Virus record (IMG/VR): IMGVR_UViG_3300035698_000274
Span: 1 to 27,019 of that record
Length of the DNA: 27,019 nucleotides
From: a virus
Reading direction: 5' to 3' (one strand)
This document shows positions 1-27,019 of this stretch, one piece after another. The translations under genes and the position numbers were made by a program. Under the pieces are notes generated by a model. That model had not been told where the DNA came from. It did no database searches and was given only the letters and a program-made list of their open reading frames with translations. Positions within the stretch are counted from its first letter, which is position 1. Each line of letters begins with the position of its first letter.

Positions 1-2
1 AA

Positions 3-2975
3 AGTAGAAAACTTCAACCTACAATTAAAAAGATTAGTGCAGAAGAAAAATTATCAATTGCAAAAACGGCAGATGATATTAAAAATCAAACCGAAGCTAA
101 AGAATTAATTGAAGCAACAACTCAACCTGATAACGACCTTGCATTGACGGAAGTAACTCTTGGAGCTACAGAAAATGTTCAGCCTAAACCTATTGACATT
201 AATAAAAAATTAGACCAAGAACCCATTATTACGCCAGAAGAATTAAATTCTGCAATTAAAAAATCAAAGAAAAAATTAGAAAAATTACCTAAAGTGGTTA
301 AAGGTGAAAATTTACCTAAAGAGTTATTACCACCAGACCAAGTGTTTAACTTAGCTAGGGCTGGCGATTTAGCCCCAGCTTTAGATGCTATTGCTTCACA
401 AGCAAATATTGTAACAAAAAATGTATCATATACCGATATTGCAAAAAAAATAGAAGGCAAAGGATTTGACTCAGATTTTATTAAACAGCTTACTGGCGGC
501 AATGTAAACGTTACTCCTGAAAACTCATACAGGGTTGTTCTTGCTGAAGAATGGAGTGCAAAACAGCTTAATGACATTGGTACAAAAGTTCTTAATGGTG
601 TTGCTACTAATGATGACTATCAGACAGCAGTAAAAGCAATTGCTTTTAATAGCTTAGTGTTGCGCTCTGTAAAAGGATATGGAACAAATTTAGCTCAATC
701 ATTTGGTATATTAAAAATGAGGCCAGTAGCAGGTGTTGAATTTGAACAAATAAATGACGTATTCAAATCAAAAGAAGACATAGAAAGATTCTTTAAAGTT
801 CATAAAGCTAATGAAGGAAACCCAGCCAAACAAAGAAAACTTATTGATGCTGCTGCTACTGGGAAAGTGCAAGGTATGCTTGGCACACTTGTTAGCGGTA
901 TGGTTTCAGGCACAGCAACGTTAGGCAGGATTGTTGCAGGTGACCTTCCAAGAGTGGTGCTTAGACCAGCAGAAACGCTTGGAGCTTGGGGTGTTGGAAG
1001 CGTCAGGGGTCTTGTTGGTATTGGCTCTAAAAATAAAACTTATGCAGGGGAAAGCATTGCACAAATTGCATCCTTACATGCTGGAATTAAACATGGACTT
1101 GGTGCAGCTAGTTATGCTTGGAAAAACAAAACATCTGGTATTGGTGGGCGGAATCGCCTTGATATGCAAGTAAGACCAGATTTTTTTGACATTGACCCAG
1201 CATCAAATGCAATAGTTAAATTTATGGCTGGTTCATATAACTTTGCATCTGCCTATGGTGGACGTTCAGTTTTAACTGTGAGTGAGTTTACTAAAGGAGT
1301 ACATTACCAAATGGGGTTAGAATCCCTTGCTATGCGAAAAGGCATTGCAGCACAAGAGTTAGCAATAGATTTAGGCAAGACGGAAGACGAAGCTTTTGAT
1401 GCGTTTACTCAAGCCAGCAGAGAAACATTTGAAAATCCACCAGATGACGTTTTGCAAGAAGCTCGTTACTGGGGACTTGAATCAAAACCTGACACTAACA
1501 CTGCTGCTGGTAAAACCACCGAAGTGTTAGACAAGCTTACGTCAATGAAGAATCCAATTGGGGTAATGATGAAGGCGCACATGCCTTTCTTAGTTACTCC
1601 AATGAATGATTTTATTCAAGCTGTAAATCGAACTCCATTAAAGGTTCTTTATGATGCCCCAAGTGCGCTTTATAAAGCGTTAGATGGCGCACCAGATTAT
1701 GTCTCAGACTTTCAAAAAAACCTTATTAAAACTAAAGATGATATCTTAAAGGATTTAAATTCTGGTGATTATCTAAAAAGAGATTTAGCAACTTCTCGCG
1801 TAGCTATTGGCACAGGGGCAATTGCAATGTGTGCTAACTATGCGTTAGAAGGTAATACCACTGGAGCTGGTCCTTCAGATAAAGCTGAGAGAGAAAGGTG
1901 GTTGGCACAAGGGGCATTGCCTTTTTCAAGAGTTGAGGATATTTCAAACTCAGAGGGCTTATCTTATGAAGCCCGTATGAAAATTGCTGAAGCTAAATTT
2001 GGGCAATCAAACAACTGGAGCTTAGGCACGGGGGAGTATGAAGGTAAATTATTTAGATCGTATTCTGGATTAAGTACAGTTGGTTACTGTCTTGGGATTG
2101 GTGCAATTTACGCAGAAAATGTGAACAAGTTAGAAGAAGGTGATGTGCTTGGAGCTGCTGCTGCTGCAAGTCTTGGGATGTATTCAGTTGCTTTAGAACA
2201 GCCTATGCTTCAAGGTATTCAGGAGTTTGGGTCAAGCATCCCTAAATTATTTGCTTCTGAAACAATATTTACCGATGCAATTAATAATTCTATGGCGTGG
2301 GCTGTTGATAACGGCTGGAACGCTATTGTTCCAATGAGTGGTTTAAGAAAACAACTGTTTCAAAATCTTGATCCAACCAAACGTGAATATCCTGTTGACC
2401 CTGATTTGCCTAACGGAATTGCTGGAATTGTTGCTGGGTATGGGCAGCAAATGGATTTAACATCTGGCACAAGCTATGGAACACCAACTAAAACTATATT
2501 TAATGAAACTGAAAAACATTTAAATTCAATTTCTGGCATGAGGGTTTCAGCAGGTAAGGAAGATAAAGCATTTGAAATAATGACATTGGCTGGAGTCGAT
2601 TCTAAAAAGCCACCAAAAACTTTTGAGCAAACTGTTAGAGTAGAAATTAATGGGGAAACAAGAGAAATCCCAGCGTCTGTTAAATTGTCAGCTGATGAAT
2701 ATGATAAGCTATTAGAACTTGCTAACCAAGAAAATTCAAAAGGATTTACTTTGAAGCAACAGGTTGTTAATATTGCAGATAAATCTCATTTTATAAACGG
2801 GACTGCGGATGGTAGAGAAAAGGCAGTAGAAAGCATATTTCAAATAGCATTTGAAAAGGCAAGGTATGAACTATATAATGGTGACAGCGAACAGTCATTT
2901 GCTTTAAGACGCAGGATTCAAGAAAAAGTTAATGAAATTAAACGTACACTGAAACGACCAAGCGGAGTAAATTAA
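3..2975 (+). CDS. Large ejection/internal virion-type protein, C-terminal part (5' end outside window)
   Basis: The frame is open from base 3 with no stop, so the gene begins upstream; 990 residues are visible. The TTG at 144 is only an internal codon. The visible part starts with a Lys/Glu-rich, probably helical segment. It continues with a long Gly/Ala-rich region with weakly hydrophobic stretches (about 900-1300 and 2050-2250), and ends in a charged, Lys/Arg-rich helical tail. The segment TGAGPSDKAERERWLAQGAL followed by PFSRV resembles a block I recall from the C-termini of giant podovirus virion proteins (ejection proteins, sometimes fused to transglycosylase or polyvalent domains). Its place just before the tail fibre, 2 bp upstream, fits a virion protein injected with the DNA. 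No enzymatic motif is visible in this part. Role inferred from size, composition and position; family assignment moderate. Confidence 0.7.
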   Translation, partial: SRKLQPTIKKISAEEKLSIAKTADDIKNQTEAKELIEATTQPDNDLALTEVTLGATENVQPKPIDINKKLDQEPIITPEELNSAIKKSKKKLEKLPKVVKGENLPKELLPPDQVFNLARAGDLAPALDAIASQANIVTKNVSYTDIAKKIEGKGFDSDFIKQLTGGNVNVTPENSYRVVLAEEWSAKQLNDIGTKVLNGVATNDDYQTAVKAIAFNSLVLRSVKGYGTNLAQSFGILKMRPVAGVEFEQINDVFKSKEDIERFFKVHKANEGNPAKQRKLIDAAATGKVQGMLGTLVSGMVSGTATLGRIVAGDLPRVVLRPAETLGAWGVGSVRGLVGIGSKNKTYAGESIAQIASLHAGIKHGLGAASYAWKNKTSGIGGRNRLDMQVRPDFFDIDPASNAIVKFMAGSYNFASAYGGRSVLTVSEFTKGVHYQMGLESLAMRKGIAAQELAIDLGKTEDEAFDAFTQASRETFENPPDDVLQEARYWGLESKPDTNTAAGKTTEVLDKLTSMKNPIGVMMKAHMPFLVTPMNDFIQAVNRTPLKVLYDAPSALYKALDGAPDYVSDFQKNLIKTKDDILKDLNSGDYLKRDLATSRVAIGTGAIAMCANYALEGNTTGAGPSDKAERERWLAQGALPFSRVEDISNSEGLSYEARMKIAEAKFGQSNNWSLGTGEYEGKLFRSYSGLSTVGYCLGIGAIYAENVNKLEEGDVLGAAAAASLGMYSVALEQPMLQGIQEFGSSIPKLFASETIFTDAINNSMAWAVDNGWNAIVPMSGLRKQLFQNLDPTKREYPVDPDLPNGIAGIVAGYGQQMDLTSGTSYGTPTKTIFNETEKHLNSISGMRVSAGKEDKAFEIMTLAGVDSKKPPKTFEQTVRVEINGETREIPASVKLSADEYDKLLELANQENSKGFTLKQQVVNIADKSHFINGTADGREKAVESIFQIAFEKARYELYNGDSEQSFALRRRIQEKVNEIKRTLKRPSGVN

Positions 2976-2977
2976 GA

Positions 2978-4141
2978 ATGGCAGATTATCCAATAAGTAA
3001 CGTAGCAAGGAGAGTAGTCTACACTGGCTCTGCTGGTGCAGGACCGTATGCTTTCGAGTTTGAAGTGCTGGAAAACACAGATATTAATGTGTATCAAGAT
3101 GACGCACTTCTGACATTAACAACAGATTACACAGTAACAATTAGCGCGTTACTTGGCACAGGATCGGTTACATTAGTCGTTCCTGCTGCTGGCAGCAATC
3201 GCATCACTATTGTTGGCTCACGGGCTGTAGAGCGTACCACAGACTTTACTACTGGTGGTGACTTCTTTGCTAATACGCTTAATGATGAAATGGATTCTCA
3301 AACAATCCTTGTTCAACAAGTGGCGGAAACTGCTGAACGTTCTATCAAAGCACCTGTTACTGATCCGACTACTATTAACATGGTGTTGCCAATTGATACT
3401 GCTCGTGCTGGCAAGACACTAGCGTTTGATGGTGATGGTAACCCTATTGCTGGCGACCCTATTGGTAACTGGCGTGGAAATTGGGCTGCTGATACATCAT
3501 TCCAGAATCGCGACATTGTTAAAGATACAACAAACAGTAATATTTATCTTGTTATTACTGCCCATACTTCTACTGGAGCATTGCCGATTAGCTCAAATAC
3601 TGACGTTGCAAAATGGGCATTAGTAGTTGATGCAGCAGCAGCAGCAACGGCTCAAGCGGCAGCAGAAGCAGCGCAAGCAGCAGCAGAAACGGCTGAAACA
3701 AATGCAGAAACAGCAGAAACTAACGCTGAAACAGCAGAAACAAATGCGGAAACTGCTGAAACAAATGCAGCTACATCTGCAAGTAACGCAAGCACATCTG
3801 CAAGTAATGCAGCCACCAGTGAAAGTAATGCGGCTACATCTGCAAGCAATGCCTCAACAAGCGAAACAAATGCTGCTGCAAGTGCTGCCTCAGCTGAGCC
3901 TTTACCTACTCAAACCAGTAATGCAGGTAAGTATTTACAGACCGATGGTACGGATGCAACATGGGAAGATGTAACAGGTGGTGGTCCTAGTCTTGGTACG
4001 GATAGTATTATTAGAACAAATGCACAAACTATCAGTGAAAATATAACAATACCGTTAGGTACAAATGGGATGTCTATTGGTGATATTGCAGTTGCTGATA
4101 CATACGCTGTAACGGTTAATGGAAGGTGGATTGTAATATAA
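2978..4141 (+). CDS. Tail fibre, T7 gp17-like N-terminal adaptor plus coiled-coil shaft
   Basis: This 387-residue protein starts 2 bp after the ejection protein. Residues ~1-125 (ISNVARRVVYTGSAGAGPYA, later VERTTDFTTGGDFFANTLND) match the tail-proximal domain of T7-type fibres, which docks the fibre on the tail tube. Residues ~170-215 look like a small carbohydrate-binding-type module (GNWRGNWAADTSFQNRDIV). Residues 236-305 are ten heptads of an Ala/Asn/Thr-rich repeat, expected to form a trimeric coiled coil. The end (PLPTQTSNAGKYLQTDG to NGRWIVI) is a small terminal domain with a normal finish, so the protein is not obviously truncated. At 387 residues it is shorter than T7 gp17 (about 550); separate downstream modules may supply the distal tip. 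Its stop overlaps the next start by one base (TAATG). Confidence 0.88.
   Translation: MADYPISNVARRVVYTGSAGAGPYAFEFEVLENTDINVYQDDALLTLTTDYTVTISALLGTGSVTLVVPAAGSNRITIVGSRAVERTTDFTTGGDFFANTLNDEMDSQTILVQQVAETAERSIKAPVTDPTTINMVLPIDTARAGKTLAFDGDGNPIAGDPIGNWRGNWAADTSFQNRDIVKDTTNSNIYLVITAHTSTGALPISSNTDVAKWALVVDAAAAATAQAAAEAAQAAAETAETNAETAETNAETAETNAETAETNAATSASNASTSASNAATSESNAATSASNASTSETNAAASAASAEPLPTQTSNAGKYLQTDGTDATWEDVTGGGPSLGTDSIIRTNAQTISENITIPLGTNGMSIGDIAVADTYAVTVNGRWIVI
3683..3892 (+). repeat. Ten in-frame 21-bp (heptad) repeats in the fibre shaft
   Basis: The DNA encodes four copies of AETAETN followed by six variants (AATSASN, ASTSASN, AATSESN, AATSASN, ASTSETN, AAASAAS). The period is exactly 21 bp and the copies differ at synonymous sites, so selection is on the protein. 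The repeat gives rise to spurious open frames on the other strand and in other frames, which should be ignored. The number of heptads would set shaft length. Confidence 0.9.
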
Positions 4142-4491
4142 TGAAAGCGAATAAGATAACACTAGAGCAAGCACTACTCCATGAGCTATTCGATTATAGC
4201 GGAGGGCAGTTAGTATGGAAGCAAAGGCCAAGCAAACTAAGCCGAGCGCCTCTTGGTGAAGTTGCGGGAGGGTTACACCATTCTGGATATAGAAACATAA
4301 AAATCTATAATGTTTTATACCCAGCACATAGGTTAGTTTGGATTTACCATAACGGGTCTATCGATGACAAACTTCAAATTGACCATATTGATAGGCGTAA
4401 GGATAACAATAATATTTCTAACCTTAGATTGGTAACGGCTAAAGAAAACAGTGCTAATAGGGTTTATAAATTTAATAGGGAGGCAGCATAA
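4141..4491 (+). CDS. HNH homing endonuclease (HNH_3 type)
   Basis: A 116-residue protein from the ATG at 4141, which shares its A with the fibre stop codon. A TTG five codons upstream is possible but unnecessary. The N-terminus (LFDYSGGQLVWKQRPS) is the short domain usual for this class. The nuclease core follows: AHRLVWIYHNG, IDHIDRRKDNNNISNLRLV, then TAKENSAN, with the metal/catalytic His of the HNH signature at about residues 63 and 82. It acts as a DNA nicking or cutting enzyme that promotes its own spread. It sits between the fibre gene and the first distal module and keeps TAATG overlaps on both sides, so it is translated with the tail genes without disrupting them. Confidence 0.9.
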   Translation: MKANKITLEQALLHELFDYSGGQLVWKQRPSKLSRAPLGEVAGGLHHSGYRNIKIYNVLYPAHRLVWIYHNGSIDDKLQIDHIDRRKDNNNISNLRLVTAKENSANRVYKFNREAA

Positions 4492-4862
4492 TGGCTTCTA
4501 ATATAACAGTAGACACCTTAACCAAAGGTGGTGTGACTTTAAACACAGATGAGATTGTAGATGTAAACAATACAAGAGTCTGTAAGGCTTGGGTTAACTT
4601 TAATGGCACAGGAACTGTGGCTATTAGGGCATCTTACAACGTAAGTTCAATTACTGATAATGGAACTGGTAATTATACAGTAAACTTTACAACAGCAATG
4701 CCAGATGCTGATTATGCAATTTTATCTACTATGAAAATAGGAACGACTACAACGTCTGGTATGGAAACAACTCCAGTAGACACAAGTACCGCAGAGGTAA
4801 AAATATTTAGAGCCAATGCCGCTTTTGATTCTGGTGTTGTATCAGTTGCCGTCTTCCGCTAA
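4491..4862 (+). CDS. Tail-fibre distal-type module A
   Basis: This 123-residue protein has the beta-rich phage tail-tip signature CKAWVNFNGTGTVAIRASYN followed by VSSITDNGTGNYTVNFTTAM, a domain normally found at the C-terminal end of longer fibres. Here it stands as its own gene with a short unique N-terminus (MASNITVDTLTKGGVTLNTD) and a TAATG overlap with the HNH gene. Residues ~30-85 are homologous to module B at 5097-5486. It probably forms or caps a distal fibre tip and contacts the host surface. Whether it assembles with the 387-residue fibre or stands alone cannot be told. Confidence 0.8.
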   Translation: MASNITVDTLTKGGVTLNTDEIVDVNNTRVCKAWVNFNGTGTVAIRASYNVSSITDNGTGNYTVNFTTAMPDADYAILSTMKIGTTTTSGMETTPVDTSTAEVKIFRANAAFDSGVVSVAVFR

Positions 4863-4887
4863 CCAAACCCAATTTAAGGAAAACAAA

Positions 4888-5097
4888 ATGACACAAAGAA
4901 TTTTAATTACAAATAACAACGGGGCTTCTATTGGAGTCATCGTTCCAGCACCTGACGCAACAGCAGAGTTCTGTTTAAAAGATGTACCAGTTGGCTCTAA
5001 GTATAAGATTGTAGACGCTAATGACGTACCATCTGACAGAACATTTAGAGATGCTTGGGAAGAAACAGATGTATCTAGCTGGAAGGTGAAAGCGTAA
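4888..5097 (+). CDS. Small companion protein between tail modules A and B
   Basis: The start at 4888 has a good ribosome site (AAGGAAAACAAA before ATG); the longer frame upstream overlaps module A and lacks one. The 69-residue product (MTQRILITNNNGASIGVIVP ... DRTFRDAWEETDVSS) resembles small proteins I recall encoded beside phage tail fibres, with a short beta-rich start and a conserved TFRDAWE-type motif. Function is unknown; a chaperone or small structural role for the adjacent fibre module is inferred from position. Its stop overlaps the start of module B (TAATGA). Confidence 0.7.
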   Translation: MTQRILITNNNGASIGVIVPAPDATAEFCLKDVPVGSKYKIVDANDVPSDRTFRDAWEETDVSSWKVKA

Positions 5098-5486
5098 TGA
5101 CTAGCTCAGTAATATCAGACAATTTTGAAACCAGTACAGGTGCTATACCTACTCTAGGTGGTGATTCTGTAGAAACTAGGTTATGTCGTGCATGGGTAAA
5201 CTTCAATGGTACAGGAGCTGTAGCAATCAGGGGTAGTTACAACGTGTCGAGCATTACTGATGGAGGGACTGGTGATTATACTGTAAACATTACAAATGCT
5301 ATGAGTGATATTAATTATGTCCCTGTTGCTTCACATTCTGGATTGGGTGCTGCAGGAGCGTCCCCTTCTGGAAACCGTATGATAGGAGTTAGTATAATTT
5401 CTACTACGGCAGTTGAGTTAGCTTGTAGGTCAATATCTAACATACTTGAAGACTACCCGCAATTATTTGTTGCAATATTCAAATAA
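5097..5486 (+). CDS. Tail-fibre distal-type module B (paralogue of module A)
   Basis: This 129-residue protein has CRAWVNFNGTGAVAIRGSYN followed by VSSITDGGTGDYTVNITNAM, clearly homologous to module A (4491-4862) over ~55 residues. The flanking N- and C-terminal parts are different. At the DNA level the shared part has many silent differences, so the duplication is old or the two copies have different origins. The C-terminus (ISNILEDYPQLFVAIFK) resembles the ends of phage tip domains. Likely part of the receptor-binding apparatus. Confidence 0.8.
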   Translation: MTSSVISDNFETSTGAIPTLGGDSVETRLCRAWVNFNGTGAVAIRGSYNVSSITDGGTGDYTVNITNAMSDINYVPVASHSGLGAAGASPSGNRMIGVSIISTTAVELACRSISNILEDYPQLFVAIFK

Positions 5487-5496
5487 AGGAAACAAA

Positions 5497-5550
5497 ATGA
5501 TTACAGTAAATAACTCCAAAGCAACAGAGATTACAAAGGATATTGATTAA
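5497..5550 (+). pseudogene. 17-codon N-terminal relic of the 6254 gene, now a leader to the GIY-YIG gene
   Basis: A well-formed ribosome site (AAAGGAAACAAA) precedes MITVNNSKATEITKDID and a stop. This matches the start of the gene at 6254 (MIQVNREAAEGITKSAI) at MI-VN, A, ITK and I in the same spacing. The stop codon overlaps the ATG of the GIY-YIG gene (TAATG). It therefore looks like the 5' end of the original companion gene, separated when the endonuclease gene inserted. It may still be translated as a short coupling leader. Confidence 0.65.
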
Positions 5551-6245
5551 TGGAAACTGTGTTTGGTGCTTATCTTCATTGTCGTCCTGATGGTACACCG
5601 TTTTATGTAGGTAAGGGTACAGAAAAGCGTATGCGTAAGTTAAAAAGAAACAACCTCTACCATTCAAACATTGTCAGTAAACACGGCAGTGAAAGTATAC
5701 TGACTGGCTTCTTACCTTGTTCAGATGAAGCTACCGCTTTTGAGTTGGAGAAAGGTCTGATTAAGCGTATTAAAGCTATTGGTATTAGATTGGCTAATAT
5801 GACTGAAGGTGGAGAAGGCCCTTCGGGGTATAAGCACAATAAAGAAGATGTTGCACGTAGAGCTAAAGAAGCTTTTGGTCGTATTATATCAGAAGAGATT
5901 AAAGCTAAAATAAGCAAAGCATTAACAGGCGTGCCAAAGCCAGCTAGAAGTGTTGAACATAATTATAATATGTCTAAGGCTAAACAAGGTGGTAAAGCCT
6001 CTCAAGAAACTAGAGACAAGATGTCTAAAACACATTTAGGTAAATTAACTAAAGTTTTTAAACCTTGGTACATCAAATACCCAGACGGTTTAATTAAAGA
6101 GGTTTATGATATGTCTATTTCAGCCTACGCTAGAAACGTAGGGGAGAAACAGAGTAGGCTTGTTGGTCGTTTCAGTAAACGGTATATAGACAGACAAATA
6201 ATAAAGGGTATCCATACTGGGTATACTTTCGGATATATTAACTAG
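5550..6245 (+). CDS. GIY-YIG homing endonuclease with NUMOD3 DNA-binding repeats
   Basis: This 231-residue protein has a variant GIY-YIG core at residues 6-23 (GAYLHCRPDGTPFYVGKGTE). An Arg follows at ~27, a Glu in the helix AFELEKGLIKRI (about 65-67), and NMTEGGEGPSG after it, as in the phage Seg/I-TevI-like class. Two or more NUMOD3-type elements follow (SEEIKAKISKALTG and SQETRDKMSKTHLG). These are minor-groove DNA-binding motifs typical of homing enzymes. A C-terminal segment (YDMSISAYARNVGEKQSRLV) resembles NUMOD1-type helix-turn-helix. It sits between the N-terminal relic and the intact copy of a tail companion gene, as expected for a mobile intergenic endonuclease. Confidence 0.92.
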   Translation: METVFGAYLHCRPDGTPFYVGKGTEKRMRKLKRNNLYHSNIVSKHGSESILTGFLPCSDEATAFELEKGLIKRIKAIGIRLANMTEGGEGPSGYKHNKEDVARRAKEAFGRIISEEIKAKISKALTGVPKPARSVEHNYNMSKAKQGGKASQETRDKMSKTHLGKLTKVFKPWYIKYPDGLIKEVYDMSISAYARNVGEKQSRLVGRFSKRYIDRQIIKGIHTGYTFGYIN

Positions 6246-6253
6246 GAGTTATT

Positions 6254-6481
6254 ATGATACAAGTAAACAGAGAAGCTGCTGAAGGTATTACCAAATCGGC
6301 TATTAGAGCATACCGCAAGCCTTTACTAGAAGCACTTGATGTGGACTACACGAGAGCAGTAGAAGTTAATGGAGATACCTCAGCTATCGTAGCTAGCAAA
6401 CAAAAGTTACGAGATATGACAGCCACGACTAAAGGCAAAAGCGTTGCAGAGTTAAAAGCTATTGTTGAAGGGTTAGTCTAA
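6254..6481 (+). CDS. Small tail-region companion protein
   Basis: This 75-residue protein is preceded by AGGAG. The product (MIQVNREAAEGITKSAIRAY, then RKPLLEALDVDYTRA and KQKLRDMTAT) resembles small helical proteins I recall beside tail-fibre genes in many T4-like and podovirus genomes. Function is unknown; a fibre-assembly role is only inferred from position. The first 17 residues are duplicated as a relic at 5497-5550, upstream of the GIY-YIG gene. Its stop overlaps the start of module C (TAATG). Confidence 0.72.
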   Translation: MIQVNREAAEGITKSAIRAYRKPLLEALDVDYTRAVEVNGDTSAIVASKQKLRDMTATTKGKSVAELKAIVEGLV

Positions 6482-7002
6482 TGGCTAGCGTAATAAGAGG
6501 AAGTGATAACTTTGATTCTGGTGTAGTAGGTATAACTCTCGGAACAGAAGTTGCCACAACGTCAGGTACTTCTATTGATTTTACAGGCTTACCTGCTGGA
6601 ACTAAACGCATTACTGTTATGTTTCAAGGAGTATCAACTAATGGGTCTTCGGAGAAGCTTGTCCAGCTTGGTGATTCTGGGGGTGTTGAAGTATTAGGGT
6701 ATCTAGGGAGCGGGGTTACCCTGACAAGTGGAGGGAACGGAAACAATAACTACACAACGGGGGTTGGAATTCGGTCATCATCTGCCGCAGATATAATCCA
6801 CGGCAGCCTTGTCATTTCCCTTGACAATGAATCTAACTTTACATGGGTAGCGTCAGGGGCGTTAGCAAAAAGTAATTCCTCTGACATATTGGTTACGGCT
6901 GGTTCTAAATCCCTCTCGGCTGAGTTGGATAGAGTGCGAATAACAACAGTCAACGGCACAGACACATTTGATGCTGGTTCAATTAACATTTCATACGAGT
7001 AA
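6481..7002 (+). CDS. Tail-fibre distal-type module C
   Basis: The 173-residue product begins ASVIRGSDNFDSGVVGITLG and continues with TSIDFTGLPAGTKRITVMFQ and a Ser/Gly/Thr-rich beta pattern ending in NGTDTFDAGSINISYE. I recognise this as a domain that closes many marine-phage tail proteins. It is unrelated in sequence to modules A and B but occupies the same slot: a stand-alone tip module followed by a small companion gene. Likely a receptor-binding or tip component. Confidence 0.75.
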   Translation: MASVIRGSDNFDSGVVGITLGTEVATTSGTSIDFTGLPAGTKRITVMFQGVSTNGSSEKLVQLGDSGGVEVLGYLGSGVTLTSGGNGNNNYTTGVGIRSSSAADIIHGSLVISLDNESNFTWVASGALAKSNSSDILVTAGSKSLSAELDRVRITTVNGTDTFDAGSINISYE

Positions 7003-7007
7003 ATAAA

Positions 7008-7238
7008 ATGAGAAAAGAATATAATTTATCCACTGGCAAAGTAGTCGAACATGAGGATGCTCCACCATCTCCACAGCCAGTCTTAACCCCTGAGAAAGTA
7101 CAAAACGCAACTAACCAAGAGGCATTAGCATACCTAGCCTCTACTGATTGGTGGGTAGTACGCTACGCGGAAACTGGCACACCTGTTGACAGTGAAGTAG
7201 CAAATAAACGTGCTGATGCTAGACTAGCAATTAAATGA
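7008..7238 (+). CDS. Small companion protein after tail module C
   Basis: This 76-residue hydrophilic protein has a Pro-rich middle (DAPPSPQPVLTPEKV) and a conserved-looking helical end (NQEALAYLASTDWWVVRYAE, then TGTPVDSEVANKRADARLAI). The DWWVVRYAETG block is reminiscent of small proteins that follow tail fibres in many phages. Function unknown. The start follows module C by 5 bp with no strong Shine-Dalgarno, so translational coupling is likely. Its TGA overlaps the next ATG (ATGA). Confidence 0.7.
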   Translation: MRKEYNLSTGKVVEHEDAPPSPQPVLTPEKVQNATNQEALAYLASTDWWVVRYAETGTPVDSEVANKRADARLAIK

Positions 7239-7456
7239 TTACTATCGCAGTAGTAGGCATCCTTTGCATATTAGCTTTTGCTCTATTCGGATTATTCCTA
7301 TTCATTAAGATAATCCTAGCCCCTATGAAAGAACCTGCTGACACTAGCAATAGAATTGCACACCTAAGACTTGTATGGTTTGCTGTTACTCGTCCTGAAC
7401 TATTCGTTAATTGCTTTGAGTGGCTAAAGCATGATGAACTTGATAACTTAAAATAA
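7235..7456 (+). CDS. Small single-span membrane protein at the head of the lysis cassette
   Basis: This 73-residue protein has an N-terminal hydrophobic segment (VGILCILAFALFGLFLFIKI) that is probably a membrane anchor, followed by a basic/aromatic soluble part (HLRLVWFAVTRPELFVNCFE). It is the first gene of a block that continues with two holin-like proteins and an endolysin. By topology (type II anchor, soluble part ~45 residues) it could be a lysis accessory or spanin-like protein, but no spanin signature is visible. I do not recognise the family. Confidence 0.65.
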   Translation: MITIAVVGILCILAFALFGLFLFIKIILAPMKEPADTSNRIAHLRLVWFAVTRPELFVNCFEWLKHDELDNLK

Positions 7457-7469
7457 AGAAGAATCCAAA

Positions 7470-7688
7470 ATGACAACAGCACAAGATACAATTTCTAGCA
7501 TTGCAGCTAAGGCAACTTACGGTGGTGCAGGGACGGCGATATTCTTTGGACTAAATGCTTATGAATTCGCAGCGATGGCTGGTGTAGTTATAGGTGTGCT
7601 TGGCTGGATTGTTACTCTTGTATTCAAATTGTTGGAACGTAAAGATAGATTGAAACATAATAAGATAATGGAAAGTAAAGGAAAATAA
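7470..7688 (+). CDS. Holin, HP1-like class II
   Basis: The 72-residue product MTTAQDTISSIAAKATYGGA ... FGLNAYEFAAMAGVVIGVLG has two hydrophobic segments (about 18-36 and 38-55) joined by a short turn. It ends in a highly charged tail (KLLERKDRLKHNKIMESKGK). Length, topology and the start sequence match the HP1-type holin family, which makes the membrane lesion that releases the endolysin. Its stop overlaps the next start (TAATG), tying it to the second holin-like gene. Confidence 0.75.
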   Translation: MTTAQDTISSIAAKATYGGAGTAIFFGLNAYEFAAMAGVVIGVLGWIVTLVFKLLERKDRLKHNKIMESKGK

Positions 7689-8080
7689 TGTTACATATAT
7701 TACTCCCGTTAATTAGCACCGTCATTGACAAGGTTATACCTGATAAAGCTGGTGCTGAAAAAGCAAAGCAAGAAATTGAACGCTCACTCGTTGATAACGC
7801 TAACAAACTTAATCTGGCTCAGATAGAAGTAAACAAAACTGAGGCAAGTCACGCTAACATTTTTGTTAGTGGTTGGCGACCTGCAATCGGATGGAGTTGT
7901 GCCTTCGGATTTTTTTGGCTGTTTATTGGCTACCCAATAGCTGACTGGATATTGCACCTTAATGGTGTAGAGCAAGACCTTCCGAAGATTAATGCGGACG
8001 TATTGATGGAGCTTACATTTGGTATGTTAGGTATGGCTAGTTTAAGAACCTATGAAAAATTAAAGGGTATTACTAAGTGA
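7688..8080 (+). CDS. Three-TM holin-like protein (GTA_holin_3TM type)
   Basis: This 130-residue protein has an amphipathic, charged first half (KAGAEKAKQEIERSLVDNAN), then VNKTEASHANIFVSGWRPAI. Hydrophobic spans follow (WSCAFGFFWLFIGYPIADWI and LMELTFGMLGMASLRTYEKL). The FVSGWRP-(A/F)IGW signature is typical of the holin family first described in gene transfer agents. With the HP1-like holin upstream the phage carries two holin-type proteins; one may act as an antiholin. It overlaps the endolysin start by four bases (GTGA). Confidence 0.8.
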   Translation: MLHILLPLISTVIDKVIPDKAGAEKAKQEIERSLVDNANKLNLAQIEVNKTEASHANIFVSGWRPAIGWSCAFGFFWLFIGYPIADWILHLNGVEQDLPKINADVLMELTFGMLGMASLRTYEKLKGITK

Positions 8081-8508
8081 CACCAAACTTTAGCTTGGCT
8101 GAATTAATTGATAGCAACACTGCAACAAGGCTTGGCATTGACAATACCCCAACCCCTGAAGCGTTAGCTAACTTAGAGATACTTGCTCATGGATTGGAAG
8201 CGGTAAGAGCCAAGCTGTATAGCAATTCAATGAGAATTTCTAGTGGCTATCGTTGCCTAAAACTAAACCGCAAGTTAAGAAGCAAAGATACTTCGTACCA
8301 TCTTAAGGGATTGGCTGCTGACTTTACTTGTCCGGGCTTTGGAACAGTTCCTAAGATTATGAAAGCGTTAGCAGAATCAAGCATTGAGTTCGACCAACTT
8401 ATCTTGGAATTTAATTCATGGATTCACATTGGATTTGCACAGGCTGGTGAAAAACCTAGAAGGCAAATGCTGGTTATTGACAAGTCTGGCGCAAAGGTGT
8501 ATAACTAA
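8077..8508 (+). CDS. Endolysin, peptidase M15 (M15_3 / D-Ala-D-Ala carboxypeptidase type)
   Basis: A GTG start overlaps the stop of the holin-like gene; the product is 143 residues. Zinc-site features of M15 peptidases are visible: SGYRC at 56-60, SYHLKGLAADF with His75 and Asp82, and WIHIGF with His117. It would cleave peptidoglycan cross-links or stem peptides. There is no signal peptide, so export depends on the holin. The start (NFSLAELIDSNTATRLGIDN) is the standard N-terminus of this phage family, which supports the GTG start. Confidence 0.9.
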   Translation: MTPNFSLAELIDSNTATRLGIDNTPTPEALANLEILAHGLEAVRAKLYSNSMRISSGYRCLKLNRKLRSKDTSYHLKGLAADFTCPGFGTVPKIMKALAESSIEFDQLILEFNSWIHIGFAQAGEKPRRQMLVIDKSGAKVYN

Positions 8509-8540
8509 CAGTAACTTAGTGGAAGGGAACTTCTAAAGTT

Positions 8541-9302
8541 ATGACGACACACTTAGTAATACCTGACGTTCAAGCTAAAGACGGAAACGACTTTGGATTT
8601 TTAAGATGTATAGGTAACTACATTGTTGACAAGAAACCAGATGTGATTGTGTGCATTGGTGACTTTGCTGACATGGAATCTTTAAGCTCGTATGACAGGG
8701 GATTAAAATCCTTTGAAGGGCGTAGCTACCAAAAAGATATTTGTGCTACTAGAGATGCTATGGATGCCCTTATGCAGCCCATCTACCAATACAACAAAGA
8801 TGCCAAGAAGCACAAGAAGAAAAGATATAATCCTCGCTATGTAATGACGCTGGGCAATCACGAAAATAGAATCAATCGGGCAATCAATGAAGACAGAAAG
8901 CTTGATGGTCTTATTTCCACTGATGATCTTCCGTATCAAGATTGGGAAGTTCACACATTCCTTAACGTTGTTGTTATTGATGGCGTTGCTTACTCTCATT
9001 ACTTTACCAGTGGTACTATGGGCAGGGCTATAACAACAGCCCAAGCAACACTTAACAAACAACATATGTCATGCTTTGCTGGTCACTTACAAGGCAGGAA
9101 CATTGCCTATGGTAAACGTGCAGACGGCAAGGAAATGACTTCAATTATCTGTGGCTCTTGTTACGAGCATAAGGAAGACTACTTAGGCGCGCAAGGAAAC
9201 AAACACTATCGCGGGTTCTATGTATTACACGAAGTTGATGATGGAAGTTTTGATGAAATGGCAGTGTCTATTCGATTCGTAAAAGAAAGGTACAACTACT
9301 AA
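8541..9302 (+). CDS. Calcineurin-like metallophosphoesterase
   Basis: This 253-residue protein shows the phosphoesterase metal-site series in order: PDVQAKD with Asp9; VCIGDFADME with Asp41; TLGNHENRINRA with Asn106-His107-Glu108; YSHYF with His153; and AGHLQGR with His182. Phage enzymes of this type act on nucleotides, RNA ends or other phosphoesters; the substrate cannot be read from the sequence. It lies 32 bp after the endolysin, preceded by GGAAGGGAAC as a ribosome site, and overlaps the next small gene by one base. Confidence 0.88.
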   Translation: MTTHLVIPDVQAKDGNDFGFLRCIGNYIVDKKPDVIVCIGDFADMESLSSYDRGLKSFEGRSYQKDICATRDAMDALMQPIYQYNKDAKKHKKKRYNPRYVMTLGNHENRINRAINEDRKLDGLISTDDLPYQDWEVHTFLNVVVIDGVAYSHYFTSGTMGRAITTAQATLNKQHMSCFAGHLQGRNIAYGKRADGKEMTSIICGSCYEHKEDYLGAQGNKHYRGFYVLHEVDDGSFDEMAVSIRFVKERYNY

Positions 9303-9481
9303 TGGTTGAATCTAAAAAAGATATGTATGACCTGTACAATAGTATGCTAGGGTCGGAGCTTGAAGGTATTGAGATTGATTCTGATGAGGAGATTATATAT
9401 ATCAGTACCAATCGTGGCACTATCAGCATAGAGGGACAAGACCTGCACATGTATATTGAAACAGACCGCTACGAACATTGA
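9302..9481 (+). CDS. Small acidic unknown protein
   Basis: This 59-residue frame starts with an ATG that shares a base with the phosphoesterase stop (TAATG). The product (MVESKKDMYDLYNSMLGSEL, then EGIEIDSDEEIIYISTNRGT) is acidic and may form a small alpha/beta domain with a beta-hairpin-like C-terminal half. I do not recognise it. The tight coupling and normal codon use argue that it is real. It is the last rightward gene before the convergent leftward operon. Confidence 0.65.
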   Translation: MVESKKDMYDLYNSMLGSELEGIEIDSDEEIIYISTNRGTISIEGQDLHMYIETDRYEH

Positions 9482-9576
9482 TGCTAACCTATCTATTCAT
9501 ATATCTATTCACAGATAAAGTTAATTGTATGATTATAAAGGGTAACGTTATTAATTTATCTATTCATTATCTATGC
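9482..9576. other. Convergent intergenic region with ATCTATTCA repeats
   Basis: Rightward genes end at 9481 and leftward genes end at 9577. The AT-rich gap holds three copies of ATCTATTCA-like sequence (two near 9490-9512, one near 9557-9568) and the 8-bp palindrome TAACGTTA. No GC-rich stem with a T-run is visible, so I cannot call a factor-independent terminator for either strand. Confidence 0.4.
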
Positions 9577-9819
9577 TTAGAGCTTTGTTCTTTCCAGACT
9601 TCTTGCAGCTTTAACAATGTATGCGTTAAAGAACCTGCGTAGAACGTAACTGCGAGCCAGTGACAACGCCATAAAAATTAACCCTATCTGCACGTTATGC
9701 CACAAGCTAAAGCTATGCCCGTAAATAGGAAAGATAAACAGTTGCGCAGTAAGACTAATGATGTAACCAACAATAGTGTTAAGCATTGCTTCATAGAATG
9801 AGCTTAACTTGGTTTGCAT
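9577..9819 (-). CDS. Two-span phage membrane protein (DUF7220-like)
   Basis: This 80-residue protein has two hydrophobic helices (ML-NTIVGYIISLTAQLFIFP and VQIGLIFMALSLARSYVLRR) and a basic end (RSYVLRRFFNAYIVKAARSL). This layout resembles a small phage inner-membrane family I recall as DUF7220, with no known function. It is the last gene of the leftward operon and starts by overlap with the preceding stop (TAATG). Confidence 0.65.
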   Translation of the reverse strand: MQTKLSSFYEAMLNTIVGYIISLTAQLFIFPIYGHSFSLWHNVQIGLIFMALSLARSYVLRRFFNAYIVKAARSLERTKL

Positions 9820-10130
9820 TAAAAATAAATCCTATTTTGAAAAATAGCTTGCGGCAATACATATCCGTACTGATTCTGGTTTAATAGATTGACTAGGTTG
9901 ATAACCACATTACCATCTGCTGTTACTGAATAGCATCCTTTGGCTTGCTGATCAATCACTAAGTCTTCAGCGTAAGCTTGAAACAACATAATGCCTGGCG
10001 GTGATTCGTACATAGTGCAGGGTAAATCAGTTAGTGTTATTGTTGTTCCCTTAGTTATCTCTGCAAACTTCTCTGCTGAGTGTGCTGTCAAATCTGTAGA
10101 TAATGCTATCAATGCAATGATTGTTTTCAT
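9819..10130 (-). CDS. Secreted/periplasmic small unknown protein
   Basis: The 103-residue product has a short hydrophobic start (MKTIIALIALSTDLTAHSAE) that reads as a signal peptide with cleavage near residue 18-20. The mature part of ~83 residues has two Cys (TDLPCTM and KGCYSV), which could form a disulphide in the periplasm. I do not recognise the family. It sits in a run of six small genes of which five encode membrane or exported products, suggesting a role at the cell envelope. Confidence 0.65.
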   Translation of the reverse strand: MKTIIALIALSTDLTAHSAEKFAEITKGTTITLTDLPCTMYESPPGIMLFQAYAEDLVIDQQAKGCYSVTADGNVVINLVNLLNQNQYGYVLPQAIFQNRIYF

Positions 10131-10153
10131 GTTAATCTTCCTTAGTTAATTAA

Positions 10154-10339
10154 TTACCGCTTAGTTCCCTTCTGTTTTCTTTTCATTTCATTCATGTATC
10201 GCTTAACATCTTCTGCGTATGCCTTGCCATATTCTAATTCACTACGTATTAAATTTGCAAGCCTGTATCGCTCGTCATGTGTTGGCCTCATGTTAAACCT
10301 AGCCATTTCTTCTGCCGATATACGACCAGGTTTAATCAT
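10154..10339 (-). CDS. Small basic helical unknown protein
   Basis: This 61-residue protein (MIKPGRISAEEMARFNMRPT, then HDERYRLANLIRSELEYGKA) is rich in Arg, Glu and Lys and probably helical, with a very basic end (MNEMKRKQKGTKR). Its start overlaps the stop of the Cys-rich peptide gene (TAATG). No membrane segment or recognisable domain is seen. Confidence 0.6.
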   Translation of the reverse strand: MIKPGRISAEEMARFNMRPTHDERYRLANLIRSELEYGKAYAEDVKRYMNEMKRKQKGTKR

Positions 10340-10488
10340 TAGTAACAGGTTGTGGTACAGTTGCCATAGTTACAGCAAGTAGTACATACGGTAGTTCTAC
10401 CACCTTGGTACACTGTGTGTGTGGTGCATGCTGCATAAGCACCAATTGATGTTGTTAATAAAGCCACTGCTATCAATATTGTTTTCAT
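10339..10488 (-). CDS. Exported Cys-rich peptide
   Basis: A 49-residue frame with a strong ribosome site (AAGGAGTAGTACA before ATG) and coupling to the next gene by TAATG. Residues 1-19/20 (MKTILIAVALLTTSIGAYAA) are a clean signal peptide with an A-Y-A-type cleavage site. The mature part of about 30 residues contains six Cys (C21, C35, C38, C39, C44, C48) with the pattern CTTCCNYGNCTTTC, so it is likely disulphide-bonded in the periplasm. I vaguely recall similar tiny proteins in other phages but no function. Confidence 0.7.
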   Translation of the reverse strand: MKTILIAVALLTTSIGAYAACTTHTVYQGGRTTVCTTCCNYGNCTTTCY

Positions 10489-10492
10489 TGTA

Positions 10493-10660
10493 CTACTCCT
10501 TATTTATAATTAAACATTCCGCTTTTACATTCTTGGCAATAGTTTCTTGTACCAAACTGTCATACATAAAATAGTAGCTAAAATTCTTAGTTGCCCAAAA
10601 GCCTACATACAACACCCCAACTAATGTGCATAGTGCAAGTATTCCCTTTAACACATTCAT
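10493..10660 (-). CDS. Small membrane-anchored unknown protein
   Basis: This 55-residue frame overlaps the preceding stop by ATGA. The start MNVLKGILALCTLVGVLYVG is a single hydrophobic anchor, followed by a short soluble part (FWATKNFSYYFMYDSLVQET, ending in CLIINKE). Function unknown. Tight coupling on the upstream side and the nearby AGGAGTAGTA of the next gene support translation. Confidence 0.6.
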   Translation of the reverse strand: MNVLKGILALCTLVGVLYVGFWATKNFSYYFMYDSLVQETIAKNVKAECLIINKE

Positions 10661-10842
10661 TTTACTACTCCTTTAAAATTGTGTGTTGCTATAGGGCCAG
10701 AGTGTAACTTAACTATACAGACCACTGGCTCTGTCGGTACAGGTTCTTGCGGTATGTATGTAGCATTGAACAATATGATTGCAAATCCTACCAAAAATCC
10801 TAGATAGCTTCCTAGTATTAGCCTTGATTTAAGCTTGCTCAT
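10657..10842 (-). CDS. Small membrane-anchored unknown protein
   Basis: This 61-residue protein has a basic start (MSKLKSRLI), one hydrophobic span (LGSYLGFLVGFAIILFNATY) and a Pro-rich exposed tail (IPQEPVPTEPVVCIVKLHSG). The positive-inside rule predicts a periplasmic C-terminus. I do not recognise the family. It is coupled to the 55-residue membrane protein by a four-base overlap. Confidence 0.62.
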   Translation of the reverse strand: MSKLKSRLILGSYLGFLVGFAIILFNATYIPQEPVPTEPVVCIVKLHSGPIATHNFKGVVK

Positions 10843-10843
10843 T

Positions 10844-11266
10844 TCAAAACTCCAAGTGAGTTAAAGTGATAGTTTTGCTTTTGTAGCTCCTGCCGTCATC
10901 TGTGTAACTAACCCCACATTTAGCGTCAAACACAACCCAAACAGGGTAAGGCTTTCTTTCGTTATACTCTTTAACAATACCAGTGCCATTTTCACTAGAG
11001 ATAACATGATCACCTACTTGGAACTTAGCGTTTTCTGGTGCTTCTACTTTTCCCCCATACTTTGTTTCAATTAAAAGCTCGCAGTAATGGATTGCTTTTT
11101 TAATATCATCAATACCATTCTTAGCGTGATGACGGCACACGTATTTAATAATGTTACCCTCTAAAAATCCAATTGAATTTTTTGTAATAAATTCTACTGG
11201 CTGAATTGCCATTGACTTGTAATGTGTTCCAGCAATTTGCTTATTAAGTGCGCTATCTTTTTTCAT
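10844..11266 (-). CDS. DUF3310-domain protein with C-terminal beta-barrel-like extension
   Basis: Residues ~9-68 (IAGTHYKSMAIQPVEFITKN, then IIKYVCRHHAKNGIDDIKKA) carry the DUF3310 signature, a widespread small phage domain of unknown function, sometimes annotated as a nucleotide kinase without proof. Residues ~80-140 (FQVGDHVISSENGTGIVKEY, then VWVVFDAKCG) look like a separate KOW/SH3-like beta domain. The 140-residue length fits a domain plus extension. The leader carries the repeated ACAATGGAG element. Confidence 0.8.
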   Translation of the reverse strand: MKKDSALNKQIAGTHYKSMAIQPVEFITKNSIGFLEGNIIKYVCRHHAKNGIDDIKKAIHYCELLIETKYGGKVEAPENAKFQVGDHVISSENGTGIVKEYNERKPYPVWVVFDAKCGVSYTDDGRSYKSKTITLTHLEF

Positions 11267-11274
11267 AATTGTTT

Positions 11275-11283
11275 CTCCATTGT
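11275..11283 (-). promoter_or_regulatory. Repeated translation leader ACAATGGAG, copy 1
   Basis: On the minus strand ACAATGGAG lies 8-16 bases before the DUF3310-protein start; GGAG is its ribosome site. The same 9-mer is found before the genes starting at 15533, 15875 and 16207. The preceding AACAATTTAC is also similar to the 15533 leader. Confidence 0.55.
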
Positions 11284-11302
11284 TTGTAAATTGTTTTACT
11301 TA

Positions 11303-11743
11303 CTAAAACCCTTCCAGTGTGCTGCCACTAACATACGTTCTATCGCTAGTTTTGCTTTTGTTGCTTTTAGAATGATAGCCGTCAAAGCCACGAACGATAG
11401 TGCTTGCACCATTCTTAACCACAACTCCCTCGTCTGTTATCTTATGCTTGCGCGTTACAGCATCACAGTCCCTTGCTTGTGTTAATTGTCTAACAAATTT
11501 ACTGCTATCAATATTGGATGTTGTAACGTCATCAGATGTTGTGTATAAAAACTTCTTAGTGCCTGAATCTTTAGCAAGTGTTTTAATAATCTTGTGATTT
11601 TTTTCTAAGATTTTCATGTACTTGTATACCGTTGAGTAGCTTGTGTCTAGTTTCGTAGACAAATCTATCAACAGCATAGGCTGTCTACACACCTTTAATA
11701 ATTGTTGAATAAACATATCTTTATTAATCATAGTTTTAATCAT
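11303..11743 (-). CDS. Winged helix-turn-helix DNA-binding protein
   Basis: The start at 11743 has AAGGGA about 6 bp upstream. Residues ~10-65 (FIQQLLKVCRQPMLLIDLST, then KLDTSYSTVYKYMKILEKNH) look like a winged HTH with a recognition helix at TSYSTVYKYMKIL. The rest is Ser/Lys/Thr-rich and probably disordered, ending SGSTLEGF. Position between ssb and the DUF3310 gene suggests a regulator or replication accessory protein. Family not identified. Confidence 0.65.
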   Translation of the reverse strand: MIKTMINKDMFIQQLLKVCRQPMLLIDLSTKLDTSYSTVYKYMKILEKNHKIIKTLAKDSGTKKFLYTTSDDVTTSNIDSSKFVRQLTQARDCDAVTRKHKITDEGVVVKNGASTIVRGFDGYHSKSNKSKTSDRTYVSGSTLEGF

Positions 11744-11758
11744 GGTATGTCCCTTATG

Positions 11759-12166
11759 CTAAAATGGTATTTCAGATTCTATATCGTCAATTGATTTAGG
11801 TTCTGTCTTTGCGTTACGTTTTACGTTACTAGATACATCCGCACTACCTTCTGACTTGTTGCCTGTCAGCGTGACTGCATTTACACGCAAGCGCAATGAA
11901 GTTCTTTCCTCACCTTCCTTTGTCTTATACTTGTTGGTTGAAAGCTCACCAGTAACACCAATCTTAATTCCCTTGGTAAGAATAGCTGCTAATGATTCAC
12001 CACGTTTGCCAAACAAGCTACAGTCTAGCCAATCTGTCTGTGCCTTATCTCCGTAGCCACTACTTAATGCTAGGCTAAAGCTTAATACTGGTGTGCTGTC
12101 AGGTAAGAAGCGAAGTTCTGCATCTCTTGGTAAGTTTCCTATTGCTGATAATGTATTCATGTTCAT
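11759..12166 (-). CDS. ssb: Single-stranded DNA-binding protein
   Basis: This 135-residue protein has an OB-fold pattern (MNMNTLSAIGNLPRDAELRF, TDWLDCSLFGKRGESLAAIL, KGIKIGVTGELSTNKYK). A flexible Ser/Asn/Lys linker follows, then the acidic C-terminal tip DDIESEIPF that recruits partner proteins in bacterial SSBs. It protects single strands during phage replication and recombination, and sits in a module with the annealing protein and the exonuclease. Confidence 0.93.
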   Translation of the reverse strand: MNMNTLSAIGNLPRDAELRFLPDSTPVLSFSLALSSGYGDKAQTDWLDCSLFGKRGESLAAILTKGIKIGVTGELSTNKYKTKEGEERTSLRLRVNAVTLTGNKSEGSADVSSNVKRNAKTEPKSIDDIESEIPF

Positions 12167-12171
12167 ATCTC

Positions 12172-12372
12172 CTAATAATTAAAGTCTTCGTTTGGTAAAG
12201 CTAAATTAATCCAGCCATCAAAATCCACTGGCAAAACATCAATCTTAAAGCTGATTCCACCGTTTCGCGTTTCATGGGTTTCACCCACCTTAACCCAGTT
12301 GGGTCTTAGTGTTCCGTCTGCACCTTTTACTTGACCGTGCTTTGTAACCAAATTCATTTTCTCGTACTGCAT
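12172..12372 (-). CDS. Small conserved protein between exonuclease and SSB genes
   Basis: The 66-residue product (MQYEKMNLVTKHGQVKGADG, then VGETHETRNGGISFKIDVLP and VDFDGWINLAL) has the look of a small beta domain found next to ssb in other phages, reminiscent of a minimal OB-like strand pattern. Function unknown. Its ATG overlaps the exonuclease stop by one base, so it is translated with the recombination genes. Confidence 0.65.
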   Translation of the reverse strand: MQYEKMNLVTKHGQVKGADGTLRPNWVKVGETHETRNGGISFKIDVLPVDFDGWINLALPNEDFNY

Positions 12373-12986
12373 TAAAGTCCCTCTAATCTTTTAATCACTT
12401 CTGAAACTTCATTATTAAATTCATTTACTTTTGATTCTAATTCTGCAATCAAATCGTCATCACGTTCATAGCGAATAATAAACGACTGCATATTCCAAGG
12501 TAACTCAGGGCAGAAAGACATGAAGTCCACCCAATTGCGCCCAGTACACGCCATCTGCCATGCCATCTGATTCTTATATTTGGCTGGTACACGCCCATCA
12601 AGTAAATATTTAATGTGTGTTTTAGGTGCTGGACATTTAATTTCTAACATCCCATCACTAACAACCAACCCATCAGGACTAGCACCAGACATTGCAATAA
12701 TGGGATGGTCAACAAAAGCAACCTCAGTTACCCACAAGTTGTTTTTAAGTTCATAAGCCACTCGTGCTTGAGGCTCTAGTTCTATCCCGCGCATCATGTG
12801 GCTATTAGTAAAGCCTTCTGTTGCATTGCCTGTTAAACGCTCTGTAACGAGTTCTATTCTGTAATCTGACCTACTAGCTGCCTCACCTGTTTTAATCTGT
12901 GCTATGCAGTCAGAAACTCTACTGGCAGTCACTTTGCCTAAGCGCAGTTTATGCCATTCAGGTGAACCTTGAGTAATTGTGTCCAT
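12372..12986 (-). CDS. YqaJ/lambda-type exonuclease (viral recombinase)
   Basis: This 204-residue protein has the YqaJ series: GSPEWHKLRLGKVTASR (7-23), MMRGIELEPQAR (64-75), GASPDGL with Asp105 and LEIKCPAP with Glu115 and Lys117. These form the PD-(D/E)XK nuclease site. It would degrade one strand of linear dsDNA 5' to 3' and hand the product to the adjacent annealing protein. Length matches the family. It starts on the stop of the annealing-protein gene. Confidence 0.92.
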   Translation of the reverse strand: MDTITQGSPEWHKLRLGKVTASRVSDCIAQIKTGEAASRSDYRIELVTERLTGNATEGFTNSHMMRGIELEPQARVAYELKNNLWVTEVAFVDHPIIAMSGASPDGLVVSDGMLEIKCPAPKTHIKYLLDGRVPAKYKNQMAWQMACTGRNWVDFMSFCPELPWNMQSFIIRYERDDDLIAELESKVNEFNNEVSEVIKRLEGL

Positions 12987-13576
12987 TATGATTCACTCCC
13001 AGCTTTTAAGAGTTCGCTTATTTCGATTGAACGCTTCTTAACTTGCTCCATAGATTCTTTATCGCCATTACATTCCGTCATTGCTTTTTTGTATGCTTCT
13101 TTTAGCTTGTCATTATCTTTTGCCTTGCCTAACTCAGCAAGAACATCATCAATGCTTGCCTTTGGTAAGTCTTCGCCAGCATAAATATACAAGCCAATGC
13201 CAAAGCAAGCTACACATTTAGCTAAACAGCGCATGGTTGAGTCTGAAATACTGCGTGAGTCTGGGTTTTTAATAGCCTTGTTATAATTATCCATCACTGG
13301 CAACTGCATACGTATGGTCTTGCCCAATGCTGTGATGTTGCAAAAAACCATTACTGATTCCCCAAAGTATTTTGGCTCTGGAAATTCCCATGTTGCCATC
13401 GGGTCATTCTCTAGTAATTTATCTACAGCCCAAGCCCATGAGAGGTAAGTTAATTTACCTTTGAGTTCTGTGTGTACGTTTACGTTAATGGTCTTTAATT
13501 CGTTGTAAGTCTTCATTGTGATCTCCTGTTGTTTAAGTTCGTCTGTTACTTCTGCTTGAAATTGTGCTTCACTCAT
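12986..13576 (-). CDS. Single-strand annealing protein, Sak/DUF1071 family
   Basis: The 196-residue product contains the DUF1071 signature LTYLSWAWAVDKLLENDP, ALGKTIRMQLPVMDNYNKAI, and MRCLAKCVACFGIGLYIYAG followed by EDLP. These proteins anneal complementary strands and pair with YqaJ-type exonucleases, encoded here directly downstream with a one-base overlap. The C-terminal ~50 residues are charged and helical. Two in-frame starts each have a Shine-Dalgarno: ATG 13576 (AGGAGTACATA) and ATG 13516 (AGGAGATCACA). The shorter form would lack 20 residues, before the conserved core. Confidence 0.88.
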   Translation of the reverse strand: MSEAQFQAEVTDELKQQEITMKTYNELKTINVNVHTELKGKLTYLSWAWAVDKLLENDPMATWEFPEPKYFGESVMVFCNITALGKTIRMQLPVMDNYNKAIKNPDSRSISDSTMRCLAKCVACFGIGLYIYAGEDLPKASIDDVLAELGKAKDNDKLKEAYKKAMTECNGDKESMEQVKKRSIEISELLKAGSES

Positions 13577-13634
13577 TATGTACTCCTAATTGTGTTTCAA
13601 TTGCTATTCTACATATCCGTTACATATCTGTCAA

Positions 13635-13751
13635 CTACTTATGCTTACTTTTCCTAGAGCGTTCTGCTAGAATTTTAATCACCAGGTAAAGTATGACAAA
13701 TCCTGATAACATTCCTAGAAAAAAAGCACTTGCATTGCTAATCTCAATCAT
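13635..13751 (-). CDS. 38-residue single-span membrane microprotein
   Basis: The ATG shares a base with the preceding stop (TGATG). The product (MIEISNASAFFLGMLSGFVI, then LYLVIKILAERSRKSKHK) has one hydrophobic span and a strongly basic tail, predicting a cytoplasmic C-terminus. No family recognised. The gene-to-gene coupling and hydrophobic/basic layout support a real gene. Confidence 0.55.
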   Translation of the reverse strand: MIEISNASAFFLGMLSGFVILYLVIKILAERSRKSKHK

Positions 13752-13936
13752 CACTTACCACCTTTCTTTAATGTTTCTAGTGCTATCGCTTCTTGTGTAT
13801 CAGTTAGTAAAAGTCTTAGTTTAAAATTCTCAGCGCGTAGGGCATATAACTCAGCTACAGCGTGGTTAAATACAACCGCATGACCATCTACAAAACCTTT
13901 TGTGTACTCTTTTGGCTTATCAAATTTATCAGTCAT
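13751..13936 (-). CDS. Small helical unknown protein
   Basis: This 61-residue protein (MTDKFDKPKEYTKGFVDGHA, then AELYALRAENFKLRLLLTDT) has a predicted long helix with a leucine-rich coiled-coil-like stretch at ~30-50. Its ATG overlaps the stop of the gene before it (ATGA), which also provides AAGGAGATATTGAA as ribosome site. Function unknown. Confidence 0.6.
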   Translation of the reverse strand: MTDKFDKPKEYTKGFVDGHAVVFNHAVAELYALRAENFKLRLLLTDTQEAIALETLKKGGK

Positions 13937-14130
13937 TTCAATATCTCCTTAATTCGTTGTCTGCTTTCAGCAATGGATGTCACAACTTTCGTTGTTATCT
14001 TGTGACTGCCATCACTCAGGATAATGCACTCGCCTCTGATTGTCATATCACCATTTCTTGCTCGAAAAGTAAAATCAGCACCAGCTGCACCAAGTTCATT
14101 TAAAAATTGATTAACCGTCTTATCTTGCAT
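13933..14130 (-). CDS. Small unknown protein, mostly beta
   Basis: I place the start at the ATG 14130, inside the 3' end of the upstream gene; the GTG one codon earlier is less likely. The ~65-residue product has an N-terminal helix (VNQFLNELGAAGADFTFRAR) followed by a beta-like pattern (GDMTIRGECIILSDGSHKIT) and a helical end. No family recognised. Confidence 0.6.
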   Translation of the reverse strand: MQDKTVNQFLNELGAAGADFTFRARNGDMTIRGECIILSDGSHKITTKVVTSIAESRQRIKEILK

Positions 14131-14554
14131 CACGTTTTATTCCCTTCTTAACTTGTCTTGCATAGTTGATTGAAAGTGCTGGGTAGTTTTGTGGGTTAGC
14201 TAGAATCTTATCTGCCCATTCCGTACCCGTCTTCACTACTTTCATACTGCTGGCCACTAGCTTTTTAACATTACTGGCGTTCTCTTTACTCTTAGCGTAG
14301 TCAATAACAACTGGCTCATGAGTAATGGCAAAATGCGCTGGCTTGCAAAGTTTGTCAATGTCTATAATCTGTGGCAACTCACGATTAGAATTAACGTGTT
14401 TATCAAATGCTTTGCCAACATCACCTAGAGGGTATTTCATAAGCTTGTCAAACCAGTATCGTTTAGTCGGTTTATCAGGTTGTTTGCGTCCATAAGAACC
14501 CCAAACAGCGTCTAGCATTTCACTAAAATCTTTTGCGTCTTCATCGTATATCAA
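14120..14554 (-). CDS. Possible helicase-loader-like replication protein
   Basis: Translation begins at a TTG that overlaps the initiator gene stop (TTGA), with AAGGGA 8 bp upstream; the next in-frame ATG would remove 12 residues of the conserved-looking helix. The 144-residue product has DAVWGSYGRKQ, then RYWFDKLMKYPLGDVGKAFD and LPQIIDIDKLCKP. This layout (aromatic helix, V-x-x-A-F/Y helix, then P-x-I-x-D-I) is like G39P-type helicase loaders. The tail is Lys-rich. Adjacency to the DUF1376 initiator supports a role in origin opening or helicase loading. Assignment is by pattern only. Confidence 0.55.
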   Translation of the reverse strand: MIYDEDAKDFSEMLDAVWGSYGRKQPDKPTKRYWFDKLMKYPLGDVGKAFDKHVNSNRELPQIIDIDKLCKPAHFAITHEPVVIDYAKSKENASNVKKLVASSMKVVKTGTEWADKILANPQNYPALSINYARQVKKGIKRDAR

Positions 14555-15225
14555 AATGGTTTCCCTTCATCTGGTTGTTCATCTTTCCATCGACCTTGAT
14601 TCAAATATGTTGACGGGTTAGGTATGAACCCATCCTGCCAGCTTTTAGAATTAACTTGCCAAGTAATTGCTTTTAGCACAATTTCCAAATTTGGCTTCTT
14701 GCTTTTCCACAGCGTCCTCGCCTTATCTTTTCCTATTTTTCTAGGATAAGAATTCCAAAATATATCAAAGCCATTATCAATGGCGGCTTTTGCACTAGAT
14801 TTTGATGTTTGGTTAATGGTTAATGGTTCTTGGTTATTGGTTAATGGTTTATGGTTGCCTTTGCGTTCGGTTAGGCTTGGGTTATTTTCGATAACCACTT
14901 GGGTTTTCTTCGGCCTTCCGCCTAGCTTTCCATTGGTACGGTTCACCACTGCTTTTAGATTGTATTCTCGTATCTCCATATCAATTCGTTTTTGATGATA
15001 CCCATCTTTGGACTTTGTAAAAAAATCATTTAAGACATTTTCTAAATCTTTTAACATTTTAGAATCTAAACCTACTCGCCTTAAAACCGTTTCGGTTTCC
15101 AAAGGTATTGGTTTTCCGTCCAGATAATACCAATCAATTAACGAGCGATATATAAAATGCTCAATTGGCGTTAAATGGCCCGTATCTTTTCGATAATCCG
15201 CAATATTGTGTGAATAGTAGTGCAT
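14551..15225 (-). CDS. Replication initiator/organiser, DUF1376 N-terminal domain
   Basis: Residues 1-105 (MHYYSHNIADYRKDTGHLTP, then EHFIYRSLIDWYYLDGKPIP and GGRPKK) match DUF1376, the winged-helix DNA-binding domain of YdaU-type phage replication proteins. Residues ~112-145 form a polar linker that carries the 7-bp DNA repeats. Residues ~152-220 (FDIFWNSYPRKIGKDKARTL, then FIPNPSTYLNQGRWKDE) are the C-terminal domain common to phage replisome organisers. As with lambda O, the gene probably contains its own origin. The start has AAAGG upstream. Confidence 0.88.
   Translation of the reverse strand: MHYYSHNIADYRKDTGHLTPIEHFIYRSLIDWYYLDGKPIPLETETVLRRVGLDSKMLKDLENVLNDFFTKSKDGYHQKRIDMEIREYNLKAVVNRTNGKLGGRPKKTQVVIENNPSLTERKGNHKPLTNNQEPLTINQTSKSSAKAAIDNGFDIFWNSYPRKIGKDKARTLWKSKKPNLEIVLKAITWQVNSKSWQDGFIPNPSTYLNQGRWKDEQPDEGKPF
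14810..14858. repeat. Seven tandem 7-bp TGGTTNN repeats, putative iterons/origin
   Basis: On the plus strand the units begin at 14810, 14817, 14824, 14831, 14838, 14845 and 14852: TGGTTAA, TGGTTAA, TGGTTCT, TGGTTAT, TGGTTAA, TGGTTTA, TGGTTGC. The first five bases are invariant in all seven. The array lies in the linker of the DUF1376 initiator gene. A 7-bp period is not a multiple of three, so it is not a codon repeat. Two bp-level features next to it are a 6-bp inverted repeat GGTTAT/ATAACC at 14880-14896 and AT-rich flanks. This is the layout of lambda-type origins, where the initiator binds iterons in its own gene. Confidence 0.7.
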
Positions 15226-15254
15226 GGTTGCCTTTCTATATAGTGTTCAAATGC

Positions 15255-15298
15255 TCATAATAGCCACCTAACGCGATTAAACGTCCGTGGCTATATGA
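15255..15298. other. Inverted repeat in the leader of the initiator gene region
   Basis: TCAT-(a)-ATAGCCAC and GTGGCTAT-ATGA pair as a 12-bp stem with one bulged base around a 19-nt loop, between the 73-residue gene and the initiator gene. There is no T-run after it on the minus strand. It could be an RNA hairpin that modulates transcription or translation, or a protein site. Confidence 0.45.
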
Positions 15299-15311
15299 TG
15301 GCATAGGTTAA

Positions 15312-15533
15312 TTATTTATTTCTCTCACAGGCAATTATTTCAGTTTCAATAATCAATAAAATATGCTCGCTTATTATTGACATTAGATTGACTGTATCGT
15401 TAATAGCTTCGATACTATTAAAATCGATGTCGTATATGAATTGACGTTCACCTGATTCGTTCGTTTCGGTGGTTTTCAATAGGTCGTAATAAACATCTAA
15501 TTCCACGTTTTCTATTTTCGTTTGGTATAGCAT
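15312..15533 (-). CDS. Small acidic unknown protein
   Basis: This 73-residue protein (MLYQTKIENVELDVYYDLLK, then FIYDIDFNSIEAINDTVNLM) is acidic, with a beta-like first half and a helical C-terminal part (MSIISEHILLIIETEIIACE). Some phage proteins start with a similar VELDVYYDLL phrase, but I know of no function. The leader has the repeated ACAATGGAG element (15542-15550). Confidence 0.65.
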   Translation of the reverse strand: MLYQTKIENVELDVYYDLLKTTETNESGERQFIYDIDFNSIEAINDTVNLMSIISEHILLIIETEIIACERNK

Positions 15534-15541
15534 TGTAATAT

Positions 15542-15550
15542 CTCCATTGT
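15542..15550 (-). promoter_or_regulatory. Repeated translation leader ACAATGGAG, copy 2
   Basis: On the minus strand AACAATTTTAAGCC precedes ACAATGGAG, then ATATTACA and the ATG of the 73-residue gene at 15533. It matches the other three copies over the 9-mer and continues as NNATTACAATG-like sequence. Confidence 0.55.
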
Positions 15551-15554
15551 TGGC

Positions 15555-15875
15555 TTAAAATTGTTGGTAAATGTAAAAAGTCACACCTTCTTTTACATGC
15601 CTACCACAAACCATAGTTTCAGATGATAGCCAAACAAACGCTTCATTAGCAGAGGTGTCCGACTCTAAACTATAGCTATCAATAAGGTCTGCTAAACTAG
15701 ATTCAGAGTATTCGCAACAAATAGCAATAACGTCTAACTCTATCTTAGCCCCTGTATCATTCTCATATGTTTCAAAGTATTCCCACAAAATCGACAAGCC
15801 TGCATAACTAAAATTATCAGGTCTAATGCTTGAAAAAGCATCTAAAAACCTTGTTTCATCAATTGTTTGTACCAT
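15555..15875 (-). CDS. Conserved acidic phage protein of unknown function
   Basis: The 106-residue product contains FSYAGLSILWEYFETYENDT and GAKIELDVIAICCEYSESSL, a combination I recognise from many small phage proteins without a known role. The C-terminal part (FVWLSSETMVCGRHVKEGVT) is beta-like. It follows the ACAATGGAG leader (15884-15892) and is likely cytoplasmic. Confidence 0.72.
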   Translation of the reverse strand: MVQTIDETRFLDAFSSIRPDNFSYAGLSILWEYFETYENDTGAKIELDVIAICCEYSESSLADLIDSYSLESDTSANEAFVWLSSETMVCGRHVKEGVTFYIYQQF

Positions 15876-15883
15876 TGTAATTG

Positions 15884-15892
15884 CTCCATTGT
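15884..15892 (-). promoter_or_regulatory. Repeated translation leader ACAATGGAG, copy 3
   Basis: On the minus strand ACAATGGAGCAATTACAATG reaches the start of the 106-residue gene at 15875. The ATG inside the 9-mer opens a second frame relative to the gene start. Confidence 0.55.
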
Positions 15893-15953
15893 GTGTTTAT
15901 CGTTCGGCTTAACTTGCCCGACAAGACCCTCGTTGAAAGGCCTTGTTAGAAAG

Positions 15954-16055
15954 TTATTTTAGCATTGGTGAGTTTAATAACGCGTAGTTTAATGCGTCTA
16001 CACAAAGCCAAATAAGTATTACCAATATACCATATAAAGCATAATCATGTTTCAT
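15954..16055 (-). CDS. 33-residue membrane microprotein A
   Basis: A 33-codon frame with AAGGG upstream. The product begins MKHDYALYGILVILIWLCVD and ends YALLNSPMLK: a short charged start, one hydrophobic span and a conserved tail. Its paralogue at 17274-17375 is identical at 26 of 33 positions, and 12 of those 26 identical residues use different codons. This pattern shows that the protein sequence is under selection, so both are very likely real genes. Function unknown; inner-membrane location inferred. Confidence 0.75.
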   Translation of the reverse strand: MKHDYALYGILVILIWLCVDALNYALLNSPMLK

Positions 16056-16078
16056 TTTTGATTAATCCCTTATCTTGT

Positions 16079-16207
16079 TTACATTCTATCGTTACATAAT
16101 TCATATGTATTTGTAGGGTATCCATCAGTAATAAAATTGTCGAACAATTCAAGATTAACGCGCCATGTTGCATAGTTTGTCCAGCCGTTATATGTAGTAG
16201 TAGTCAT
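16079..16207 (-). CDS. Short DUF7249-like protein
   Basis: The 42-residue product starts MTTTTYNGWTNYATWRVNLE, matching the opening of a small phage family (NGWTNYETWRV) I recall as DUF7249. The usual proteins are longer, so this may be a shortened member. The leader holds the ACAATGGAG element (16216-16224), which also creates a five-codon upstream frame overlapping the start. Confidence 0.68.
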   Translation of the reverse strand: MTTTTYNGWTNYATWRVNLELFDNFITDGYPTNTYELCNDRM

Positions 16208-16215
16208 TGTATTAT

Positions 16216-16224
16216 CTCCATTGT
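16216..16224 (-). promoter_or_regulatory. Repeated translation leader ACAATGGAG, copy 4
   Basis: On the minus strand ACAATGGAGATAATACAATG precedes the 42-residue gene at 16207. The ATG in the element opens a five-codon frame (MEIIQ) ending in a TGA that overlaps the gene start, a possible coupling uORF. Confidence 0.55.
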
Positions 16225-16236
16225 GGTTTTATTGTG

Positions 16237-16491
16237 TTAATTATAATATCTTGTATAAGATCTTATTTTACTTGTTTTATCCGTGCGCCGTTCATTAAAA
16301 GAAAAATTAATATTGTTTTCTGTTAGCGCATTAACCAATTTTGCAAGGTCGCAATCTTCTTCTAAGTAGGCCTTATCGCCTCGCATATAACTATAGCTGC
16401 TTATTTGGTCCGTAATGCCTAACTTGTTTAATAAGGTCTTGTTTACTTTGGCCCATGCGTGGCCAGAATCTGCATAAATTGTAATTTTCAT
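16237..16491 (-). CDS. Small conserved phage protein
   Basis: I use the ATG at 16491, preceded by AGGAATATATAAC; a longer frame upstream overlaps the Cys-rich gene and lacks a ribosome site. The 84-residue product has DSGHAWAKVNKTLLNKLGIT and ISSYSYMRGDKAYLEEDCDL, a signature familiar from many phage genomes but without a known role. The C-terminus is basic. Confidence 0.75.
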   Translation of the reverse strand: MKITIYADSGHAWAKVNKTLLNKLGITDQISSYSYMRGDKAYLEEDCDLAKLVNALTENNINFSFNERRTDKTSKIRSYTRYYN

Positions 16492-16520
16492 GTTATATAT
16501 TCCTATCTTAAATTGATTGT

Positions 16521-17189
16521 TTAATGAATGGCCGTTATTGCAATAACTTTTTTGGCCTTTGTGCCATGCGGTATAAAGCCAATGACATAATTGCGCTCTT
16601 TTACTGCACATAATTGACATTTCGCGCATGTCATGCCTTCTGATTTTTGCGCGGGGCAAATAGCTACTTGGACCCCGTTTGCTAGTTTATATGGCTTATT
16701 TTGCGTGGCTATTGTTACAACGGGCAAGCCTGCTTTAAATAGGGCCATGGCCTCATTATCATTGTTTGCGCTAGCATTGACAATAAAACCGTTTTCAATT
16801 GCATTTATTACACTGGCTTTATTGGCCTCGTTATTTAATAACGGGTAATGCGTATAGGTAAAGCCGCGTTTACCTTTGTTTGCTTTTGTTAGCTTGTTGA
16901 GGGCCTCTGAATCAATAACATTATTGCGGCCAACAAGATCTCCAGCCTGATTGTGCCGCCATAATTGGCCCCGTGGTAGTTTAGCAATGTCAGAGCAGAA
17001 TTGGTCCCAAGAAGATCCGCGCTTTTCATCGGTCACGGCTTGCCAATGCATATTTAAATGAAAATCTTCTGCATAGCAGCCAGCATTTTTTAATGGGCAT
17101 GAAGGCGGGCAAGATCCCTTGCTTGTTGTTGTCACTGGAATAGGGCCAGTCTTTCTATTGCTTGATATTTTAGTCAGGTGGGCTTGCAT
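16521..17189 (-). CDS. Cys-rich phage protein of unknown function (DUF7227-like)
   Basis: The start at ATG 17189 has GAGGATACA upstream; an in-frame extension of 19 residues has no ribosome site. The 222-residue product carries SCPPSCPLKNAGCYAEDFHL near the N-terminus and ICPAQ then MTCAKCQLCA near the C-terminus, so six or more Cys could bind metal or an Fe-S cluster. Between them LPRGQLWRHNQAGDLVGRNN and RGFTYTHYPLLNNEANKASV are blocks conserved in a widespread phage family. I recall no proven function. The Cys clustering is somewhat radical-SAM-like but no CxxxCxxC core is present. Confidence 0.78.
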   Translation of the reverse strand: MQAHLTKISSNRKTGPIPVTTTSKGSCPPSCPLKNAGCYAEDFHLNMHWQAVTDEKRGSSWDQFCSDIAKLPRGQLWRHNQAGDLVGRNNVIDSEALNKLTKANKGKRGFTYTHYPLLNNEANKASVINAIENGFIVNASANNDNEAMALFKAGLPVVTIATQNKPYKLANGVQVAICPAQKSEGMTCAKCQLCAVKERNYVIGFIPHGTKAKKVIAITAIH

Positions 17190-17273
17190 AATAATTGTAT
17201 CCTCAAAGGTTATATTGTAGTGACTTGGATCAGTCCAATAAAGCACTTGTTAAAATGCTTTAGTAAAAAACCC

Positions 17274-17375
17274 TCATTTCAACATTGGCGAATTAATTAA
17301 AGCGTATTCGAGAGCGTCAAAACAAAGCCATAAAAGAATGATTAGAATAATGTAAAGTGGATAATCGTGTTTCAT
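17274..17375 (-). CDS. 33-residue membrane microprotein B (paralogue of A)
   Basis: The ATG lies one base after the stop of the preceding 30-residue frame. The product begins MKHDYPLYIILIILLWLCFD and ends YALINSPMLK, the same layout as microprotein A at 15954-16055. Substitutions in the span are conservative (V/I, I/L, V/F) and the blocks WLC, DAL, YAL and NSPMLK are invariant. Function unknown. Confidence 0.75.
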   Translation of the reverse strand: MKHDYPLYIILIILLWLCFDALEYALINSPMLK

Positions 17376-17376
17376 G

Positions 17377-17469
17377 CTAAAAAACCCCCAAACCCACACC
17401 GAACAAGTCGGCAACATACAAAGAGTTTAAAGTAAAGAACAAAGCGACTGAGATTTTAATTTGTGTCAT
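17377..17469 (-). CDS. 30-residue hydrophobic microprotein (tentative)
   Basis: An ATG directly after the stop of the 32-residue frame (TAAATG) opens a 30-codon frame: MTQIKISVALFFTLNSLYVA, then DLFGVGLGVF. It could be a signal-anchor or a small membrane peptide. Support comes only from back-to-back placement with the flanking microgenes; no homologue is known to me. Confidence 0.4.
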   Translation of the reverse strand: MTQIKISVALFFTLNSLYVADLFGVGLGVF

Positions 17470-17568
17470 TTATATCACCGCTTTGGAATCTTTACGAGTT
17501 GCTAGTATAAAGCTAACGAGTTGCGCTTTGGCAATTGCTAGATCTACTTTGTTGATTACTGTTTTCAT
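17470..17568 (-). CDS. 32-residue microprotein, first gene of the leftward operon
   Basis: The ATG at 17568 follows AGGAA by about 8 bp and is about 50 nt after the predicted transcription start. The product (MKTVINKVDLAIAKAQLVSF, then ILATRKDSKAVI) is basic and probably one amphipathic helix. As the first coding unit of a strong early promoter it may be a small host-takeover factor or a translation leader. Not recognised. Confidence 0.5.
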   Translation of the reverse strand: MKTVINKVDLAIAKAQLVSFILATRKDSKAVI

Positions 17569-17603
17569 TTTGACGATTCCTATATAGTGTTTTAAATTGT
17601 AGT

Positions 17604-17618
17604 ATTCCGCTAGGGAAT
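17604..17618 (-). other. 5-bp hairpin at the predicted start of the early transcript
   Basis: ATTCC-GCTAG-GGAAT forms a perfect 5-bp stem with a 5-nt loop, located where the early transcript would begin. It may stabilise the 5' end or be an operator half-site pair. Evidence is the inverted repeat alone. Confidence 0.3.
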
Positions 17619-17624
17619 GACTCA

Positions 17625-17653
17625 ATCTTAAACTCATCAAATAGGCATGTCAA
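17625..17653 (-). promoter_or_regulatory. Strong sigma-70 promoter for the leftward early operon
   Basis: On the minus strand TTGACA (17653-17648) is followed after exactly 17 bp by TAAGAT (17630-17625). The -35 is perfect and the -10 keeps TA---T; transcription would start near 17618. It is the best promoter match seen in the window, and 26 leftward genes follow without a visible terminator, so it is the likely early promoter used by host polymerase. Confidence 0.75.
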
Positions 17654-17687
17654 CAGTTAATTGCAATTAAATGATAATATGTAATAT

Positions 17688-18302
17688 ATGACACCGTTTA
17701 AGATACCAAGCAAACCAAGCATAGACTTAAAAGAGAAAAAGCCAGACGCGCGGCGATTCAGTGTAATACCGCTAAGAGCAATGCACGATAAAAGGCTAAC
17801 AAGAGGTGATCTAATCAATCTAATTGCTTTGTGTTCATATTGCTCACCTAACGGGTTCACGTTCGTGGCGCACTCAACCATTGCTAAGCTAAGAGGTGTT
17901 AGCACGCCAGGCGTGTCCAGAACACTTAAGAAGTTAGAGAAGCTTGGATACTTCGAGCAGGTAAGAAAAGGTTATACGGCATTAAGAGGAAGTCTTAAGC
18001 GGGTTATATATGATGAAGACATAGATTTAAGAACACAAGAGAGTAACAGCGGGGTATCAATAGAATCAATCATTAATCGGGAAGAAGAAACTATGAAGCG
18101 AGCAGCAAAGAGAGAAGTAGTTAACGCAGCCAGTAAGGTGAGAGATAACAAGCAGTCCGTTATTGATACAGGTATACAATTCGATCAGGCTCTACTAGCT
18201 GTCAATCACTTCATCAAGACTGATGCAGATCTGTTGAAGCTTGAACATCTCATTACTATCGGTTCGACTGAATCAGAAGTAGTTGAAGCGTTCAAGGTAT
18301 AG
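17688..18302 (+). CDS. Divergent winged-HTH DNA-binding protein
   Basis: The 204-residue product has RRFSVIPLRAMHDKRLTRGD and LINLIALCSYCSPNGFTFVA, then STIAKLRGVSTPGVSRTLKK with LEKLGYFEQV. This is a winged HTH (residues ~35-100) of the kind in phage/plasmid replication initiators and regulators. The second half is charged and helical. It is transcribed away from the early promoter 35 bp off, the usual place for a regulator of that promoter. There is no Shine-Dalgarno before ATG 17688, and a -10-like TGATAAT is so close that the mRNA could be leaderless. Alternative role: replication initiator. Confidence 0.72.
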   Translation: MTPFKIPSKPSIDLKEKKPDARRFSVIPLRAMHDKRLTRGDLINLIALCSYCSPNGFTFVAHSTIAKLRGVSTPGVSRTLKKLEKLGYFEQVRKGYTALRGSLKRVIYDEDIDLRTQESNSGVSIESIINREEETMKRAAKREVVNAASKVRDNKQSVIDTGIQFDQALLAVNHFIKTDADLLKLEHLITIGSTESEVVEAFKV

Positions 18303-18888
18303 GTGGCTTGGTGTGAGTGAGAAGTAAGAAGGCTTATATATGGTGAGGGTATCAGTAGAATTTAATTAATCATGGTAGTGCGTAGAAGAAAGAGTATGGC
18401 ACGCTCTCTCAGAAGAGGCACCCCTTTGCCCCCCACCCCTCCGCCTACCGTAGGGGGACTATAAGCAATTTTTCGTTACTTTTTTGCAACTGTATAGAGA
18501 TTAATCGGTGGTAACTTTATTGGATGCCAGATTATCTTTTTACTAACTGGTATTTGTTTTGGAAGTTTCTTCATCATTTTAAGAGTGTATAGAACCTAAC
18601 CCGAATAAACATTAATTTATTTGGAAAACACCCGAAGGTGGCTACTCTCGTTTATCTAAGTTAAGGCTTATTATTTATGCCTCTGGTAGTTCACAGCCCC
18701 GATATACTTGCTAGATACTTACTAGCTTTTAAGGAGAACTCTACCATTCACTATGTTTATCTGCATCTGTCGTAGCTACATTTGCAAGGGCTGGGTAATG
18801 GCCCCGTATTAGTTATTATACACACATGTTTCCCTTTTGCAAGAACTTATGTTAGACTCCGTTATACTTTAGATATAGGTTGAATATA
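18303..18888. other. 586-bp gene-poor region with GC-rich tract and small hairpins
   Basis: No convincing gene is seen. From 18413 to 18459 there is a C/G-rich block with long pyrimidine runs and the inverted repeat CCTA-CCG-TAGG, within an AT-rich genome. Further on are CACC-CGAA-GGTG (18634-18645 area; on the minus strand a UUCG-loop stem) and GCTAG-ATACTTA-CTAGC followed by TTTT (about 18710-18732). The block separates the divergent HTH gene from the packaging operon, so it may hold promoters, a packaging site or a structured RNA. None of these is proven. Confidence 0.45.
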
Positions 18889-19044
18889 ATGATTAGTGTA
18901 ATTACTGTTTTATCTCTTATTGGACTGGCATCGGTTATCCTTGCTTTGTGTATGTTAGTGGCAATCAAAATGAAGTGCGTGTCTTATGCAGTTCACATAC
19001 ACCTTATTAGACGACAATACCAAACAGTAGATGGAGAAGACTAA
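18889..19044 (+). CDS. Small single-span membrane protein
   Basis: A 51-residue frame: MISVITVLSLIGLASVILAL, then CMLVAIKMKC, is a single hydrophobic anchor, with a basic, short cytoplasmic tail (HLIRRQYQTVDGED). The ribosome site is weak (AGG). It shares TAATG with the next small membrane gene. Function unknown. It is the first gene of the rightward packaging/head operon. Confidence 0.58.
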   Translation: MISVITVLSLIGLASVILALCMLVAIKMKCVSYAVHIHLIRRQYQTVDGED

Positions 19045-19217
19045 TGTTTGAACTAATTGAAACAATTTTCTTTACAGGAGTAATCTTTGCTCTCGGTGCT
19101 ATGGTTCTTATAGTATGCGCCCTGCCTGTGATTGTTGCAGTAGAGTTATGCCTGAAATTTATTAGGCGTAAAGACCCAGTAAAGGATGATTTGAATGGAG
19201 AAGACTATGGCTGCTAG
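19044..19217 (+). CDS. Small single-span membrane protein
   Basis: A 57-residue frame preceded by GGAGAAGACTA: MFELIETIFFTGVIFALGAM and VLIVCALPVIVAVELCLKFI form a long hydrophobic span, followed by a basic tail (RRKDPVKDDLNGED). Its last residues (YGC) arise because its end junction lacks one A relative to the otherwise same 13-bp junction at 19031-19043. It overlaps the start of the ribbon-helix-helix gene. Function unknown. Confidence 0.58.
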   Translation: MFELIETIFFTGVIFALGAMVLIVCALPVIVAVELCLKFIRRKDPVKDDLNGEDYGC

Positions 19218-19392
19218 TGATTACAAGAGTTTCTTGGTTAGGCTAACACCCAAGACTAGGGCGTTGTTAGATGCTGCTCATGTAGATAAAGAGATGCCCC
19301 GCGCACATATTATTAACCAAGCATTGAAGGTTTATTTAAAAGAGTATAATAATGTCGACCTTAATACCAGACTTAATGCTCTTAACGTATGA
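19207..19392 (+). CDS. Ribbon-helix-helix (Arc/CopG-like) DNA-binding protein
   Basis: I choose ATG 19207 because GGAG lies 6 bp upstream; an ATG at 19195 would add four residues and sits inside the ribosome site. The 61-residue product has a strand SFLVRLTPKTRALLDAAHVD followed by helices (EMPRAHIINQALKVYLKEYN), the RHH pattern of small repressors. It overlaps the rusA start by ATGA and may regulate the packaging/head operon. Confidence 0.75.
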   Translation: MAASDYKSFLVRLTPKTRALLDAAHVDKEMPRAHIINQALKVYLKEYNNVDLNTRLNALNV

Positions 19393-19739
19393 TACTCACC
19401 TTACCTTATCCACCATCCGTAAATACTTACTGGAGAGCAAATGGAAAAAGACGTTTTATTTCTAAAGCTGGTATGGATTTTAAAGCGGCTGTACAAGATT
19501 ATGTCATTAACAACAAAATTCCTAAACTTGGCATTGCTAGGCTTCGCATGGACATTGTTATATGCCCTCGTAGCCGCAGGATTTTCGATATTGATAATCT
19601 GCTTAAGGCTATTCTGGATGCCCTCATGGACGCTGGCGTATATGAAGACGATTCTCAAGTAGATGATTTACATATTGTCCGTGGCAAAGCCTGTAAAGGT
19701 GGTGCTGCTGTTGTAGTGATAGAGGAAATAAATGGCTGA
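19389..19739 (+). CDS. rusA: RusA-family Holliday junction resolvase
   Basis: The 116-residue product has the RusA start (LPYPPSVNTYWRANGKRRFI) and the catalytic block FDIDNLLKAILDALMDAGVY followed by EDDSQVDDL, with Asp67, Asp69, Lys73 and Asp87/88 as the acidic/lysine residues expected at the active site. It resolves branched DNA before packaging, which fits its place right before the terminase genes. It overlaps terS by 8 bp. Confidence 0.93.
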   Translation: MILTLPYPPSVNTYWRANGKRRFISKAGMDFKAAVQDYVINNKIPKLGIARLRMDIVICPRSRRIFDIDNLLKAILDALMDAGVYEDDSQVDDLHIVRGKACKGGAAVVVIEEING

Positions 19740-20202
19740 ACAAGAAGATAAAAGAAAAATTAAACGAATACCATCACTTAAAAACTATGGTGGCGTTCGT
19801 ACTATCCAGAAAACACTAGAGCGTTCTGCAACACTGGAAGCTAACCGTGAAGCTGTGTCCTATGCGTTGTTGAGTATGGCTAATACAAAACTAACGGACA
19901 TTATGAGCTGGGACGAAGATGGCAACATTAAAGTAAGAGCGTCTAAAGACATTCCTGAACACGCACTACAGGCAATTAAAAGTATCAAATCAACTACAAG
20001 GTACGACAAAGAAGGTAATCCTACAGCAACATTAGATATTGAATTGTTTGACAAGGTTGGCGTACTTCGCCTACTAGCTAAAGCATCTGGATTACTAGAC
20101 CAGCAAGCAGAGTCAAACAAGCCATCAGTCATCGGTGTCAACATAGTAGCTCCAGAACCTATAGACGTAGAGGTATCAGATAGCGAAGATAAGATTGAAT
20201 AG
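19732..20202 (+). CDS. terS: Terminase small subunit
   Basis: This 156-residue protein has a basic N-terminus with a predicted HTH (RIPSLKNYGGVRTIQKTLER), a helical oligomerisation part (HALQAIKSIKSTTRYDKEGN) and ELFDKVGVLRLLAKASGLLD, the usual end of phage small terminases. The acidic tail (APEPIDVEVSDSEDKIE) probably contacts TerL. The tail DNA is partly duplicated at the end of the next gene (exact 22-bp repeat 20153-20174 and 20401-20422). It recognises the packaging site. Confidence 0.78.
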   Translation: MAEQEDKRKIKRIPSLKNYGGVRTIQKTLERSATLEANREAVSYALLSMANTKLTDIMSWDEDGNIKVRASKDIPEHALQAIKSIKSTTRYDKEGNPTATLDIELFDKVGVLRLLAKASGLLDQQAESNKPSVIGVNIVAPEPIDVEVSDSEDKIE

Positions 20203-20422
20203 TATAATAAAGGTGTACTATGGATAACAATAAATGCGATAAATGCGAATCACAAGTAGATTGGATATACCTTGCGGGAGATGGTCAATATTGTGATACC
20301 TGTGTACCTAGAGGTTGTGAGTGCAATCAAGATGAAGACGGAACAGAATATTTAGATGACAAGGGCAGAAAATTGCCCTGTTGTGAATTTTGGTTAGTAA
20401 CAGAACCTATAGACGTAGAGGT
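20153..20422 (+). repeat. 22-bp exact direct repeat at the 3' ends of terS and the zinc-ribbon gene
   Basis: Copies at 20153-20174 and 20401-20422 are identical over 22 bp (starting CAGAACCTATAGACG) and stay similar for about 16 bp more. Both are read in the same frame and give EPIDVEV followed by acidic residues at the C-terminus of two otherwise unrelated proteins. The entry spans both copies and the gene between them. Confidence 0.85.
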
Positions 20423-20441
20423 CACAGATGGCAAAGACTAA
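20220..20441 (+). CDS. Cys-rich zinc-ribbon-like protein inserted between terS and terL
   Basis: The 73-residue product has CDKC (6-9), CDTC (26-29), CEC (about 34-36) and CC, a pattern of two Cys knuckles that could bind zinc. The ribosome site is AAGGTG. Its last residues (EPIDVEVTDGKD) copy the TerS tail, and its stop lies inside terL (14-bp overlap). It looks like an added gene that took over the original terS-terL junction. Function unknown; it could bind DNA, RNA or the terminase. Confidence 0.7.
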   Translation: MDNNKCDKCESQVDWIYLAGDGQYCDTCVPRGCECNQDEDGTEYLDDKGRKLPCCEFWLVTEPIDVEVTDGKD

Positions 20442-21984
20442 AGAGCGCAGTAGTAAAGAAGTATCTTTTGATGGCATCACGCTAAACTTTAGCAAGTCGC
20501 CCATCGTATATAAGTTTGTGCAGAACAATGACTTCGTGCAAGGACTAATGGGGCCAGTAGGAAGTGGAAAATCGTATGCCTGTTGTGCGAAGATATTCAT
20601 TAAAGCATTGGAGCAAACTGCCTCACCTATTGACAACATTAGATACTCTAGGTTTGCAGTAGTACGTAACAGTTACCCTATGCTTAAGACAACGACCATC
20701 AAAACATGGCTAGACCTTTTCCCAGAAGCTACGTTTGGTCCTATGTTATGGACTCCACCGATTACACATCATATACGCCTACCAGCTAAAGGTGATGCTG
20801 CTGGCATTGATTGTGAAGTTATATTCCTTGCTCTTGACCAACCTAAAGACGTTCGTAAGTTGCTATCGTTAGAACTAACAGGTGCGTGGGTTAATGAGGC
20901 GCGTGAGCTACCAAAGGCTGTAATTGATGGGCTTACCCACAGGGTTGGTCGTTATCCTAGTAAACGTGATGGCGGTGCTAAATGGCATGGCGTATTCATG
21001 GACACCAATCCAATGGATGATGACCACTGGTGGCATAGGGTGGCTGAGAAAGAAAAGGTTACTGGAAACTACGCATGGACATTCTTTAATCAGCCAGGTG
21101 GTGTGATCGAAGTAGACCCCGGTGAATTACCTGACAACCCTGAAGCTAATGACCACATATTCGCCTCTGGTCGATGGTGGAAGATTAACGAAAGGGCAGA
21201 AAACCTAAACAACTTACCTGCTGGCTACTACCCGCAAATGCTTGGTGGAAAGAACCTAGACTGGATTCGTTGTTACGCTGAGGGTAAATACACTTACGTG
21301 CAAGAAGGTAGACCTGTATGGCCCGAATATGATGACAACCTTATGTGCGGTGACGTTGAGTATGACGAATCATTACCATTACAAATCGGTGTTGACTTTG
21401 GTTTAACTCCAGCGGCAGTGCTTGGACAGCGACTCCCAAACAATCGGTGGGTTATTCTTCATGAAATTGTTACTGAAGACATGGGGCTTGAACGGTTTGG
21501 GCAGCAGTTACTTGCAGAGCTTAATGCTAAATACCCTAAAGCACAGATCATGATGTGGGGTGACCCAGCTGGTATGCAACGTGATGCCATCTATGAAGTT
21601 ACTGCATTTGATTACCTAAGAACTCTTGGGCTACGCGCTCAACCTACACACTCTAATGACTTCAAGGTTCGTAGAGAAGGTGCAGCCGCGCCAATGCAAC
21701 GTTTGATTAATGGCAAGCCCGGCTTGATTGTAAACAGAAGTTGTAAGATGACAAGGAAGTCACTTGCTGGTGGCTATCACTTTAAGCGCGTATCAATCGG
21801 TGCAGGACATGAACGCTTTAGAGATATGCCAAACAAGAACGAACACTCTCACGTTGGCGATGCCTTTGGGTATCTGATGCTTGGTGGTGGTGAACACAAA
21901 CGTATGACCCGTAGCCCTCTTTCAAGTAGTAAGCCAATAGTGGCTAGAACGGTGATGACTGACTTTGATGTATTCAATACTTGA
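20428..21984 (+). CDS. terL: Terminase large subunit (packaging ATPase/nuclease)
   Basis: This 518-residue protein has Walker A GPVGSGKS (42-49), Walker B-like TGAWVNEARE (151-160, Glu157 catalytic) and MDTNPMDDDHWW as coupling motif. The RNase H-like nuclease domain shows GVDFGLTPA (Asp323), MMWGDPAG (Asp379) and SHVGDAFGY (Asp478). It pumps DNA into the prohead and cuts the concatemer. Length is normal. It starts within the zinc-ribbon gene and overlaps the next gene by 17 bp. Confidence 0.96.
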   Translation: MAKTKERSSKEVSFDGITLNFSKSPIVYKFVQNNDFVQGLMGPVGSGKSYACCAKIFIKALEQTASPIDNIRYSRFAVVRNSYPMLKTTTIKTWLDLFPEATFGPMLWTPPITHHIRLPAKGDAAGIDCEVIFLALDQPKDVRKLLSLELTGAWVNEARELPKAVIDGLTHRVGRYPSKRDGGAKWHGVFMDTNPMDDDHWWHRVAEKEKVTGNYAWTFFNQPGGVIEVDPGELPDNPEANDHIFASGRWWKINERAENLNNLPAGYYPQMLGGKNLDWIRCYAEGKYTYVQEGRPVWPEYDDNLMCGDVEYDESLPLQIGVDFGLTPAAVLGQRLPNNRWVILHEIVTEDMGLERFGQQLLAELNAKYPKAQIMMWGDPAGMQRDAIYEVTAFDYLRTLGLRAQPTHSNDFKVRREGAAAPMQRLINGKPGLIVNRSCKMTRKSLAGGYHFKRVSIGAGHERFRDMPNKNEHSHVGDAFGYLMLGGGEHKRMTRSPLSSSKPIVARTVMTDFDVFNT

Positions 21985-22456
21985 TACCATAGGCGAACAC
22001 CTGCCAAAATTGCAGGGAGTTACATTTACTAAATTCTATATTGAAGATGCTTTTTCTATAGAAGGCAGTGAGTTTTCTGGGCTGTCAACACAAAAGATGA
22101 TTGGCGTTAGAGCCATGCTAGAAAATCAATCTAATCACGGCTTTGCTATTACATGCCTGCTGCATGGAGAACCAGTTGCTGTATTTGGCTGTTGCCTACT
22201 GTGGGAAGGCGTTGGAGAGATGTGGTCGGTCATTGGTGACACTGCTAGACGTAGACCAATTGCAACAACTAAGGTGGGAATTGCATTTACTGATATCTGC
22301 AAGATATCTATGAGCTTGCATAGATTACAAATAACTGTTAAAACTACAGACTTGCGGGCTATAAAGTGGGCTAGAGCTATCGGGTTTATATCTGAAAGCA
22401 CAATGAAGCAATATAGCATGGATAAATATGATTATGACTTAATGGTTAGGAGATAG
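21968..22456 (+). CDS. T7 gp13-like GNAT-fold protein
   Basis: The ATG 21968 is used; a TTG one codon earlier is less likely. The ~162-residue product (FGCCLLWEGVGEMWSVIGDT, then HRLQITVKTTDLRAIKWARA and IGFISESTMKQY) has the GNAT acetyltransferase layout and matches the T7 gp13/DUF2833 family. In T7 this protein is needed for virion assembly; acetyltransferase activity in the phage family is not established as far as I know. It overlaps terL. Confidence 0.85.
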   Translation: MYSILDTIGEHLPKLQGVTFTKFYIEDAFSIEGSEFSGLSTQKMIGVRAMLENQSNHGFAITCLLHGEPVAVFGCCLLWEGVGEMWSVIGDTARRRPIATTKVGIAFTDICKISMSLHRLQITVKTTDLRAIKWARAIGFISESTMKQYSMDKYDYDLMVRR

Positions 22457-22458
22457 TA

Positions 22459-22692
22459 ATGGGCGGTTTAATTGGTGGTCAAAAAGCAGATACAAGTGCA
22501 GCAAGAGCGCAGATGGAACAACAACGAATTGAAACAGAAAAGCTGCGTACACAGGCTGAAGAAGAAAAGCGAGATTTAGCGGCACAAGAATCAAGCCGTA
22601 AAATGTCACGCACTCGTGGTGGTAGCCGTATGTTATTGTCAGAAGACCGTCTAAGCCCTGAATCAGGCGTTGACGAATTGCTAGGCTCTTAA
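22459..22692 (+). CDS. Small coiled-coil virion-associated protein
   Basis: This 77-residue protein has a Gly-rich start (MGGLIGGQKA), a long charged helix (ARAQMEQQRIETEKLRTQAE) and a conserved-looking end RTRGGSRMLLSEDRLSPESG. Proteins of this design often lie just before podovirus portal genes. It probably serves in head or connector assembly; exact role unknown. The ribosome site is TTAGGAGATAGTA. Confidence 0.7.
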   Translation: MGGLIGGQKADTSAARAQMEQQRIETEKLRTQAEEEKRDLAAQESSRKMSRTRGGSRMLLSEDRLSPESGVDELLGS

Positions 22693-22694
22693 TC

Positions 22695-23180
22695 ATGGCT
22701 ACTAAAGAAAGAAGTCTTGACCTTAATGAGGCTATGAACTCAAACTTAATCTCTAAGTTTAGTGACAGAGCGGCTGCATCTATGGCTGGTATAGGTTCTG
22801 TTGATAGACTTGATTATCTAAAAGCACAAGGTGCTGGAGAAGGAATCTTTAAGTCCGAAAGTTTTTACACAGACACTGATAACGCTTACACAGATGCCAT
22901 CTTAGGTTTGTATGGTAAAAAAGCAAAACGCGGCTGGGCGCAACGCGGAACTAAGGCTATTCTTGAAGACCAGACAAATAAAACTAAAGACATAGTAGAT
23001 ACTGGCAGACGTGAACTTGGTGAGAAAAAAGCAGCGTCATCAAGACTAGGCAGAGCAACTGGTGGATTATTAGCTGGTTCAGCGAGTCCTGATGCGTCAA
23101 AATTATCTAAAGGACCGCAACTTGGCAGTGATGATGTTTTAAGTATCGGGGCAATGCTCGGTGGAAAGCGTAAAACGTAA
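22695..23180 (+). CDS. Unknown protein upstream of the portal gene
   Basis: The 161-residue product (ATKERSLDLNEAMNSNLISK ... DAILGLYGKKAKRGWAQRGT) is basic and Gly/Ala-rich towards the end (GRATGGLLAGSASPDASKLS). No catalytic motif or membrane span is seen. Its place between a coiled-coil head protein and the portal suggests a structural or assembly role. Its stop overlaps the portal start (TAATG). Confidence 0.65.
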   Translation: MATKERSLDLNEAMNSNLISKFSDRAAASMAGIGSVDRLDYLKAQGAGEGIFKSESFYTDTDNAYTDAILGLYGKKAKRGWAQRGTKAILEDQTNKTKDIVDTGRRELGEKKAASSRLGRATGGLLAGSASPDASKLSKGPQLGSDDVLSIGAMLGGKRKT

Positions 23181-24763
23181 TGGCTGAAATGAGATTAAAA
23201 CCAGAAGATATTTTAAAACGGCATGAGCTTGCCTTAGTAAAGAAAGAGGACTTTCGTTCGCTGTATGACGAGGCTTATGAGTTTGCATTGCCACAACGTA
23301 ATTTGTATGACGGATATTATGATGGCAAAGTAAGTGGTGCTAAAAAAATGAATCGTGTGTTTGACGCAACTGCTATTAACTCTACACAACGATTTGCAAA
23401 CCGTATGCAATCAGGTATATTTCCACCGCACAGCAAGTGGTGTCGTCTTGAAGCGGGCACAGACATTCCTGCTGACCGTAAAGATGAAGCACAAGCAGCG
23501 TTAGATGTGTATACAGCAAAGATGTTTGCTACTATTAAGCAATCAAACTTTGATATTGCTATTGGCGAAGCGTTGCTAGACCTGTGCGTTGGTACAGCTG
23601 TAATGCTGGTGCAGCCTGGTGACGATGTTACACCAATCAACTTTATTCCTGTACCACAATACCTTGTTGCATTTGAAGAAGGGGCTAATGGAAAAGTTGA
23701 CAATGTGTACAGACGTATGCGGATCAAAGGCGAGTCTATTGAACAACAATGGACAGATGCCAAGATACCAACTGAACTTAAAAAGAAAATAGAGAACAAA
23801 CCTACAGAAGATGTAGAGCTTATTGAAGCTACTATATTTGATGCTAAACGTGGCGACTATTGTTACCATGTGATCCATAAAGAATCTAAAGCAGAAATTG
23901 TGTACCGTAGAATGAAGTACAGCCCGTGGGTCGTATCTCGCTACATGAAAGTAGCTGGTGAAATCTATGGTCGCGGTCCGTTAATTACAGCACTACCAGA
24001 CATTAAGACACTAAACAAAGTGCTTGAATTAGTGCTAAAGAACGCATCTCTTGCTATTGCTGGGGTTTATACAGCTGCTGATGATGGTGTTCTTAATCCA
24101 AATACAGTTACTATTGCACCAGGCGTTATTATTCCTGTTGCACGTAACGGTGGGCCGCAAGGCGAATCTTTAAAACCATTGCCACGTTCAGGTGATTTTA
24201 ATGTATCTCAAATTATTATGAATGATTTGCGTATGAACATTAAATCCATTCTATTAGACGAGTCATTGCCACCAGATAATATGTCAGCACGTTCTGCTAC
24301 TGAAGTTATTGAACGTATGAAACAGCTATCACAAAACTTAGGCTCTGCATTTGGTCGTTTAATAAATGAAACAATGATTCCATTAGTAGAGAAAATCCTA
24401 CAGATTATGGATGAGCGTGGAATTATTGATTTACCGTTGCGTGTTAATGGTCTTGAAATTAAAGTGACGCCAGTGTCACCATTAGCTATGTCACAAAACA
24501 TGGATGATGTACAAAACATTTTACAATACGCACAAATTGTACAACAAGCTGGCCCTGAAGGTCAGATGATGCTTAAGACAGATATGCTGTTAGATTTAGT
24601 TGCAGACAAGATGGCTATACCACAATCCGTTAGAAACTCAGCAGCAGAGCGTCAGCTAATGAAAGAGCAGATGGCACAACAAGCTCAACAAGTAGCGCAA
24701 GAGCAGCCTGAACTTGCTGGACAAATGGTTGAGCAAGCCGTTAAACAAGGGGGCGTAATGTAA
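23180..24763 (+). CDS. Portal / head-to-tail connector protein
   Basis: The 527-residue product has the podovirus connector signature: RSLYDEAYEFALPQRNLYDG, FDATAINSTQRFANRMQSGI with FPPHSKW, GRGPLITALPDIKTLNKVLE, and LLDESLPPDNMSARSATEVI. This is the family of 'bacteriophage head to tail connecting protein' (T7 gp8-like). It forms the dodecameric ring at the DNA entry vertex. The C-terminus is Gln-rich and helical (QMAQQAQQVAQEQPE), as usual. Confidence 0.95.
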   Translation: MAEMRLKPEDILKRHELALVKKEDFRSLYDEAYEFALPQRNLYDGYYDGKVSGAKKMNRVFDATAINSTQRFANRMQSGIFPPHSKWCRLEAGTDIPADRKDEAQAALDVYTAKMFATIKQSNFDIAIGEALLDLCVGTAVMLVQPGDDVTPINFIPVPQYLVAFEEGANGKVDNVYRRMRIKGESIEQQWTDAKIPTELKKKIENKPTEDVELIEATIFDAKRGDYCYHVIHKESKAEIVYRRMKYSPWVVSRYMKVAGEIYGRGPLITALPDIKTLNKVLELVLKNASLAIAGVYTAADDGVLNPNTVTIAPGVIIPVARNGGPQGESLKPLPRSGDFNVSQIIMNDLRMNIKSILLDESLPPDNMSARSATEVIERMKQLSQNLGSAFGRLINETMIPLVEKILQIMDERGIIDLPLRVNGLEIKVTPVSPLAMSQNMDDVQNILQYAQIVQQAGPEGQMMLKTDMLLDLVADKMAIPQSVRNSAAERQLMKEQMAQQAQQVAQEQPELAGQMVEQAVKQGGVM

Positions 24764-25032
24764 TGAACGAGGGATGGGAAGGATTAGAAACTCAACAAAC
24801 AGACGTTCGTGATGAAATGCAAAGGCGCGAAGACTTAAGTAAATTATGTTTTCGTGTACTTGCATCGTCAGAAGAAGGTAAGAAACTTATGGTTTGGTTA
24901 CGCCAAACTATTATAGAACACCCTGTTGCCGTGCCGGGAGCTGACCCAAGTTATGCTTTTTATCGCGAGGGTCAATGTAGTGTAGTACGGGATTTAGAAA
25001 ATAGAATTAAACTAGCTAAGGAAAATAAATAA
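24763..25032 (+). CDS. Bbp19-like small phage protein
   Basis: The 89-residue product has LSKLCFRVLASSEEGKKLMV with WLRQTI, later YAFYREGQCSVVRDLENRIK. The F-R/x-V-x-x-S-x-E-G start and EGQ-x-x-V-x-x-L/I end are typical of Bbp19-type proteins, which lie between portal and scaffold genes in many podoviruses. Likely part of head or ejection assembly; function not established. It is coupled to both neighbours by TAATG overlaps. Confidence 0.75.
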   Translation: MNEGWEGLETQQTDVRDEMQRREDLSKLCFRVLASSEEGKKLMVWLRQTIIEHPVAVPGADPSYAFYREGQCSVVRDLENRIKLAKENK

Positions 25033-25802
25033 TGGATGAAACTAACCAACCCCAAGACGGAGATCAACCCGTTGAAGGCTTATTGGATAACATTTCAAGT
25101 GAATCAACTGAGGAAGGCGAAACGTCTAACGACATTAGTCATTTAAAAACAGAACCAACCGAAACACCAGCAGAAAGACCAGAGTGGTTTCCAGAAAACT
25201 TTTGGAAAAAAGATGATGCAGCTCCAGACATGGAAGCTATGTCTAAATCATGGACAGATTTACGGAAACAAATTAGTCAAGGCAAGCACAAAGCCCCAGA
25301 AGATGGAAACTATGATATGTCATCATTTTCTAGTACTCCAGAAGACGACCCTGTTCGAGGACATGTTGCTGCATGGGCAAAAGAGTACGGATTAAGTCAA
25401 GCAGCATTGGACGGATTAGTTGGCCCTATTGTTGAAATGACAGGACAGCAACAACAGCAAGTACAGTTTGACGCTGCTGCTGAAAAGAAATCATTAGGCC
25501 CTAACGCTGACAGTATAATTAAAAGCATGACGGAATGGGGTTCAGGCTTAGTTAATAAAGGCATATGGGGGAAAGAAGACTTTGAAGAATTTAAAATTAT
25601 GGGAGGCACTGCAAACGGCCTTAAAGCATTAATGAAATTGCGTGAAACTTATGAAGGCAGAATCCCTACAAACTCAACTCCTATTGATGGAGCACCATCT
25701 AAAATAGAACTTAACGCAATGGTGGCAGACCCTAAATATCAAACAGATCCAGCGTATCGACAGAAGGTAGAACGACTGTTTAATCAAGTGTACGGAGATT
25801 AA
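25032..25802 (+). CDS. Capsid assembly scaffolding protein
   Basis: This 256-residue acidic protein has a disordered Glu/Thr/Ser-rich N-terminus, then RPEWFPENFWKKDDAAPDME, typical of podovirus scaffold (T7 gp9-like 'capsid assembly protein'), an EYGLSQAALDGLVGP helix and a Lys/Arg-rich helical end (YRQKVERLFNQVYGD) that would bind coat subunits. It lies between portal and coat genes, as expected. A terminator follows six bases after the stop. Confidence 0.88.
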   Translation: MDETNQPQDGDQPVEGLLDNISSESTEEGETSNDISHLKTEPTETPAERPEWFPENFWKKDDAAPDMEAMSKSWTDLRKQISQGKHKAPEDGNYDMSSFSSTPEDDPVRGHVAAWAKEYGLSQAALDGLVGPIVEMTGQQQQQVQFDAAAEKKSLGPNADSIIKSMTEWGSGLVNKGIWGKEDFEEFKIMGGTANGLKALMKLRETYEGRIPTNSTPIDGAPSKIELNAMVADPKYQTDPAYRQKVERLFNQVYGD

Positions 25803-25807
25803 CAAAG

Positions 25808-25828
25808 AAGCCCTTAATTGGGCTTTTT
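25808..25828 (+). terminator. Rho-independent terminator after the scaffold gene
   Basis: AAGCCC-TTAATT-GGGCTT followed by TTT: a 6-bp stem with 6-nt loop and a T-run, six bases after the scaffold stop. It would end or attenuate the packaging/head transcript before the capsid gene. The palindrome also gives partial termination for the minus-strand fragment region. Confidence 0.82.
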
Positions 25829-26056
25829 AATATTTAAATAAAATAAGGTAACTATATATAACTTTACACTATAGCCAACAGCTATAACAGCATCCAAGTT
25901 ATAGTGTTCAGGATTCCTAGATACTTGTCTTTCGCCTTCAATTTGAACTATTTCCATTTTGGAAACAGTTGAATTATATTCAAGCTCACCTTCAAGAAAT
26001 ATATTACTTAGATGCTTAGATATTGCAGGAACATTTACATCAAAAATCTCTACCAT
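25814..26056 (-). pseudogene. RhuM-family fragment
   Basis: An 80-residue minus-strand frame: VEIFDVNVPAISKHLSNIFL, EGELEYNSTVSKM, then HYNLDAVIAVGYSVKL. This matches the HTH-bearing core of RhuM ('virulence protein') proteins (expected form: A-ELF-V-x-P-x-ISKHI-NIF-EGEL ... YNLDAIIAVGYRV). RhuM proteins are about 330 residues, and here both the N-terminal ~20 and the C-terminal ~240 are missing. After GY the frame drifts (SVKLYIVTLFYLNIKKPN) and runs into the terminator. It is a decayed remnant lying against the direction of all neighbours. A short functional DNA-binding product cannot be excluded. Confidence 0.7.
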
Positions 26057-26273
26057 TGCTTTTAAACTAATGTAAAATTGTATATATTTAAATAAAATAA
26101 TATTGCATTATAAATAATAGTGTGTTATAACACACAATGTGGCATATCACATCTGTGACCCACAATGCAAGATAACTTGACGTTTGGCTAACGTAATTAG
26201 CAAGCAATGGCCCGCTTCGCGGCATACCTCAGCACAAAAAAACTTTATATTAAACCGTTATAGGAGATACAAA
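25829..26273. other. Intergenic region upstream of the capsid gene
   Basis: Apart from the RhuM fragment this stretch is non-coding. It contains the inverted pair ACACTATA/TATAGTGT (about 25866-25906), a 16-bp perfect palindrome (26120-26135), the near-palindrome TCACATCTGTGA (about 26147-26158), a small CCGC-TTC-GCGG hairpin (about 26213-26223) and an AGGAG ribosome site before the capsid start. A separate promoter for the coat gene is likely here, but no clear -35/-10 pair was found. Confidence 0.55.
26120..26135. promoter_or_regulatory. 16-bp perfect palindrome, possible operator
   Basis: GTGTGTTATAACACAC is its own reverse complement over all 16 bases. It is about 140 bp upstream of the capsid start codon and outside any gene. 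The near-palindrome TCACATCTGTGA follows 12 bp later. Such a site is typical of dimeric repressor or activator binding; the binder is unknown. Confidence 0.5.
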
Positions 26274-27019
26274 ATGAGTATTGCATTGTCAAACGCATTT
26301 ACCACCCTCTTTGACGCAGAAGTTAAGCAAGCATACCAAGGTAAAGCAATGTTGGTAAGTGCTGTACGTCAGCGTCGTGGAGTAGAAGGTTCTACAGTTA
26401 AGTTCCCTAAAGTAGGTCGTGGCGTTGCTACACCTCGTGTGGGTCAAACAGATGTTACACCATTGAATGTTGGTTTTTCAAACGTAACATTAACATTAGA
26501 AGACTGGATTGCTGCTGAATATAGCGACATTTTCAGCCAACAAAAAGTAAACTTTGATGAGCGTTCAGAGCTTGTTCAAGTTTTAGGTAACGCTATTGGC
26601 CGTCGTCAAGATCAACTGGTTCTTGCTGCATTAGCTGCATCAGGCACATCACTAGCAGTAGGCAACGATGTTGGTGGTACTGATACTAATATGAACGTAG
26701 CAAAACTACGTCAAGCAAAAGGTTTGATGGATAAAAATAATGTACCTCCAGCAGACCGTTGCATTGTTATTCACTCAAACGGCTTACAGGCTTTATTAGC
26801 TGAAACAGCTGTTACATCTTCTGACTTTAATTCAGTTAAAGCATTAGTAAACGGTGAACTAGATACATTCTTGGGCTTCAAGTTCTACACAATTGGTGAC
26901 CGTGATGAAGGTGGTTTAGCAATTGACGGTTCATTAGACCGTACTTGTTTTGCTTTCCATAAAGATGCTATTGGTTATGGCGAAGGTATTGCACCAAAAA
27001 CAGAAATTAACTATGTGCC
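26274..27019 (+). CDS. Major capsid protein, N-terminal part (3' end outside window)
   Basis: The ATG follows TAGGAGATACAAA. The frame stays open to the window end (248 residues visible). MSIALSNAFTTLFDAEVKQA and TVKFPKVGRGVATPRVGQTD, then GRRQDQLVLAALAASGTSLA and VPPADRCIVIHSNGLQALLA match the podovirus coat-protein type (HK97-fold, P22-like/Phage_capsid_2 group). It builds the icosahedral head together with the scaffold upstream. The long upstream region and the terminator suggest its own strong late promoter. Confidence 0.92.
   Translation, partial: MSIALSNAFTTLFDAEVKQAYQGKAMLVSAVRQRRGVEGSTVKFPKVGRGVATPRVGQTDVTPLNVGFSNVTLTLEDWIAAEYSDIFSQQKVNFDERSELVQVLGNAIGRRQDQLVLAALAASGTSLAVGNDVGGTDTNMNVAKLRQAKGLMDKNNVPPADRCIVIHSNGLQALLAETAVTSSDFNSVKALVNGELDTFLGFKFYTIGDRDEGGLAIDGSLDRTCFAFHKDAIGYGEGIAPKTEINYV

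Follow-up and report, generated by a model that had tools for sequence, protein, structure and literature searches.

A contiguous AACCA iteron array inside a phage DUF1376 initiator gene is conserved as DNA and probably marks a replication origin

Introduction

What is a run of very short direct repeats doing inside the coding sequence of a replication initiator gene? The question is raised by a 27,019-nt stretch of viral DNA (IMG/VR record IMGVR_UViG_3300035698_000274, positions 1 to 27,019; the whole stretch is called the window below), in which an earlier note, made from the sequence alone, had proposed a candidate origin within the gene of the phage's own initiator. Annotations still list DUF1376, the domain concerned, as being of unknown function, though it occurs in the initiator genes of many phages and prophages.

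Results

The array lies in the linker of a DUF1376 gene

The gene that holds the repeats belongs to the DUF1376 family, matching PF07120 with an E-value of 1.4e-21 and 77.1 bits against a cut-off of 30.1. It also matched the PHROG 'primosomal protein' profile (7e-44), and its C-terminus resembles 'replication initiation protein'; these profile matches agree with the earlier note in pointing to a phage replication initiator. The encoded protein consists of an N-terminal domain (residues 1 to about 92), a linker and a C-terminal helical domain (residues 145-220). The structure model predicts a winged-helix layout for the N-terminal domain, with a pLDDT above 90 over most of residues 11-90, and a disordered linker with a pLDDT under 50. 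Foldseek on the N-terminal domain model returned no significant match, and a second structure comparison placed the RepA_N initiators 4pql, 5kbj, 4pt7 and 4pta, at Z-scores of 4.8-5.4 that are below a trustworthy level, towards the top of many wHTH matches. The RepA_N sequence domain (PF06970) was absent from the Pfam scan at E 0.01, which gave only DUF1376.

Table 1. Coordinates of the initiator gene, its repeats and the following gene in the window.
Feature	Position	Strand	Basis
DUF1376 (YdaU-type) replication initiator gene, holding both arrays	14551..15225	-	Pfam PF07120 1.4e-21; PHROG
N-terminal DUF1376 domain, predicted winged helix, candidate DNA-binding domain	14950..15225	-	structure model
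11-bp-period array, 5′ of the heptamers (AACCCAAGTGG TTATCGAAAAT AACCCAAGCCT AACCGAACGCA on the gene strand)	14862..14905	-	family-level z 16.7 at lag 11
Inverted repeat GGTTAT-TTTCG-ATAACC, within the 11-bp array	14880..14896		sequence; hairpin on folding
AACCANN x7 array (TGGTTNN on the + strand), contiguous 7-bp iterons in the linker	14810..14858	-	sequence and DNA-level conservation in homologues
C-terminal helical domain, exchangeable between relatives	14566..14793	-	model, PHROG, C-terminus comparison
Next gene downstream, weak helicase-loader match, overlapping the initiator stop	14120..14554	-	phrog_2289 E 0.0011; phrog_10105 1.4e-5

All seven units of the gapless TGGTTNN run that had been described in the DUF1376 linker were located, with TGGTT starting at 14810, 14817, 14824, 14831, 14838, 14845 and 14852, that is at exact 7-bp steps, and on the gene strand the linker reads AACCCAAGTGG TTATCGAAAAT AACCCAAGCCT AACCGAACGCA AAGGC (AACCANN)x7. 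In a first-order Markov simulation of 60 sequences, each 27 kb long and thus matched to the window in size as well as in dinucleotide composition, the longest run of one 5-mer at an exact period of 7 was two units in 59 and three units in one, and the seven-unit run is thus far above chance level.

The array layout recurs in DUF1376 genes of phages and prophages

IMG/VR was scanned by the DNA pattern AACCANNAACCANNAACCANNAACCA (AACCANN x4), with no protein information, and at least 121 arrays were found. Among the 121 arrays listed, 112 lie on the sense strand of ORFs with a DUF1376 domain and at the same place in the linker after the domain; three are in ORFs that carry DUF1376 and are truncated by a contig end, and six look low-complexity or homogeneous. 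Conversely, homologues were gathered with only the N-terminal domain as query, to keep the linker from influencing the selection; this gave 77 viral and 79 genomic genes. Runs of three or more units at an exact 7-bp spacing were present in 66/77 of the viral and 31/79 of the genomic genes (97/156 in total), and the other 59 of the 156 had fewer than three exact units. The control core TGGTT never exceeded a run of one in these homologues, and the other periods between 5 and 13 gave few or no runs except for 6, with 12 and 14 being the doubles of 6 and 7. Arrays were also found in hosts above 60% GC, e.g. Achromobacter, and a single array is present in each of four complete phages that have a run of at least three units. 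The layout is therefore found again in DUF1376 initiator genes from both phages and prophages of many bacteria, and the suggestion that the pattern is general in DUF1376 phages is borne out by both the listed arrays and the unbiased homologues.

Spacers were heterogeneous in 92/93 arrays. In 274 genomes of the class of Pseudomonas massiliensis, the four-unit pattern occurred in 12, mostly as homogeneous tandem repeats that no long ORF contains; both long-ORF arrays with clearly mixed spacers were DUF1376 genes. A chance or microsatellite origin was rejected on this basis, the unrelated homogeneous repeats being mostly non-coding and the mixed-spacer coding arrays both lying in DUF1376 genes. 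The homogeneous AACCANN tandem repeats of three of these genomes (G089, G092 and G241), mostly outside long ORFs, are unrelated to DUF1376. An inverted TGGTT copy upstream of the array was present in only 15/103 genes, and it was dropped as not conserved. In Vibrio phage 1.183.O (MG592549; L304), a 'CRISPR spacer' annotated at 27814-27843 lies within the DUF1376 gene and adjoins repeat arrays; it looks like a misannotation driven by the repeats.

The AACCA core is selected as DNA rather than as peptide

A protein-level explanation would have a disordered linker whose PLTNNQ repeats grew by slippage and are retained as a spacer or to bind a partner; the predicted disorder of the linker fits it, and tandem DNA slips easily, as the homogeneous AACCANN repeats in unrelated genomes illustrate. 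The coding evidence went the other way. Synonymous codon shuffling within each homologous gene reduced the mean longest run from the observed 5.06 to 1.38. Among 18 independent pairs of close homologues, third-codon-position differences were found at 4/153 sites of the core (2.6%), versus 353/1530 (23%) in the domain and 756/2679 (28%) in the rest of the gene (Fisher P 7e-15), and the two spacer bases differed at 15-18% at first, second and third codon positions alike (core versus spacer, P 3e-10). Supportively, the array of the window differs from that of a 97%-identical relative (L121) only at spacer bases, which changes residues and leaves every core base intact. In repeats defined by their peptide, the codons were AAC in 129/130, CCA in 128/130 and ACC in 122/130 cases; elsewhere, these codons make up roughly half, 38% and 36% of the usage, respectively. 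A peptide repeat lacking the DNA repeat, which the note had named as counter-evidence, was looked for in this way, and the codons are AAC, CCA and ACC almost without exception.

Reciprocally, one DNA unit was found to encode different peptides. Hexamer arrays in DUF1376 ORFs are on the sense strand in 24/25 cases and are read as NQNQNQ (14), PEPEPE/PQPQPQ (9) or TITITK (1); AACCAG hexamers shared by Octadecabacter virus DB2 and Bordetella phage IFTN2 are translated as PEPEP in the former and NQNQNQ in the latter. The unit is not strictly confined to the 7 bp of the earlier note, as other lineages use a 6-bp spacing. In several homologues (L184, L187, L192, L220 and others), the place of the 7-bp array is taken by a 6-bp AACCA array with as many as about ten units, which gives NQNQNQ or other dipeptide linkers, and in Polynucleobacter prophages the 7-bp period is retained with a CACCA core. 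Microcystis phage Mwe-JY08 (L310) has a hexamer array, CCTAACCCTAACCC, at about base 396 of its DUF1376 gene with the peptide PNPNPNP, possibly an AACCC-core variant. With codon choice fixed while residues change, one hexamer used in different frames, and spacers mixed in nearly all arrays, the protein-level explanation of the repeat is rejected on the codon, frame and substitution tests, and we give it next to no credence. The shuffling, substitution, codon and frame tests agree with the proposal that the peptide repeat is a by-product, and the AACCA array is well supported as a cis-acting element selected as DNA.

A second, 11-bp repeat tier abuts the heptamers

In the 77 bp preceding the heptamers, the family-wide match at lag 11 was 0.427 versus 0.337 in synonymous shuffles (z 16.7), and lag 22 was likewise raised (z 11.4); the domain and the post-array region gave a weak 11-bp signal at most. 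The signal of the window gene alone was modest, being matched by 25/1000 synonymous shuffles, and the 11-bp array of the window therefore rests on the family comparison. The 11-bp unit varies by lineage, approximating AGTCGGAACCC (the type of the window), AACGCAATGCG or GACGTTCAACG, and the units abut the heptamers in a near-fixed register across the family. Third-codon-position change between close homologue pairs is lowered here too, to 11.7%. This second repeat tier with lineage-specific units is new relative to the earlier note, whose GGTTAT/ATAACC inverted repeat is real and lies 21 bp from the last unit, but belongs to the 11-bp array and is no separate feature.

The 11-bp unit types cluster on the DUF1376 domain tree with some switches. 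A prophage of Bordetella genomosp. 7 (L203) carries a unit of the AACGCAATGCG type inside the AACCC-type clade, and this switch over closely related DUF1376 domains suggests a linker exchange or a change of specificity. A phylogenetic assignment of the 11-bp units to the DUF1376 domain is tentative at most, the tree clusters being broken by such switches.

On folding as DNA, the AACCA-array strand, which is C/A-rich, was predicted to be unpaired. A site in RNA could profit from this: TRAP reads spaced triplets in RNA, and a TRAP-like, multi-subunit RNA-binding protein reading AACCA repeats in the initiator mRNA might control initiator synthesis. The constant sense-strand placement in DUF1376 genes and the tolerance of either 6- or 7-nt spacing would suit such a reader as well. 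However, the period of the adjacent array stays at 11 bp, nearly one turn of DNA; no known RNA family was found in the window, and no conserved RNA-binding partner was identified. We regard an RNA-level role as very improbable.

The DUF1376 domain is the constant partner of the array

The same array is combined with several unrelated C-termini, and the C-terminal domain is therefore unlikely to be its reader; the constant partner of the array is the DUF1376 domain and not one C-terminal type. Profile matches to the gene directly after the initiator were tallied in 67 relatives, with categories that can overlap, and indicated a DnaC-like helicase loader in 12/67, a P-like helicase loader in 12/67, a DnaB-like helicase in 8/67 and a primase/helicase in 8/67. 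In Acinetobacter phage AbP2, the gene after the initiator is annotated as a replicative DNA helicase; a distant relative in Gordonia phage CheeseTouch carries the annotation RepA-like initiator and lies beside DnaB.

An origin element might also be read by another phage protein or a host protein, such as the helicase loader or a host initiator factor, instead of the DUF1376 domain. AACCA hardly varies over a diverse set of DUF1376 domains, in contrast to the variable 11-bp unit, as a reader outside the domain would predict; yet the hosts span several phyla and both the C-termini and the downstream genes differ, which leaves DUF1376 as the constant partner. We consider a reader other than DUF1376 unlikely, though the least improbable of the rival explanations.

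Sequence context of the array as an origin

An extended AT-rich unwinding region was not found beside the array: AT content was raised by only +0.11 over the first 20 bp after it, and an adjoining AT-rich unwinding element was rejected, as the enrichment ends at about 20 bp. GC skew, which the earlier note had named as a further check, gave a divided result. In AbP2, the skew minimum (42264) coincides with the array (42289-42321); in Thalassomonas phage BA3, Ab105-1phi and the window, it lies 1-3 kb off the array (in the window at ~17.9 kb, about 3 kb away), and in two other phages it is far away. Being mixed and confounded by gene orientation, GC skew was set aside as origin evidence.

The displaced minimum bears on an alternative in which the array is an operator: the initiator would bind inside its own gene for autorepression or copy-number coupling, and replication would start elsewhere, e.g. 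near the skew minimum or at an O-like gene (17688-18302). Iterons can indeed double as copy-number or autoregulatory sites, and the window has this second initiator-like HTH gene on the + strand, which runs divergently from the early genes and matches the O-like phrog_678 at 4.8e-8. Against an operator, no tandem iterons were found in or around the O-like gene, the array lies well inside its gene and not at a promoter, and the array gene is frequently paired with helicase-loader genes. An operator is accordingly rated as improbable, if less so than a site in RNA.

Discussion

Selection on the DNA sequence, a fixed position and polarity, the association with DUF1376 and the helicase-loader neighbourhood are directly supported. 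From these we infer binding of the initiator to the array, unwinding and origin activity, and propose that the array acts in cis as a nucleoprotein site and is most likely the phage origin, or the core of that origin, within the gene of its own initiator (probability roughly three in four). The DUF1376 winged-helix initiator would seat on the lineage-specific, helical-turn-spaced 11-bp iterons and extend from there over the adjoining family-shared 6/7-bp AACCA iterons; this two-tier nucleoprotein complex would open the DNA at the array, and the opened site would then go, by way of the C-terminal domain, to the product of the next gene, a helicase loader or helicase. That the short AACCA array serves for single-strand loading is plausible because of the tolerance of 6 and 7 bp, the constant polarity, the unpaired C/A-rich strand and the lack of an AT-rich region. 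Whether the two tiers form a class of their own, with 11-bp double-strand seats and a near-universal, polar 6/7-bp AACCA track for single-strand loading during opening and helicase loading, is a tentative proposal that we hold to be possible rather than probable. If true, it would define a widespread phage origin class, a counterpart of DnaA-boxes plus DnaA-trios on an unrelated initiator.

The best reading among known systems is an intragenic iteron origin, in outline like those of lambda O and RepA_N, its contiguous units being unusually short and accompanied by a second tier of 11 bp. In lambda, four 18-bp iterons and a 38-bp AT-rich stretch lie inside O (PMC3349717, PMC7466680). The shared traits are direct-repeat iterons placed centrally in the initiator gene, here under DNA-level selection, separate N- and C-terminal initiator domains, and a helicase-loader gene next, which is found in relatives and is a weak match in the window itself. 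The differences are that the present units are contiguous and of 6/7 and 11 bp, that no extended AT-rich part adjoins them, and that DUF1376 is not lambda O; the lambda parallel drawn in the earlier note therefore stands for the intragenic iterons, with much shorter units, and fails for the AT-rich stretch. RepA_N plasmids include pSK41, pTZ2162 and pAD1, and in several plasmids of this kind the iterons lie inside the rep gene. RepA_N initiators combine a wHTH N-terminus with semi-palindromic direct repeats (PLE RepA, PMC7145576). They resemble the DUF1376 proteins in the winged-helix layout that is predicted for the DUF1376 N-terminal domain, the lineage-variable C-terminus and the semi-palindromic direct-repeat iterons, but DUF1376 has no sequence membership in RepA_N, the structural match is weak, and the units here are of 7 and 11 bp. 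Short contiguous iterons with an 11-bp tier are thus a new variant, whereas an origin type wholly undescribed, as once suggested, overstates the case, given the RepA_N precedent for short, contiguous iterons in the gene of a wHTH initiator. Unspaced 7-bp repeats are also the target of the Omega repressor of pSM19035, which acts on heptads in contiguous direct repeats; the likeness ends there, as Omega is a ribbon-helix-helix regulator at promoters, not at an origin. A description of the present arrays was not found in the open-access literature, a scope outside which most subscription journals lie.

The bacterial basal origin unwinding system pairs two repeat types, DnaA-boxes and DnaA-trios (PMC8287927), and the layout invites comparison with it: two adjacent repeat types differ in period, and the shorter may be a landing site for a protein on single-stranded DNA. 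It differs in that no DnaA is involved here, the trios are 3 nt long, and the single-strand role of AACCA is a proposal. As the 11-bp and 6/7-bp layout survives changes of peptide, frame, host GC and C-terminus, it shows with unusual clarity how a cis-acting site can be contained in coding DNA, and the arrays may serve as a sequence signature predicting the origins of DUF1376 phages at near base resolution, metagenomic phages included.

The Rac prophage of E. coli has a similar gene order, with the DUF1376 gene ydaU followed by ydaV, a putative ATP-binding protein that we take to be DnaC-like. K-12 ydaU (L478, 3620-4477), adjoining ydaV, has a suggestive 11-bp periodicity (16/1000) and lacks the AACCA array; a direct link from it to oriJ, the known origin of this prophage, was for that reason reduced to a mere lead.

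Elsewhere in the window, a recombination module on the - strand (11759-13576) comprises a Sak-type annealing protein, a YqaJ exonuclease and an SSB. Coding tandem repeats of 21/42/63 bp lie at 3632-3877 in an Ala/Glu/Thr-rich coiled region of a tail-fibre-like gene, and two copies of a 17-bp AT-rich repeat, AAATAATAGTGCATTAT, are found at 26095-26130, near the window end.

Follow-up and report, generated by a model that had tools for sequence, protein, structure and literature searches.

The window analyzed here, which is an entire 27,019-base virus record, contains two minus-strand open reading frames (ORFs) of 33 codons, copy A (15954..16055, encoding MKHDYALYGILVILIWLCVDALNYALLNSPMLK) and copy B (17274..17375, encoding MKHDYPLYIILIILLWLCFDALEYALINSPMLK), and their resemblance raises the question of whether ORFs this small are genes and, if so, how one phage came to carry both. 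The two products, an A-type and a B-type microprotein each with a single predicted membrane span, are identical at 26 of 33 residues, and 12 of these residues, as well as the stop codon, are specified by different codons; coordinates, length, identity and codon count are exactly as the first-pass annotation gave them. The 99 coding bases hold 30 differences, split 11/1/18 among codon positions 1/2/3, and the Nei-Gojobori proportions are pS 0.88 and pN 0.16. When the A-B substitutions were placed randomly in 100,000 neutral trials, a mean of 14.8 residues was kept (maximum 22), and 26 identical residues were never reached. The remaining five reading frames show no conservation. Copy B has a possible upstream extension to 17417, which no homologue shares.

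Because the differences fall at synonymous positions and the length is kept, the two ORFs read as protein-coding genes under constraint, and we regard it as almost certain that they are real; the original argument, that a peptide retained through synonymous divergence is functional, holds up well against these numbers. One might instead suppose that the ORFs are untranslated and that an RNA or DNA element accounts for the conservation, given that a conserved RNA-like hairpin directly adjoins both of them. That hairpin is located outside the ORFs, however, and the synonymous character of the differences, the preserved protein length and ends, and the unconserved alternative frames make this account exceedingly improbable.

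Relatives were gathered by scanning IMG/VR first with the A/B pair and afterwards with alignments of increasing size; profile searches across 257 sequence sets yielded nine distinct proteins of 33-37 amino acids on the window and 11 viral contigs (E 1e-15 to 1e-23). This sample is small and drawn entirely from uncultured metagenomic contigs, three of which duplicate another contig's sequence and are possibly not independent, and each gene offers about 20 synonymous sites. The A protein recurs unchanged in IMGVR 3300031658_002151, where the gene is one base different; the A-type sequence MKHDWALYILVVILIWLFVDALTYALLISPMLK is present in 3300005918_001268 and 3300005935_001910 (79% to A in 3300005918_001268), and the closest relative of B is a B-type gene in 3300004448_000862 that is interrupted by the contig end. 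The member MKNHDWALYILTAIAFIAFCYSLDFALNNSPLLR is found in 3300011334_000184 and 3300011339_000707, and further members lie in 3300032305_000230, 3300032312_001919, 3300032266_000280, 3300009180_000459 and 3300027763_000015. Among member-bearing contigs, the window alone has two copies. For every pair of family members pS exceeds pN, and neither of the contrary outcomes that were looked for, a lack of homologues or broken frames, was seen.

The family has a recognizable layout. H3, D4, L7, Y8, A25 and L26 are invariant, HD(W/Y)xLY stands at the start of all members and SP(M/L)L(K/R) at the end of each complete one, and an acidic residue (D20 and/or D/E23) lies within the hydrophobic span of every member. 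Hydropathy maxima are 1.9-2.6 over 19 residues (KD19), and all members are predicted to form one membrane-spanning hydrophobic helix; AlphaFold2 likewise returned a single helix (residues 5-28, mean pLDDT 84), as it would for nearly any hydrophobic peptide of 33 residues. By tblastn, none of the 50,697 INPHARED phage records gave a credible member, nor did two scans of 84,980 cellular genomes that required an exact peptide pattern, which distant members could escape. Searches of Pfam, PHROGs, NCBIfam and PADLOC gave no named family, with weak sub-threshold matches only. These results bear out the earlier suggestion of an unannotated family of membrane microproteins. Two candidate relationships were set aside. 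The L254 member had matches at E 0.4-1 among proteins of Bruynoghevirus (LUZ24-like Pseudomonas phage), and we treated these as compositional because the phage proteins are longer (annotated at 109-117 codons) and have only a DW..Y.L hydrophobic stretch in common with it; a PDB match to a succinate dehydrogenase subunit (E 0.94) was attributed to chance.

The phages that carry these genes fall into two lineages. The closest cultured relative of the window's phage is MEP301, which infects the marine methylotroph clade OM43 (Methylophilales; PMC8024684, MW452941) and has a similar genome plan. The terminases of the two are 79.5% identical, so the host is probably a marine or freshwater methylotrophic bacterium. 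Six distinct member sequences come from MEP301-like phages, and the members in L251-L254 belong to phages of a second lineage, whose terminase differs and whose primase is large. The microgenes of L251 and the MEP301-like L099 differ at a pN of 0.08, so the gene has passed from one lineage to the other. Its distribution is also patchy: MEP301, L090, L100, L107 and L108 are without the microgene though their replication genes are related, and MEP301 was found to have neither the microgene nor the repeated element described below. Among second-lineage relatives that are cultured or complete, no member was found in the examined stretches of DSL-LC05 and Manatee Spring ctNMl277.

Several other features of the window deserve mention. 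A 38-nt match to a Manatee Spring record lies within the primosomal gene. An 80-aa ORF (25814-26056, minus strand) matches the start of the Virulence_RhuM profile only (PF13310, E 4e-9) and is probably a fragment; its neighbors are a scaffold-like gene and a capsid-like gene that is truncated by the end of the contig, and none of the blocks that align with L083 include it. A 49-aa protein (10339-10488, minus strand) starts like a signal peptide, is Cys-rich at its end (CTTCCNYGNCTTTCY) and has no Pfam match. On the plus strand are a tail-fibre-like protein containing a stretch of NAETAET and SNAATS repeats (3600-3900) and, among the tail genes, ORFs judged by eye to be homing-endonuclease-like (5550-6245 and 4126-4491).

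How, then, did two copies arise? The first-pass annotation called them paralogous, and homologous they are, at 26 of 33 residues, but the term is too simple, as the A type and the B type are each common to different phages. Copy A and the L083 gene show one synonymous difference where the neighboring replication gene has a pS of 0.52 (binomial P ~1e-5); copy B and the L092 gene show a pS of 0.24 where the neighboring replication gene reaches 0.73 (binomial P ~3e-5); and copy A and the L088 gene have a pS of 0.33. Judged by these comparisons, A and B are probably two old types that move between phages and were acquired here as separate cassettes. A recent duplication in place, with A and B diverging under constraint as ordinary paralogues of this phage lineage, would agree with the 1.2-kb distance between the copies, their common strand and the shared repeated element that follows each of them. 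We nonetheless consider it unlikely: the two types predate the splits among these phages (A-B pS 0.88, versus 0.33, 0.24 and a single difference), and L083 and L088 carry an A type only. Once acquired as separate cassettes, the two copies might persist because they have diverged toward different targets, or because dose matters.

On gene arrangement, the operon that holds the microgenes is variable, consists of tiny accessory genes and adjoins a divergent promoter region. One border is a conserved 73-aa gene (15312..15533, minus strand; 75% identical in L083), and the other is a divergent replication-initiation-like protein on the plus strand (17688..18302). Between these, all on the minus strand, a 106-aa phrog_9974-like gene (15555..15875) lies beside copy A; relatives of it adjoin the microgene in L252 and occupy another part of the L083 operon, in which the position after A lacks the gene. 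Copies A and B flank, as the first-pass annotation described, a Cys-rich gene and two small ones: the 222-aa DUF7227 protein (16521..17189), an 84-aa gene with relatives in other phages (16237..16491), and a 42-aa DUF7249-like ORF (16079..16207), which is short against the 93 positions of its family and has a relative after the microgene of L254. Beyond copy B lie a 30-aa ORF with no relative found (17377..17469) and a 32-aa microgene ending LATRKDSKAVI (17470..17568), the latter 79% identical in L092 and there directly before the B-type gene. The locus had been described as an early operon. An operon of small genes it is; "early" comes from gene order, and since a promoter scan of the operon did no better than chance (14 promoter-like sites, versus 15.1 in shuffles), early expression is read from position only. 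In L083, a 30-aa hydrophobic ORF (MKDLAGIIYFLLLIVVIQTATIVLLLNNTI; 9889-9981, plus strand) lies directly upstream of the A-type gene; several membrane microproteins, unrelated to one another, may be encoded in the operon.

After each copy lies a stem-loop and start-associated element that the first-pass annotation did not mention. This element, seen in L083, L088 and L090 and after copy A, is about 80 nt long and runs from a stop codon to the next start; it opens with a hairpin of roughly 14 pairs, followed by a small GGGC...GCC hairpin, then (T/A)ACGATAAAC and finally a start-associated sequence. A covariance model identified exactly two full copies in the window, both on the minus strand. The first (15876..15953; 80 bits, used in the model) occupies the whole interval between the stop codon of A and the ATG that begins the 106-aa gene, and contains SL1, SL2, ACGATAAAC and the start-associated sequence ACACAATGGAG; the second, a diverged copy between B, which it directly follows, and the DUF7227 gene (17193..17270), stood outside model building and scored 42 bits (E ~5e-8). 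Elsewhere the model found five copies in L083, three in L088 and two clear ones in L090, with single weaker copies in L093, L099, L100, L102, L104, L107 and L108 and more in L103, L127, L141 and L174. Copies at 11 further loci outside model building had E values of 2e-8 to 1e-4, although some loci may be near-identical contigs and the copies are not countable as independent. In an alignment of 11 copies, 7 of the 14 hairpin pairs carried changes in both partners; pairing held in 94.2% of cells, against no more than 56.5% after sliding, and covariation was 0.36 versus 0.16 in shuffled alignments.

The start-associated sequence also stands before other small genes. The variant ACCACAATGGAGATAATACA (16208..16227, minus strand) precedes the DUF7249-like ORF and CCAACAATGGAGATATTACA (15534..15553, minus strand) the 73-aa gene, and ACAATGGAG lies a few bases 5' of the ATG in four small genes of the window. 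A loose version of the pattern has five matches in the window versus 0.59 expected, four of the five at gene starts. The sequence CACTATATAGGAA was considered as a second start motif, as it precedes first-in-operon genes in several relatives, and was rejected when its frequency in the window, with two mismatches, proved not above chance. A different strong hairpin (AGCCAC...GTGGCT) with CACTATATAGAAAGG is located before the primosomal gene (15226-15311, minus strand) and is kept in L083.

The element begins 0 to 3 nt past the stop codon of A, B and the L083 and L088 microgenes. It is absent directly after the microgenes of L093, L099 and L251-L254, and the covariance model (R1) returned no copy in the L251-L254 lineage; it can thus explain mobility only within the MEP301-like group. 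Rfam gave no match in the window or operon, and an element copy used as query retrieved nothing from INPHARED. The sequence after the copy-A hairpin, GTCGGGC, has no U-run, the sole minus-strand terminator-like site listed (14784-14770) is at neither element, and a common TACGATAAAC block is only suggestive as a promoter.

The link between this element and gene replacement comes from the comparison with L083, which is one clear case of gene gain or loss at a junction and not a survey. Homology between the window and L083 begins at the ATG of A, continues past A to the start-associated sequence of the 106-aa gene, and then jumps to that of the 73-aa gene, such that the sequence upstream of the one gene is fused to the sequence upstream of the other. 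The blocks of homology on either side of the absent 106-aa gene share 23 nt in L083, at the start-associated sequence, and recombination between two such sequences would leave an overlap of this kind. In this virus the element appears to allow genes of this kind to be exchanged as cassettes. Elsewhere in L083 (8307-8725, plus strand) are adjoining, similar genes of 55 and 56 aa, both ending AxAYNY and each followed by the repeated element, which are likely a second cassette pair.

Comparable arrangements exist in other phages. T4-like phages are said to carry PeSL elements, reportedly described by Comeau et al. in 2014 as repeated intergenic stem-loops between small accessory genes and credited with modular shuffling; PeSLs are further said to be composite promoter-terminator motifs. 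The element examined here is likewise a repeated intergenic stem-loop between small accessory genes that is tied, in one clear case, to gene replacement, but it occurs in another phage group, shows no promoter excess, has a copy-A hairpin without a U-run, and carries a start-associated ribosome-binding sequence. A second parallel is with the SAS and ESAS elements of cluster K mycobacteriophages, in which a 13-bp consensus (GGGATAGGAGCCC) near start codons places a ribosome-binding core a few bases before the starts of small non-structural genes, often after inverted repeats of 17 bp with a variable spacer (PMC3203893). Both systems repeat a ribosome-binding sequence right before the starts of several small genes with an inverted repeat ahead, but here the sequence reads ACACAATGGAG and the inverted repeat takes the form of a compact hairpin with about 14 pairs. 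In its way of working the element resembles T4 PeSLs and the ESASs of mycobacteriophages, to which it is unrelated in sequence, and we place it in neither system, given that the cluster K consensus had no matches here with up to two mismatches allowed and that, of the T4 promoter-terminator features, neither a promoter excess nor a U-run after the copy-A hairpin was seen. A bolder proposal would make the element a dedicated cassette platform, acting as DNA or RNA and possibly recognized by a phage protein, that captures, exchanges and expresses single-gene anti-host cassettes, with the microprotein as widely traded cargo that crosses lineages; we consider this unlikely.

Several possibilities can be weighed for what the microprotein does. 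Small phage membrane proteins that act early on the host include superinfection-exclusion and host-takeover peptides, and the present family resembles these as a tiny single-span protein in an operon of small accessory genes; it differs in that the searches connected its sequence with no named family. A membrane-active toxin of the type I toxin-antitoxin or small-hydrophobic-toxin kind, regulated by an antisense RNA or a nearby hairpin, would also be short and hydrophobic, and a stable hairpin does lie directly downstream; moreover, copy B matches Pfam Ibs_toxin (PF13956) at 15.0 bits (E 0.025). This score is far under the curated cut-off of 27 and was obtained for B only, however, Ibs proteins are 18-19 residues long, nothing was found in Rfam, and the hairpin is common to unrelated neighboring genes, which argues that it is no dedicated antitoxin; we judge a toxin distinctly unlikely. 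A role in lysis, as a minimal holin, antiholin or pinholin regulator, is more doubtful still. The single hydrophobic span is compatible with it and the L099 member has a very weak match to a holin PHROG (E 0.29), but an M15-like peptidase and two holin-like membrane genes are grouped at 7470-8508 on the plus strand, much as the MEP301 record annotates peptidase M15A beside a holin family protein, and the microgenes are distant from these, in a small-gene operon beside replication genes.

The explanation that we favor as a whole, and hold to be probable, is that the single-span membrane microproteins form a small family spread by horizontal transfer, encoded in a variable operon with element-linked swapping and having a putative early membrane role directed at the host or at other phages. 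The element would carry the ribosome-binding site for translation, its hairpin may process or insulate the mRNA, and its shared sequence would supply homology for gene swapping. Further steps are put forward more tentatively: from its position beside the divergent replication gene, the microprotein might be made early, after which it could enter the host inner membrane, where the intramembrane acidic residue and the conserved C-terminus might bind a membrane protein of the host or of an incoming phage and thereby alter host physiology or exclude superinfecting phages. We accordingly put forward this last part, a putative host-directed or superinfection-exclusion role, as a possibility held at somewhat less than even confidence.

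Gene callers usually overlook genes of such small size, and a constrained family that spans two phage lineages while being absent from the annotated collections searched suggests that much accessory phage biology may be unlisted. The hairpin-plus-start element, for its part, provides a concrete, searchable marker of where cassettes begin and end, and in this little-studied group of phages it opens modular gene exchange to testing, much as PeSLs did for T4-like phages.
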